Under the pieces are notes generated by a model. It was not told the origin of the DNA. It was given only the letters and a program-made list of their open reading frames with translations, and did no database searches. Both the position numbers and the translations under genes were made by a program. A stretch of 64,000 nucleotides of DNA from Platycnemis pennipes (Eukaryota > Arthropoda > Insecta > Odonata > Platycnemididae), in NCBI GenBank assembly GCA_933228895.1, contig OW121856.1, positions 18,431,805 to 18,495,804 on the forward strand, in the 5' to 3' direction. Shown here one piece after another: positions 1 through 64,000 of the stretch (positions are counted from its first letter, which is position 1; every line of letters begins with the position of its first letter).

Positions 1-2450
1 ATATCACCATCTTGCTAACATCACGAGCTCCATCAATCTTCAAAATTCAATATTTCTCTTGTCATAACTGGGTTAGCATTATATGCATGAATAAACATGT
101 CCAGAAGGCTAAATATTGCTTTTGACGACATAATTCATATCGCAATATTTTTTCTAATATTTTAGTTCACTGTTGGTTAGTAACATGTGATTTTCAAACG
201 TGTAAGTGAATGTTAGAAGGTATAGTAAAACGTTGTCGAATACTTTCCATAAAATCGAGATTACTGCATCTACCAGGATTTTTTCAAATGATAGAATCAA
301 AAAATGAACAAAATATCTCTACATATCTAACAATATGAGCCATATCCCTTTTGCTTTATTTTCGATAAAAATTCAAATTTTTCAATATTTATAAAAACAT
401 AAGACAATGAATTGCACCGATTGCTCACCTGATTTAATGAGGGACACGTTATCCCTCTGTAAGGAGAACAGATCGTGGGTATCAGATTTCTAGTCTCTTT
501 GTTTAATTATGGAAATGCAATGTCCACCAGTGATTTTTCCCCAAATAATAATAATAATAATAAATATGAAATTCTCCGAAAAAATATAGTACAGAATTAT
601 GAACGGAAATTAAATCGGATCTTTAGAATCCCCATAAGGCACTTCTTTCCATAGACAGTTTCAGAAAATGCTCATATTCTCGTAACTTTAATTCCCTGAA
701 TTTGTGCATACGAAATAAATAGCACTCTAAGAATCAATCCGGGCTTCAATTTCCATGTGTTTCTAGTCTTCCAAATTCATATTTACATTTTTCGTTAAGG
801 AGTAAATTAGATTATGTGGGCTATTTTAAGCCCCTCACTGCTGCCTGAAGTAAAATACATCACAATCATCTCGCTCTATCAACAGAAACCTTAAAAGCGA
901 AAGCTTATTGACAAAAACCTTGTCGACGAAAAATACATATTTTTAGTCTCTGTTTGCTCTATTATATATTTAGTATATTTTTACTAACTAAATACCTATT
1001 TCAATCAGAGTAAGGATATTAATCGTGTATGTAATATATAATGATTATTAAGTTTTAATTTTGTTGACTTTTTAGACTATTTCTGGATTTTCGCGAAAAA
1101 ATTATTGAAGTATATTTAGGTTTAGGTTTTTTCTTGAAAACCTTTCAGGAGGTATTCACCTAAAATATTCTACGGTGACCGAGGAATAAACTAGGCCAAC
1201 GAATGAGCCTCAGATGCATTCTAGTGACCTTGCATGACAGAGAAATTGAAAAAGGTCTTGTACTCTATATTATGGATAATAAATAGGAAGTTGTAATTTT
1301 TTTATGGCCTTCAAGAAAACTCCCTCAAAAAACACACTTTTATACTGAATATTCTGAGCATAAAAAATAAAAGGGCACGTCAAATAATACAAGGAGAGAG
1401 CTGAAGTTGGACGCTTCCGTAAATCAAATCAGTTTCCCAGGCGAAATCCCTGGGAAGAAAGCTTCCTTGTTGTATTGGGAAAGGGTGACGGAAAGCCCCG
1501 AAAAATATCCTGTTAAAAAATGATCCCCGTCACTTCGGGCGCGCAGTCGAGGGGGTGAGAGGGAAGGGGAGGGGTTGAAGAATGGCAGGCCCCACCCCCA
1601 TCCCTCTCCCTCGCTGAATAACTAATGACGATGACCCAAGGATCGCGGACGAGAATCGATAATTCAATTCCATCTCATGGATGAATCAGAACCCCTCACG
1701 CACGCAATTTCTGGGGCTACATGAATCCAAAAACTATGATCGGCGTATGCATAATGGGGAGAAAAACTATGCAATAATATGCAATACAAGACCCAAAGAA
1801 ATCTTAGGAAAAACCGGGTTGAATATTAAAGTGTTACGTCGGATTTCTTCGCTGATGAAGAAGCAATACTTCGAATCGAGAAAAATCACAGAATACTAAT
1901 AAAAAGTATTTTCTAAAAAATGGATTTTCTGTGTATTGAACTGTTCTCCTGTTCCCTGACATCAAAGCTGACATTGATATATTTCAGCAGAAAAATAAAT
2001 TCAGAATCCAAATAAACTGTTGCTCAATAATGACTGCATATAAATATTACCATTGCTATGCATTTCTCCCAAGGAACTCTCAAGAAAATAATCGCCGTCA
2101 CTCTATTTTAAGGTATGGGCAAACGTAAAGGGCTTGTATGATTCTTCGCTTCCACATGACATACATAACAACATGAAAATCTGCTAGGCATTGGCGTCCT
2201 TTTTAAATTTGGCCATTGCAAACGCGCTCAGATTGTTAGTTACACTTGCAGGTGATGTACTCTCACGTTTGAATAAATCCCACCGGAGCATCGCACAAGG
2301 GGATTGGAAGAAGTTTTTTCGTAGACAAGATGAAGTACACTCAGAAACTCCACCTTCTGTTCGCGTTGATTGGCACCGACATTTCGACAGGAAAATTTGC
2401 CGTCTTCTAGGTGAACGGTGCACCGTTGGGAAACCCTAGAACGCTTCATC
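1..2450. other. AT-rich intergenic stretch, no gene seen
   Basis: I see no supported gene here. Open frames are short (72-82 codons) and lack recognisable motifs. There is a short AAT trinucleotide run at about 544-563 and a G-rich, polypurine patch near 1530-1620. Confidence 0.6.
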
Positions 2451-2454
2451 TAAA

Positions 2455-2790
2455 TTACTCGCCCGGAAAAGCAGAGATCTTTCATGGCTCGAAGGTGTTT
2501 CCGAAAGAGCTAGTTAACGAGGATATTCGACCTCGATAAGTTTTACGCCCGCACCCACATCCCGAACGTCATCCGGCTCCCGGAGACGCGACGGCGCTCG
2601 AATGTCAAGTCCGCTTTTCGGATTCCGAAGCTCCGGCTTGACGTCCGCCATATTCGGCCGCAGACACGCCCCCGCGACATGATCATTACGGAGGGTTGGT
2701 GCTCAAGAGAACGCCGTATATCTTCAGAGGAACGCGACACCTCATTTAGCGCCTCGTCGCATTCCACAGATGCATGCCCCGGGAATCAAA
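2455..2790. other. CpG-rich island-like patch
   Basis: Base composition changes abruptly from AT-rich flanks to a CpG-rich block of about 330 bases. Several overlapping open frames exist on both strands but none shows a known motif. It could be a regulatory CpG island, an old exon or a decayed repeat; the sequence does not decide. Confidence 0.3.
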
Positions 2791-3866
2791 TGCGCTCTAA
2801 TTTAAGTAAAGAGACCATTCGGGCCATTTGCAAGACCATTTCAGATCTACAATCAGCTTTTGTTTGAAGCACAGCTTCGTTTTTTAAATGAGTCGTTAAA
2901 AAACACGAGATGATAATGAAACTCGGATTCCGCTCTGCGGCACTGCAGTCCTGAACTAAAAGGGGATTCCCATTTTGAGCGAGTACCTTAGCCTTCCCCT
3001 GCCAATTATAATAATAAATAAATAAAATAAACAGCAACGACATCATTAATGACTGTGCAATCTATAAAGATTTATACAAAAAATTAAAAATAATAGCAAG
3101 GCTTCACAAATATACTTTACAAAACGAATGTATCAAGAGAGCTTATTAGTAAATGCTACGAAGTAGTACGCCAGTCACATTATTGCATTGAGACATTCTA
3201 TTTTATCATTTAATAACCCAGAAAGATATTGATTATCTCCTTATAAATTCTAGAATTGGGGACTTATAAGATAGAAAACACAAAGGCCGAAGCTACAAAT
3301 ATGGGTCTTGAATAATTTAAATAGCATTTAAGGCTTACTGATGCAAATGAACTCAAGGAATGGATGAGAGACCCATTACTCGTATTTAGCTTACGTTGCA
3401 TAGTGGGAATAGAAAACAACCCAAAGATTTTATTCTTTACCTACGCTATCTGAAAATCCTTCTTTCAAGAATATGAGAGCTCGGAATTTTAGTTTTTTAG
3501 TCTAACGTGCACGTTGAGAATTGGATTATTTTTTCTATACTCCCTGCCGTTTTGAATTAATCTGCTCCTTACAAAGAATGATCCATGCATACGAAATTCG
3601 TTAGTTACAAGTACACCAATTTAGTAACTTAAAAAGAAAAACAGAGAGTTGTGAGCTTTGAGCTTAACGGGATTATGGCTCAAGCTACAAGGAAAATATA
3701 AGACGACAACCATTTATCCTTTCCTCCATGTTTACCCTCCTGTCTATTATAATAAGTGCAATTTTCGCTTAATTGTACAGCAGAAACTTGAAGAATTGGG
3801 TGAGTAGCAGGAGTCGTAGATGCAATAAAAACGTCATCACAGTAGTTGGTTATCGCGTTCAAATTT
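2791..3866. other. AT-rich intergenic, nothing recognised
   Basis: No coding, RNA or repeat signal that I can support. The stretch ends at the left terminus of a hAT element. Confidence 0.55.
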
Positions 3867-4318
3867 CAGTTAACCAGGTTGATACGCATTGCCAGTTTTG
3901 AATTTCCCTGACTTTTTCCTGACCTTCCAGACCAAAACATACATTTTTCCCTAGTTTGAAAAAAATCACCTCTTTCAAAAACTAAAGAAATAGAGTTATG
4001 TCCAAATACAGCTTCTTTTAAAGAATTAATGTTAAGTACAGGTACATCAGTTCTTGTACATAAAATGGAGCCTAAATAAAGCGTCACTAAAAGATTTATC
4101 TTTATGGTAAAAGTACATCAACTCTTGTACAATAAATAACACATCAAATATAAACCACAAAAAACAAGACCACACACAGTGGGCTTGAAATCCACGCTTC
4201 AAAACAAAACAGCTCATTCAATCATCTCTGCAGGCGGGCAAGTTCTTCGACAATGACCTGTTATTCAGATAGTTTTTCTGCTAAAACTATCATCTTCATG
4301 TCTCTCAGTTGTTTCATT

Positions 4319-4816
4319 TCATCTAAAATAGAATGTTTTTTGGACCGCAGACATGACCATTTCTTCCTTTTCCTTTCGCACTACCTCCAACTCTTCTTGG
4401 TACCTGTATCTTGCACTTCTAGCTTTGTTTACCATTGACTTTGTGGTCTTCAAATTTAGTAAACCACCAGCGGCCGTAATTCCGTCATAAACTTGCCTTT
4501 GGACGATTAGAGAATATCCCAATAGATTTTCAATGATTATTTTCTTGTTGATAGAGAAACATCTCTCTACATGAACATTTCCATGACTTAAAATTAGCAC
4601 TTTTTGGAGGAACTTATACAGGTTTACAAACTTATATTCACTAGATAAATAACTTTGCCACAAATGGCTCATTCGGGTTTCCGACCTTTTGAACTTTTTT
4701 AAGATATTTATCCTATACTGTGAATCACGCATCTGCTTGAATTCCCTTTCAACAACATCGCATTCTGAGGGAGAAATCCAGTTTCTTTTAGAAAATATGT
4801 GAAGAGTACTGGTCAA
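4319..4816 (-). pseudogene. hAT-like transposase, C-terminal part
   Basis: This is a 165-residue open frame on the minus strand. The segment LSHGNVHVERCFSINKK, at about residues 76-92, resembles the conserved C-terminal block of a common insect transposase group (small residue, glutamate-arginine, phenylalanine-serine), matching the hAT dimerisation region in layout. The C-terminus is charged and coiled-coil-like (RYRYQEELEVVRKEKEEM). It lies inside the 3875-6489 element and is preceded on the same strand by further pieces at 5304-5564 and 5655-5830, so it is the 3' end of a broken transposase gene. I recognise the family from pattern only. Confidence 0.6.
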
Positions 4817-5303
4817 ACTGCGTTTAGCTGTTTTTATATAAGCTACGACATTAGCTGGGTCACAGAAAGTTATTACTAGACAAAGACAATATTTATTGAT
4901 TTTCTAAAATCTTTGTTACAACACATTTTAGAATGCCGACACAATCCTCTCTAAATTCCTAAATTTGGTCTGGTGACACTTTCACCATCTTTGCTTCAGC
5001 TTTGACAGTTCCCCAAGTTCACATATTTTGACAAAATTAAGTTACTGTTATTATTTAGGTCAATCTAGTGTATAGTGCATTATTAAAACACTTCAGGCTT
5101 CACAATTAGGTTCATTAAATCAGATAAAAGGGCATAACGGTCCGTTTGTAGGAATGGTGCCAGAGGATTATTAGTGTAATAGGCTAGAAATGGCTCCAAA
5201 AACGTTGCGACATATGAGAAAAATGCCAGCTTTGATCGAATGAGCCTGTCCTCTGCCCTTAACTACGATTTTGAATTTCTGGGATTCAATCTTAATACTG
5301 TCC

Positions 5304-5564
5304 CTATCGCCACCTCAAAAAAAAACATTTTTTATAAGTAATCGTCGCTCTGTCATCCACAGGAGGATTGTTCACCCACCTAATAGGGCAAAACTCCTGG
5401 AAGTAGAAGTGGAAATAAGTCAGATCCTGAATATGCAATGTAGTCACTGCGCCGTGCCGGGCAGGTACATCTGTGAACAAATTATATTCTGCTCTCAAAA
5501 ACTGTACAACTATCCAGCCAGATCCCCTGAAGCTTGTCTTAAATGCCTTATGCAGAGTTTGCAA
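5304..5564 (-). pseudogene. hAT-like transposase, central part
   Basis: Minus-strand fragment containing a KAFKTSFRGSGW segment, a VPARH segment and EFCPIRWVNNPPV. This is the pattern of the central region of the same transposase group, where a phenylalanine-cysteine-proline-(T/I)-arginine-tryptophan-valine motif is conserved. It lies between the C-terminal piece (4319-4816) and the N-proximal piece (5655-5830), in the expected order. Frame breaks separate all three, so the gene is not translatable as a whole. Confidence 0.55.
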
Positions 5565-5654
5565 GCCACAAGAGCCTATGATCAGGAAAAAAGATTCTTC
5601 TTCGCCATTTTCTGCCGCGTTGTATGTCTCTAAATTATTAACAAATTCTTAATT

Positions 5655-5830
5655 AACGTCTGGGCCATCCACTGAGATTTGTAAAAGATGTTTGAGACGT
5701 TTGGTTTGATTAATGAAGGCAGACATAAGATCTGACGCATTATCATGGCCCAAGAATGCACAAGTTAAATGCTGAGAGGGTAACCATTTGAATTGGGACT
5801 CCAAAACAGAACAGCTAGATCCATTTGGCT
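5655..5830 (-). pseudogene. hAT-like transposase, N-proximal part
   Basis: Reading the minus strand gives an open stretch of about 50 codons containing CAFLGHDNASDLMSAF and, near its end, LLQISVDGPDVN followed directly by a stop. The LLQISMDGPNVN-type motif is a landmark of this insect transposase group. The stop falls where an aromatic or hydrophobic residue normally follows, so it is a disabling mutation. The remainder of the element toward 6240 has open frames but no motif I can name. Confidence 0.6.
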
Positions 5831-6499
5831 ACTCTTTCTACATTTATTTAAACTTTATTCCAAGTAAATAACACAAGGGTCCCTTTGTTGAACTTCGCTA
5901 ATCACCATTTCATAGAAATATGGTGCCAGATGGTAAACCAGCATGTAATCTATTTTATTTCTTCCAAATTTCATCGCTTCGGATAACTTACTACCGGGGA
6001 ACATTTCAGTCCGTCAGTCTTCTCCCAGGAAAAAGACTGCCGGACTTCCCAGTAGAGAGAGACGAATGATTCATGACAGTTTGTAGGCACCATAAAATCT
6101 CCGCTCTGGTTTACATCATCTCTCACCAAATACTTTGAAAAAGTCTCTTTATCTCCTGTAGCTGTGTAGTAGGTCACGTATTTCAAACTCCCAATCCCGG
6201 GATTACTCTTCTTGCCTTTTATAAAATTATCCATCTTCATTGATATTCCACATTTTTATGTATTTTTGTCGCTGTACCCCTGTCCCCTTACGCCTCCTAT
6301 TATTTACACCTCAGCAATCTGACGTAAAGGATCCGTAGAGCAGTTCAACGAGTCGCATTTCCAATCGGTATTGAATGTGGGTAATTTTTTCCTGACCAAC
6401 AATGAAATTCCCTGACTTTTTCCTGACTTCCAGACCGATTTGCCAGTACCCTTACTTTCCCTGACTTTCAAGATGCGTACCAACCCTGTATTAACTCAA

Positions 6500-7910
6500 T
6501 ACTTATTACAGCACTCCCGATCTGGTTGGGAAGCTTAAATGGGTCTGTACAAGAACTAATTCTGCTTCACGTCATAAGTAGGATAAGACTATGACATTGG
6601 GTGGAGGATTGAAATATATAAATATATTCATATAAAATTTTTATTTCTAGTCCTAGGCCTTACTCACCCTCGGCGGGCGAGTGGATTACTTAATAACTGT
6701 TCTCTCTCCATCGTCCGTTTTCCAGCTCCTAAAAATATCGATCGAGAAGAAATATCAAATTTTACTCCAGACCAACGACTTTTAATCCTCGTTAACGATA
6801 TCGGCTCTGTATTCTTTCTGAGTTTCGCGTTTCTCATTACAGCCACGAAGAACAATCATCCAGTCGAGGATACGACCCTTCTCCATTATCTATGGACTTC
6901 CCGAATCCCTCTTATCCTATGAATAATTTACCAGTCCTTTATTTGACCCACATAGGGGAAATTTCATAGAAGTAGTTCAACTTGTTAGTGAACTTCTGAA
7001 AACCCAATAATTACTCCATGAATTGAAAGCGAAGAAAAGCGCTTTTAATGTACAAATTTTAATTGTATTTGCATCTGGTAAAAATTCTTCGTAAACACTT
7101 AAACGCTGTGGGAAAGTTGTGATTATTGCATTTCTTCGTACTATTTATTCTGACGCGCTGCTTTGAGCCAAATCGTGATTTCTACTAAACATTTTAATCC
7201 TCAAGCACGTCGGGATGTGTTCGGAGACATTTTGACTTATCGGAGCCGTGATATTTGTGATTTTAATTGCATACCATCAATTTTTGTCCACCTGACACGT
7301 CCACCTGAAATTACTTTTTGAGATATATTTAATTTTGATCGCGTCATCTTTGGGTTAATATATTTCGAGCAACAAAAGATCATTGGCCAATTTTTTGGAA
7401 ATATTTCACTTTAAAAAATCGGTCTCGTCAACAAATTAAATAACTGTATCTTAGCAAGGAACTATTCCGATGATGCATTAATCGTAGTACACATTGATAA
7501 TAAGGTTTTCCAGTGGGTATCGTTATAACTCGCCGTTCTTAAGTCTAGGACGAAGAGATCATCAATGCTCAAAGAGGAATTCAAACCTGCGACCCTAAGA
7601 TTGTCAGCCCAGGGACTTCCGAACTTGGCAACCACGACCGGCTGATACATGCTGAATAGCAAAATTAAGTTTCGACTCCTATGCACATTAGAAAATTTCT
7701 GGAACATCTTTTCATGTACGAAATATTTTTTATCAATTTTAATAGACCAACTATGACGTATGCCGGGGTTTACAATCTTGATATCACATCAAATACTAGA
7801 TGCAATCTCAGTGATTCTCATATTTTTAACGGCTAAATAACAGCAATTAGTTATAGCTATCATTCACGGCGTACATAGCACCATGACCAGATTGCAAAAG
7901 AGATTTTTTT
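6500..7910. other. AT-rich intergenic, nothing recognised
   Basis: No supported gene, RNA or repeat. Open frames are short and featureless. Confidence 0.55.
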
Positions 7911-8240
7911 TTATTTGAGCGCCTGGACGGGGTCAAGGGATTTGAATTCTGGTTACCTCGCACGGAAGCGATCTGCTTGGGTTGTGGGTGTTAGGGGAGG
8001 GGGATGGTCGGGAGGGCGCATTGAAAATGGGGGATCCCACCGCCGCTGTCGATGTTTCTTTCTTTCCCAGAATTCCATTTTCACTTTCCACCTTCCCCCC
8101 CCCTCCCTCCCAAACTCCCCAGGACACACATGTCGAAGCCAATCGAGTCTCAGTAGGACGTGACGTCACTGCCGGAGAGCTGAAGAAAGGAAACCTCAGC
8201 CGTTCCGAGGCGCCGGACGTCCTCAAGGGGCGGAATCATT
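7911..8240. other. GC-rich, CpG-containing patch
   Basis: GC- and polypyrimidine-rich segment within AT-rich flanks. Overlapping open frames on both strands (82-122 codons) are low in complexity and lack motifs. I treat them as composition artefacts. Confidence 0.3.
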
Positions 8241-8391
8241 TTGAAGGAATGCTCAGAAGCATTTTCACGAAGTTTTCACCTTCGGGACGTTTTATTTCAC
8301 ATTTCGAGCGCTTGCTATTTCAGACACCCCTCCTATCTTGCTACGAATAGTTCGCTTTTGAAATTACATTTCCTGCAAATAGGGAGTGGAT

Positions 8392-8623
8392 GGGCCATAT
8401 TCAGAATCTCAACTACAGTCACGCGTCTACTGCATACGTCCTAAAATCTCAAATTCTAGTCAAATACGTGTGCAGATTCACCCTTCAAAGTTGGTATCAC
8501 TTCAAAGCGCCACGCTATGCACAGCTTCTAACCATACTGAGGGGAAACTATACACTCTCTTGAAATGATAATAGAGATTTCATGACGTAAGCGTTAGAAG
8601 TGAGAAGATTCTGAATACGACCC
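8392..8623. mobile_element. MITE copy 1 with GGGCC-ATATTCAGA ends
   Basis: The left end GGGCCATATTCAGAATCTC and right end (minus strand) GGGTCGTATTCAGAATC are inverted repeats. The unit is 232 bp and resembles its neighbour at 8641-8880, sharing ends and internal pieces such as AAGTTGGTAT and AATAGAGATTT. Confidence 0.55.
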
Positions 8624-8640
8624 TACGACCCGAAGACGAC

Positions 8641-8880
8641 GGGTCAGAATCAGAATCTCAACTATAGTCTCGCTTCTACTGCCTCCGGCCTAAAATGTAC
8701 ATCAAGTGAAATTGGTGTGTAGGTTAAGTCTGAAAGTTGGTATTATACTCTTAACAGACACGCTGTATGCCTCTTCGAACCACATCGTGGAGAAACTGTC
8801 TACCCTTTTGATCTCGTAATAGAGATTTTATAACGAAAGCAGTAGAAGTGAGACTGCGATGGAGGGTCTGAATACGGCCC
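8641..8880. mobile_element. MITE copy 2 of the same family
   Basis: It shares ends and interior with copy 1. Its own arms pair AGTCTCGCTTCTACTGC on the left with GCAGTAGAAGTGAGACT on the right, a perfect 17-bp inverted match. The right terminus reads GGGCCGTATTCAGA on the minus strand. Two adjacent copies separated by only 17 bp suggest tandem insertion or duplication. Confidence 0.55.
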
Positions 8881-8903
8881 TATGAATTCACTCGCAGGCT
8901 TGC

Positions 8904-9019
8904 AGTCTTGGTGTGGGGTGGTTAGGAAATTACTTTTCCATATAAATGCTGAAGTGCAACAACCTACACTTAAGCATTTATAAGGAAAAGGAATTTTCTA
9001 GCCACACCACAACAAGACA
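8904..9019. repeat. Foldback (hairpin) repeat
   Basis: Arms of about 46 bp at 8904-8950 and 8973-9019 are inverted copies with a few mismatches. Both read outward through a GTGTGG block, a TTACTTTTCC-like block and ATAAATGCT. It is probably a MITE or the edge of a larger retroelement repeat next to the hammerhead-like inverted repeat that follows. Confidence 0.6.
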
Positions 9020-9095
9020 GCAATAAATAATTGATAACATGACTAATAAATTCAACAAATTCAGGCGAGATATCGTGGATGTTCTTCATAATGTA

Positions 9096-9306
9096 AGAGA
9101 AACAATTGCACTTTTTCACAAATTGCTTTAATGCGTACAACGAGTTTCGGCTCACAGAGGTACATCAGGTTTATACATTAGGTACAAGACTTGTACCTGA
9201 TGATGGCTCTTGTACCTTGATGGTATTGCACCTAATGATGGCTCTGTGAGCCGAAACGCGTTGTACGCATTAAAGCAATTTGTGGAAAAGTGCAATTGTT
9301 TCTCTT
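9096..9306. repeat. Inverted repeat with hammerhead-like motifs (Penelope-type)
   Basis: Arms at 9096-9159 and 9242-9306 are about 64-bp inverted copies. The plus-strand right arm contains CTAATGA, then a perfect hairpin GGCTC-TGT-GAGCC, then GAAAC GCGTTGTACGC. This is the order of a hammerhead ribozyme core (CUGANGA, stem II, GAAA). A better core, CTGATGATGGCTC, lies at about 9197-9209. The left arm read on the minus strand has CTGATG, the paired CTC-TGT-GAG stem and GAAAC. Penelope-like elements are known to carry such motifs in their terminal repeats; assignment here is inference. Confidence 0.5.
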
Positions 9307-10935
9307 GATTTATAAATATGACTGTTGTTTAAATTCGCAGAAATCCACAATTTAATCACCTGAATTGATTTTTTTACGAGAAACAAGCATCGTTGATATG
9401 ATTTTGAGCATTATTTACAACAAGAAATGAAATGTCATTTGTTAATTTGCTTATTTCCACATTTAACATACTTTTGACTGACCAATTAAATAATAAACAT
9501 CTACTTTGTCACCTGTTGTAAATGATTTCAGCCAAGTTTCAAACCGATTTTCACCTAAGACACTGAGCTTGCCCGGGCCAAGGGCGTGGAATGCGCCCGA
9601 CCCCCGGGAGGTGGGGGGGTTGGGACGTGATAGGGGAAGGTGAGGGTGCTTTCCCACCCCATACCCTCCCACAACCCCTCCCCTAATCCCCTTGATCACA
9701 TGACCCTTGGTAGAGGAGAGAGGAAGGAAGGCTCGAGAAGGCGCCACTTGAAAAGAAAAGACAAAAAGGTTTTTTTTTTTAAGAATGAGACAACGGTCGC
9801 CGAGCGGAAAGGGCTGGGTACCGGCCACCGTACGAACTCCAATCCGATTCGACAACAGCAAATGAACAATCGCATCGTAAGAATGGAGAAAAATACAATC
9901 GGCCCGCTCGCTTTCTTACTGCGGAAAAGGAAGTGAAGGCGCTTTCCAATCGGAGACGCGGCTTCCTCCGAATAGTAAACGATCCAAGCCATCAGAATTC
10001 GGGTCCCATAAAGCGAGCGCTTCTTCTGGCAGGCGGAGAATGTAGACAAGGGGGCAGCCTTCGCCGTGTATTCAATGATGAAAAATATAAGAGTTCTTAT
10101 CTGCTTTTGAGGCAGGACTCTTCTAGGTATTCTTCATTTGCCATGAACAGTGGCTTTGTTTTTTCTCAAGGATACAATAAATTCTATTGAAATCTGAGCA
10201 CCTATGCGCATGCCTGAATTACGAAAAAAAATAAACCTTAACAAGCCTTTTGTAATGATTTGAGCATATGCTTTTGCATGAAGGTTTAGGCAGAGACACT
10301 ACATAAGCAACGCTGATATTTATTAATTGGAAAACTATCCCACCTGATACTTATTTTTCCACACCTAATCTATAAAACAATTATCTTGTGACATCGTTAA
10401 TCCAAGGTACCTCTCCTCCAACGCCACTGATAGCTTTACATTTTCCTAGTTTTTCAAAGTTGGCAATTGATCATTAAAAGGAAATAGTAATAGGAAAGGT
10501 TTTCAATTTCTTTTGTCGTGAACTCTTTTAACACTTTCGGTAACAACACTTGCACGAAGAGGTCCTCATAACGTAAGTTATAAGAATACTCTAAAATACT
10601 CGTATCAGCCGTTCAGTACTTGGATTGGTTTAATCATGTTACGGGTGTGCCCTAATCCGAAAGCGTGACAGCTCAATTCTAATCGAGCCGATGACGCAAA
10701 TAAATTATCGTACCGCTATCATCGATCGCTGGATTTATGAGTTTATACCTTCACTGCTCTGAGGTAGCTAATAAAATCTGATGGTACAAACAATACCACC
10801 TTTTGGGTTTATCACTTAATCATGCTCATTTTTGTAAACATGTATTCTTAAATAATAACTGAAATGAAGATCTCCGTCATTTATGGGAGCTAAGAAATAC
10901 TTTACATTCCCCAAATTCTATTCACCGATACAGCT
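9307..10935. other. Intergenic; GC-richer 9540-10040
   Basis: No gene supported. A GC-rich block at about 9540-10040 has overlapping open frames on both strands without motifs. The rest is AT-rich. Confidence 0.45.
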
Positions 10936-10936
10936 C

Positions 10937-11230
10937 AGGGGGGAATGGTGGCCCAGTGGATAGAGTGATGTGACCTACCAACCTTACGTCCAGGGTTTAA
11001 GTCCAGTGGAGGCCAATTTGGATACGTCCAGCTTCAGCGAAGCTGTGTGATTTTCTGTGTGACCAAATTACAGGGAAATCCACAAGAATCACTGGGAAAG
11101 GAACTGTCTCCCCTACACCTGCCCTAATCCGCTTGCCGATGAGAGAACTTCACACACCGTTGAACTTACTGCGCACTTGTTGAGCTTCACCCTCACCAAC
11201 CATACCAACTTTCGGGTTGAGCACTCTTTT
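10937..11230 (+). mobile_element. tRNA-derived SINE
   Basis: The head has a pol III A-box-like TGGCCCAGTGGATAGAG near 10950 and a B-box-like GGTTTAAGTCC near 10995, followed by a tRNA-unrelated body. The body (GGGAAAGGAACTG, then GAACTTCACAC and a GGGTTGAGCAC end) resembles the SINEs at 33676 and 39721, showing an interspersed family. Confidence 0.6.
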
Positions 11231-11339
11231 TGGATAGAAGCAACTAAAGCTATTTCCCAAAAACATGGTCGCAAAATAATGCATCCTCCAGCCGGTATGC
11301 GATTAAAACATTCATGCCCTTATCCGTGATATATTTTGA

Positions 11340-11720
11340 AATGTATCCTCTCCATTTAACTTCAATATTCTTCTCCAGCACCATGTTTCGAAGGCTTTAA
11401 TCCTTCACTGGTCTGATGGATGGTCGGAGGTTTCCGGATGTTCCATGTCTCGGACGTATGGAGTGCCACGCTCCATACGAATGTTTTGGTGAAGCGCTTC
11501 CTTGCTTGCAGCCGTAGGTTTTTTGAGCAAAGTAGTCTCGTCTTCATGAACGCCTCCTTAGCTAGTGCTATTCTTCACTTGATTTCGGTCGAGCTTCTTC
11601 CATCCCAAGTTATAATGCTGCCGAGGTAGGTGAAGTTCCCCAATTATTCTAATTTCACTCCTTGAATTGTGATATCTGCCTTCTATTTCTTTCTTCCACT
11701 CACTAGGATTTTAGTTTTCT
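11340..11720 (-). pseudogene. Non-LTR retrotransposon 3' coding relic
   Basis: The minus strand carries short pieces of a LINE C-terminal domain: a segment like SVALHTSETWNIRK corresponds to the AL(Y/H)GSETW block downstream of the reverse transcriptase in RTE-related LINEs. The frame is broken and the flanks are unclear. Confidence 0.5.
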
Positions 11721-11724
11721 TCTT

Positions 11725-12222
11725 ACTGATTCTAATATAATATTACTTATCTTATTGATGTCCACATTGTATTGCTTAACTGTTGGTGCTGTTATCACTT
11801 TTCGTACGGAAATGATGCATCAGATTGAAACGAGAACAAATGGTTCGGCCGACTGGTTCCTCACGCTCTTTGAGACACCTGGGTAAAATAAATGCAGCAT
11901 GCTAGCGAATCCGTCGAAAGAACAAGATACTGGCAGTGCGCCTTGCGACGATTACCAAAACCAACTAGACGAGTCTCGCGTCTATTCCGAGAGTCGGGAG
12001 CGACACCAGCGCCGATCATAACCAAGTTTCACGAGTTATGGGTGATGTATAGATCTGTCGAGTTTCTTTCAGCGCGCCTTCCGTGATTCTCCGGAATGGT
12101 CGTTAATATTGAGTACCACTTCCGAGGGTTCCGCCAGGGTTAGAGCCTCAAATTCGGTCTTCCCCGGGGCCTTATTCCGTTATAGTAAATTTTTCACATC
12201 GTGGGCCAACTCGGGATGAGGG
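11725..12222. other. Intergenic, nothing recognised
   Basis: A CpG-containing stretch at 11880-12190 has no motif. No gene supported. Confidence 0.45.
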
Positions 12223-12223
12223 A

Positions 12224-13040
12224 ACACACATCTACATCTACACGATACCCTGCAAGCCACCGCGAGGGTGTGTGGCAGGGGGTGAATATTACCAAGCATG
12301 CACTACCGACATGCAAACAAGCGAACCATAGGGTCTCATGCAACTAGATTGTTAGTATCTACAGTATTTAAGGTATTAACACATGCATCATGCACTACAG
12401 ACTAGTCGAAAATATTTCCCCTACCTATCCCTTTGCTATGCTGCCTATTCTGTTCTCTTATAGTACGGGGGAAAAATGCCATTTTGAATCTATCAGTACG
12501 ACAATCTATCTCTCTAATCTTGGTTATCTTGTCGAATGTAGCATAATACACTGGTGTTTTTAATATGTGCCTAACATCTTCAGTAAAGCTATCCGTTAGA
12601 AATTTCTCTAATAAATTTAATCTGTACCTTAACCTACGCTCTGATATTGACTCCCACCCTAATTCTTGAATTCATACTGAATTACTACTCAACCTATCGT
12701 AATACTTTAACGAGCCTAGCTGCTCTACGCTGCGCACTATCTAGTTCTCTGATCAAACCTAATGCATTCGGATCCCATACACTGGCTGCATACTCAAGGT
12801 GGGGCCTAACTAGAGAAAAGTAACATCGCCCTTTTGCCATCTCATCACATTTCACAAGTACTCTTTTTATAAATCCTAGCTTTCTCTTCGATCGGCCGCA
12901 TATTTCCCGGATGTGTCTTCCCCACGATAAATCCTTAGTGATTGTTACACCTAAATACCTTATGGTTTCAACGCTTTCCATCTTCGTGTTATTAATTTCA
13001 CAACCTTCGTCAAGTCGAGCAAAGATTATGGTCTGAGCTG
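12224..13040 (-). mobile_element. CR1/Jockey-like LINE, 3' end, copy A
   Basis: This is the minus-strand copy with the longest readable coding part. From about 13035 down to 12694 the frame reads the region just after the reverse transcriptase, with IRYLGVTITKDLSWGRHI, then RCYFSLVRPHLEYAASVWDP and SAQRRAARLV. After a frame break it continues through GWES-type and CRTDRFK-type blocks. The 3' end is a TACATCTACATC microsatellite tail at 12230-12241 (plus-strand view), followed by CCTGCAAGCCACCGCGAGG. Copies of this 3' end recur throughout the window. Confidence 0.75.
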
Positions 13041-13267
13041 AAAAGGCGGGAGGGAGTGTCGAGTCACGGGGAAGGCCAGCCATCAATTCGGTACGAGGAG
13101 GGCAAGTTAAAAAATTCACGACATAACACTCATAGTGACAGACAAACTGTTGAGTCAATGCCTTGGAACGAGGACATGGTGCGTATGTTGCTAGTGATCT
13201 GGTACTTTTAGCTGCTGTGGACCACTGTTTAATCTTCATAGTAAGCGGATAAGATAAGCGGTGTCGT

Positions 13268-13980
13268 ATTCATGAGTAAGCTTCATCTACATCATCACAA
13301 TAACCTGCAAACCACGGCGTGGGGGAGTGAAAAGGGTGAAGAAAACTAAATAAGCACTACTGTCGTGAAACAATGTGACTACATGAAACATGTTAGATTA
13401 TAAAGTCGCATGCAGCTAGATGGTTAATATCCACAAAGTAATAAAGAGAAAGGTTAATATCTACGAAGTAATATTGATTATAATTGCATTTTATCTAAAT
13501 ATATTTATCGGTACTTACTCACCATGCATGTGTTACTGATGTTAATACATGTATAATGGGCTACAGACTACTCTATAAATATTTCACCTTTGCTATGCTG
13601 CCTATCGTGTTCTCTTATGGTACGGGAGAAAAATGACATTTTGAATCAATCGGTACAGCAATCTATTTCTCTAATTTTATCTGCTCAAATCTAGCATAAT
13701 ACACAGGGGTTTTTAATATACACCTAACATCTTCAGTAAATCGTGAAGTTTAGACTAGAATATAATTACTAATCCTTTTTATGCATGAATTTAATGCATG
13801 TTCGGTGTGAATTCACCCCCTATCACACAAATTTATAGGGGCTTGCAGAGTATTTAGCAGATGTAAATGTAAAGCTATGTGTTTTAAATTTCTGCAGGAG
13901 ATTTAGCTTATATTTTAACCTACCATCCGATAGTGATTCTCCACCTAATTCGTCTTTTAATTTATTTCAAAGTGGAACTG
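13268..13980 (-). mobile_element. CR1/Jockey-like LINE, 3' end, copy B
   Basis: A diverged minus-strand copy of the same 3' end begins with a CATCTACATCATCAC tail. It includes a local repeat of GGTTAATATC and AAGTAATA. It is interrupted at 13741 by a short plus-strand fragment of the same family. Confidence 0.6.
13741..13873 (+). mobile_element. 5'-truncated LINE tail inserted into copy B
   Basis: About 130 bp of the same LINE 3' end in opposite orientation ends in GCAGATGTAAATGTAAA. Copy B sequence resumes after it (AGCTATGTGTTTTAAATTTC). The joint GTAAA occurs on both sides and may be a short target duplication. Confidence 0.55.
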
Positions 13981-16900
13981 GATATGATACAAAATGATTA
14001 CCAAATAAAAATAAAGACCATATAGTAATTGTTTTGAAAAACTAGACCCAATTAGGTAGCATACCGAATAGGTGTCATAGCTCTAGAAAATAGAGGATAT
14101 GCAGATATGAGGAGTGAAAATTGTATTGTTGCCGAATCAGGGGGTACGTGATCTTGACAGCAGAGTGGGAAAGGGTAGAGCTAAAATATGGCAGGAGAGA
14201 GAGAGAAGGGAATATACTGAAAAGTGGTTAGCACGAGGAGGGATAGAGAGAGTATGGTGATTTGCCAGAGGAAATCATCATACTTTTTATACATAAATGC
14301 ATCAGAATATTTTATGCCAATGTCTTGCAAATTGGTACAGTTCGGGTAACACATTCTTTCTTATGGTCCTCGGTGAAAATAGATGGTCAGTTCGTCATCT
14401 TAGGCCTATTCATACGATTTAACCACACATCGTTGGAAAAAAAATCCACACATTTAGTTACAACAAATATCAATATATAATCAATATAAAATACAACAAT
14501 TATCAATAAAAGTGACTATTTTGACAAGAGCCGACTGATATATTTTATTTCACTACACTTCAGTCGATTCAAAGCCAGACAAAATTTAGTTTTTAACCAA
14601 ATATACCGAAATGGATATAAATTCAGGTAAAATATCGGAAGAGTATTTTCAATGCCATAAACATTTCCTTCAGAATATCCACGTCATTATTTTACGCATC
14701 TGAACACGGCAACGTAGTAACACAAAAAAAATATAATACTGTTCCATACTTTAGCTTTGTGTGCATAAATCTTATGCTATTTGAACCTAAGTGAGTATCA
14801 AGTTTTTTATGACACCAAAAACGCCCTCGTTACGTTAAGCCTGGAGGCGCGAAGAAAATTTGGTAACAACCCCAAGAAAGATTTCGTTCTTATTAACTCA
14901 TTTCTCTTTTTATCCATTTCCCCTGATGGTGACGTAAAAATTTGTGGTTGGGCTTAGTCTTAATATAATAACTTTTTTCGCCAAAGTCAAATTTGAGCCG
15001 TACATTTCTTCGGATACCTTGGTGTATCTACATTTTGGAGCCTTCTCCACCCATCGTAAATGGCGGACTATTCACTGATATGCAAATTCCAAAAATTACC
15101 CCATTGTACTGAGCAAATAAAATGGAATTGAAAATAAATAACAAAAACATACCAATTCCCTGAGTCAAAACTCCAAAAATGACATTTTAAGCTTTTGATC
15201 AAAGCGAAATATTCCTCTGAAACCGAATTCGAGTGTTATTATTTTTCCATTTTCAGGCTTTCCACTCCATTGACTACGGATTAATGCTTTTTCTATTGAA
15301 TTTCAATCACATTTTTGTATTTTCATTCCCGCCAAGGTTAAATACACAGATCTGCGACGGCAACAGTATTACACATTTCATATATATATATATATATCCT
15401 AAAGTCATTTCATCTGTCAAAAACGAGATTAATGGCTCAACGCATAACTGCCCACTTACATGTTCAAATTTTTTGTTCGATGATGGATAATGATTTTTTT
15501 TAACTAATGTATACACACTCGCTAAAGGGAATAAAACATAGTGCTAAATCTTTTAACCAGAATATTGACCCTAATTCATTATTTATTGGGCAATAAATTC
15601 AAAAGCGAGACGTAAATAAGCATGTATCGTGTTCCAGTTTTTTCCACATTTTTGAAACATGTGTTTCAACTTTTCTTGCTTGTTTAAATATTTGGATAAG
15701 CTAGCGTCAGAAGAGAAAATAAAAAATTCTATTGTTTATTTCAACTCGAGTCGTGCATAAGCTCAATGCTCCAATATATGAAAGCACATGTAAAGTGAAA
15801 AAGTTTGAACTTCGCTCAACTTCTCAACCCACAGGGCTCTGGGAATTTCTCCCAAAATTGCAATTGTGAGCGGCCTGAAGAAGGAGGTGGGGTGGGCGTA
15901 TAAACAGCATTCCAGCCGCGATGGGAAATTTCCATGCGATCCAGAGGGAATCTAGAGTTTCGATCGCGTCCAGATATTTCTCGATATTGAATTCGTTCTG
16001 ACACGCGAGAGTACGACCTTAAAAAAACTTCCTTGAGGGAGCATGGGGAAACGAAACAGGAGGATGACCCACAGCTAAAAATCGATTGATCTCTTATCTC
16101 TCGGTTCAGTATAATTTTGAGGAATAATTCATTAATTATAACATAAAAAATCAAATGGAACAGCGAGAGATAAAAAGCCCACCGAGACATTTATCGATCG
16201 ATGACTCCGAGTCTTTCAAGGCGATAGCTCGGACATAGAGGGTACGAAATTTGGCTACGAAATTTTAATACATGCATCAGCCTTAGTCAATACGTCATAT
16301 GTCTGTTATTAAACTTAAAACTCTTCCATTTACTGATTATGGGGGACATGTTTATAACGACATTATATTTAGCTCACTAAGTGTGCCATAGTGTTAATAG
16401 CAAATTCCTTTATTGGTGATAAAATTCACGAGACGCTTGATACGGCCACGATGAATCAGGATAACGGATAGGTTGCCTGTGATCAAAAACCAGTAAAACT
16501 AAAACGTTTTGAAATTTTAAACTATAATGGTTTGACATAACACGTTCTGTAGCATCTGGCCTTAACGATGAATACTGAAACCAATTATCAGCGGCACGCA
16601 ACTATATTTATTACTCAAAATAAAATCGACAAGACAACTATACAATCTCAAAAATCATCGAGGAAAGTTCATTTTTAGTTATCCTCCTGTCTTTGCATTG
16701 AATTGAAGTCTTGAACTGTCTTCGATAGTTCTGTATCTAATTCCATGGATTTTTGAGATAAACTGCGGTGTGCTAAACTACAGAACATTTTGATGTGAAA
16801 CTTCAGGATACATACTCTATTCCCGACAAAACTTCCTCTAACGCCAAACATGAAAGATCTTGGGCCTAAGACAAACACATTTTTTTCCGATACGTGATTA

Positions 16901-17540
16901 TCAGCGTAAGAGAAAAGGGGGTACTCCTAACCCCAGTGTCATATTTAATATCACTCCTTTTCTTATGAAACATCTCTCTCACTCCCATATTGAAAATATT
17001 GCTGGTTAAAAATAAGGTTTATCATATACTAGATGCGCTTTTAGGACGAGTGCTTTATGAAAATAATCCCGCAGCCAAAAGTGTTCTCTCCCTCACCGAA
17101 ATACCAACAGAGATAGAGATACAGGCGTTGAGGCAGGCACTTGAGAATGCTAAGTAGAAACACACGATGTGGGACATGAAAGGGAGGGAAAGGATAAAAC
17201 GGGGGACAGAGATCTGAAGGAGCAATGGAGGGAGACGCGGTGAGGTGCGAGGATTGGAAAGAGCTCTCACAAATAATGCCCAATTGGCGTGCGAAAGCCT
17301 CTCTTCTGTGCTTTCAAGTTTTTATCCGCGCTTACAGGCTCTTTGGACCGGAATAAAAGGAATAAGGGTGGGAATAGAGGGGAAAGGATGAAGGGTGGAG
17401 AAATCCGGCTTCGGCATTAGCTCTAAACGAAAGGTGCCAAGGGGACCACGGTTAAACGTCGCATCCGACGGACGGAGTACTGTACTCAAATTTTCTCCAT
17501 ATAACACTAATGTATGGGCCAAATAATTAATGAAATCGTC
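13981..17540. other. AT-rich intergenic, no gene seen
   Basis: No supported gene in about 3.5 kb. It contains a TA dinucleotide run at about 15380-15397. Open frames up to 124 codons lack motifs and sit in low-complexity or AT-rich sequence. Confidence 0.5.
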
Positions 17541-17544
17541 TTAC

Positions 17545-17640
17545 ACTTTCGGGGTTCGAAGCCGGGCCCTCCACGTGAGAGGCTCTAGAGATAGAGTACT
17601 ACACCACTTCAACCCCAACTCACTATGGCAGACTGGACCA
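17545..17640 (-). mobile_element. tRNA-like SINE head
   Basis: Read on the minus strand, this has GAAGTGGTGTAGTACTC (A-box-like), a variable middle and GGCTTCGAACCCCGAAAG (B-box-like GTTCGAACCCC). It looks like a tRNA-derived SINE promoter rather than a functional tRNA: the anticodon arm and acceptor stem do not close convincingly. Confidence 0.45.
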
Positions 17641-17993
17641 TAATCATAAAATTAGAGAAATTGATTGCCGAACTGATAGATTCAAAATGTCCTTTTTCCC
17701 TCGTACAATTTGAGATACGAATAACGGTAAATATGTCCAATCGGAGAGTAGGTAGTAATGGACACATTGGTAGCTGCATGTTGGTATGAGTACTTAAAGC
17801 TAACCCTACTAACAGAATGTTTTTGCATGTTTTCTTTGCAATTTGTATCTCTTTTAAATAGTGAAGTTCTGACTAGTATATTAATACTATTCCTTTTTTA
17901 TGCATGATATGTACTGAATGTTTGGTAAGAAATCACTCCCTGCCACACACCTTTGTGGTGACTTGCAGGGTATTATGTAGATGTAGACTACAG
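17641..17993 (+). mobile_element. CR1/Jockey-like LINE, 3' end, copy C
   Basis: This plus-strand copy runs from the post-RT coding end (GATAGATTCAAAATGTCC, the DRFKM block) to TTGCAGGGTATTATGTAGATGTAGA. It ends in the family's GATGTA microsatellite tail. Confidence 0.65.
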
Positions 17994-17999
17994 CAACCC

Positions 18000-20100
18000 G
18001 ACTGCTGTGAAGGCCTTGTAGCAAGTAAAGAAGGAAGCGATTCGATTCTACCCTTTGTTGTTCTATGTGAGTGAAGTCATTTGTGGCTCAAATAGCCCAT
18101 ACTAATCAAAATTAATGATTGGAGAGAACATTTCATGTTGATTATTACAAGGAATCATTTGGTCTTATAAATGCTCAAATAACATATTGTAAAAAAACAT
18201 AAAACGTTGTTGCCAACATATGTCTATTCAAACACAAAAGGATAAGAGTCCACAAATGAAAAAGAGCAACGTTCGCCGCAGTGCAAATTATATATGGGAA
18301 ACGTGACATAAATATAAACTGCACGAAGTTTAAATAGAAGCGTCATTATCCATTCCATAACTTTTTCCTGCTCCCCTTCAGTCGAGGCGGCGCTGAGTTA
18401 AGAAGCTAATGCACAGTTCACCCTATAGTAACCTGCGATTCCAAAGCTACTGAGTTTTTACTTAAGCCTCATTCGACTTCCATGAAAACGAATCAAAAAT
18501 ATCTGTACCAGTAATCCGACATCTGATGTTAAATGATGTAGAATTAATTCCGAATAAATATCTTCTTTGCCTTGAGGCCCGTCCAATGGCACGAATGATT
18601 GGAGATATAAGCTGTATTTCGGCAGAATTCATTGGAAGAGGTTAATCATGAGCATAAATTATTATCTGAATTTTTATTATGATAAGACATTAATCATGAA
18701 TCATCATCTGACTAGTAAGTCGCAAGATTCCCCTCTGCTCTTCTCGCTGGTGTTCAGTTTCCTGCTCCTAATATTTGAAGCGTTTTTTTTCTATCATTAT
18801 CAATTCATCGCCACAGCGGGATATTGTTGCTGGGCAAATATTTCCATCAATGATGCCGTAATGACCACAGAACATAATATTTGCTTATTCTTCTTGCGTC
18901 CACACATCCACCGACGTGTCTCTAGGATAAGACGGCCATTAGATTGTAGCGATGATTGAGATTTTTCCATCATATTTACGATCCCGAATGTACCGTATTG
19001 CCAATTTAATGAGATCTTTAATGAGTCTCAATCATCGTATAAATGCTAATATCAGGAGCCCAATTACCAGATGGAAACAGTATTTAGAAGAGAAAAGTCT
19101 TAAGGGAAATCAAGAAACAATCCTCTTCACCTTGATTTTTGAAAAACATCAGTTCCGAGAACAGCAATTTTCTACGTATTTACGCCAGAATTTTCCAGAA
19201 AGAAACGCGGGAACCTTTTGTTGCTTGGATTACTTGAATCGAGTGTAACCATCCCGTGATTTATCTCATTGGTAGTAATTTACTATCTCGGTGTTTCTTT
19301 CTACACACGAAAAATATATGACTTTTTAGACTAGAAAATCTATCATAACCTTGAGCTCACCTCTGTATGGCTAAATGTTTTTATGAAGTGGCTGTTATAT
19401 TCGTTATGCACAAAAATATACCTTTACTTTTACCAGAGTCGAAAACACATATACTAATCAGTAATTAGCTCAATCCCTCAATTCTAGGTTGATAGTGCCA
19501 CTACTGTGCACTATTCGCGACCCCTATGGAGATTCACACCATCCTCAAAACTGGTAAGGTTGGACAAAAGAAGGCACTCATCCATCGCCCTGGAAGGTTG
19601 CTTCACGCACAGGGCCTTCGAGAGATCAAGATGCCAGTTGGTTACGTGTTGGCGACGCCCTTACCGCTGGAGTTTCCGGCTTCGCTATCGAGCGAACGGA
19701 TTGACAGGCGGGCCGAAAAAAATTGTTAGTCGATTTATCGATCCATAGACGACCCGTTGGCGTAGAATGTTTCCGCTTTTTCATTTGACAGAGTACTTTG
19801 AAGTCGGAGTGAGATCCTCGTCGTGGACGAATATTTTCGGTATCGAGTGCGCCTCTCACCGTTAGTGCTTTCCCGCGGTCACCGCCGACCTCAAAGGGCA
19901 TCGCAGAAGGCGATCGAGCAACCGATATCCCTCGACGGAGAGCAATCAGCATATGGAGAGGACTCTCGCAGCAGACGGGCGAGGTCACCTTTGTAAGGGC
20001 ACGCCAGCAGGCTCCTTAAAAAAAGTAGACTAGGGTATTTAGGGGCAGCAACAGCTAAGGCTTTCATCATCAGTATTTCAATCCTAGGATTAGTTTACTC
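18000..20100. other. Intergenic; CpG-rich 19500-20000
   Basis: No gene supported. The 19500-20000 block is GC- and CpG-richer than its flanks and holds three overlapping open frames (67-120 codons) with no recognisable motif. It could be an old exon or regulatory island. Confidence 0.4.
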
Positions 20101-20103
20101 CAG

Positions 20104-20520
20104 CCCTTCATTCTGCCCTATCGAGTGTTAATTCCCTCACACCCTGATATGTTTTCTCTTTCCCGTCCTTCTTTATTTTCCCTTTGTGCTTGTCCCTTTG
20201 TCTTCCCCGCGGGACCTTCCCTTCAATCTTCCCTTCTATTATATTTCTTACTAATACATACATTGTCTCAAGGTATATCCAATCCATCTGGTTCGTTTTT
20301 CCCGTAGGGTTTTCCATGATGTCCTTTCATCATCTACTCATCTGTGCACCTCTTCGTTCATCACTTTAACTGTACATATAATCTTCAACATTCTCCTCCA
20401 GCACCATGTTTCGAAGACTACAATTCTTCGCTGGTCTGTTTCCCCTATGTTCCACGTCTCTGATCCATAGAGTGCCACGCTCAATAAGAATGTTTTGATA
20501 AGGTTATATCGCACTAAATC
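20104..20520 (-). pseudogene. Non-LTR retrotransposon C-terminal relic
   Basis: Minus-strand pieces give a SVALYGSETWNIGE block (about 20460-20500) and then IIEGKIEGKVPRGRQR and GVRELTLDRAEW. This is the arginine-rich end typical of RTE-related LINE polyproteins. Frame breaks separate the pieces. Confidence 0.6.
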
Positions 20521-20559
20521 GGCTAAGGTTATATCGGGTGTAAAACCCCGCAACTGTGA

Positions 20560-20650
20560 CACACACTGAAACCACACCCACGGCGGGACTCGAACCACCG
20601 GCCTTTGGAAATCTAGGCTGACATGCTACCAACCCCTTCACCGTAGCGAC
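20560..20650 (-). mobile_element. tRNA-like SINE head
   Basis: The minus strand reads CGGTGAAGGGGTTGGTAGCATG (A-box region) and GGTGGTTCGAGTCCCGCC (consensus-quality B box). No closing acceptor stem is convincing, so I call a SINE promoter fragment. Confidence 0.5.
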
Positions 20651-20654
20651 TCAC

Positions 20655-21805
20655 TCAAAAAGTGTGATAATTTATTTTGTTTATGCATCATAATCCTGAT
20701 GCATAACACACTTGGCGTGATGAACAAGTTCAAGACTTTATACAGCAATTCCGTGGAAGAGTTGAAGATCTAGATACTGTTCATAAACCACATAAATTAA
20801 TTTACATATGCCTTGAGAATTGTCACAGCAATGTGAAATCCACTTATCTTACTACATTAATAAGAAAGGAGAGGAATACTACATAAATATGGAAGCAGAG
20901 TCAATTCATTTGGTCCGTGAATTAAAAGTGCCAGTATAAGTGAATGGAGGACCTTTTCAGAGGTCAACGGAATGTTAAAGGGGTTGAAAGGGGGGGAATA
21001 GGAGGGGGTGAGTACGAGGTACAAATGAAAAGAAAGGTTGCGCAGGTAGACAATGCGAAGATTGAAGTATGGATTTAATGAGGGGAACGTGAATGGAACA
21101 GGGAGCAGCATACTACCAACATGCAGCTACCTACGCTAACTATTGACACACTTGTAGGTATATACACTTTTTAATATATTAACAGCTATTCATATCCCTA
21201 ATTTTAAGAGGGAAGAAGGATCCAGTTCATAAATTGAACCTTTTCCGTAAGGATACCATATACTGTAGTGTCTTAAGAATTCCATATCCTAGCAGGGTTG
21301 GTTACTTTACCTTAACAAAATTTAATGTATGTACCACTAAAATTCTCAAATAATATCAGTTTTCTGAAAAAACACATGATTTTTAGTTACGAGAAAAGAA
21401 ATGTTTCCTGGGAGAGTCAATATGGTGAGACAGCTGGAGCGATGACCTACCACGGAAATATGGAAATAGCAAGTCCTTAGACTAATATTATGGATAGTCT
21501 CCGCTCAAATTCATGCAATTTATGAAGAGTGCTACATTTTTTCTACTACTTTACTTTAATATTATTGGCGCCAAATTGCAAAAATATTCATGGACAGCTT
21601 CTCACGCCTCACTACCTCGAAAGCTGCTGCCTCTACAGAATTATAGAATAGCCTCTAGAATAGATGAAAATCGCAAGTATTCCTGCGCGCCATTCGTCGG
21701 CAAACGCCCGAGTGAAAACGTTGAAGCTAAGCTTTGGTTCCTGCAGATGAATCGTGAACGAGGAAAATGCCGCTGGACTACAAACTTCCTCGTTCGGTCA
21801 TCTAC
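20655..21805. other. AT-rich intergenic, nothing recognised
   Basis: No supported gene or repeat. Short open frames only. Confidence 0.5.
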
Positions 21806-21808
21806 AAT

Positions 21809-22475
21809 TATCTACATCTGAGCAATACCCTGCAAGCCACCACGAGGATGTGTCACAAGGGGTGAAGATAAGCAAGCATGAACAATTGGCATGTAACTAG
21901 GCAACTACATGGAAACACGTTAGATAATAGGGCCACATGCAGCTAGATGGTTATCATCTGCATATTATTAAAGAGATCATTGGTTATATGGAATTTTTCT
22001 AAATACATTTTAAGGTATTTACCTACCACGCATAGGTTAGTAATGTTAATACATGTATCATGCACTACAGATTACTCTAACAAAATTCAACTACCTATCC
22101 CATTGCTATTCTGCCTATTGTGTTCTCCAATAGCAAGGGGGGAAAATGACATTTATAGTCTATTGGTACGACAAGCTATCATTATAATCTTATTTATTTG
22201 GTCAAATTTAGCACAATACGCAGAATATATATCTAACATTTTCAGTAAAGCTATCCATTTTAAATTTTTGCCGGAGATTTAATCTGTACTTTGACCTACG
22301 ATCTGATAGTGATTCCCAACGTAATGCTTCTAATAATTCTGATACACTACTAAACATATCGTAATACCTTTTAGCAAACGTAGATGCTCTACGGTGCACA
22401 CTGTCTAGTTCTCCGATCAAGCCTAATTCATTCATATCCCACATACTGGCTCATACTTAAGATAGGGCCTAACTA
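21809..22475 (-). mobile_element. CR1/Jockey-like LINE, 3' end, copy D
   Basis: Minus-strand copy from the family tail (TACATCTGAGCAATACCCTG) to the coding end. The coding part at 22208-22444 reads LIGELDSVHRR, ALRWESLSDRR and KYRLNL-type blocks before decaying. Confidence 0.7.
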
Positions 22476-22479
22476 GTCA

Positions 22480-23860
22480 ATTCCAGGTTCCGGGAGGCGA
22501 ATGGAAGCAAATGGAGAGCACGACAATATACTTATGAGTTTGTCTGTCCTTGTGGCATAGACAGAACTTTTGGAGGCAGACAATTTCAATGTGCTGAAAA
22601 ACTTTTCGGTGATTGGAGAATAAACTATGTGGCAGGAGTGAAAGGAGTATAAAATATAGTGAAACGCAATGACGAGTGTTTTAATTTGAGTGGAAACTGC
22701 GTAGAACATTAGTAGAGCGCTTCCAGTAAGCATGAAGTAAACACTGTTTAACTAACTATTACCTCCACTGCGTCCGGCAAAACGTTATTTACATTCTGGA
22801 CGAACCTCGTGATTCCTTAAAAACATCGTTTTTACCTAATCCAACTACGCATCCTTCCCCAAGTGCTGGTTGGATCTCACCTATGAACTCAAATATACCA
22901 ATTCATTACAGTGGCCAAGACGATATCAGTGATAGTGCTTAATATATATTTTGAATGCAAACTTCTGGTTTGGGTCTGGGGCTGTTTGATACAATTACTC
23001 TCAGATAAGTACATTGTGAGAAGATCGCGCAATAATCCCGTATAACAATTAATATAGTACTTATATACGTATATAATTAATATATAAGTCATGACAACAA
23101 AGATGGCAGATATTGAAAGAGGAAATGATTACATGTTTAGGTACCAAAGAATGATTGAGGAATGGTTGAAGGGAAAAGTCATTTTCCTGGAGTGACCCAA
23201 TGAGCAATTGTTAACCTATGAAGCAGTGCAGTGAAGCAGTGCAGATTCCCAACAGGTGGTTGACGAGCCAAGTTCAAAGTTACTACTTGCTCTCAAACTC
23301 GGTTTTCTCATATCTAGTTAACAATTCAAGCCAGGTGATGTGGAAATTAAGTAATTGTCGTGGCTACCAACAGTCCCGATTCCAAGCAACAACATCCCAG
23401 TCAGGAAGCAGAGACGTAAGAATGGGGATGGAAGGGAACACTAAAAGGGTGGATGGAAACTCGGTGTAGTCATTTTCCCCATCTTAGTAAAGGGTGGAAT
23501 CGCGTCCTCATTTATGTGTTCCATTTGACGGACGGAGTTCTCAGCATTAAATGTTATCCACACTGCATCCAGGAAGGGATTTCAATGAAATATCTACCTG
23601 GGTTCGAACCTGGGCTTAAGGGTTTGAACCCTCACCCTTCACCCATGGGCGTTGGGGAGAATGGTGACTCCACTGACTACATTCCCCTTGCAATGCAACG
23701 CCTTGGAATATATTAACAGTAACATGAATGCTATGATCTGTCCTCCTTTTCGTAGCATCTTTACCGGATAATAAAATGTGGAATGAATCTTAGTGAGGGA
23801 ACTATACGGGAGGGTAGTGTGTCGCAAGAGGAGCGAAGGGAATGAAAACACACGCGCCAC
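22480..23860. other. Intergenic, nothing recognised
   Basis: AT-rich with no gene I can support. A GGGTTCGAACC-type B-box-like sequence at about 23600 lacks a partner A box. Confidence 0.45.
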
Positions 23861-23861
23861 A

Positions 23862-24700
23862 CTCAGATATACAATATCTACAATAATACACCGAAAGCCA
23901 CCCCAAAGGTGTGTCGCAGGGGGTGGATCTTCACTAAACATGCAAGACGCGCCATGCTCAAAGAAGATTAGTAGCTACCTTTTAATCGATATATGTAGGT
24001 ATAAAAATTTAAAAAGGATTTAAAGAGCAGAGCAAGCATGCATAAACGTGTTGTTAGGTGGGTTAGAAAAGTCTTTATACGTACATGCATCTACCAAGGC
24101 TATCTTTTGATATGCATATGTACATTTTATTGAATATAATCACAGCTCTTCAGATCCCTAATAGTACGAGGAAATCAATACGATTAAGACTATATTCTAA
24201 CCCACGGGCTGGTAAAGATTCCCACTTAAGCTCTTCTAATAGTCTGGTTACGATAATATAGCTAACATACCGTTCCTTTGCTAATCCTGGCAATCTTCAC
24301 TGCACACGGTCCATCGTTCTTGAAGTCTGTTTCGTTGAGATTCCATATGCTGGGGGCGTATCCCAAATGAGGTCTAACAAGTAAAAAGTAGCTATATTCT
24401 CGCACATTTTCCCAATACCCTTTTTTAAATCCCAATCTACGTATTGCTTGACCAATGGTTTCCGGTACCTATATGTTTACCTCAAAAAAAATCATATGTG
24501 CCCTATTCCAAGAATTTATTATAATTGTGTTAATTCGCTATTCTTAACATACTAAGTGTTAAGAGGACAATTGTTCTTTTTCCAAAATTTTATTACAAAC
24601 TACTTTTTCAGATTAAATTCCACCTGCCATGTATTACACCAGCTTTCAATTGCTTCTAAGTCATCAATTAACAGCTTCCAAGGCATGCAAGTGAACACGT
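23862..24700 (-). mobile_element. CR1/Jockey-like LINE, 3' end, copy E
   Basis: Minus-strand copy carrying an abbreviated tail (CAATAATACACCGAAAGCCACC) and a longer, decayed coding part that still shows PHLGYAPSIWN-like and AIRRLGFKKGY-like remnants. It belongs to a subfamily with a TATTTTACTGAATATA-like segment, shared with copies F and G. Confidence 0.55.
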
Positions 24701-24704
24701 AAAA

Positions 24705-26660
24705 CGATGTGGAAATAATTAGTGGCTAGAGCAAGTTGCGGAATAAAATTACGATGAAAATGGCGAGAAAATTTTGAGAAGCGATAGCGGTCCAGCAAGA
24801 TAACTCTCACGAGACTTAAAATGCCACAACCAAGCATAAAAATGAACTTACTTTCTACCTATCTTTTGGGAAAAATATTTTGAAAAATATTCAATATTGA
24901 TAGCGGCCTGGCCAACTGAATCTTTAATGCTACTCACTAGGGAATCCACTACTTTCATCAGCTGGCCACTTGGGGTTTAGGTCCGGAGGAGCTTTGAAGG
25001 CCTCCCACCAGATAGGCCGAGGAGAACAAGCCCTCACTCACCGGGCTACCTAGCGGCCACTCGGGGAACTACGGTCTCCCATAGTGAGCAGCGTGAATAT
25101 TTGATGACGTCCCGTCGGGCACCGCTCAGGGAATCGGATGAGCAGGCCCTGTATGTAAGAAAGGGCCCTCCCGAAAATTTGATGCGGGCCCGAGAGGTGG
25201 TGGGGACCAAGGGAGGATTTCCCTCCGAGGAGAGATTGAATTTGATGGCGGCTGAAAAGGGGGTTCACCCTTCCAGATGATGGAGGCCCTCAAATGAATG
25301 GGCGAAAATAGTGACACGGTGTGGAGTATAAAACTAAGCCATTCCGTGGGTTTCCAAACTACGCGCCGCCAGAGAGAGAGGCGAAAATATGAAGCCCAAT
25401 TGCCAAACTAAATGCGGGTTTATAGAAAAAATTACCACCTAGTGCAACTACTGACATAACTGGCCATAAACTAATATTAATATAAACTATAATTAATATA
25501 AAATAATTTTTCCCCTTTGAACGCTAGTAACACCTGTAATCTAGCTAGGGCATTACTATTAACCTATTATATACCTGTCCATTGTTTCATGGATGCGAAC
25601 AGTGAATTTGGCATTAAAGAATGATTTCTGGCGTCCTCTCATTAAAGTGTCGTCGTCGTCAATTATGGCATCACAATCAGTATCCAAACAATAAAAACTA
25701 CAAAATAACAACAGAACTAAATATCAAGATCTGCTCTGCGAACTCCGGCAAATGTACGCGGACCACTCTGTGAAACTAATGGTAAGCCTCATTGTGGGCG
25801 TGCTAGGTGGTGACAAAAGCTCACCGATTGTGAGTCTCAAGTGTATCCCAGCGTGCATGGCACGAGCGGATGCTTGCAGGGCAATGCAGAAAGCCGTCCT
25901 TCTCGGGTCCCTCCGCCTGCTACATGCGCATGACCCGAATACAGGGTAGCCACCTGTCCACGGTGGCGGACGTGGCTACCCGTAAGCGCAACCCTCTCGA
26001 AACTCGGGCCATTATGACGGCAATGAAACCCGATGATAGCCGAAGACTCGGAGGAGGATGTAACTTCACGGTATAGTATTCTGATGAGACTTTAATGTAC
26101 GCTAAAATCTTTTAGAGACTGGCCACCGGGGAAACTTCAGCCCACAAGTTTTACATGTCCATGATAAAAGTTTCAAACTTGACTTCTTGGAGAAATCTGA
26201 AATTGTTAAACGACGCTATTCACAGACATTGTCCTTTTAAATGATTATACAGATTGCTGACCTCATGCTCTCGTATACCCAATTATTTGCCACAACCCAA
26301 TATTTGACCTAACTTTCTGTATAGACCCATCTACCTTCCATGCCCCACTTCCCTTCCCAATCTGTTTACACCTCAGCGTACCTTCAAATTCCTTCCTCTT
26401 CCGAAACAAACATAACCACCCCCCCCAATCCTGTGCACTATTTAATACCTCCCCAATGCTCTTTCATTTTAGTCCCTTGATAATGACACGAATGTGTTGA
26501 AACCAGTAGGCTCATTAAAATTTATGTGGAAATTACACAGTTTTGTTCTTATTCTCAACTATCTATGTAATAACAATAAAAACATTTGTAAACCTATTAT
26601 TATAAAACCTTTGCTTGGAAGGAGACTCACAAGTCTCTTCTTCCACAGGACCCCGAATCA
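24705..26660. other. Intergenic; two GC-rich patches
   Basis: No gene supported. GC-rich patches at 24960-25330 and 25745-26080 break the AT-rich background. The second has plus-strand open frames of 65-68 codons (MARADACRAMQ; VADVATRKRNPLETRA) that look protein-like but that I cannot assign. Confidence 0.4.
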
Positions 26661-26665
26661 AACTA

Positions 26666-26706
26666 TATGTATCTACATCTACATCTACACAATACCCTGT
26701 AAGCAG
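26666..26706 (-). mobile_element. LINE tail remnant split by hAT insertion
   Basis: TATCTACATCTACATCTACACAATACCCTGTAAG is the family's 3' tail, but after CCCTGTAAG it stops and is replaced by the hAT terminus CAGTGGCGTAGCC. This is best explained by the hAT element having inserted into a LINE copy. Confidence 0.55.
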
Positions 26707-27222
26707 TGGCGTAGCCAAAATGTTCTCCAGGGGGGGGGGCAAAAATAAGTTGTTTTCTGTTAAAAAAATTGTTTAATTTGAATACTTGAAAATGCTAAAA
26801 TTAATTTGTTAAAATACTATTCTACACCTATCTAAATCTTTTTTCAGCACGAGCCAACGAGAGTTCTGGCTAAATCTTGACAGAATTTCTTTCTTAAATT
26901 TATTTTTAGCGACCAGAACCCTCTTTTTATGCACACTCATCATACAATGACCGACAAGGCGATTTTCTCTAATTGCAGACCGTAACCAAGTGTTTACCCT
27001 GGGTAAGGTGCTGAAGGTTCTTTCGATAGTGCATAATGTGCAGCGCTGTGCAAGTGAGATGAGTAGCGCCCGTTTTATGGATGGGTAGAACAACTGGGCT
27101 TCTTTAACTAGTGCAGCTAGTTCTCTCTCCTTCAGTTCGGCATTTGGCACATTATGTCCTTTCCATTGGTAGTACCAAAGTTCAGCTTCACCGAAGAAAT
27201 CATTCAAATTTAAGTGACCACA
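26707..27222 (-). mobile_element. hAT element, 3' half, split by the virus-like element
   Basis: It starts with CAGTGGCGTAGCC at 26707, a common hAT terminus followed here by a G run. The minus strand then encodes the transposase C-terminus (26809-27222). The matching inverted end is not found downstream near 32340-32400, so the other end is lost or unrecognisable. Confidence 0.6.
26809..27222 (-). pseudogene. hAT transposase C-terminal dimerisation domain (ZMYM1-like)
   Basis: Minus-strand frame reading CGHLNLNDFFGEAELWYYQW, then ALLISLAQRCTLCTIERTFS, then LPRVNTWLRSAIRENRL and CMMSVHKKR. The order (conserved glutamate-arginine-(T/S)-phenylalanine-S, then W-L-R-S and N-R-L) matches the hAT C-terminal dimerisation region of the zinc-finger MYM type 1-like group. 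The open frame runs on into the TIR of the inserted element (to 27258), where the first dozen residues are not transposase. The rest of the gene continues beyond 31695. Confidence 0.75.
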
Positions 27223-27462
27223 AGTAGGGTCAATTTGTTCATTCTGGGACAAGGTCACCCTTGAAATTACAATTGCCTTTCACTTCCGGATACGTCCAAC
27301 CCACTTTCCCTTTTCGTGCACGGAGACACCCGACCCACTTTCACTTTTCGCACACGTGTTGAGGAGACGTGTACCACCCTTCCACTATTGCATGCAACAT
27401 TGCCATCGTTTCTTTACCTCCCATCTTCTCAGACAGTATAAAAGCGCGTTAAATCAAAGCGA
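27223..27462 (+). repeat. Left TIR of the virus-like element
   Basis: This 240-bp copy differs from the reverse complement of 31455-31694 at one position that I could find, near 27456 (A versus G). It contains two direct copies of ACCCACTTTC(C/A)CTTTTCG at 27299-27316 and 27333-27350 (34-bp spacing) and a TATAAAAG box at 27437-27444. Confidence 0.9.
27437..27444 (+). promoter_or_regulatory. TATA box in left TIR
   Basis: TATAAAAGCGCG lies 19 bp inside the TIR's inner edge and faces the capsid-like frame. An identical box in the right TIR faces the minus-strand gene. No in-frame ATG follows on the left until 27698, which suggests the original first gene start was deleted. Confidence 0.55.
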
Positions 27463-27463
27463 G

Positions 27464-28393
27464 AACTTCGGCTACTTGCCTATCAGAGCTCAGCATACAC
27501 TCCAGACCTACCGAACGGATCCCGCAGCTGATGAACTCTTCTCAGATACCGCTGGTTGGACTACTGTCAGATCTCGATGTTCTGGACTGATCCCAGATCC
27601 TGCTCCTGACTGGACGGTGGCTTTAGGGGTAAATAGGAACTTAGGAACTAAAAATAGGAAATTGCTGTTAGATCGGGTCGATATAGGAATCAGGTTGATG
27701 CTTTCAAACCCTGCGTTTAATCTGATGGGAGTGGATGGGGGAATAATAAAAATACTAGATGCGACTCTTTACGTTCAACATTTCGACATCAACCCTTCCA
27801 TATTATTGGCACACAATAAGATGCTGGAAAAAAATAATGCTAGATATCACTACAAACGTACCGAAATGAAATCTTTCACGGTTCCTGCCGGTGGACGAAC
27901 TCTCAGCATTGATAATGCGATCGTTGGTCGAATACCCAACACCATAATATTTGCTATGGTTGATAATGACTCGTACGCTGGTAAGGTTGACAAGAATCCA
28001 TTTGCTCTCTCTCACTATTCCCTGGAAAATTTTTCACTCTTTGTAAACGGTGTTCAGTTTCCTTCCGAGGGGTTGGAGTGTAATTTCTACAGTAAAAAGT
28101 ATTGGGCACGAGCGTATGATACCATATTCTCAGGCAGTGGAATAAAGCATTATGATAGAGGAAATCAAATTACGTATGACATGTTTGGACATGGATATTT
28201 CATGCTGGTGTTCGATCTCACCCCGGACGATTCAGGAAACGAAGATTATATAAGTATCGGAGATCGAGGTGTGGTGCGAATAGAGGCGAAATTCGAGAAA
28301 GAATTGGCAAACACCGTGACGTGCTTGGTATTTGCAGAATACGATGCCTCTCTAGAAATCGATAAAAACAGGAACATCATCACAAATTATTAG
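27464..28393 (+). CDS. Major-capsid-like protein, N-terminally truncated
   Basis: The readable product is about 310 residues from the TIR junction to the stop at 28391-28393. It resembles a family found in many invertebrate genomes (annotated after C. elegans F54H12.2) that I take to be a Polinton-like virus capsid protein. Conserved-looking blocks in order are LLLDRVDIGIRLMLS, ATLYVQHFDINPSILLAHNK, NPFALSHYSLENFSLFVNG, RAYDTIFSGSGI, GYFMLVFDLTPD, and a C-terminal EIDKNRNI. Family members are usually about 450 residues with an N-terminal domain before the DTAG-like region. Here that part is missing and the frame runs straight out of the TIR. The first in-frame ATG is internal (27698). The open frame extends upstream to 27356, but that part is TIR. 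It ends 7 bp before the protease. Confidence 0.65.
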   Translation, partial: NFGYLPIRAQHTLQTYRTDPAADELFSDTAGWTTVRSRCSGLIPDPAPDWTVALGVNRNLGTKNRKLLLDRVDIGIRLMLSNPAFNLMGVDGGIIKILDATLYVQHFDINPSILLAHNKMLEKNNARYHYKRTEMKSFTVPAGGRTLSIDNAIVGRIPNTIIFAMVDNDSYAGKVDKNPFALSHYSLENFSLFVNGVQFPSEGLECNFYSKKYWARAYDTIFSGSGIKHYDRGNQITYDMFGHGYFMLVFDLTPDDSGNEDYISIGDRGVVRIEAKFEKELANTVTCLVFAEYDASLEIDKNRNIITNY

Positions 28394-28400
28394 TCTTGCA

Positions 28401-28916
28401 ATGGATAGTGTACGGATTGATAGGTTATTGAATCCGTTTAAAATATTCCGCGGAGTCTTCGCTTCTGATAAATTACCTCAATCTCCTAGAAATGGTGTAT
28501 ACGTAGTGAATTTAGATCCTTCATACTTACCTGGGTCTCATTGGGTCGCGGTATATACATTCAATGGAATAGGAGAGTATTTTGACTCTTACGGATTGGC
28601 CCCTTTCGTTCCGGGTATAATAAATTTTTTGAAACCTTTCGCTTACACTCACAATAGCGTTCAGATTCAAAGTTTCCATTCTGATATTTGCGGAGAATAC
28701 TGCTGTCTTTACGCAGCTAGTAAGTCGTTAGGGTACACATTACACAAATTCCTCACACAATTCCATCACACCATCCCTCATCTCAACGACTGTCGCGCTT
28801 TGGAGCGGTTCCACCTGACCTTCAACGAGTTGAGGAGTGAAAGCAAGTGTCATCCCAAAGCTCAACGGTGCTGCTCGAGAATAAATATGATGCTTCGGGT
28901 GAAGAAACGTCATTGA
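28401..28916 (+). CDS. Adenain/Ulp1-like cysteine protease
   Basis: 171 residues with an ATG start 7 bp after the capsid-like stop. The catalytic set of the adenovirus-type C5/C48 protease fold is visible in order: His47 in GSHWVAVYTF, Asp62 in EYFDSYGLAPF, Gln90 in QIQSFHSD, and Cys97 in ICGEYCCLYA. Proteases of this class mature capsid precursors in adenoviruses and Polintons, and its place beside the capsid-like gene fits that role. The C-terminus is basic and cysteine-containing (SKCHPKAQRCCSRINMMLRV, then KKRH), possibly a DNA- or cofactor-binding tail. The frame is intact. Other SUMO-protease-like functions are less likely given the context. Confidence 0.85.
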   Translation: MDSVRIDRLLNPFKIFRGVFASDKLPQSPRNGVYVVNLDPSYLPGSHWVAVYTFNGIGEYFDSYGLAPFVPGIINFLKPFAYTHNSVQIQSFHSDICGEYCCLYAASKSLGYTLHKFLTQFHHTIPHLNDCRALERFHLTFNELRSESKCHPKAQRCCSRINMMLRVKKRH

Positions 28917-28934
28917 CGAGAGAGACTTTCCGAA

Positions 28935-29456
28935 ATGCAGATCGTTGCGTCAGTGTGCTTCGCCAAGGGTGGCGTCATTGAGCTGGCAGCTGTGGATGTC
29001 GACTCAAATCGTTTGTTCTGGGGGAGTTTTCAGAAGCATGGAAAGCTTATCGCTGGTGGGAAGAAACTGCGGTTACATGATCCGCTAAACTGCGAGGAGA
29101 CCACCTTCGATCATGGATTCATCTCACATGTGGAGCTCCTACCCGCGCTGGAAGCCATCATTGAAGGAGCAACCTCTTTGTATGCATATAGTGAAGCCGA
29201 GTGTGAGTTCCTCTCCGACCTCACAGACCGTACCTTCATTTCCCTGAAGAAAGAACTCCATTGTCCGGCACCTGAAAAATGCTCCTTCCCCACCTTTTCC
29301 TGTCTGAACCCATGTCATAAGTTACGTAGCAGTACGTGTGCACTCCGTGATGCGCATTCCCTCGCTCAATGGATGCAATACAACCGCCTCAAAGCAGAAG
29401 TTGAGCCTTGCTCCAGCGACTGTTCCCCCACCCCTCCCCCACCTAATCCCTCTTAA
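28935..29456 (+). CDS. Unknown accessory protein, paralog of 30226-30696
   Basis: 173 residues, beginning 18 bp after the protease stop. No named domain is certain. It opens with a beta-rich segment (VIELAAVDVDSNRLFWGSF) and ends with CALRDAHSLAQWMQYN followed by a proline-rich tail. The same framework appears in the protein at 30226: an ELA triplet near residue 16-21 and, about 118 residues later, C-A-x6-L-A-x-W-x3-N with identical spacing. I infer the two are ancient duplicates. The layout of an acidic beta strand and helical C-terminus hints at an RNase H-like fold, but no full catalytic set is visible, so no activity is claimed. Confidence 0.6.
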   Translation: MQIVASVCFAKGGVIELAAVDVDSNRLFWGSFQKHGKLIAGGKKLRLHDPLNCEETTFDHGFISHVELLPALEAIIEGATSLYAYSEAECEFLSDLTDRTFISLKKELHCPAPEKCSFPTFSCLNPCHKLRSSTCALRDAHSLAQWMQYNRLKAEVEPCSSDCSPTPPPPNPS

Positions 29457-29488
29457 GCAAGATAATATCCTGTCGATCATCAGTTGTT

Positions 29489-30082
29489 ATGCAGTCATCA
29501 TCGATGAAGGCGTCTCCGCCAGTGAAAAGGAAGAGACCTGTTGAACATCCTCCCGCCCCCTCGTCATTTTCTAACAGTAATAACTTACTGCTTCAGACTG
29601 TGTATTATCTCAATGGTGTAAAATCAAAAAGTGTTTGTGTGGGTTACGACCCCAGCAGAGACTTTGAACCAGTAGTGCAATTTAATCATACAACTAAGAA
29701 AAGTGTTATTGTTTCACATAGTTAATGGACTAATGTCATAAATTTGGAAAAATCAGTGAGTAATTATTTATATGCTGGTTTAAAAGATCAGCTCTCCTCA
29801 AATTGCTTATCCTATGCAAATTACTTTGGGAAGCGACATTTGTCTATTAAAAATATTTTACCAAAGAGCTCATTTAACCTTAATGCCGGTGAATGGGAAG
29901 CTCTATTAAAAATCTCCAATCTGATAAATCTATTCCTCCGGAGACTTTCGGACAATCACGATAAGGTTAGACAATTTCTCGCTAGCAGGATATCTAACGA
30001 TATCACTGAAAATGATCTGGAAAGGTTGGAATTTGATTTTATACTCATGTTGAATGATGTGTCTTGTAATCAAAAGGTATAA
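29489..30082 (+). pseudogene. Two-repeat small-domain protein, broken by one in-frame stop
   Basis: A single frame of 198 codons with one TAA at 29723-29725. The N-terminus carries a basic nuclear-localisation-like patch (PVKRKRPVEH). After it come two copies of a small module: the first ends WTNVINLEKSVSNYL just after the stop, the second ends WEALLKISNLINLFL, matching in length and hydrophobic pattern. Each is preceded by a short beta-rich stretch. The layout recalls the beta-sheet-plus-helix of PC4-like DNA-binding modules, but this is only a resemblance. The stop falls between the two conserved parts of repeat one, so either two short products are made or the gene is dead. Confidence 0.55.
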
Positions 30083-30119
30083 CTTGGTTGTACTTTGATT
30101 ACGTGTGTTTGCAAAGGGT

Positions 30120-30223
30120 TTCTGACCTCTGGCACGAGGTAAAATTCTGCAAGTCAGAAGCTCTTGTAATCTCTTGAACCTCTGGCATTGGGTGTAAAAA
30201 CCTTGTAAGTTCGAGAGATTACA
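30120..30223 (+). promoter_or_regulatory. Two tandem stem-loops upstream of the 30226 gene
   Basis: Stem-loop 1 pairs TTCTGAC (30120-30126) with GTCAGAA (30153-30159). Stem-loop 2 pairs 15-base arms at 30165-30179 and 30209-30223 with one mismatch (TGTAATCTCT then T or C then GAAC). Both loops contain a related CTCTGGCA segment and an A-rich run, so the hairpins are diverged duplicates. The second stem ends two bases before the ATG at 30226, where a hairpin could affect transcription or translation start. Confidence 0.55.
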
Positions 30224-30225
30224 CC

Positions 30226-30696
30226 ATGAGTGTCATTATCGAATTTCAAGGATTCACCGCAACTTATGGTGAATATATAGTTAAGGAATTGGCCATCATT
30301 AATATGCATACGAGATGTTGCAATACGTGGCTTTTCAAATCGCCTGCAAGATTACTGTACGCGAGAGACTCGTCTTGGTTGAGAAAGAACTATCATGGAT
30401 TGAATGAATACTCTGGGGATGTAGATTATTCGGAACTGGAGAGTATATTATTTGAATATACAAAGGGATATCAGTTTTTATTCACAAAAGGTGCTCAGAA
30501 GGCATCCTTCTTGACCAGTCTCCTTCCCAAAGGAATATGTGTGGGTAACTTGGAAATGTACGGCTGTCCTTCACTTAAGAAATTAGCCACAAATGAGGAC
30601 TGTTTAATTAAGTCACATTCTCAAAATAATCTGCAATGTGCAAGAAAAAATTGTTATAAGCTAGCAGATTGGTGTACACAAAATAAAATATGTTAA
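30226..30696 (+). CDS. Insect virus-like-element accessory protein of unknown function
   Basis: 156 residues with a clean ATG. It belongs to a recurrent insect genome family recognisable by an N-terminal IIEFQGF block, KELAIIN, WLFKSP, then KNYHGLN and DVDYSEL, and a cysteine/histidine-containing C-terminal half ending C-A-R-K-N-C-Y-K-L-A-D-W. I know the family as a pattern but not a proven function; it may adopt an RNase H-like fold without the usual acidic triad. Its C-terminal motif is spaced identically to that of the 28935 protein. AATAAA signals follow the stop at about 30703. Confidence 0.65.
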   Translation: MSVIIEFQGFTATYGEYIVKELAIINMHTRCCNTWLFKSPARLLYARDSSWLRKNYHGLNEYSGDVDYSELESILFEYTKGYQFLFTKGAQKASFLTSLLPKGICVGNLEMYGCPSLKKLATNEDCLIKSHSQNNLQCARKNCYKLADWCTQNKIC

Positions 30697-30823
30697 AAAA
30701 TGAAATAAATCTGTCAAACCTATATGCTATGTGTTTTATTTACTGAACAACCCTTACTCTTAATACTAAGGAAAAGGTATTGAGAAATGATGACTAGGCG
30801 AGAAGATTTGATTTTATTTTTAT

Positions 30824-31420
30824 TTAGAACAAAGTATATTCAGTTGGTACAACATTCAGTATAAAAGTATACGTTTCCAAATGCTTCCCTCGTTGATCGT
30901 AAACATTACAATAGTTGATTCGTGACTTTTCTCCAGTTGTGAATGTCACAGGTGGGGCGAAATCAAATTGGACACCATCCGTTGACGTTCTCCCGCCTTT
31001 TGAAATGAACTCGGATCCTCCCATTGAATAAGCAATCTTCTTCATCTTCTTTATATCGTAGACATGGCACGTGATGGATGGATCTTGTCTCTTGGCCTTC
31101 TCCAACTTATCCCCCTCGAGTTTCAGCTGCTTGATCGTGGAAACGTTGAAACGTTCCACTTCATCTGTTTCCGGATTCTCAAACCCCGAAAATATTACAC
31201 TTTTTCCCACGATATTTATGGATTTGTTCATATGTTTGAACACTGTGAAGCATCTGTCCTCAAATTCTATACTGAGATTAAGATCGTTCTCTTCGTTGTT
31301 GCCCAGTAGTGGTAATGGGAGGAGCACTTCATATATGTTGTTCACATTATCCTTGAATTTACGAACGAGGAGTTGATGCTTCCCACCAAGCTCAGCTTTC
31401 ACGGAGAGTAAGGGAGACAT
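30824..31420 (-). CDS. Unrecognised beta-rich protein under the right TIR promoter
   Basis: 198 residues on the minus strand, with the ATG at 31418-31420, about 55 bases downstream of the TATA box in the right TIR. I do not recognise it. It is predicted beta-rich without signal peptide or membrane segment. A lysine-rich central stretch (IKQLKLEGDKLEKAKRQD) separates two beta-rich halves, and it ends in aromatic/hydrophobic residues. Position at one end of a capsid-encoding element, with its own promoter, suits either a structural (minor capsid-like) or an early regulatory protein; neither is shown. An AATAAA on the minus strand near 30818 ends the unit. It is convergent with the plus-strand genes. 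Confidence 0.6.
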   Translation of the reverse strand: MSPLLSVKAELGGKHQLLVRKFKDNVNNIYEVLLPLPLLGNNEENDLNLSIEFEDRCFTVFKHMNKSINIVGKSVIFSGFENPETDEVERFNVSTIKQLKLEGDKLEKAKRQDPSITCHVYDIKKMKKIAYSMGGSEFISKGGRTSTDGVQFDFAPPVTFTTGEKSRINYCNVYDQRGKHLETYTFILNVVPTEYTLF

Positions 31421-31454
31421 CCTTACGTGTCGAATATCTGTCAGCGATTATATA

Positions 31455-31694
31455 TCGCTTCGATTTAACGCGCTTTTATACTGTCTGAGAAGATGGGAGG
31501 TAAAGAAACGATGGCAATGTTGCATGCAATAGTGGAAGGGTGGTACACGTCTCCTCAACACGTGTGCGAAAAGTGAAAGTGGGTCGGGTGTCTCCGTGCA
31601 CGAAAAGGGAAAGTGGGTTGGACGTATCCGGAAGTGAAAGGCAATTGTAATTTCAAGGGTGACCTTGTCCCAGAATGAACAAATTGACCCTACT
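31455..31694 (-). repeat. Right TIR of the virus-like element
   Basis: Reverse complement of the left TIR over 240 bp with one mismatch found. It is followed by ACCACA (31695-31700), identical to the six bases left of 27223. Confidence 0.9.
31473..31480 (-). promoter_or_regulatory. TATA box in right TIR
   Basis: TATAAAAG on the minus strand, with its inner edge 53 bases from the ATG of the 198-residue gene: a canonical TATA, about 30-base initiator distance and short leader. It is the best-formed promoter in the window. Confidence 0.65.
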
Positions 31695-32340
31695 ACCACA
31701 AAAACTTGTAGTTTTTCTAAAAAATTCTCATACGCCATATCAACCATTATGTGAGGGTTCAACGTAAGCAATGAGAATGTGGGCAAGTTCTCCTAAAAAA
31801 TATGCCGTTCCCGATACATTATTAATGAATATGTACGAAATAATATAGTGATATTCTCCCAAACTCACTAGGAGTCCGTGATGGTGGATTCGCAAGATGT
31901 TTCTGCTGATTAATGACACGCGGCATACTGAAATCTGTTCCAAGATGCTCGACGATTGTTTCAGCCTCTGCTATAACACTTCCACTTTCAACAACTGCAT
32001 TTCCTCGGTGTTTTACATGTCGGTGGGTTTTTTAATGTGATTTTCACACTGAAGTAAGTCCACACTTTTGACTATAGAGCATTTACCGCCGCTTGCAGGC
32101 GTGCTGAATATTGGCTATGAGACAAATAAAAACTAGGAATTCTGATTTTTTAGCAGCGTAATGTATTTGAAAAGCAGCTTTTCTCGTTGCAATGGTACCG
32201 CCTGTTGATATTTTTTCAAGCACCATAACAATTTGCACATAATGCTCCTTGAATGTGGCGATACTTTTATATTTTTTAGACCAATGGGTTTCACAGATCA
32301 TTGGTATCTCTGTTATGGATTTTCGACGAAGGGCAAATTC
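31695..32340 (-). pseudogene. hAT transposase, N-proximal half, split by the virus-like element
   Basis: On the minus strand the hAT reading continues with CETHWSKKYKSIATFKEHY and TRKAAFQIHYAAKKSEFLVF (32083-32301). A frame-shifted part at 31860-31990 follows, with GSVIAEAETIVEHLG and MPRVINQQKHL. These match, in order, the mid-portion of ZMYM1-like hAT transposases, where C-E-T-R-W and P-R blocks precede the C-terminal domain. Together with 26809-27222 this shows the virus-like element landed within the transposase gene. Multiple frame breaks show the hAT was already decaying. Confidence 0.65.
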
Positions 32341-32419
32341 ATGGAAGTATATTATAATTACTTTTGCTATAATTATTTTATTTATTGCTTATAATTGCTT
32401 TTTCGTTTAAGTCATTTAC

Positions 32420-32640
32420 AACTTCGGTATTGCGGTGACTAGCTCAAATTCTACCGAAGTTAGGCAACGTTGTTCCCGGACGGAGGTTGGATGGGTAGTC
32501 CCCTCCATACCTCTACCGTGGTGCTCTTGTCCCCTGTCTGCAAGTGGCGGGCAGGTTAAATGTGGTTTGGCACAATGGATCTAAAGAGGTCTAAGTGCCA
32601 GGGGGGCTCCAGAAGGCCCCCGCCCAACCCCTCCAATTTA
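32420..32640 (+). mobile_element. Possible 5S rRNA-derived SINE
   Basis: The segment CTACCGAAGTTAGGCAACG, then CCCGGACGGAGG and TTGGATGGGTAGTCC follows the order of the 3' half of a 5S rRNA (ACCGAAGTTAAGCAACG, then the loop before TTGGATGGG). The downstream body is unrelated to 5S. Such 5S-headed SINEs (SINE3) are known in animals. The resemblance is partial, so a chance or other repeat remains possible. Confidence 0.4.
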
Positions 32641-32699
32641 CAATTTTTAGCTCAAATGCGTCGACTCACTCAACTGACTCACTCACACTGATCGCAGCG

Positions 32700-33390
32700 G
32701 TTAAATAGGGAGGAAGGTACTAGAGCTCTCCTGCTAACTCCAAACTCAAACATTCTATAATCCTCGCGTTTTACCGTAGACCATCTAGACCTTGTACCTG
32801 CTTGTACTTCCCGAGTCAGTTACCCACTCATTCACCATTGAGCGCTCCCGTCACCGACCAACAAGCTGGCATCCTCTCGCCGCCGTGATTGACGTGCTTT
32901 CTTGCTGCGCAACATTATTATTACCCATTGATATTATCATACTAACATATAAAAATGATGTGGTGTCTGTCTGCCTGTGTGTTCTATGTTCGTTACGCAT
33001 CTCCTCAAAAACTACTAAACCGATTGAGCTGTAATTTTGTAGTATTCTAGCGTATTCACTAGAAAGTGCTATGGGCTAAAGAAAAAAGGCTCAGGGCCCC
33101 ATAGAGCCCTGTTCCCCATTATTTAAAGGCCCGGGTTCGATTTCTGGTGACAATTATGTGCTTACATTGGTTTAAATTGACTTTTTTTAATTTATGAAGC
33201 GCAAAAGTTTTTTCTTATGATCAGTAAAATAATTAAATGTTAATCGATTTCTTTCATTCTTTCTGTATTTAACGGGAAATTGTTTAAAATTTCTTATTCT
33301 ATCAACCGATTTACAATTTTTTCAGAGGTTTCTGGGAAATATGTAATTTACGTTGAAGTTTACTGTTTTTTCGGTTCTTTTCCGAGCGTG
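32700..33390. other. Intergenic with interspersed-repeat-like segment
   Basis: Around 32945-33025 the sequence TGGTGTCTGTCTGCCTGTGTG followed by CTCCTCAAAAACTACTAAACCGATT resembles a very common insect repeat motif, but I cannot assign a family. No gene seen. The 33130-33150 segment CCCGGGTTCGATTTC looks like an isolated pol III B box. Confidence 0.35.
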
Positions 33391-33399
33391 TATTGTGGT

Positions 33400-34275
33400 A
33401 GAAGGACTTAAAGTTCACCCAACTAACAGCAATAAATTTTGCTAGGTTGGCTTTCAGTCCTTATACCAACACGCAACTAGCTATGCTATCCATCGAAACA
33501 CTTGTACTAATACTATTGGATATAATTACAGCCATTCATATTCCTGATTGAATGGGGAAAAAAGGGCATTTTGAATCTGTCACTTTGACAATCACTTTCT
33601 CTAATTTTATGATCATGTTCCAGTCTACCATGTTGGAGTTCGCAAAATATTTTTAACGTCATTAGTGAAAATATTGGGGGTCGTGGTGGCCTAGTGGGTA
33701 GAGCACTGAGCTATTGACCGGTCCCGGGTTCAAATCCCGGGCAAGAGCCTTTCTATACACCCCAATCTAAATCCCTCGCGATTCGATTTTCTGTCAGAAC
33801 TGGGTAGGAAATCGCAGGTGTTCCAGGGAAAGGAACTGGCCCCCCTACCCTGAATGTGTGAATTTCATATGCCAATGGCTTAGTACGGGGTGAGCTCTAC
33901 ACTCACTGAATGAGTGAGAGCGAGTGAAAATATTATCTTGGAATTTATTCTAGAGATATAGTCAATATTCCAACCTACGATCAACCAATGATTCACCTTT
34001 TAGTTCATCTAATAAACTGGTTACGCTAATATAGTTATCATAACGTCCCTTTTTCAATTCTTGCTGATCTTTCGTCTTTTGCTGATTCTTGCTGATCTTT
34101 GAGACGCTTCAGTTCATTATCTAAGCCTATTTTGTAATGAACCCATATACTGGCAGCGTATTCCAAATTAGGAAAAAGTAGCTAATTTCTCGAGCATGAT
34201 AGTCACATTTGCCCAGTACACCTTTGATGTGTCCCAGTTTACGATTAGCATATGTATATGTAACGGCGCATTCAT
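33400..34275 (-). mobile_element. CR1/Jockey-like LINE, 3' end, copy F
   Basis: Minus-strand copy of the G/F subfamily, interrupted by a SINE at 33676-33922. It continues to about 34275 with a decayed coding part (RKLGHIKGVLGKCDYHAREI), ending only about 15 bases before a host splice acceptor. Confidence 0.6.
33676..33922 (+). mobile_element. tRNA-derived SINE with target duplication
   Basis: The A box lies in GTGGCCTAGTGGGTAGAGCA and a strong B box in GGGTTCAAATCCCGGGC. The body (GGGAAAGGAACTGGCCCCCC) matches other copies of the family. It is flanked by a 12-bp direct repeat AGTGAAAATATT at 33664-33675 and 33923-33934, and the LINE it interrupts has the unsplit sequence in copy G near 45295. 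This is a SINE, not a tRNA gene: the acceptor stem does not close. Confidence 0.8.
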
Positions 34276-34290
34276 TCTCTCGTTGGGCAG

Positions 34291-34464
34291 GCGTAGGGGG
34301 GAAGGAGGAGGAGGCAGAGGAGGAGGAGGCGGCCATCAAGATCCAGGCGGCGTTCCGCGGCCACCAGACGAGGAAAGCGATGCGCAGCGGCACCGGAGAC
34401 GAGGGCCAGGCGGCGGCCGAGGAGCGCGCCGCACTCGAGGCGGAGTTCAGCCCACAGGACGAAG
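34291..34464 (+). CDS. Internal exon of an IQ-motif (neuromodulin/igloo-like) protein
   Basis: A GC-rich 174-bp block with a splice acceptor (TCTCTCGTTGGGCAG, ending 34290) and a perfect donor (GAAG, then GTAAGA at 34465). The plus-strand frame reads GKEEEAEEEEAAIKIQAAFR then GHQTRKAM: a textbook IQ motif (IQxxxRGxxxR) after an acidic run, followed by an alanine/glutamate-rich stretch. It binds calmodulin by family knowledge. The layout recalls igloo/neuromodulin-type proteins, but other IQ proteins share it. Both exon ends are phase 1, so the exon can be skipped or repeated without frame change. Neighbouring exons are outside the window or too short for me to see. The acceptor could instead be the AG at 34295. 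Confidence 0.75.
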
Positions 34465-34470
34465 GTAAGA
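34465..34470 (+). promoter_or_regulatory. Splice donor of the IQ exon
   Basis: GTAAGA follows GAAG at the end of the coding block, matching the consensus donor. Confidence 0.7.
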
Positions 34471-34572
34471 GACCCCTCGCCAACACCCGCCAACCAGGCC
34501 ATGCCCATCAATACATTTCCGTTTCTCACGACCGTGGGGGTGTGTTTGGAACCATCGGGAATATCTGGAATT

Positions 34573-34644
34573 TATATATATTAATTTTGTAGCGTGTCAG
34601 TCCGTCAATCTGTATCCGTTTTGTTTCGCTCTCTCCCAATTCTT
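34573..34644 (+). repeat. Interspersed repeat, copy 1, part 1
   Basis: TTTTGTAGCGTGTCAGTCCG through CTCTCCCAATTCTTG aligns with 36621-36700. It is split from its second part (35647-35762) by the insertion at 34645-35646. Confidence 0.65.
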
Positions 34645-35646
34645 GGTAACTGGGGCAAGGGTAGTTCATATCCTTATTTGTGGGAATTTGAAGTTTATCA
34701 GGTTGCCACACCTACTACTTCTACTCTTCTTCCTTGAACAAGAGGCCTAACCTCAATTGGAGCTATTTTGTTGGTTTGGGCTGTTGTGGAATTTCAGTGA
34801 AGAAATATTCAAGTACAACGTCCGACCTAAGTGAGATTTGCTGTTTTTTACTGTCATGTGGTGAGTATTTTTAAACTATTAACTACTTTAGTATAAACAA
34901 AAAGACTGATTTTATCTATAAACATGGTTGCCATCACTCTAAAACTTCTTATAGTTTTTATAACAGGGGTGTTCCAGTTACCCCGAGAATTGTTAGGAAA
35001 TGGGGTAACTGGGGCATGGGACTGGGGTAACTGGGTCCTATCAGTCCCAGTTACTCCAAACCCATGCCACAGTTACCCCAACCCCATGCCCCAGTTACCC
35101 CTGTACCCAGTTCCATCTGTAAGTTTTACCCAATTTTATAATTTTTTCGAGCAATGTTATTCAAGTTAAGTTACTCAAATACTGTAATTTGACATGTAAA
35201 AATATATTCACTTTTCTTTTTTAATTGTATATTTTTATTGCCTAGTTTCTTTGCAAGTCTCAGTAATGGTCCCAATACAATGGCCTTAACATGCAATTTC
35301 ATCACACAATTGGGTAAACCAATATTTTGTCCTAGCCAATTGAATGTACAACAATAGATCCAGTTACCCCAGATAGTTGCTGCAGGGCTCTTATACAATT
35401 TGCCCTGGGGTGATCAAGTTACCCCCAAGTTGTGGGGCAACTGGGGCCAACGAGGCCAACAAATAATATTAATTAAAAAAATATACAAACTAGTAAAAAT
35501 TGCATTAAATGCAACATGATGTATTAGTCTGTTTATTAATAAATCATTACATGATTTTTGCAGCTATCCACTGTTGTTACTTTTCCAAAAAAAATTTAAA
35601 ATGATATTGCAAGGTCATGTTGTGAAATCATGCCCCAGTTACCCCC
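34645..35646. mobile_element. DNA transposon or MITE with GGTAACTGGGGCA ends
   Basis: The ends are inverted: GGTAACTGGGGCA on the left and TGCCCCAGTTACCCCC on the right. The interior holds further copies in both orientations at about 34995-35100, forming a local palindromic cluster. The duplicate locus at 36621-36830 reads straight through the joint without it, so this 1.0-kb block is an insertion. No transposase is recognisable. The family is not assigned. Confidence 0.7.
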
Positions 35647-35762
35647 GAGCACAAAGAGTGAGGTTTGGTACGTTGAGTGTGGATTCTCTGACTGTATGAA
35701 TTGGTAGTAGTTTTGGATTTTTAGCAGTTTGTGGTGCAGAGAAAAATGCAAAAGAAAAATTG
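35647..35762 (+). repeat. Interspersed repeat, copy 1, part 2
   Basis: GAGCACAAAGAGTGAGG through CAGAGAAAAATGCAAAA aligns with 36701-36815 at high identity. It is the continuation of the repeat begun at 34573. Confidence 0.65.
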
Positions 35763-35782
35763 GTGTTTTACCTATCTTTTAA

Positions 35783-36285
35783 GCAGCGTTTACACGTAGC
35801 AGTTGACTGCTGTGAACGTTGCGAGATGCGCGATATATCCATATCGCTACTGCAATGATGCGTCTGCACCAACTTCTAAGCAGATTAAAGCCGCTATTTA
35901 GGCGCTGTCATAACAAATAAAAAGAGTTTTATTTCAATAGTGATTGATGCTTAAATTTTCATGAAATTCTTCAAGTAATAAATTCCATTGACGATTATCT
36001 TTTTTCCCATTCTTTAAAGATTAGAATCTCCCCTTTGGGGAGGGATATCTTTGTTATTATATCCAAATTCCCGTTATCAGACGCCGTGTACTATGGCTTT
36101 CCGTTGGCAATTGTTGCGATTGTGTTGGATACATTTCCGCTGGAAAGTAGGCGGACCACTATCGATCCCAGTTCGAGCTAAAGTTGAAGTCCGTCTACTT
36201 TCCAGCGGAAATGTATCCAACACAATCGCAATAGTTGTTAGCAGTTCACTGTCATAGCAGTCAACTGCTACGTGTAAACGCACCT
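35783..36285. mobile_element. TTAA-flanked MITE with long inverted arms
   Basis: TTAA lies at 35779-35782 and 36286-36289. The outer arms both read GCGTTTACACGTAGCAG and continue TTGACTGCT. A second, inner palindrome at about 36104-36230 pairs arms of about 49 bp around TTCCGCTGGAAAG. TTAA target choice is typical of piggyBac-related elements; the terminal GCAGCG/AGGTGCG bases do not identify the family. It is non-coding. Confidence 0.65.
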
Positions 36286-36620
36286 TTAACATGGGAAACC
36301 AGTTGCTATGCGAATTTGTTTACGTTGCCAAGTAAATGTGTTTACGTTTTTGGTAATGGGACAAAAATTGGATTAAAGTATTTGAAGAAAGTGAATTAGT
36401 TTCATCAATCAATTTTGTGAAAATATTAATTGACATTTTCGATGTGCAGATAGTGAAATAAAACAATTTTTGCCTACCGTCCCCGATCTTGTGTATGAAT
36501 TGTGAATTTCAAAGCTAGTCGTTTTGAAGTAGGTACCTACTTTTCTAATAGTTGAAAGAACGTTATAAAACAATTATTATGTATTAAATGTGTTTGTTGC
36601 TAAATCAGCAGGTTGATTCG

Positions 36621-36990
36621 AATATATATTCATTTTGTAGCGTGTCAGTCCGCCAGTCAGTCGTTCCGTATCAGTTTTGTTTTGTTCTCTCCCAATTTTT
36701 GAGCAAAAAGAGTGAGGTCCGGTGCGTTGAGTGTGGATTCTCTGTCTGTATGATTTGGTAGTAGTTTTGGATTTGTAGCAGTTAGTAGTGCAGAGAAAAA
36801 TGCAAAAAAACGCGATTTTTGAGAGTGGGAGACAGCATATAATGAAAATGTGGTGTAGAAAAAGTACATAGGGTAATTATAGTGGGACACATTTCTCTAT
36901 TTAAAAAATAGCCATTTCCTTCTCTCTGCATACGAAATGCTTATGAAAAGTGCCTGCAAAGCAGGCAGCAGACCTGCTAATAAGTAACTA
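36621..36990 (+). repeat. Interspersed repeat, copy 2 (uninterrupted), possible Helitron-like 3' end
   Basis: Uninterrupted version of the repeat split by the 1.0-kb insertion. Downstream, AGCAGG-CAGCAGA-CCTGCT at about 36962-36980 is a perfect 6-bp hairpin followed about 9 bases later by CTAA. That is the layout of a Helitron 3' end (hairpin then CTRR). No matching 5' TC end was pinned down. Confidence 0.45.
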
Positions 36991-36999
36991 AGGACTTTG

Positions 37000-37505
37000 A
37001 CCTTGACTTTATTTTTATTTAACCTGGGCTAGATGAGGCCCGATGGGTCCCTCTACCTAGGGCTCATTAAAGTACATCGTAATCGGTTTAGAATAGATAC
37101 ACGATTACAATACGTGATTGTAGCAAAATATGCAATCTTACACGTATAAAAATTTACGACTACTTTGCAAAAGACAGAATTAAAAAATTGATAATACACA
37201 GTAAAATATAAAGAGGCAAATCTGATAAATGAAACAAGAAAAAAATGCAAGATGAAGGAATAAATAATGATTGGATAGTAATAGGATGAGGTGACTTATC
37301 AGAAGGAACTTCTAGATGGATATTTGAAACTGTATATCGGGAATGCGAAACTGAGGAGCGTGTAGAGGAAGATCAACGAACCATATTCGGTAGGTCCCTA
37401 GAAAGTGTTTAATAAGTATAGTTTTATTTAGGTTTGATCTTATTTCGAATGGCAACAAATTAAACCCAGGGCAATGGTTTTGCAAGGGAAAGGGAGTCAC
37501 GTGGT
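37000..37505. other. Intergenic with repeat-like edge
   Basis: TTTATTTAACCTGGGCTAG followed by GAGGCCCGATGGGTCCCTCT at 37012-37060 looks like the end of an interspersed element, but I cannot name it. No gene supported. Confidence 0.35.
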
Positions 37506-37600
37506 AATAAAATTTTGATAAAATACTTTTTAAAACCCTCAATTTTATTTTATAAGGGCACCACAAAGCTATAAATATTTTTTTCTTACCGATATTTGAA
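37506..37600 (+). repeat. About 90-bp interspersed repeat, copy 1
   Basis: Contains ATACTTTTTAAAACCCTC and ATATTTTTTTCTTACCG, matched in order at 55718-55795. Both copies share a TTTTATTTTA-like core. Family unknown. Confidence 0.5.
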
Positions 37601-39185
37601 CATAATCAAATTAGAAGAGAGAAAATAAAATCGTGAGCGTAAAGTAAAGATAATTTAAATACTTCTATTTGCGATCATCTCATTTGCTCAACGTGTAAAA
37701 TTGTCTACCACCAACAAAAGTATTTGCCTATAAAAATTATCGAGGATTGGAATGTCTCCTTTGTTAAACAACTACTAAAAGTCGTATTATAGACTCCTAT
37801 ACTTCCTGCTCGTGGAGTCATCTGCTTCCTCTAAGTATGGCGTGAACTTCGCACGGTGTGGACGAAGTTCACATCATGCCAGTAAAATGATGAATAACTG
37901 TAATTTTTGATTAAACTGAATTAACAATTTTAAATTGAATGAATAAAAGTAAATCAATAAATTAACTGAATAAATGTTCCTCATATACTTGTTAATAAGC
38001 TTCCATGGGGTGCACCGTCTGCTTAGCGGCATTTGCAGTTAGCAGTAGGGAAAGTAAAAAGTGTAAGTACCTTTGACGCAACAAGATTAATAGACCGGTA
38101 GGCAACATTAATGCGTCCCGTTTTCGTGCCGTTGAAATTTCTCACTTTTCAAATCATGAGGAAAAATAATTAATGCCATTCTATAAATCAAACTGCTTCA
38201 AATATGTAGTTCAGAGGTTATAAACTTTTAATCAAGACAATAAAAAATAGGTAATTATCCTATCGCGGAATCTGAGATTTCTGTAACCATGGATATAAAT
38301 AAATTATCAACGAGACGAACTGTCACTATAATCGTAATCAGACACTATAAAATGTAGCCACAATAAATGTCCATGGGTTTATATAAGCAAAAAGATGCAT
38401 TTCATCATGAATAATCATATTTATGCCATATTTTGGTGAATTGCGCTGTGCTACCATTATTAAGCTTTACAGGACTAGTAAGGCCACATTTCATTATTTT
38501 TGGTTTCCCGTCTCTGCAGAAGAAAGGAATTATGATCTTCTGCCGTTTAATTTTACGTCAACTAACTGTCTGTTGAAGTTTAGGGGACCACTTAATCAAT
38601 TCAACGAGCTCATCAATTGGTGCTTAAATCTCACCAGATACTGTAAAACCGGGCCTACGTCAGTTATTTTCTAGATAAATGTTGATTACTTCATGTAAGG
38701 AATGTATTATTCTTTGTATAAAGTAAGCTCTTTGTCTTAGGGGCATCAGTTCCTCACATTTCTTCTTCGTGAATGTTTCGGCCGCGTGATTCACGTCGTA
38801 AATCTTCAATTCTTTTTAAACCCCCCCATACATATAATGGTCGATAGGCCGCCATTTCGATTCTATAGCAATTCCGCTGTGCACGCCACCACGTTTTGCA
38901 TGGAGCGTCATGCACGATGAGAATCATCACGGTACCCTGTGAAAGCCCTCTGTACCCTGTCGAGCCTCAGAAATCACGGACACGCACGGACACGTAAATG
39001 ATAAATGACCTCACAGCCGTAAAAATCTCCGAACTTTAACATTTTAACAATGAGGCTCGTCGAGTGGATATTGGATGGCCTCGGCAGTGAAATTTTTTGA
39101 GTCCGTACTGAATAACATGGACTCTATGGAAATGAATTGAAAATATACTCGCATAAATATAAAGGTAGAAGAATTAAGCGCTTGA
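37601..39185. other. AT-rich intergenic, nothing recognised
   Basis: No supported gene or repeat. Confidence 0.5.
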
Positions 39186-39189
39186 GTTG

Positions 39190-39345
39190 GTAGAAGAGGG
39201 AAGAAAGCTGATTGAGGAAATTAGGAGAAGGCAAAATGAATGAAGGATGGAGAAGATAATAGAGGGTGAAACTGTGTTGAAGGACGTGATAGAGGGAAGA
39301 ACGTTGGGTAGGCGGGGTAGAGGGAGGAGAATAACCGTTAATTTG
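39190..39345 (+). pseudogene. LINE C-terminal relic
   Basis: The plus strand reads an EEIRRRQN-like segment, then KDVIEGRTLGRRGRGRR. This is the arginine-rich C-terminal block of RTE-related LINE polyproteins, here isolated and broken. Confidence 0.5.
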
Positions 39346-39716
39346 GATAGGATAATATGGAGTAGATATCATGCAGGTCAGAAAAGGGACATCGTTAAAA
39401 ATAAGGGGATGATGAGAGGAATTCAATGTCCATTTAGGCCTGTCTTCACCATTCGTAAACGAATAATAATACTGAATGATGTCTCTAGTCACGACGCTCA
39501 CATCGAGTATCCCTAGGCTGGTAGACTCCGCATTGGTGGGTCCACGTAAACAGAAAATCCCAATTCGCCGACATCCCACCATAATCAAAACCTTAGCTAC
39601 CAATGTTTTTTGAGGTTTTTATCCTAAATCTTAAAATATGCTTAACCATTTTTAAACTTCCAATGCATATCGGAGGAGATATCTCTGATCTGAACAAATT
39701 TGTCATTGTTAGTTAG
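39346..39716. other. Intergenic, nothing recognised
   Basis: A 159-codon minus-strand frame covers part of this stretch but is antisense to the LINE relic and has no motif. Confidence 0.45.
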
Positions 39717-39720
39717 TATG

Positions 39721-39985
39721 TTGTAGTCCAGTGAGTACAATGTCGGGCTGCTAACCTGATTTGGGTCCCAGATTTGAATGGAGGGGCTTTTGGACACGTC
39801 CAGCCAAACTCAAGCAGTGTTAGGTTCTGGGCACTAGATTTTTCTGGGAAACTAGACGTGGCAGAGGGAAAGAAATAGCCTTCCTCATCCTAATGCGTGA
39901 ATCACTCAATATGCTGGGCTTAGTATTGAGTTGGTGAGCTCTAACGTCATCAACCAGGCCTTTCTTCGGGTTGAACACAGCTTTT
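39721..39985 (+). mobile_element. tRNA-derived SINE (degenerate)
   Basis: Same family body as 10937-11230: TTTGGACACGTCCAGCC, a GGGAAAC block, GGAAAGAAATAG in place of GGGAAAGGAACTG, and CGGGTTGAACAC at the end. The A and B boxes are eroded. Confidence 0.5.
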
Positions 39986-39989
39986 AATT

Positions 39990-42200
39990 ACTGGTGTAAT
40001 TACAAATCAAGATTTAAGTTGCTTTCTTGAAGCCATTCGGAAAATTTTGGAGCCCTTAGGATACTCTCGGAGGTCTCATCATGGAAGAGACAAGGAGATG
40101 TAAATATAAACGTTATTTCTGTGCCTTGAATTTGAATTATTCTACCAAATTTAGATTACACCGATTATACTGCAACAGTGATTTAAGATCAAAAACAATT
40201 TTAAGTTAGAACCTGACGAAAGTTGAACAATATGTTATTACTGAATATTAAAAATCCCTCATTTCACAGCACTTTGACGTAAGAATTCGACGAATTCCGC
40301 GCATCTTTAAAATTCCCAGCATACCTACTCTTTTTAGATCGATTAAAACTTCCGACGCTATGATTTGCTTTTACCACGCAAAATAACATTAATTATTTTG
40401 AGCAGGATTCAGCTATGATAATATAAAAAAGTTTTATCATTTATAAAGCAATAGGATACACATTACTTTTTTCAACTTCACAGCGAGGAATGGGGAACAG
40501 TTAAGATCGCGAACTCATGCATGCAGAATTCTCATTGACTCGCTAGTATGAACGAGAGCTAACTCTGCCGTGACATTATTCCGCGACTTGGACCTGCTAA
40601 ATGCCAGATTGACCACTCTAAAATATTCGTAAATACTCTATTCGTTCGCACTGACTTCATTCCATGAGAGCTGTTACACACACTGTTCTCTTGTAAGGTG
40701 ATAGCCCTTCAGCCGATATCATAAATATTTCTCTCACATGTGACAGCCAGGCAAGTGCTGGTTCCATGAATATGGATTACGGGATTAAATTCGCGATAAT
40801 ATTTATAGCCACGCAGCGGATTAAGGGAGAGAGACCTGTATGCGACAGGCGGAGGGGGAGAAAGGGGTCAGGGTAGAGGTGGGCGTGGCACTTGACAGTC
40901 TTCTGTCGCCCAACCTTCGTACTGCCCGAGAATGAGGTAGCTAACGACTACAGCCATGAATAAAATGAAAGCATATGTTCATATCCCAATGAAAAATGAT
41001 ACTACAGAATATCCACAAACGAGGAATAAATACATTAACAATTGATATTCAGCAAAGCCTATTGAAAGTGGCTCGAGAGTAAGTGCTCATAGAGAGGTTC
41101 GCTGCCCACGAAGCTCTGGACTCCAGCTCGGATGCTGACCTCTCTAGCTTTCAGGACACTCACTCTGAGAGTGGAACCACAAGGAACTGCCCATATGCAG
41201 AACGGTCAGTTTAAAACCATTAATGATACCGATTTACAATCAATATGATAAATAGTCAACAATCAGTATGATGAGCAATAATCAAATATTATCATGTCGT
41301 GTCATACACGCTTCTCATCAGACTTTTCACTAGTCTTTTCTATAGGCACCCGTTGTCAGTCTTCTCCTATGAGCAAACGTCCCTTTTTCCAACGTGATTC
41401 CCCTTCTGCCTTTGCCAATGCGATACCCTTTTACCTCCAGCACACTACCCAGGTGCTAATTTTTCCAGCCGCTCAACCAAGTGAACATTCTACCTTTAAA
41501 TCCGGCCCTTTCCGCTCTGGAATTTCTAATTATGATTTATTTTTTTCTGTATTCTTTTGTACTGCTTTTGCAATGCGTCCACTATTAATGGTCATTTGGC
41601 CACAAGCTGACCTGCGAAGTATAGCTTTATCACTCCCTGGCCTCGCTGACTTGTATGCACGAAGAACACAACCATTTCTATCCTCAATAGATGGGTTTCG
41701 TTATATTTGTCATGGACGCTCCATATTAGCCAAAAAATAAATCAACTTAAATAAATTTCCTACGCATTGTGTACAACAAACCGTACTTCGTCTATTTTTA
41801 GTTACAGAGGCGATCAGTTGACAGCACCGTGGCTCAATATAGGACTTGTCTCTCGGCCACTCGCCTCAGTTACCCCTCGTCAGGATTCTTCCAGGGGATA
41901 TGCCGATTGTCGCAAAGCTCGCCGCTGATGCGAGGGAGGCGTGGGTGGAGAATCAGTAGTCCTCCCCACGCCACCCCTCCCCTCTCTCCCTCGTGATGAC
42001 GCTCTGCCCGACGTCAGCGACCGTCCACTCGTTTCTCCGAGCTGGGTCAGCCGACGGAATTTCCGATAGGTCACGAGGAGAGGAATTGCTTCAATCTTTA
42101 GCAGAGTGATATATTTCAAATACCTTGCCGGCCTCAGTGGCGGTGGGGTAAAGAAATGGCAGGCCCTCGCCTGCTATTCCTTCCACTCACCATGGCTGTG
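39990..42200. other. Intergenic; one unexplained 148-codon frame
   Basis: No gene I can support. A plus-strand open frame at 41294-41740 (148 codons, starting MSCHTRFSSDFS) is unusually long for AT-rich sequence but has no motif and no nearby exon signals. GC-rich patches at 40850-40930 and 41860-42090 hold no recognisable feature. Confidence 0.4.
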
Positions 42201-42870
42201 TGAGCTGAGTATCTGCTAACGGTTATCGTGCCCGATGTAAAATGACCATGTGAACTGTATTCGGGTCCTTGAGGATCGGGTTGGTGTGGTGGCTACAGTA
42301 CTGGCCTCCCATCCCGAGGGCCCAGGTTAGATTCCCGGTAGTGGCGGATTTTCTAAGTGGTTAACCTGTCCTTACTTGAGTGCCTACTGGAGGGCATTTC
42401 AGGTTCAGTACCCCGTCCGTCGGATGGACCGTCAAGCCATGGTCCCCTTGGCGCCTGTCGTTAAGAGTAGGCTGATGGTGAGCTGAGTATCTGCTAACGG
42501 TTATCGTGCCCGATGTAAATGACCATGTGAATTGTATTCGGGTCCATGGGGATCGGGTTGGTGTGGTGGCTACAGTACTGGCCTCCCATCCCGAGGGCCC
42601 AGGTTAGATTCCCGGTAGTGGCGGATTTTCTAAGTGGTTAACCTGTCCTTACTTGAGTGCCTACTGGAGGGCATTTCAGGTTCAGTACCCCGTCCGTCGG
42701 ATAGACCGTCAAGCCATGGTCCCCTTGGCGCCTGTCGTTAAGAGTAGGCTGATGCCGACGCCGGGTTTCTCTCCACACTTCTTCCGTTACCTGAAATGTT
42801 CCTACCATTACCCAACTACCCACCTATTAATTACCTCAGCTGTCGGTCACCTCCCCTTAATAACTAACAA
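42201..42870 (+). mobile_element. tRNA-derived SINE with a 278-bp tandem duplication
   Basis: Two tandem units (42201-42478 and 42479 onward) each contain about 67 bp of flank plus the SINE head: GTTGGTGTGGTGGCTACAG (A box) and GGTTAGATTCCCGG (B box, slightly eroded). The second unit continues through the full SINE body to about 42870. Because unique flank is duplicated too, this is a segmental tandem duplication, not two insertions. Confidence 0.7.
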
Positions 42871-42879
42871 ATTCGGGTC

Positions 42880-43374
42880 CATGGAAGTAAAAAAAACGCG
42901 CAATCGTACGCGTACTACGCGTATCGTGAATCACTTTTATGTATCGACTTCAGTCTAATGTAAATCATTTCCACATGAGTACCGAAAAGTATTGCTTCCT
43001 TTTTTGTCATCATTGTATGTATTCTACCACGATTGATAGTCTAATGGATCAGCCCCTGCCTGATATTCCTCGCGTATGGTTCCTTGCTGGCCAAACAACA
43101 TTTTCCACTCACTTTAAAATGCACTTTATATATTTCCGGCTTCTGTGAATCTTATTGACCGTAAGTCAGTGAAACTGAATCACCAATGTTTAATCAAAAT
43201 GCTTGTCGAGGTAAGATTATTGCAAGCTCCATAAGTATTTTATTATGAAACATATTTTCATTCAATGAGAATTTTCGAACTAAAATAATATTATTTGCAT
43301 TCAAATTTCTACGTGACGGGCCAAATGAGAAGGAAATTTTCCGCTGCGATTTCACTCCCAATCGGGTTTCAATA
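42880..43374. other. Intergenic, nothing recognised
   Basis: No gene or repeat supported. Confidence 0.5.
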
Positions 43375-43382
43375 CACTACAT

Positions 43383-43809
43383 AAGGGGTTGGCAAACGTT
43401 TTCAGTTAGAACCATATTGAGTTGTTCAGCAGTAATCATCGGTCCGTAGTAAAAAATAACACTCCAGAACCAAATATGCTTAGTTTTAATGAAAAATGAC
43501 AAAAACTGACTGCAGAGTAGGTATACAGAGACTAAATTATCTTACCAGAATAAAAGCGAAAATTACCATAGCATTTTTTTCACCAGACAGTTTGTGACAG
43601 TCTATACAAAGAGTTTCACATTTATGTGAATTATGTGACTGTGCTCGTATTTTAAAATATTGTTAAACATTTAAAGGTTCCAATTTTGAAATTCTAACTA
43701 AAAGTAGCTACTTCAGATGGTCACTACATAAATTTTGACTTGACTTTTCCGCATAATGCTACGCGAGTCGAATAAAATCATTTGGCGGGACGTAGTTTGC
43801 TGACCCCTA
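43383..43809. mobile_element. hAT-type MITE with 8-bp target duplication
   Basis: The ends are inverted: AAGGGGTTGGCAAAC and (minus strand) TAGGGGTCAGCAAAC. The flanks are CACTACAT (43375-43382) and CACTGCAT (43810-43817), an 8-bp duplication with one difference. An 8-bp duplication and GGGGT(C/T)(A/G)GCAAAC ends fit the hAT superfamily. The 427-bp interior is AT-rich and non-coding. Confidence 0.75.
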
Positions 43810-44224
43810 CACTGCATCGTCCTCAAGCACCTGAGGATGGATAGCAATAAAATTGTAACACGGGTAGTTTAAGTCTTTATCTTTGTTGGAAAATAGGGTC
43901 ACTTACCATATTTTTACTGCCAAATCTGAAAAAGATAGACCCATATTTTCCGTTATTCATTTCGTCGAGTCGTTCTCAAGTTATGAGCTGCGAAAAACAT
44001 GTTTTTAACCCTTTCGTAAAAATGGGCGTGCAAAGGACTAGTACGTCATCCACATCGTCCAATCACAACAGAGACTACGCAGCTTCTTCGCCCAATCACA
44101 GTGGGGGACACACATCTGATTATGCCAACGGAAGTGGTAGTAAGACTCCATGCGGGGTATTTTGAAAGGCATTGAATACTCGAATTCATCGTAATAAGTA
44201 TATAAGCCCGCCTAATTCGAGAGA

Positions 44225-44480
44225 GGATAGAGATAAAGAAGAACACCAACAATTTTAACATGCAACCTGGACAGAAGATCAGTAACACACAGCTTCCAGT
44301 TTTGAAATCTAGAATATCTGAGAAGTAAAACCCCACACCCTCCCGCCCTTCACCGAACCCATATAAATACCCGGGAAATGCACAAAGGGACCAGTATACC
44401 CTGAAGAGGCCTCCAGCAGCGGAGGGGAAACGTTTGTTGAAACCTGTGACGCGAGGCTTCCCAAAGACTGCAATCCCATA
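44225..44480 (+). repeat. Hammerhead-like retroelement segment
   Basis: At about 44399-44432 the sequence CCTGAAGAGGCCTCC, loop AGCAGC, GGAGGGGAAACG follows the hammerhead order CUGANGA, stem II (CCTCC/GGAGG), GAAA. Upstream AATACCCGGGAAATG may belong to the same element. The base pair closing stem II next to the core is lost, so the motif is probably degenerate. Penelope-like elements are the usual carriers. Confidence 0.4.
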
Positions 44481-44484
44481 AGTA

Positions 44485-44860
44485 GATTTCAGCACACTTT
44501 TATTCACGCCATGATGTATAATAAAAGTACCTAGAGCACTTCGTTGTTCAGTTATTTTGGGCTACTCACAGGATGCGCCAGAAGCTGTGTAGGCAAACCT
44601 CCCCTCCCATCTCCACTTCCCCTTCAGTTATCCCGCCAAGACAGTCAAGAAGGGGAAGTAGATGATGTAAAAATATTTAGAGCTCGTTAATTGGGCATCA
44701 CCTTATGCGTATTTTAATTTTTAACTTATCAGCGAATGGTCAGAAGATTAGTTTTCACTAATGTTCATTTTTCGTTTCTATCTAACGATTTTGTAAATAA
44801 AATAGAGATTTCGGTTCGGAATAAACGCCCCCATTGCCTTCTCATTTGGACCATCACGAC
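44485..44860. other. AT-rich intergenic, nothing recognised
   Basis: No gene supported. Confidence 0.5.
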
Positions 44861-44862
44861 GG

Positions 44863-45440
44863 ACTACATCTACATCTACATAATACCCTGCTAGCCACCA
44901 TAAAGGTGCCTGGCAGGAGGGTGATTTCACGCCAAACATGCATTACATATCATACATAAGAAAAGGATTAGTAATTATATTCCAGTCTAAACTTCAACAA
45001 TTTAAAAAAAAGTTTTTAATAGAAAAGCAAGCATGCAATAAAATGCTGTTAGTTGGGTTAGCTTAAGGTCCTTATATCAACATGCAACTACCTATGCTAT
45101 ACACTTGTATTAATACTATTGGATATATGTACATTCATTCATATCTATGCTTAGCCATTCATATCCCTAATTGTACGAGGAAAGAAGGACATTTTGAATA
45201 CGTCAGTTCGGCAATCAATTTCTCTAATTTTGTGATTATGGTATAGTCTACCGTAGGAAGTTGGGAGTTCGCAAAATATTTTTAACGTCATCAGTGGTAA
45301 TATTATCTTGAAATTTAGTTAAAAGTTTAAATCTGAATTTCAACCTAAGATCTGACAATGATTCCAATTTTAGGTCATTTCACAGACTGTTACGATAATA
45401 TAGCTATCATAAAATTGTACCATAAAAGTGGTCGTTGACT
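44863..45440 (-). mobile_element. CR1/Jockey-like LINE, 3' end, copy G
   Basis: Minus-strand copy starting at the TACATCTACATCTACATAATACCC-type tail. It preserves the uninterrupted sequence (CATCAGTGGTAATATTATC) at the point where copy F carries the SINE. The coding part is decayed. Confidence 0.65.
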
Positions 45441-45444
45441 AATT

Positions 45445-46145
45445 ACACCAACGCACCTGAGGCTTACACTCTCGTTCTTACTTTGACGGTCATACTAAGG
45501 ATTTCCACCGAGTTGTGCCCGTAGATGTTTCCACATCAGTGTTCAGATGTTGCCAAGTGCCTTTAACATTACGTCCTCCTCCATCCTTGACTTGCACTCA
45601 ACGTTCATCTCTAGCTTAGCCCAAAACCCTAACAACCACGGAGCATCCTCATTCTTCCACCTGCCGATGCTACAGGAGGGCTTACACAACCTCAGATTAC
45701 GTTAGATTCATAATAGTGCCGAAAACGCATTTCTCAGCTGACACATTGTTGATGACGTTATAGTATACGATATCACTAATGTTTGCCTATGAAATTCATT
45801 TGTGGGTTTGGTGACAAGACGTTGAATTGGTTAAAGTGAGTAGCGTGACCATGTGTGTTAAAAAGTAAAAGTGAGAGAAAAACGCAGGTGTACTACTTTG
45901 CGCCGAGATGTAATTCTACGTGGCATAAAGCTCCCGATTAATATTTTTTATAAATCATGTACATTCTCTGATTTGGCCCGAAAATCAACGAGAAACATCG
46001 AAATCATCGAGTTCCTCAGCTACAGTTCGTTTATTCACGAAGAACGGTCTTCCTGAGACAGTTCGTTCTGCTCCCTCCTGCGATCGCCCTGCACTTCCCA
46101 CGTCACTATGGAGACCGCCAATATAAATACGTTTCACGGAGTGGG
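45445..46145. other. Intergenic, nothing recognised
   Basis: No gene or repeat supported. Confidence 0.5.
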
Positions 46146-46147
46146 CG

Positions 46148-46870
46148 TGGTTACATCTATATCTACGCAATACCCTGAAAGCCACCGCGAGGGTGTGTGG
46201 CAGGGGGGTGAAGACGACAAAAAATGCACTTTTTACATGCGACTAGACTACTACATGGAAATATGCTACATATAGGGTTACATGCAGCTAGATACTTAGT
46301 GCCTAAATAGTAATAAAGGAATTGGTTGTTAATACATGCATGAACTACAGATTCCTCCACAGTATTTCACCTACCTATCCCTTAGCTATGCTGCCTATTG
46401 AGTTCTCTCATAGAAAGGGGGAAAAATTACATTTTGAATCTATCAGTACGACAATCTATATCTCTAAAATGATTTATCAGGTTCAGGCTAGCATAATACA
46501 CTGATGTTTTTAATATACATAAAACTAATCTAGTAAAGCTATCCGTTTTAAATATCTGTAATAGATTTAATCTGCACATTAATCTACGATCTGATAATGA
46601 TTCCCAACCTAATTCTTGTATCAATTCTGATTCACTACTAAACCTATCGTAACACCCTTCAACTAGCCTAGCTGCTCTACGCTGCAAACCGCCTAGTTCT
46701 CTAATCAAACTTAATTCATTTGAATCCCATACACTGGTTACATAATCAAGATGGGGCCAAACTTGTGAAAAGTAACATCGCTCGTTTGTCTTCTCGTCAC
46801 ATTCCCTGATATATTCACTCTTTTAATGAATCCTAGCTTTACGTCTCCGTTACGGCTCTGCTCCGAATGA
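46148..46870 (-). mobile_element. CR1/Jockey-like LINE, 3' end, copy H
   Basis: Minus-strand copy with the tail TATCTACGCAATACCCTGAAAGCC and one of the better coding ends: MIRELGGLQRRAARLVEG, ELGWESLSDRR and DIDCRTDRFKM at 46427-46708. Upstream coding sequence decays by 46870. Confidence 0.7.
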
Positions 46871-46874
46871 TAAG

Positions 46875-48745
46875 GCTGTATATCTCGTATAAATGGGTTT
46901 TAAAAAATTCTGAAATGTGAAGGGGATGTGTTTTACGCATTCTTTATTGTTTCATAGTCTTTAAATGTGATTTATCACTCTATAAATGTAGATTCAGTGA
47001 TCACTTGGATCTCAGGTTTTGGAAGCGAGAACTGTCCCCGTATAAGGTTTTCCGGAACAGCGGAGCCTCATGACTCATGCCACTTAGTCCTTCGTTTCAG
47101 TCGATTCCGACAACGCTATTGTTAACACCTAATACCTTCTGGAACTTTCCGGGGTATGTATGCTTTTGGAAATGCCACTTCCACGTAGAACTTAGTCTGA
47201 TGCCGCCGTACAGTGGTCGTAAATCGAAAGAAAACTGGACAAAAGAGCAAAATTGCCTTTTTTGAGATATAACCTTGAAAAATCACGCAAACACTCATAA
47301 GAGATTGCTTATTAAGGTATAGTTCACAATTTGTCATGGTTCTCATCCGTTATTCAGATACAGGGGCTCAAACATGACCAAATTAAAAAAAACGCTGAAC
47401 TTATTTTCTCCGAGTATCTTCCCAATTACGGTGATGGTGACGTTGTGGGAGAAATTTGAGCAAATAAAAATGACAATATATTAGCACAATGCTTTGCCTT
47501 GGCAATGCCTACGCTTTAAATATTTTTTAAGTGTTTGAGTGCTATCAAGTTACAAAATGGTGGACGCTGTTTTTGGACAATTTTTTACATAAAGTAGAGA
47601 ATATCTAGCGTTTAACCTGTCAATTAACTTATATCAGAGCACTCATTGAAGATTCTTAAAGGCGAAACTGAAGTGAAATCAAAAATAATATGGCGACGCC
47701 GAAAAATACATACGATTTTCTGACCGCGCGTCCGGAGTCTGGCTCCGCGCGGAGGGGCCTTGGAAATGCCGTGACTCGCTTACATTGATCAAAAGACATG
47801 GATCCGAAAGCTTCCTATTAAATTCGCCATTTTTCAGCTGTACGCACTGTCACTTACCTCCTCTGACTCTATATTGATGAAGTAGCAAGAATATTGAATC
47901 GTACTAGCAGATACGTTCACGCGGAATCGCGTTCAATTTATTTTTCGTTGCATACGCACGGAAACGAACTTCTTACTCACACTCTTCAGCCCTTGAAAAG
48001 TGTGGAGTCCTCATAGAGACCATGTAACCTTCCAGAAATCCACTAGTTAGAATTCTTTCGCATATTTTACATACATACTTGCAAATTAATGAGATATATA
48101 TTTAATCTACGAGTGGTTGAACAGTGGGCACACGCTAGAATTCTTGGCGAATTGTGATTCATTATGATTTGAAGATTTCGCACATATTCTCAGTGATTAT
48201 TTTTCCTTTCGGGTACACTGTGCTTTTAGCTTGTAGTACTCGGTCATAACTCCATTCGGCCATTCCGACAAGAATACCAACATTAGGGATTGATTGCTCC
48301 CGCGGCTCCCACGTCGTGCCATATGTTTTCCCGCGATACAACGGTACGACCTCCAAAGCACCATGGGCTATAAAATCCTCCAAACGTCTACAATTCGATC
48401 GTCCATGACAGAATCGCCGTCGGCTCAAAAATCCTGCCAAAAAACCTGAGCCGTTGAAGCGCCCAAAATCCTAGCTCTGACACTGCTCAGAACACCTTCA
48501 TTTCATCGAATTCATTTTGTAACTTAAATATTTGGAGATGGAGGATATAAAGAAATGGTCAATAAGCTGGGGAGGAAAGAAGGGTGGTCGAAAAAAATTA
48601 GAGAAGGAAGTTAAAGAGGATGTAGGACGTTTTGATAGGTGCGGGAATGTTAAAAAGGCTTTTTGAGTGGAGTATGCTAGGTTTTAGAAATAGCTAGTAA
48701 ACGCGGAAGATGAAGGAAAAATGAGTATTCTGGATTGCATAATAA
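46875..48745. other. AT-rich intergenic, nothing recognised
   Basis: No gene supported in about 1.9 kb. A 92-codon minus-strand frame at 48162-48440 has no recognisable motif. Confidence 0.5.
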
Positions 48746-48750
48746 ATATA

Positions 48751-49570
48751 CAGGGTTTATAGGAGTTTTCATTTTCATTTTTCCTGACTTTTCCAGGATT
48801 TCCAGACCATTATTAGTGATTTTCCCTGACTTTTGAGCGCCTGAAAACTCCAAGATTTTGGTCATTTATAGAGATAAAAGTGGTAGTGAGGAAGCAAAGA
48901 AGTCTAAACTTATGAAAAATTGTAGGTTTATTATCATATTAATCATACGAACTTCCAGTAATAAGAGATCAACAACTTTAAGTCAACAAAATAAAAATTA
49001 TCATTACTTACATCGATATGCCTTCAGAAAGGGTTTTAATTGCAGAAAAATATGCAAAGAAGGCTAACCTGGCTTTTCCTTCAAACCTGATTTAATGTTA
49101 AAGTAGCTCTTTGAATCAATCTTCATTTTTTCTTCCTCACATCCTTCTACAGATTTGGCTAAGTGACTTCAAATTTGACTGAGAATAACTTTTTCCTCGC
49201 CAGAGAGACAAAGCGAAGCATTCCTGGCGAAATTGGTAGCGAAAGAAAATGAAAATATGAATGCGCACACTTTTCGCCAATCTATTCACCAAATCATGCA
49301 GGCTATAGCCAGAAAGAACCAGAATAGGCCCCCTGGGCTGCCTCCACAGCGAAGCCGGCCTGAGGCCAGCCATCCCTCCTTCACCCTCCTCCTCCACTCC
49401 TATGTGCAGTTTTTGATCTCTTGGTATTTTCAGGTGATAAATTTAAACATTTTGTGATTTTTCCCTGACCACACGTTGAATTCCCTGACTTTTCCAGGAT
49501 TTCCATGACCGTTTTCATTTTCCCTGACTATTCCAGGTTTCCCAGGATTTCCAGGTTCCTATAAACCCTG
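48751..49570. mobile_element. Non-autonomous hAT-like element (820 bp)
   Basis: The ends are perfect inverted 14-mers CAGGGTTTATAGGA (48751-48764 and 49557-49570). Subterminal CCCTGACTTTTCCAGGATTTCC repeats occur at both sides, like the CCTGACTTTTTCC runs of the 3875-6489 hAT. The interior has no transposase. Target duplication is unclear (TAAATATA left, ATATATGA right). Confidence 0.7.
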
Positions 49571-49574
49571 ATAT

Positions 49575-50325
49575 ATGATGATTTAAAAATGGGCTGTAAA
49601 TTAATAAATGTGGACTCTATGAATGATATATGAATGGGAAACGGTAGACAAAGAGTATTTGCAAACTTACGAACATTTGCATGAATATATCCGCGGATAA
49701 ATTCTTACAACCATCTCGCGGTGTAGACATATCAAAGTTTCCCTCTTTTTCCTCGCAATCCCGTCCATTTAACCGTTTTATTCCATCTGAGACTCGACCA
49801 AAATAGAAAAAAGGAAATCATAAAAAAAGGAAATTATCTGTCCAGGGAATTGTACACCATGCAGCATTCTGCAGGAAAACTAAATGATTTGGTCTCCAGT
49901 TTCACCAGAGCCCCTGAACACACAACCCGACACTACGACTGCCATGTAACCTTCCCTGCATATAAAGATGGGTACAGGGTAACACATAGCTGATTATAAA
50001 TGTCAAACGCGGATAAGCTTAAAGCCACCGAGTGCGTTCACCGGGTTGTGGATGGTGGGTCGACGTTAGATATAGAGATTAGCTGCGAGATAAGCGAGTT
50101 TACTCGTCGAATAATCGGTCGTGGACAAAAAGCGACGGCATTTCGAGGTGGTACTGGTACATCCCTGAGTAAGATCTATATCATACAGAACCTGTGAAGA
50201 TTCCATAACTTGGCGACGGAAACCCGCCAATAATTACGCTTCTCATCACCCGGAGGAGAGGGCAGCAGCTCTTCTTCATATGAGTGAAGGTGGAGACCAT
50301 AGTTGTCGGTACATCGACACTCATT
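49575..50325. other. Intergenic, nothing recognised
   Basis: A 65-codon frame at 50000-50197 has no motif. No gene supported. Confidence 0.45.
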
Positions 50326-50329
50326 TCAC

Positions 50330-53218
50330 TACTGGCGTGGTAATATTTACTTTAACGGCTGTGGTACTGCGACGTGGAAGGCAAGGGGAAACCACCACAT
50401 TATTATCCCGAGGAGTCGATGCTGCTCCACTTTTTCTTTCAAACAAGACCTGATGGAACCCTCTCGGGTGAAATATTCCGAAGGTAAAACAGTCCGCCAT
50501 TCGGATCTCCGGGCGGGGATTACCGAAGAGAGTACTTCAGTCAAGTGTGATAAACATTTTAGGGTAGGAATATGGAACGTGAAATTGCTACGGGCCTGCG
50601 GGAAACTGGAAAACATAAAGGCGGAAATGAGAAGAATGGACCTCGACGCATTAGGAATCAGCGAAATGAATTGGCCCGAAGAAGGAAACTTTTGGAGTGG
50701 AAGCTACAGGATTATACACACACGATCATTAAATGGCAATGCTGGGGTAGGCATAATGCTCAGGTAGAGCGCTGGAATGCGTGTGAAAAGCTTCCTGCAG
50801 TACAATGAAAGGATAGTAATGGTGAAGATCGAGACCAAACCTGCAGATACCGTAGTGGTGCAGGTTTACATGCCTACGTCGGACTACGAAGATGAAGAAG
50901 TGGAAGATGTCGACGAAGATATCAAGGAAGTAATAAAACATGTAAGAGCTAATTATTTTAGGAGATTGAAACGCGGTCGTCGGCGAAGGTCAAGATGGAC
51001 GAATAACTGGGAAATATGGATTGAGAAACCGAAATGAAAGAGGAGAAAGACTTCTGGAGTTCTGCACACAACATAAGTTGGTGGTTTCCAACATAGTTTA
51101 AAAACCACAACCAAAGAAGATACACATTGAAAAGAACATATGGCAATTATAAAACTGAAGGAGGCTCAACATCATCATGCATATCAAAAAGCAGTGGGAA
51201 AAATCATAGGAGAGGACCTGACTGAGAAATCAGTTGAAGAGCGTTGGAAAAACATTAAATGTGGACTACAGGAAGCCGCAAAGGAAGCTCTTGGAAGAAG
51301 TTGCCAAGAAGAAGTCATGGATCACGGAATAAGTATTAGACCTGATACAAGAAAGAAAAAGAATGCGAATACAGAAGAAGGGAAACTTTGTTACAAAAGA
51401 ATAAGGAACGAAATAAGTCGCAAAGCCAGGAAAGTTAGAGAAATGTGGATGAAGAACCTATGTGAAGATGTGCAAAACAATCTTGCACTTTGAAAGGTGG
51501 AAGCTACCTATAGGATAGTGAGGAACCACTTCAAGGAACGGAGCGCAAGTTGCAATGCCATAAGGGACAAGAAGAGAGAACATTTGATTAAAAATGAATA
51601 CAAAGTGAAGAGATGAAAAGAATATCTGGAAGAGTTATACAACGGAAACATTCTCCGTACGAAAGTGATCGAAGAGAAAAGCGAAGTCGAAGAGGATGAT
51701 ATGGCAGAATCAATATTAAGATTGGAATTTGACGCAGCAATAAGGGGACTTCGCATGACTAAGGCTTCTTAAATTGATGATATTCCTGCAGAACTAATAC
51801 AAAATGCAGGAGAGAAGACATTAACCCATCTTTACAAAACCACCTGCGACATTTACTCAACAGGAGAAATACCCATGGACTTCGAGAAAAACATCATCAT
51901 TCCTATACCAAAAATGAAGAAAGCGAAGAAATGCGAGCATTTTCGGACTATAAGCCTGGCAATACATGCATCGAAGATATTGACAAAGGATCATATACAG
52001 AAGAATAGAACGAAAAGCTGACGAGTTCCTGGATGAATATCAACTTGGATTCAGAAAAAGTAAGGGTGCAAGAGAGGCAATATTGGCACTTAGGCGGCTC
52101 ATTAAGAAGAGAATGGAGAAGAACAAACCGACTTTCATTGCATTTGTGGATTTAGAAAAGGCTTTTGACAACGTGGAGTGGAATTCAACGCTTGATATTC
52201 TGAAAGGAATTGGAATGACCTACAATTAACAAAGAATTATCCACAGTTTGTATAAAACCAAGTAGCTGTGATTAAATCTGGAACCAGCTGTTAAGAAGCA
52301 AGAATAAGGAAAGGAGTGAGACATGGTTGTGCTCTGTCTCCCATAATTTTCAATACATCATCGAGAGAGCCATCAATGAAAACAAAGAGAAGTCTTCAGG
52401 AGTGCACATCCACGGAGAAAAAATTAGCATGCTGAGATTCGCTGATGACATAGCACTCATTACAGAGACAGAGAGGGATCTGAATAAGATGCTGATAACC
52501 ATGGAAAAGACAATGGCCAGATATCCTCTGAAGACCAATAAGGATAAAACTTAGCTATTGGCGTGCAGCAAAAGATAAGAGGCCAAAACCAATTTTAAAC
52601 TAGGGAAGCAAACCTGGAAGAGGTGAAAGAGTTCTGCTAACTAGGAAGCCGCGTAACCAACGATGGACGAAGCAGAATAGAAATAGTGAGTAGAATATCC
52701 CAGGCAAAGAGGACATTTTATTAAAAGAATCTACTTACATCTGGAAATACAAGCGTAGAAGTAAGGAAACAATTAATCAGGACTTACATCTGGAGCACTT
52801 TTTTTTACGGCAGTGAGGCATGGGCGATGACAGAAGCGGAGAAGAAAGGGTGGAAGCATTCGAAATGTGGTGCTACAGAAGAATGATGAATATTAAATGG
52901 ATAGACCGAGTGCCACACGAAGAAGTATTAAGAAAAGTGGGAGAAAAGAGAAGCCTGCTGAAAACTCTAAGAAGAAGACGGGATAACTTATAACTTAATG
53001 AGCTATATATTAAGACACGATGGTCTGATGAAGACAATCGTTGAAGGACAAAATCGTGGATGGGAAAAATGGCAAAGGAAGACCTCTTGCGAGATATATG
53101 GAACAAGTGATTAAGGATGTGAAAGAGAAGAAATACGCAAATATGAAGAGATTAGCCGATAGCAGAACTCAGTGGAGAGCTGTTTCAAACCAATCTGAGG
53201 ATTGATGACTTATGATGA
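50330..53218 (+). mobile_element. RTE-like non-LTR retrotransposon, copy 1 (near full length, broken)
   Basis: In order on the plus strand: an apurinic-like endonuclease N-terminus (RVGIWNVKLLRACGKLENIK, then LDALGISEMNWP) at about 50560-50770; QVYMPTSDYEDEEVED at 50850-50940; a linker with KEALGRS at 51140-51493; reverse transcriptase fingers/palm (DDIPAEL, then GEIPMDFEKNIIIPIP, FVDLEKAFDNVEW) from 51760; the FADD catalytic box near 52436; and a C-terminal SEAWAMTE-like and DRVPHEEVLRKVGEKRSLL block. It ends with a TGATGA-type tail near 53218. Frameshifts and stops throughout make it non-functional. Confidence 0.75.
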
Positions 53219-53229
53219 GCCCCAATCTT

Positions 53230-54636
53230 AAGATCAGAATTTGACGCAGCTGTTAGGGACCACAGGATAAATAAGGCTTTGGGAATAGATGATATTCCTG
53301 CCGAACTTATTAAAAATTCCGGAGAGATGACATTTGCTCAGCTGTACAAAACCATCTGCGACATGTTCACTACAGGAGAGATACCCACGGACTTTGAGAA
53401 GAACATCATCATCCCTATTGCCAAAAAGAAGAGGGCTGAGAACTGTGAACATTATAGGTCCTTAAGCTTGACAACACATGCCTCGAAGATATTGACGAGA
53501 ATCATCTATAGAAGAATGGAACGAAAAGCTGAGGATTTCCTGGATGAAGACCAATTTGGGTTTAGAAGAAACAAGGGCACAAGAGAAGCGATTTTGGCCC
53601 TCAGGCTACTTATAGAGAAGAGAATAGAAAATTATCTATCAACGTTTATTGCATTTGTAGATTTGGAGAAGGCATTTGATAACGTGGATTGGAACATGAT
53701 TCTAAAGGTTCTGAAAGAAATTGTAGTATCATACAATGACCGAAGAGTTATCCACAGCTTGTGTAAAAACCAGGAGGCCATAATCAAATCAGGACCCAGC
53801 AGTACAGAAGCAAGCATCAAGAAGGGAGTGAGGCAAGGCTGTGCACTGTCTCCCGTCTTATTCAATGTCTACATCGAGAAAGCCATCCAAAAGTCAAAGA
53901 AAAGTCTCCGGGAGTGAATATCCACAGGGAGAAAATCGGCATGCTACGATTTGCCGATGACATAGCAGTCGTGGCAGAGACAGAAAGAGATTTAAAGAAG
54001 ACAATACGAAATATGGAAAGGATAGTGGCCAGATACCATCTGAAGATCAAAAAAAATTAAGGTATTGGTATGCAGTAGAAGAAAGGAAGCCAGGACCAAC
54101 CAAACTAGGAAAACAAAAAATCGAGGAGGTGGAGGAGTTCTGTTATCTGGGAAGCCGCGTAACCTGCGATGGACGAAGTAAAAGAGACATTGCCAGTAGA
54201 ATTTCCCAAGCGAAAAGGGTATTCTATCATAAGAAGAGTCTCCTTACAGCTGCAAATACAAGCTTGGAAGTGAGGAAACATTTCATTAGGACACACATCG
54301 GGAGCATTCTACTATATGGCAACGAAGCATGGACAATAACAACAGCAGAGAAGTCTAGAAGAGTGGGAGAAAAGAAATGTCTACTGAAAAAAATAAGAAG
54401 ACAGGACAACTTAATAGGCTAGATCTTAAGACCCGATGGTCTGATGAAGACAATCGTCGAGGGAAAAGTGTTCGGGAAGAATGGAAAAGGCAGGCCTCGC
54501 ATGAGATATATGGAGCAAGTGAGAAGGATGTAAAAGAGAGGAGTTACGTCAATATGAAGTGGTTGGCCGATAGAAGAATTGAGTGGAAGGCTGCGTCAAA
54601 CCAATCCTAGGACTGTTGACCGATGATAATGATGAC
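53230..54636 (+). mobile_element. RTE-like non-LTR retrotransposon, copy 2 (5'-truncated)
   Basis: It starts within the reverse transcriptase just downstream of copy 1 and aligns to it from about 51719 onward. A 212-codon intact frame (53279-53917) covers GIDDIPAELIKNSGEM, GFRRNKGTREAI, FVDLEKAFDNVDW and GVRQGCALSPVLFNVY. After a frame break the FADD box follows near 53949. The C-terminal half (54129-54600) is less decayed than in copy 1. It ends with GACCGATGATAATGATGA. Confidence 0.75.
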
Positions 54637-54639
54637 ATA

Positions 54640-56195
54640 TGGGTAGGAACCCCGGACCCCAGTGCCTACCGATGTTATGTTTCGCACATTTATTCATCTA
54701 AAACCTAGGTCACTTCTCTTCACGTCCTCAGGAGGAACCTAGCCCTTGACGTTATAATCAATTGGATAAGAGAAAAATTCATCAAATTAAGTATGCACCC
54801 CTTATGTAGCTCACTTCGCTCTTCCTAATTTCCCAAATAATACGACCACAATAACACTATTGAACGCACCCAGTCATTTGATTTAATAAGAGTGTGGTTG
54901 TGTTTTCATGAAGTCTTGGATTATTTCCCTTTCCTGTTTACAGGCAAGGCAGTGGCTCGGGCTGAGTTAAAAATATCAGTTGATAGAATAAAACAGATAA
55001 AAAGTTGGCTCGAATTGATTTCATCAAAGTTTACCTTCTGCAACTACCAACAAGAATTTATATTATCTGACTCACGAAATTCATCTGAAAGACTTCCAAG
55101 TATTACAGCACGCCAGGCGTGCTGAAATACTTGGGAGTCATCGGAAAATAAAGCGAGGCTGCGAGAAAAACTTCTAAATACCCACTAATTAAATCGCCGC
55201 ATCCAAAATTATTATTCCTGTTGATCAAAAAGGGTTCTCGCGAGATCAGATGATAGAAGGGCGGCTGAAAATAGTCAAATTGAAGGAGGTTGCTCTTGGA
55301 TGCGGGAGAGAAGGATGAGTTTGAAGGAAGGAGTCGAGGAGCTCCTTTGAAAGGTGAAGAGCCCACATCCCTCTCTTTCTCTCGAGACTGGAGGCTGGGG
55401 AGAGGTAAAGAAAGTCGGAGAGAGGGAGGCACCTCTTGTGCGCGCACAATATATTGATTTCCCCCCGGGAGCCGCCGTGAACGGAAGGGGCCAAGGGGAC
55501 GGCCGCCAGGGCGAGGGTGTGCGTCCCATGGTGCCCTCGCCGAGGGTCGAACCGGTGGAGGCCCCCAGGGGAAAGGGAGGGGCGGCGGCGAGAGGAAACT
55601 TGCTTCGGGGGCCGCTGGGGAGGCCCATGTTTGAACTTAGTCGAAGTTTTAATCTTTCGACCCTTGGGAAACTAAAAGGAAACAACGTGCATTCATAAAA
55701 TAAAAGTTAAAAAAAACATACTTTTTAAAATCCTCTATTTTGTTTTAGAGGTGTACTAAAAATGTAAAAATATTTTTTTCTTACCGAAATTTCAACATTG
55801 TCTTGCTTCTAATGGTTTTAGCTAATGAAGGTAGTAATTTAAACCAAACTAATGGCAGAAATTTTTCTCTATATCGAAAATCAATTCAATGTAAATTCTA
55901 TCATTTCTTCACTAAGCCACATTTATTATAGTTGTATTACAATTTAGCATGAGTGTGTGTGCACAATTTAACGGAAATTGAACAATAGGAAGTGGGTGAG
56001 AATTCAATTGTAAGATTTCGCCCGGAAGGACAGACAAACAGAGTTGTCATGCTAAATAAAATCGATGAAAAAACTAGTCAATTGTGCTTTAGAATAAATT
56101 CGACGAAGAAAACCTTATCTCAACCGGTACTTGTACTCGTAACCCCTTAATTTAAAGAGCTTTACCCCTTTAGATACCAAGACTTCCTAATCCCC
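54640..56195. other. Intergenic; strongly GC-rich 55240-55640
   Basis: No gene I can support. The 55440-55640 core is very GC- and CpG-rich, with overlapping proline/glycine/arginine-rich frames on both strands and no motif. It may be a CpG island or an unrecognised exon. A second copy of the 37506-37600 repeat lies at 55718-55795. Confidence 0.4.
55718..55795 (+). repeat. About 80-bp interspersed repeat, copy 2
   Basis: Shares CATACTTTTTAAAATCCTC and ATATTTTTTTCTTACCG with 37506-37600. Confidence 0.5.
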
Positions 56196-56197
56196 TG

Positions 56198-56383
56198 TGG
56201 TGTTCAAGAGCCCTTAAGGGACAAGATGTTGCCGGCTTGCCGCACATACAAATGCCACAGACAAGCCGCGGTCATGCGCAACTACGGCTACAGCTAGTTC
56301 GTTCCTCCGAAAGACTACGGTTTGTCTTTGAAATTTGCACGTTCGGCAGGCCGGCAATATCTTGTCCTCTATAGAGTTCCACC
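56198..56383. repeat. Foldback MITE
   Basis: Arms of about 80 bp pair GGACAAGATGTTGCCGGC (left) with the inverse of GCCGGCAATATCTTGTCC (right), extending outward through GTGGTGTTCAAGAG/GGTGGAACTCTATAG with mismatches. Non-coding. Confidence 0.6.
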
Positions 56384-58300
56384 GGAGAGAAGAAAGCCTT
56401 GGTAGCTAAATGGTAAAGCACCCAGCCCCGGCACCCTGTGCTTACTTCGGTGATCAAAGGTTCAACAATGTTTCTCAGTATGCTTTAGTACGTACGAGCT
56501 CGTAGTATTTAGTATGCTTTAGTATTTTGTCGCAGTATGCTATAGTAACATGTAAGGGAGGACCTACAGTCCATCGCAAGAGTGAGAAGAAGAAAGAAAG
56601 TCATTTCCCTACAAGCGTTGATGGATATTTTGACAATTAACTACAGAAACATATTTGTTAGAGATGTACCAGGCATTTGGAACTAGCACGATACACATGA
56701 ATTCACATAATTTTTATTATTTTGTCAGCTGTAAAACCTAAAAATTTACTTATCGATTGTACGAAATCTGAAAAAATACGATATTTCGTGATGCAACTTA
56801 AGAGTTGCATAGATAAAATCAGCATCTTCATTTTATATTGATTCCTCAATCGTTAGAGAATTTATTTACGGCTACATGAAATTCAGAAATTCTTCTATGA
56901 CCAGATTCAGAACCTTCATGACCAGCTTGGATTTGAACACATGAAATAGGTTCCCCGAATAATAACTTTACGCGTACTTTATAGAAGTAAACATTACATA
57001 AACAAGTAAAATCACTTTGAATCAAAAATTTCTCACCACACCATTCGTTGAAACCTCGTCAAATCTTTATTTTATATTTGTTTGAGACATAGAATTTTAA
57101 CTAAATATGTATTCAAACTTATTCATATGGACCCGGCGAGAAAGCAGTCGAGTTACGTATTTTAATGATTTACCGATCACCAAAATATTATCTAAACAAC
57201 ATCACAGGCATATGCGCATTTGTAAAATGCCAATGGGAATAGGGAGATAGCAACTATATTACATTATCATAAGCCAAAACTTCAGGGACAGTGTGAAAAA
57301 CTCTGTTCCCCAAGTACAAATTCTGATCCGGACAGTAACTTAGTTGAAATGAAATGTGAGCTGAGATTGTAAAGGCTGAAGGGGAGAAGGACAAGAAAGA
57401 ACGAAGGAGAACGTCTGAGCTTGGAACTGCACGAAATGGAAGAAACAACAGGAGTTCGTGGCAACGTGTTGAAGGAAGATAACGGGGCGGGAATAACTTG
57501 GAAGACATTGGAAAAAATAAAGGCAAGAATTAGAAGAACAGCAGAGGAAATGATAAAATCAGTAGACGCGGGAGTGATCAAGAAGTTATAGTTAATAGTA
57601 GAAATCATGGAGAAAATTGAGCAAAGAAGGAAGTGAAAAATGTGGACAGGGACAAGGCAGGAAACGATATAGGAAATAACTATCTTAGGAGAGAAACAAA
57701 GAGAGGAAGAGCAATGTGGTGGAGAAGGCAGTGGGAGGAAAAGTAGTCTACAGAGAGAAGGGAAATTGGTAGCATTTACTCAAAGATTTTCAGGAATGTT
57801 TTCAGGCATCAGGAAATGAAAAACGATACCGTAAATCAAGATCGATAAAATATGTCACTATTGTATCGAGAAGAGGTTCAGCGAAGGTGAAAATAATGAT
57901 GGATGAACTGTACGGAAGCGATAAAAGGTCTACGAGCGTGGGCACAGAAGAAGAAAAGGACGCAAATAATCATGAAATGGGACCAGGAATTCTAAATAGC
58001 AAGAGGAGGCGTGAGGAAGACGAGAAAAGCGAAGGGGACTGGCAATGTCCCATTAGAGTCACTTAAGAACCTAAGGTGAGTCAGAAGAAAGATTTTTGTG
58101 ACTATTCCGTAGTATGCACGAGGGAATTTGGTCAAATTATTCATAAAAACTGTATTAAGTCCTATACCGATAAGAAGATTACAAGGAATCGCGAAGACTT
58201 CAAGACCTAACGTTTAATCACGAATCCTGTGAAAAATTCTTGTTTAGTCCCGGGCTCTCATATCTGATGAGCCATATAAGGTAATTTAGGGCATAGCTAA
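56384..58300. other. Intergenic; purine-rich 57330-58060
   Basis: A local AGTATGCTTTAGTA-type repeat occurs three to four times at 56470-56550. The 57330-58060 stretch is strongly purine-rich on the plus strand, like the A/G-rich coding sequence of the RTE family, but I cannot align it. No gene supported. Confidence 0.4.
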
Positions 58301-58304
58301 CCTT

Positions 58305-58740
58305 GGTATCATCATCATCAGTCAGCAATCCTAAGTTTTGGTTTGACCCTCCACTCGATTCTTCTTTCGGCCAACCTCTTCGTACTAACTTAATTCTTCT
58401 CTTTCACATCCTGTACGACCTGTCTCATACGAGGCCTGCCTTTTCCATTCTTCCCGTACATTTATTCCTCGAGGAATGTCTTCATCAGTCCATCGCGTCT
58501 TAAGATATGATCGATTGAGATGCCCCGTCTTCTTTTTCGAGTTTTCAGCAGACTTCTCTTTTCTCCCACTCTTCTTGAGGTTTCTTCGTTTGTCACTCGG
58601 TCGATCCATTTTAACTTCATACCCGGCCTTGACTTCTCTGTTGCTGCTATCGTCCATGATTTTCTGCCATACGATAGCATGCTCCAGATGTGTGAAATGT
58701 TTCCTCACTTCCACACTTATATTTGCAGCTGTATATAGCC
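58305..58740 (-). pseudogene. RTE-like retrotransposon 3' end, minus strand
   Basis: The minus strand reads GRKSWTIAATEKSR, then a DRVTNEETSRRVGEKRSLL-type block and LRRDGLMKTFLEE. It ends in the GATGATGATGATAC tail at 58305-58320. It is the same family as the copies at 50330 and 53230, 5'-truncated near the GCAGCTGTA site. Confidence 0.65.
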
Positions 58741-58744
58741 TTGA

Positions 58745-59935
58745 TGATTGATTCTTTTTATCAATTTATCCGATTTGTATAGTTGAAGTTGAGGGTCATA
58801 CCTGTCTTCTGCCACTAGTACTGCGTATCGAGATAACCATCAGTAGCTATATAAATGTCTTTAAGTAACCCCTGCCTCTCTCCCTATTTTTGAAAAATAT
58901 GCATCGTTTCCCTCAGGAAACTTCCATTTTATATTTATTGTTGCTCCCCTACTTCTAGGTCATCCTATTAACTTCACAAAATATTGCATTACTGATCTCT
59001 ACTCCAAAGGTTTCACATCGTACTTTTAAATTCATGCGCCACTGTAAAGAATCCTTAAAATAGTCTAGATAACAGTTATCATCCAATGTCACTGATTTAA
59101 TTTCCTCCACAATTCAGTTTCATTCCCTTCATTCGTCTCTTATAAAGTCGCTTAGAATGTAGAAACTTCTTTACAAACATATTCAGGGTTAATATAAGAT
59201 GCAAATGTGTTTAAGGTAACCCCGCAAATGCAACCACTATTCAATCACCGGAATTCACCGAGGAAAGAAGGAAATCTCCTTTTAAGTTGTCTCCATGCGG
59301 TAGAGACAAAATTATTGTATACACATTGAGTGTTTTATTATACCATGCACGCAAATATATGCATCATGCTATTCATTCCATAATACGCCTTCAAATGTCA
59401 TCAAAACAGACTGGATATATTCTTTAAAACTTTTCATTTATATTCTTACGTCTCTATTTGCATCATGGCTGTCCCTTCACTCCCTTTTCCACCGAGAAAT
59501 CTTAATTTTGGTTTATTATATCCCTTTTCCTCTGACTTTTATTAATACTATCACTGTTTACCGATGTCTCTTTCTGCAAGAGTAATTAAACGAATAGCAT
59601 CTACTATTTTGTTTCACTTCAGAGAGGGAATCCAACTGACTTTATTAATTCTCTACATGTCAAATTCTGCCCTATGTAATATAATTTAAATAAACTCAAA
59701 ATATCTCTTTTTTTTTTTCCTTCAAAGTTGAGCGATCCACTAAAGAGCCACCGTCTAGCTCTCCCTATGAAGAATGCTTATAAATATAGACATATGTATT
59801 CTACGTTGACATTGGGTGAGACTTTCAACAAATTATCTAACAAATAATAAGTGTGGTTTAAACTAATTCAATGTGAATTTTTTATTGCGTATTACCGTTC
59901 CACCAGTTAGGGTAGTTTTTGATGGAATACTTCTG
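58745..59935. other. AT-rich intergenic, nothing recognised
   Basis: T-rich run near 59707-59720. No gene or repeat supported. Confidence 0.5.
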
Positions 59936-59937
59936 CT

Positions 59938-60276
59938 GGGAATCGGGTTGGTGTGATGGCTTGAGTACTAGCCTCCCATCCCGAGGGACCCGGTTAGATT
60001 CCTTGCAGTGGAGGATTTTTCATTGGCAAACCAGTTCCTACTTTAGTGCCTAATGGAAGGCATTTCAGGGTCAGTACTTAGTCTGTCACATGGGACGTTA
60101 AGCCGTGGTCTTCTGTGGCGCCTGTCGTTAAGGGAAGGCTAATTCCGACGCCGGGTTTCTCTCCACCCTTCCTCCGTTCCCTGAAGTGTTCCTACCATTA
60201 CCCAGTTACCCACCTAATGGCTTAAATGGCTCAAATGACCTCAGCTGTCAGTCGCCTCCCCTGAATAACTAACTAA
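59938..60276 (+). mobile_element. tRNA-derived SINE
   Basis: Same family as 42201-42870: GGTTGGTGTGATGGCTTGAG (A box), GGTTAGATTCC (B box), then the shared body CAGGGTCAGTAC, GCCTGTCGTTAAG, CCGACGCCGGGTTTCTCTCC and a GTTCCTACCATTACCC stretch. It appears full length. Confidence 0.7.
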
Positions 60277-60279
60277 CCC

Positions 60280-61140
60280 TATTTTCCGTATTGCTCTTTC
60301 CCTACATCATTTCTTTCTCCAGATACACCTACTCCCAACCTTTCCAAAACGTCTATAATTCCGTTTCTTTCCGCCCTCTTCCTCGCTTGCCCAGAGTGGC
60401 AACATGTTTCAACGATTCCTTTCAGCATCCTATATCATCGCCAGGTAGGCACACGCTAGTTCCACCCACACAATTCACGCCACAACTGTCTTTCTCCTCT
60501 CCCTTCATTCGCCCCCGTCCACCCTCACCTCCAACCTTTCAATCCCGCATCACAAAATCACCCAATCTAGCCTCGCCATCTCTCTACAGAGACCCACTTT
60601 GTTCAAAGCCACGCCCCATAGCCAACTCCATGCTAAACTTTCCGTCAAATCTTTGCTCAAGGCTCTTATCATAAGTTCTATTCTTATGGGAAATGCTTTT
60701 TTGGCTAAAATAATCCTTCAACTCACATCATTATTACTACGCCCACCTTGATCCAAAATGTATATAATCAAACTTTCCCATCTATTGTGGCCAATGTCTT
60801 CCATTATTAGATTCAATTTTGCGTTTGTTTTCCTCAATAATGTAATTACTTGAGCTCTAGGATTGTTTTCCAGCGTATAATTCTTGTGAGGATATCCTTT
60901 TTAAAATAATTTGACATTAAATCATAAATTAATTTCAGCTATCATACGCAACTTCATTAGTTGGGAGTCCTTATGAGGAATAATATCAATACACCGTCGT
61001 CGAGTAATTTCGGAATATCAGGAACATTCTTCAAAAATATCACATGAAAATCTTGATGATTACAAAATTATGAAAAGGATATTTTTTCAATAACATATGA
61101 AGTAATTAGCATCAGGAACACGTTTGTGTGGTATCTCGTG
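60280..61140. other. Intergenic, nothing recognised
   Basis: A pyrimidine-rich stretch at 60290-60670 gives a 127-codon low-complexity frame, which I do not accept as a gene. Confidence 0.45.
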
Positions 61141-61144
61141 CAAA

Positions 61145-61390
61145 TGCATAATTAGGATCTACATCTACATCTAAATTTGGTAAATGATCGGCTCCTGAAG
61201 GTAAGGTTGTCGGAACAATTCCCGGAACGGGCATTTCCTTGACGTTCGCAGTTTTGTTTTTTGACATCTGCATCAACGCCTTACCCTGAAAGCCACCGCC
61301 AGAGTGTGTGGCGGGGGTGAAGATCACCAAACATTGACATGCACTAGACTACTACATGGAAATACGCCACATAGTCTATATCTATAAAAA
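61145..61390 (-). mobile_element. LINE 3' tail, split
   Basis: A TACATCTACATCTA tail piece at 61158-61175, then about 85 bp of other sequence, then the family 3' end CTGAAAGCCACCGCC, GTGTGTGGCGGGGGTGAAGATC to 61390. The intervening segment may be a small insertion. Confidence 0.5.
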
Positions 61391-61394
61391 GAAA

Positions 61395-61720
61395 CCGAGG
61401 GGTGGCTGTTAAAGGTCTGAGGAATTTGAGGGACAGCAAGAAAGGGAGGGAGGGGGACAATACTGAGAACCCGCATCTTAGCCCTCCGAACACCCCCCCT
61501 CATATTGGTCCGTTGGAGAGAAAGTTCCCCGAGCGCTCAAAGGCCGCCCCTGGCGCCACTACTCCTCTCCCTTCTGCCGGCATGACAGGGGCAGGTGAGC
61601 TGTGCCGGCCCTGCGAGGGCTCTGGCTTGAAAATGAAGACGATATTTTTCCCCATTCATATACTCCTTTCGACAAACAGAAATAATTTTATTACGATGAC
61701 AATATACACGCAGGTCTAGG
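61395..61720. other. GC-rich intergenic, nothing recognised
   Basis: A 105-codon proline-rich frame lacks motifs. No gene supported. Confidence 0.4.
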
Positions 61721-61725
61721 TCCTA

Positions 61726-61863
61726 TCCAGGGGGGGTGTGCTTGAATCGTTCGAGATTGATTCCGGTACGGAATAATTCCGAACACAATGTAAAAACATA
61801 CGAGTGAGTCCTTAGTTACGTACCGGAATCAATCCCAAGCAATTCAAGCACACCCCCCCTGGA
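61726..61863. repeat. Foldback MITE with TCCAGGGGGGGTGTGC ends
   Basis: The left arm starts TCCAGGGGGGGTGTGCTTGA and the right arm is its inverse, continuing inward through GATTGATTCCGGTACG. Total 138 bp, non-coding. Confidence 0.65.
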
Positions 61864-61884
61864 CGATCAATCTTTCAATTATCT

Positions 61885-61970
61885 CTAGCCGGCTGTGGAA
61901 GCCAGATCGGTAAAGCGCCAGCAGGCTAACCCAAGATGAGGTGAGTTTAAATTCCGCTTCTGGCATAAAC
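61885..61970 (+). mobile_element. tRNA-like SINE head (weak)
   Basis: GCCAGATCGGTAAAGCGCC and GTGAGTTTAAATTCCGC resemble A and B boxes at tRNA spacing. There is no convincing acceptor stem or body. Confidence 0.3.
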
Positions 61971-62157
61971 GTCTTCTCCGCATTAGGATTAAGCTTGGGA
62001 TTAAATTCGATTAGGCATTGATTTCTACCTCAAGCAGTTGGAGCACGTTATACAAAAGTATCGGCACCAAAAATGGCATCGGCAGTTACTTTGTGGAATT
62101 CCTTCATAATTAAACAGTCGGTTAAACAAAGTATTTCATTATTTGAAGAAAGTCCTT

Positions 62158-62583
62158 CGATTGGAGCATGTTTCTTCACGGCAGTGAGGCATGGACGATG
62201 ACAGCAGAGGAGAAGAAAAGGGTAGAATCAATCGAAATGTGGTGCTACAGAAGAATGCTGAAGATTAAATGGATCGACCGAGTAAGTAACGAGGAAGTTC
62301 TAAGAAGAGTAGGAGAAAAAAGAAGTCTGCTGGCAACTCTAAAAAGAAGAAGGGGCAACTTAATCGGCCATATCTTGAGACACGATGGCCTGATGAAGAC
62401 TATCGCCGAAGGAAAAGAGAACGGGAAGATTGAAAAAGGCAGGCCTCGTATGAGATACATGGAACAGGTTGTGAGGGATGTAAAAGAGAAGAATTACGTC
62501 ACAATGAAAAGGTTGGCCGACAGAAGAACAGAGTGGTAAGCTGCGTCAAACCAATCTTGGGATTGTTGACCAATGATGATGAT
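62158..62583 (+). mobile_element. RTE-like retrotransposon 3' end with 13-bp target duplication
   Basis: A 5'-truncated copy with an intact 3' coding frame (62168-62539): HGSEAWTMTAEEKKRVESIE, WCYRRMLKIKWIDRVSNEEV, GHILRHDGLMKT and MKRLADRRTEW. Its TGATGATGATG tail ends at 62583. Flanked by GAAGAAAGTCCTT at 62145-62157 and 62584-62596, a perfect target duplication. This is the youngest RTE copy in the window. Confidence 0.85.
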
Positions 62584-62604
62584 GAAGAAAGTCCTTACAC
62601 TTTC

Positions 62605-62825
62605 CCGGCGTATTGACTGAGTAAATTCTCCTCTGGTGTTCATCCGGGTTAGAATCTCCATCTCCGCCGACGTTTCGATGACCGACTCGCTCATCGTCTT
62701 CAGGTCTTCCACGGCATTGTCTTCATTGCCCTGAAGATGATGTCAGTCATCGAAGCGTCGTCAAGATGTTGTGTCTATTCCGGATAAAGACCCGAGAAGA
62801 ATGTACTCATTTGATTATTTTGATC
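62605..62825. repeat. Inverted repeat with hammerhead-like motifs
   Basis: The minus strand at 62702-62668 reads CCTGAAGACGATGA, a loop, TCATCGAAACGTC. The plus strand at 62729-62760 reads CCTGAAGATGATGTCAGTCATCGAAGCGTCG. Both follow the CUGANGA, stem, GAAA order with a GATGA/TCATC stem, and they face away from each other around a CTTCAGG...CCTGAAG hairpin. The layout resembles inverted terminal repeats of Penelope-like elements. Confidence 0.45.
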
Positions 62826-62886
62826 ACCTTTACAAACTTCTATTAAATAATGAGGTTTCTGGCGTGATTGAGAGGAAACGGAACAT

Positions 62887-63007
62887 AACTGCACTTGAAT
62901 GATGAGCAATATCCACAGAGATGGACGATTATTGCGACCGGGTCCGGTTTTTTTCGCTTCTGATAAACGTTATCTCTGTGGATGTTGCTCATTATTCAAG
63001 TGCAGTT
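62887..63007. repeat. Perfect-looking hairpin, 35-bp arms
   Basis: The arms AACTGCACTTGAATGATGAG (continuing to CCACAGAGAT) and its inverse at 62972-63007 pair with very few mismatches around a 50-bp loop. Family unknown. Confidence 0.65.
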
Positions 63008-63019
63008 AAACTTCTATTA

Positions 63020-63570
63020 CGTGTAACTATGTCTATTAATGTTAGTTATTTTTCACTCGGAATTTGTAACCATATGGTTCCATGACTGCTGAAAAACCTT
63101 TGATGGCAAAAAATACTTGCGTGGTAACCTATATTGCTGGACATTAAAGAGAGGTTGATTCTAAACTCTTCATCTTAGCCCCAATTTCCTAAGCCCATTA
63201 AATATTTTCGCCAGACCAAGAAAGGAGGCAGCCGTAGTGGTTACAATCTTGGGGCATCCTTCTTAGACTTTTTTCTTTATACAACTGGGCTCCCCTCTGC
63301 ATTACCAAGGATAATCGGCACTGAACAGTTATTAGTCCTATGGTTGGAATAAGTACTTCCATCACTTTCACCTTCTATCGGGCGTGAAAGTAAATAATTC
63401 AGAAGTCGGTTCTGCTAAATATTTTAATTTCCCGCAACAGTCTCGTGGCACCCCTAGCTATTTCCCCGACACCCTGAAGTTCCGCGGCATGCCAGTTGCA
63501 AACCACCGCCCTTTGTTTATTTTCCGAATTAAACATATATTCATTGGATGCTAAATGCTCATATGAGACC
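63020..63570. other. Intergenic, nothing recognised
   Basis: No gene supported. Confidence 0.45.
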
Positions 63571-63572
63571 AT

Positions 63573-63646
63573 AAATGTGCGAAAAAAACATTTTCCTTTT
63601 ACTTTTCTAAAAAATGTACGAAAAAAACATTTTCCTTTGACTCTCC
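63573..63646 (+). repeat. Two-copy direct repeat
   Basis: The unit ATGT(G/A)CGAAAAAAACATTTTCC followed by TTT(T/G)ACT occurs twice, about 37 bp apart, directly before the Helitron helicase fragment. Confidence 0.6.
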
Positions 63647-63651
63647 CACAG

Positions 63652-64000
63652 TTCTTTTGGTGATTCCTCTTGATCGATCATTGAAAGATTTGCATGGAAA
63701 CATCAGACCATTTGGGAACGCATTACTATTGCTTGCCGGTGATTTCAGGCAAACATTACCTGCGATTCCTTGATCGACACCAGCGGATGAAATAAATGCT
63801 TGCCTAAAATACTCTACTTTGTGGTGACCCGTAAAGACATCGAAATTAACTACAAATATGAGTGTTCAGCTGCAAAACGATCGATCAGTGGGATACTCTT
63901 ACATCAATTGATGGAGATCGGGAACGGAGAGGTGCCGGTTGATCTGACCTCAAGACGAATTTCACTGTCTCATAACTTCTGCAATTTAGTGACGTCAAAA
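63652..64000 (+). pseudogene. Helitron Pif1-like helicase, partial
   Basis: The plus strand reads LKDLHGNIRPFGNALLLLAG then DFRQTLPAIP and a stop. After it come STPADEINACLKYS, LTTNMSVQLQNDRSV and, in another frame, EIGNGEVPVDLTSRRISLSH then NFCNL. This is the conserved middle of the Pif1-family helicase of Helitron Rep/Helicase proteins, including the motif III GDFRQ that contacts nucleotide. The in-frame stop and frameshift mark it as a relic. It continues past the end of the window. Confidence 0.8.

Follow-up and report, generated by a model that had tools for sequence, protein, structure and literature searches.

The 4,472-bp virus-like element at positions 27223–31694 of the window (the 64,000-nucleotide stretch of Platycnemis pennipes DNA analysed here) is very probably a single defective copy, with an internal deletion, of an adintovirus-like Polinton family that measures 14.6 kb at full length and occurs many times in this genome. 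It appears to be a damaged remnant, not a new miniature virus, and on its own it is now unable to replicate, to integrate or to make a capsid. The initial annotation had offered a deletion derivative of a Polinton as one of two readings, and this is the one upheld, as the genome contains the parent family and the junction is legible to the base.

Polintons conventionally create a 6-bp target duplication and possess terminal inverted repeats (TIRs) beginning with AG. Both features are found in the window copy, which runs from AGTAGGG to CCCTACT and is flanked by a perfect duplication of ACCACA (27217–27222 on the left, 31695–31700 on the right). The 240-bp TIRs (left, 27223–27462, forward strand, with two 34-bp tandem units at 27287–27354; right, 31455–31694, reverse strand) differ by direct count at a single position, 234, where the left base is private, matching neither the right TIR nor five TIRs of relatives. 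One mismatch over an inverted repeat of 240 bp cannot be put down to chance. The surrounding host sequence is a hAT-like repeat, and 38 of the 40 best matches to this repeat (61 candidates) span the insertion point, the other two being the window's own flanks. A single ACCACA was present in all four empty-site copies read closely. The ends proposed initially from the AG-starting TIRs, their one mismatch and the perfect duplication are therefore exact, with the empty site visible in other copies of the repeat.

The left TIR is followed by a subterminal stretch from the left arm of the parent family (27463–27640, forward strand), with the deletion breakpoint after 27640, and then by a 19-bp filler (27641–27659, forward strand) continuous with neither parental flank. 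Filler and flanks have a common 8-base word, a match equalled in 114 of 5000 shuffles. The junction joins position 418 of the parental left arm to about codon 185 of the capsid gene, and about 10 kb of parental sequence between the two arms is absent. The first 418 bp of the element show 98.1% and 98.6% identity to two other copies. When the junction was used as a query, only the window matched 1–298, whereas the other 39 places matched exactly 1–178 (best 40 of 253 candidates). As 39 of the 40 scored matches end exactly at the breakpoint, the junction is seen at the window only, among the 40 of 253 candidates scored. With the ends of a resident full-length family and an internal deletion, the window copy is a non-autonomous Polinton derivative.

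Immediately beyond the filler lies the 3' portion of the gene for the major capsid protein (27660–28393, forward strand), covering about residues 185–429 of 429 and the second jelly roll only; the first 184 residues, including the first jelly roll, are missing. A full-length capsid relative has the double jelly roll fold (best PDB match Sputnik 3j26, E 6.4e-16), of which the window copy holds a fragment only. The capsid-like gene of the initial annotation is a fragment, not a whole gene. For two of seven relatives (P0023, 43% and P0030, 38% overall), tblastn placed capsid homology further upstream, into the TIR; this extension was overruled, as a profile and the DNA of parental copies set the boundary at the junction. 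Scans of viral contigs with the capsid fragment, relative P0006, two capsid alignments and a 156-aa protein of the element recovered no relative.

To the right of the capsid gene lie five genes, four of which remain open. The first encodes a putative adenain-type protease of 171 aa (28401–28916, forward strand), its ORF intact, with 62% identity to a portion of a gene model from Ladona fulva, where the gene order is the same. By eye it carries His47-Asp62-Gln90-Cys97, which we take to be the adenain-type catalytic motif; there was no Pfam match, and PDB gave weak hits, the best with E 0.051, none of them a protease. A 173-aa protein (28935–29456, forward strand) is a distant paralogue of the 156-aa protein (30226–30696, forward strand), the latter having five homologues and being conserved in larger relatives. 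Between them, an interrupted gene (29489–30082, forward strand) has an in-frame stop at 29723–29725, private to the window among three copies compared; a full-length copy has the same gene open over 197 aa. Adjoining the right TIR is a 198-aa protein (30824–31420, reverse strand) with one homologue and the same gene in the full-length copy on C7; its predicted structure (pLDDT 38) was unusable. The reading frames of the window copy showed no sign of PolB, integrase or ATPase, in agreement with the initial annotation; it lacks both a protein-primed type DNA polymerase B and an rve-type integrase. The region holding PolB, integrase and the ATPase-like gene in the parent family is part of what is missing from the window copy.

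The gene content of the parent family, assembled from pieces of three copies, includes PolB, an integrase with chromodomain, an ATPase-like gene, a full-length capsid gene and the protease. In full-length copies, the middle and left portions encode PolB, the rve integrase with its Chromo domain (rve E 2.2e-14, Chromo E 2.2e-8) and an A32-like ATPase. The integrase frame is open in a C5 copy, PolB is open over 999 aa in a C1 copy and 269 aa in another, with 54–62% identity to the PolB frames of two further elements, and the capsid and protease frames are open in a C7 copy. A search of the same genome with PF03175 gave no match inside the family intervals (best 91 of 329 candidates, compared by eye). 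A parent family without PolB was rejected after stop-to-stop reading, PolB having been cut at fragment ends.

Over element positions 438–4472, the C7 full-length copy differs by 28 substitutions in 4,026 aligned bases (99.3% identity) and runs on into a complete 428-aa capsid gene. The C1 and C9 copies show 99.1% and 98.9% identity within this stretch and align to the capsid protein along residues 1–429. Among the arm pairs scored, 25 of 33 have 13.8–14.5 kb between TIRs, and 11 have 14,046 or 14,047 bp. TIR length within the family differs in 34-bp units, and the two TIRs of the full-length copy on C7 match without a difference along 273 bp. Exact 6-bp duplications were detected at nine of ten full-length pairs, with the tenth (C2:79257576) off by one base. 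A 21.6-kb pair on C1 was discarded as one clean insertion, its flanks (ATCTTT and ATTACA) showing no matching duplication.

Short copies also occur elsewhere (n = 5, on C2, C4 and C7). These have one common insertion site and one common internal junction unlike that of the window, which rules them out as a mobile short lineage. A 14-base TIR word was found in at least 120 stretches of viral contigs; the 80 listed had one match each, which is chance-like, and were unused.

In the four open genes, window-private changes comprised three replacing and five silent substitutions, fewer replacing than expected (P 0.014) given a share of 78.5% without constraint. Across both lineages, five or six of 13 changes were replacing, depending on which of two counting methods was used (P 0.002 and 0.011), again below 78.5%, and this deficit mostly mirrors selection in the living family. 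The deficit in window-private changes suggests that most of them probably arose during continued gene use. It fits a young copy, a functional short form would give the same, and the counts leave the odds among explanations unchanged.

The preferred explanation is that a normal Polinton would first have inserted into the hAT-like repeat, generating the 6-bp duplication, and that a later double-strand break, repaired via end joining, may have removed about 10 kb containing PolB, the ATPase-like gene, the integrase, the gene that precedes the capsid gene, and the capsid gene's first half. Deletion before integration and deletion after it would leave the same anatomy, and the latter is the simpler order. 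It is possible, though distinctly less likely, that the deletion occurred in an extrachromosomal replicating molecule and that a 4.47-kb molecule integrated once, using integrase that a full-length relative provided in trans. The element would then represent a natural defective, satellite-like Polinton genome retaining both TIRs and the protease, with other functions supplied by full-length relatives. Such an origin is consistent with the 240-bp form of both TIRs, which were probably identical at integration since the one differing base is private to the left, with the recent age of the family indicated by the identical C7 TIRs, with the perfect target duplication and with the scarcity of replacing changes in the four open genes. 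However, just one copy was found among the best 40 of 253 candidates, in-place deletion yields the same anatomy, and the parent may have been a full-length element whose TIRs were both 240 bp, since TIR length varies by 34-bp units. The initial suggestion that the element had moved in trans thus gains no positive evidence, post-integration deletion explaining the anatomy equally well.

An independent short Polinton lineage, packaged via helper functions, was the other reading initially proposed. The compact size, perfect ends and open protease gene agree with it, but we consider it highly improbable, given that no second copy of the junction occurs among the scored candidates (a mobile lineage would repeat the junction with different flanks), the capsid gene is without its first jelly roll, one gene carries a stop, identity to a full-length copy is 99.3%, and the five other short copies differ in their junction and share one insertion site. 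Slightly less probable still is an assembly error joining two Polinton arms. Many family copies of near-equal length can mislead assembly, but the same 6-bp duplication stands at both ends, inside one hAT-like repeat that is contiguous in other copies, and the filler continues neither parental flank; moreover, the assembly has few and long contigs (88 for 1.79 Gb), suggesting long reads.

Large transposons commonly leave deleted copies, and the window copy is ordinary in itself; what makes it useful is that it points to its parents. The genome hosts a high-copy, apparently recent Polinton/adintovirus-like family with open capsid, protease, integrase and PolB frames across copies, and a single deletion that leaves the ends unchanged can yield a convincing compact virus-like element. 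We found no literature on non-autonomous or internally deleted Polintons as such, mostly among journals accessible without subscription, so this absence means little.

By convention, animal Polintons/Mavericks share with the element a 6-bp target duplication and AG-starting TIRs. Those described by Krupovic et al. 2014 (PMC4028283) also resemble it in a double jelly-roll capsid protein and, putatively, an adenain-type protease, and resemble the parent family further in PolB, integrase and an ATPase-like gene. The window copy differs in lacking PolB, integrase and ATPase as well as almost half of its capsid gene, and in size, at 4.47 kb compared with 15–20 kb in that account and 14.6 kb in its own family. 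The parent family further shares with adintoviruses, as portrayed in PMC11071296, an integrase with a C-terminal chromodomain, PolB and a double jelly-roll capsid protein; the window copy, in contrast, is defective. Adintoviruses are marked by a PolB with an N-terminal OTU-like domain, a chromodomain-bearing integrase and a recognisable hexon, and of the two accessory domains the comparison covered the chromodomain. Some adintovirus hexons are truncated after the first jelly roll according to the same preprint, whereas the window copy has lost precisely that one. Also comparable are Maverick consensuses of 600–4500 bp in Mayetiola destructor, presented in PMC8504770 as copies with accumulated deletions; unlike these fragments, the window copy has both TIRs, a target duplication, a parent family and a junction defined at base level.

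The element at window 27223–31694 is a single internally deleted Polinton copy. Its limits, read directly from the sequence, are exact and enclose 4,472 bp, with terminal inverted repeats (TIRs) of 240 bp that differ from each other at one base by direct count; the 6 bp next to either end, ACCACA, form an exact duplication. The left flank encodes a Dimer_Tnp_hAT-like stretch (Pfam, 21.1 bits, just below the cut-off of 21.4), apparently the C-terminal region of a hAT transposase. The host genome (1.79 Gb, 88 contigs) was searched with both flanks joined by one ACCACA. Of the 40 places reported (40 of 61 candidates scored), two were the flanks in the window itself and the remaining 38 matched across the joint. 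All four places read closely carried a single ACCACA there, hence the window element inserted cleanly into one repeat copy. The TIRs hold 34-bp tandem units (window 27287–27354 and the TIRs of relatives), and TIR length varies among copies, even between the two ends of one (240 and 301 bp at C5:143.0M). A frame through the left TIR (window 27401–27478) matched DUF5863 weakly (Pfam, 20.3 bits against a cut-off of 25); that family may contain repeat ends in translation, which could account for the match. An IQ calmodulin-binding motif at window 34203–34592 (Pfam, 28.4 bits, above cut-off) is perhaps part of a host gene.

A Polinton/adintovirus-like family of 14.6 kb is present in high copy in the same genome. 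The TIR query found 46 places (40 of 127 candidates scored) and a right subterminal query 40 (40 of 242 scored); combining left and right arm lists gave 33 pairs from 40 left arms, leaving seven left and seven right arms without a partner. Most pairs (25 of 33) had 13.8–14.5 kb between TIRs, 11 of these exactly 14,046 or 14,047 bp, with five pairs at 4.5–7.2 kb, two at 19.2 and 21.6 kb, and the window copy at 3,992 bp. Exact 6-bp duplications flanked nine of ten large pairs examined and were shifted by one base in the tenth; no matching 6-bp duplication was found for an eleventh, the 21.6-kb pair on contig C1. One full-length copy, C7:101864379–101878971 (14,593 bp), has identical TIRs, while those of the C1:160.4M and C5:143.0M copies differ in length as well as by 2 and 6 substitutions, respectively. 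Other Polinton-type PolB genes lie outside the family intervals (at least 50 matches, e.g. C6:133338631 and C10:22185784), and some of them occupy open frames exceeding 1,100 aa.

The initial annotation had proposed a deletion derivative of a Polinton, and this was borne out by a full-length family in the same genome, matching both arms, with a 19-base junction between them. The window copy follows the left arm of other copies up to element position 418 (98.1% and 98.6% by substitutions) and the right part of the family from position 438, where it shows 28 substitutions in 4,026 aligned bases against the C7 copy, with three gaps of 41, 8 and 1 bases; the 34-bp TIR units differ in number among copies. 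The C7 copy is 10,121 bp longer. The 19 junction bases continue neither parental flank, and an 8-base word common to this filler and its flanks, equalled in 114 of 5000 shuffles, hints weakly at templated end joining.

The deletion also truncates the capsid gene. The longest frame is 83% identical to residues 185–429 of a capsid protein of 429 aa, and a profile built from 69 relatives starts matching it at profile position 183 of 431. Two of seven capsid relatives gave low-identity alignments that extend upstream into the TIR. Comparison with parental DNA places the capsid boundary at the deletion junction. The predicted structure of the full-length relative P0006 (pLDDT 90.8, modelled with 69 sequences) best matched double jelly-roll capsid proteins of Sputnik (3j26, E 6.4e-16) and PBCV-1, with iridovirus and mavirus proteins lower down. 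In a viral library its best match was a bracovirus-associated protein (32% identity), followed by adomavirus, virophage and MELD-virus proteins. The closest named relatives of the window's capsid protein include proteins of the dragonfly Ladona fulva. A first strand block from E22 to E175 of the model, read as the first jelly roll, falls within residues 1–184, which are absent from the window fragment.

Downstream follow a 171-aa protease-like frame, a 173-aa frame, a frame interrupted by an in-frame stop at 29723–29725, a 156-aa frame and, on the minus strand, a 198-aa frame. No Pfam match was found for the 171-aa frame; it is named a protease because of its His47-Asp62-Gln90-Cys97 pattern and a gene order shared with Ladona fulva, where gene model P0044 encodes capsid and protease first, then the 173-aa protein and the beginning of the interrupted gene. 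For both the capsid and the 156-aa protein, homologues lie on contigs of 6,901 and 13,243 bp, suggesting larger relatives. The proteins at window 28935–29456 and 30226–30696 were distant paralogues in a single comparison (24% identity, E 1e-5).

The initial annotation had also raised a mobile short lineage, for which many copies with one internal structure and different flanks would be expected. A query from the inner left TIR to the capsid gene found 40 places (40 of 253 candidates scored), the window matching over 1–298 and the 39 others over exactly 1–178; no second place spanning the junction was found among those scored, making the case for a single copy strong though incomplete. None of the other five short copies has the window junction; they share one of their own, from left-arm 2337–2339 of L179 to 2937–2940 of L161 (pieces of family copies). 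They have the same flank at all ends read and the duplication TTTGTG or its complement at both ends in four, the C4 copy having it at one end, with no match to the end word at the other. The 19.2-kb C1 copy has the same flanks and duplication, and at least 3.9 kb without match to family pieces. These insertions lie near contig ends at C2:265k and C2:378k (0.27 and 0.38 Mb), C7:583k and C7:138.48M (0.58 and 138.48 of 138.62 Mb), C4:149.62M (149.6 of 150.0 Mb) and C1:173.83M (173.8 of 174.0 Mb); one end was also found at C3:154.81M. They are most simply read as a single deleted insertion that was multiplied when chromosome-end (subtelomeric) segments were duplicated; variation in tandem-repeat number and later insertions apparently account for the differing sizes. 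As the copy at C9:943673 has a third deletion, of element 2785–3885, the family has undergone at least three different internal deletions, and none of these cases gives evidence that a short form transposed. A separate short packaging lineage is very unlikely.

The simplest account is that a Polinton integrated and would then have been deleted in place. Over element 438–4472, private substitutions number 16 in the window copy, 20 in the C1:160.4M copy and 12 in the C7 copy; the stop at 29723–29725 is private to the window among these three. The C1:160.4M copy is itself damaged: a stop interrupts its protease frame, and its next-but-one gene has a 2-bp gap. The window's left TIR has one private base, and its right TIR is the same there as in five relatives. 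Window-private coding changes across six frames were 5 silent and 6 replacing, including the stop (P 0.067 for a replacement count this low if there were no constraint), and 5 silent and 3 replacing in the four still-open genes (P 0.014). With so few replacements, most changes look older than the loss of function, hence the inactive copy would be young. The same pattern would be expected of a short form kept in use; partly for this reason we retain, albeit as an improbable alternative, a satellite-like origin in which an already deleted molecule integrated with its functions supplied in trans, deletion in place after integration being simpler.

The gene content of the full-length family was read in pieces from three copies, the pieces being kept separate. 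In the right third (C7 copy) the frames of 198, 156, 197, 173 and 171 aa are open, as is that of a 428-aa capsid protein. The middle third, read in the C5 copy, comprises the PolB end, an ATPase-like frame of 221 aa (Pox_A32 at E 0.0011, short of the curated cut-off), an integrase (rve, E 2.2e-14; Chromo, E 2.2e-8), two small frames and, directly upstream of the capsid gene, a 351-aa frame whose position alone makes it a candidate penton. In the left third (C1:13.8M copy) PolB is an open run of 999 aa, 54–55% identical to PolB frames of two other elements, and between left TIR and PolB lies a 135-bp tandem array of 8.3 copies (L179:358–1480). On this gene content the parent family is a standard Polinton and, as far as tested, lies near the adintovirus definition in preprint PMC11071296.
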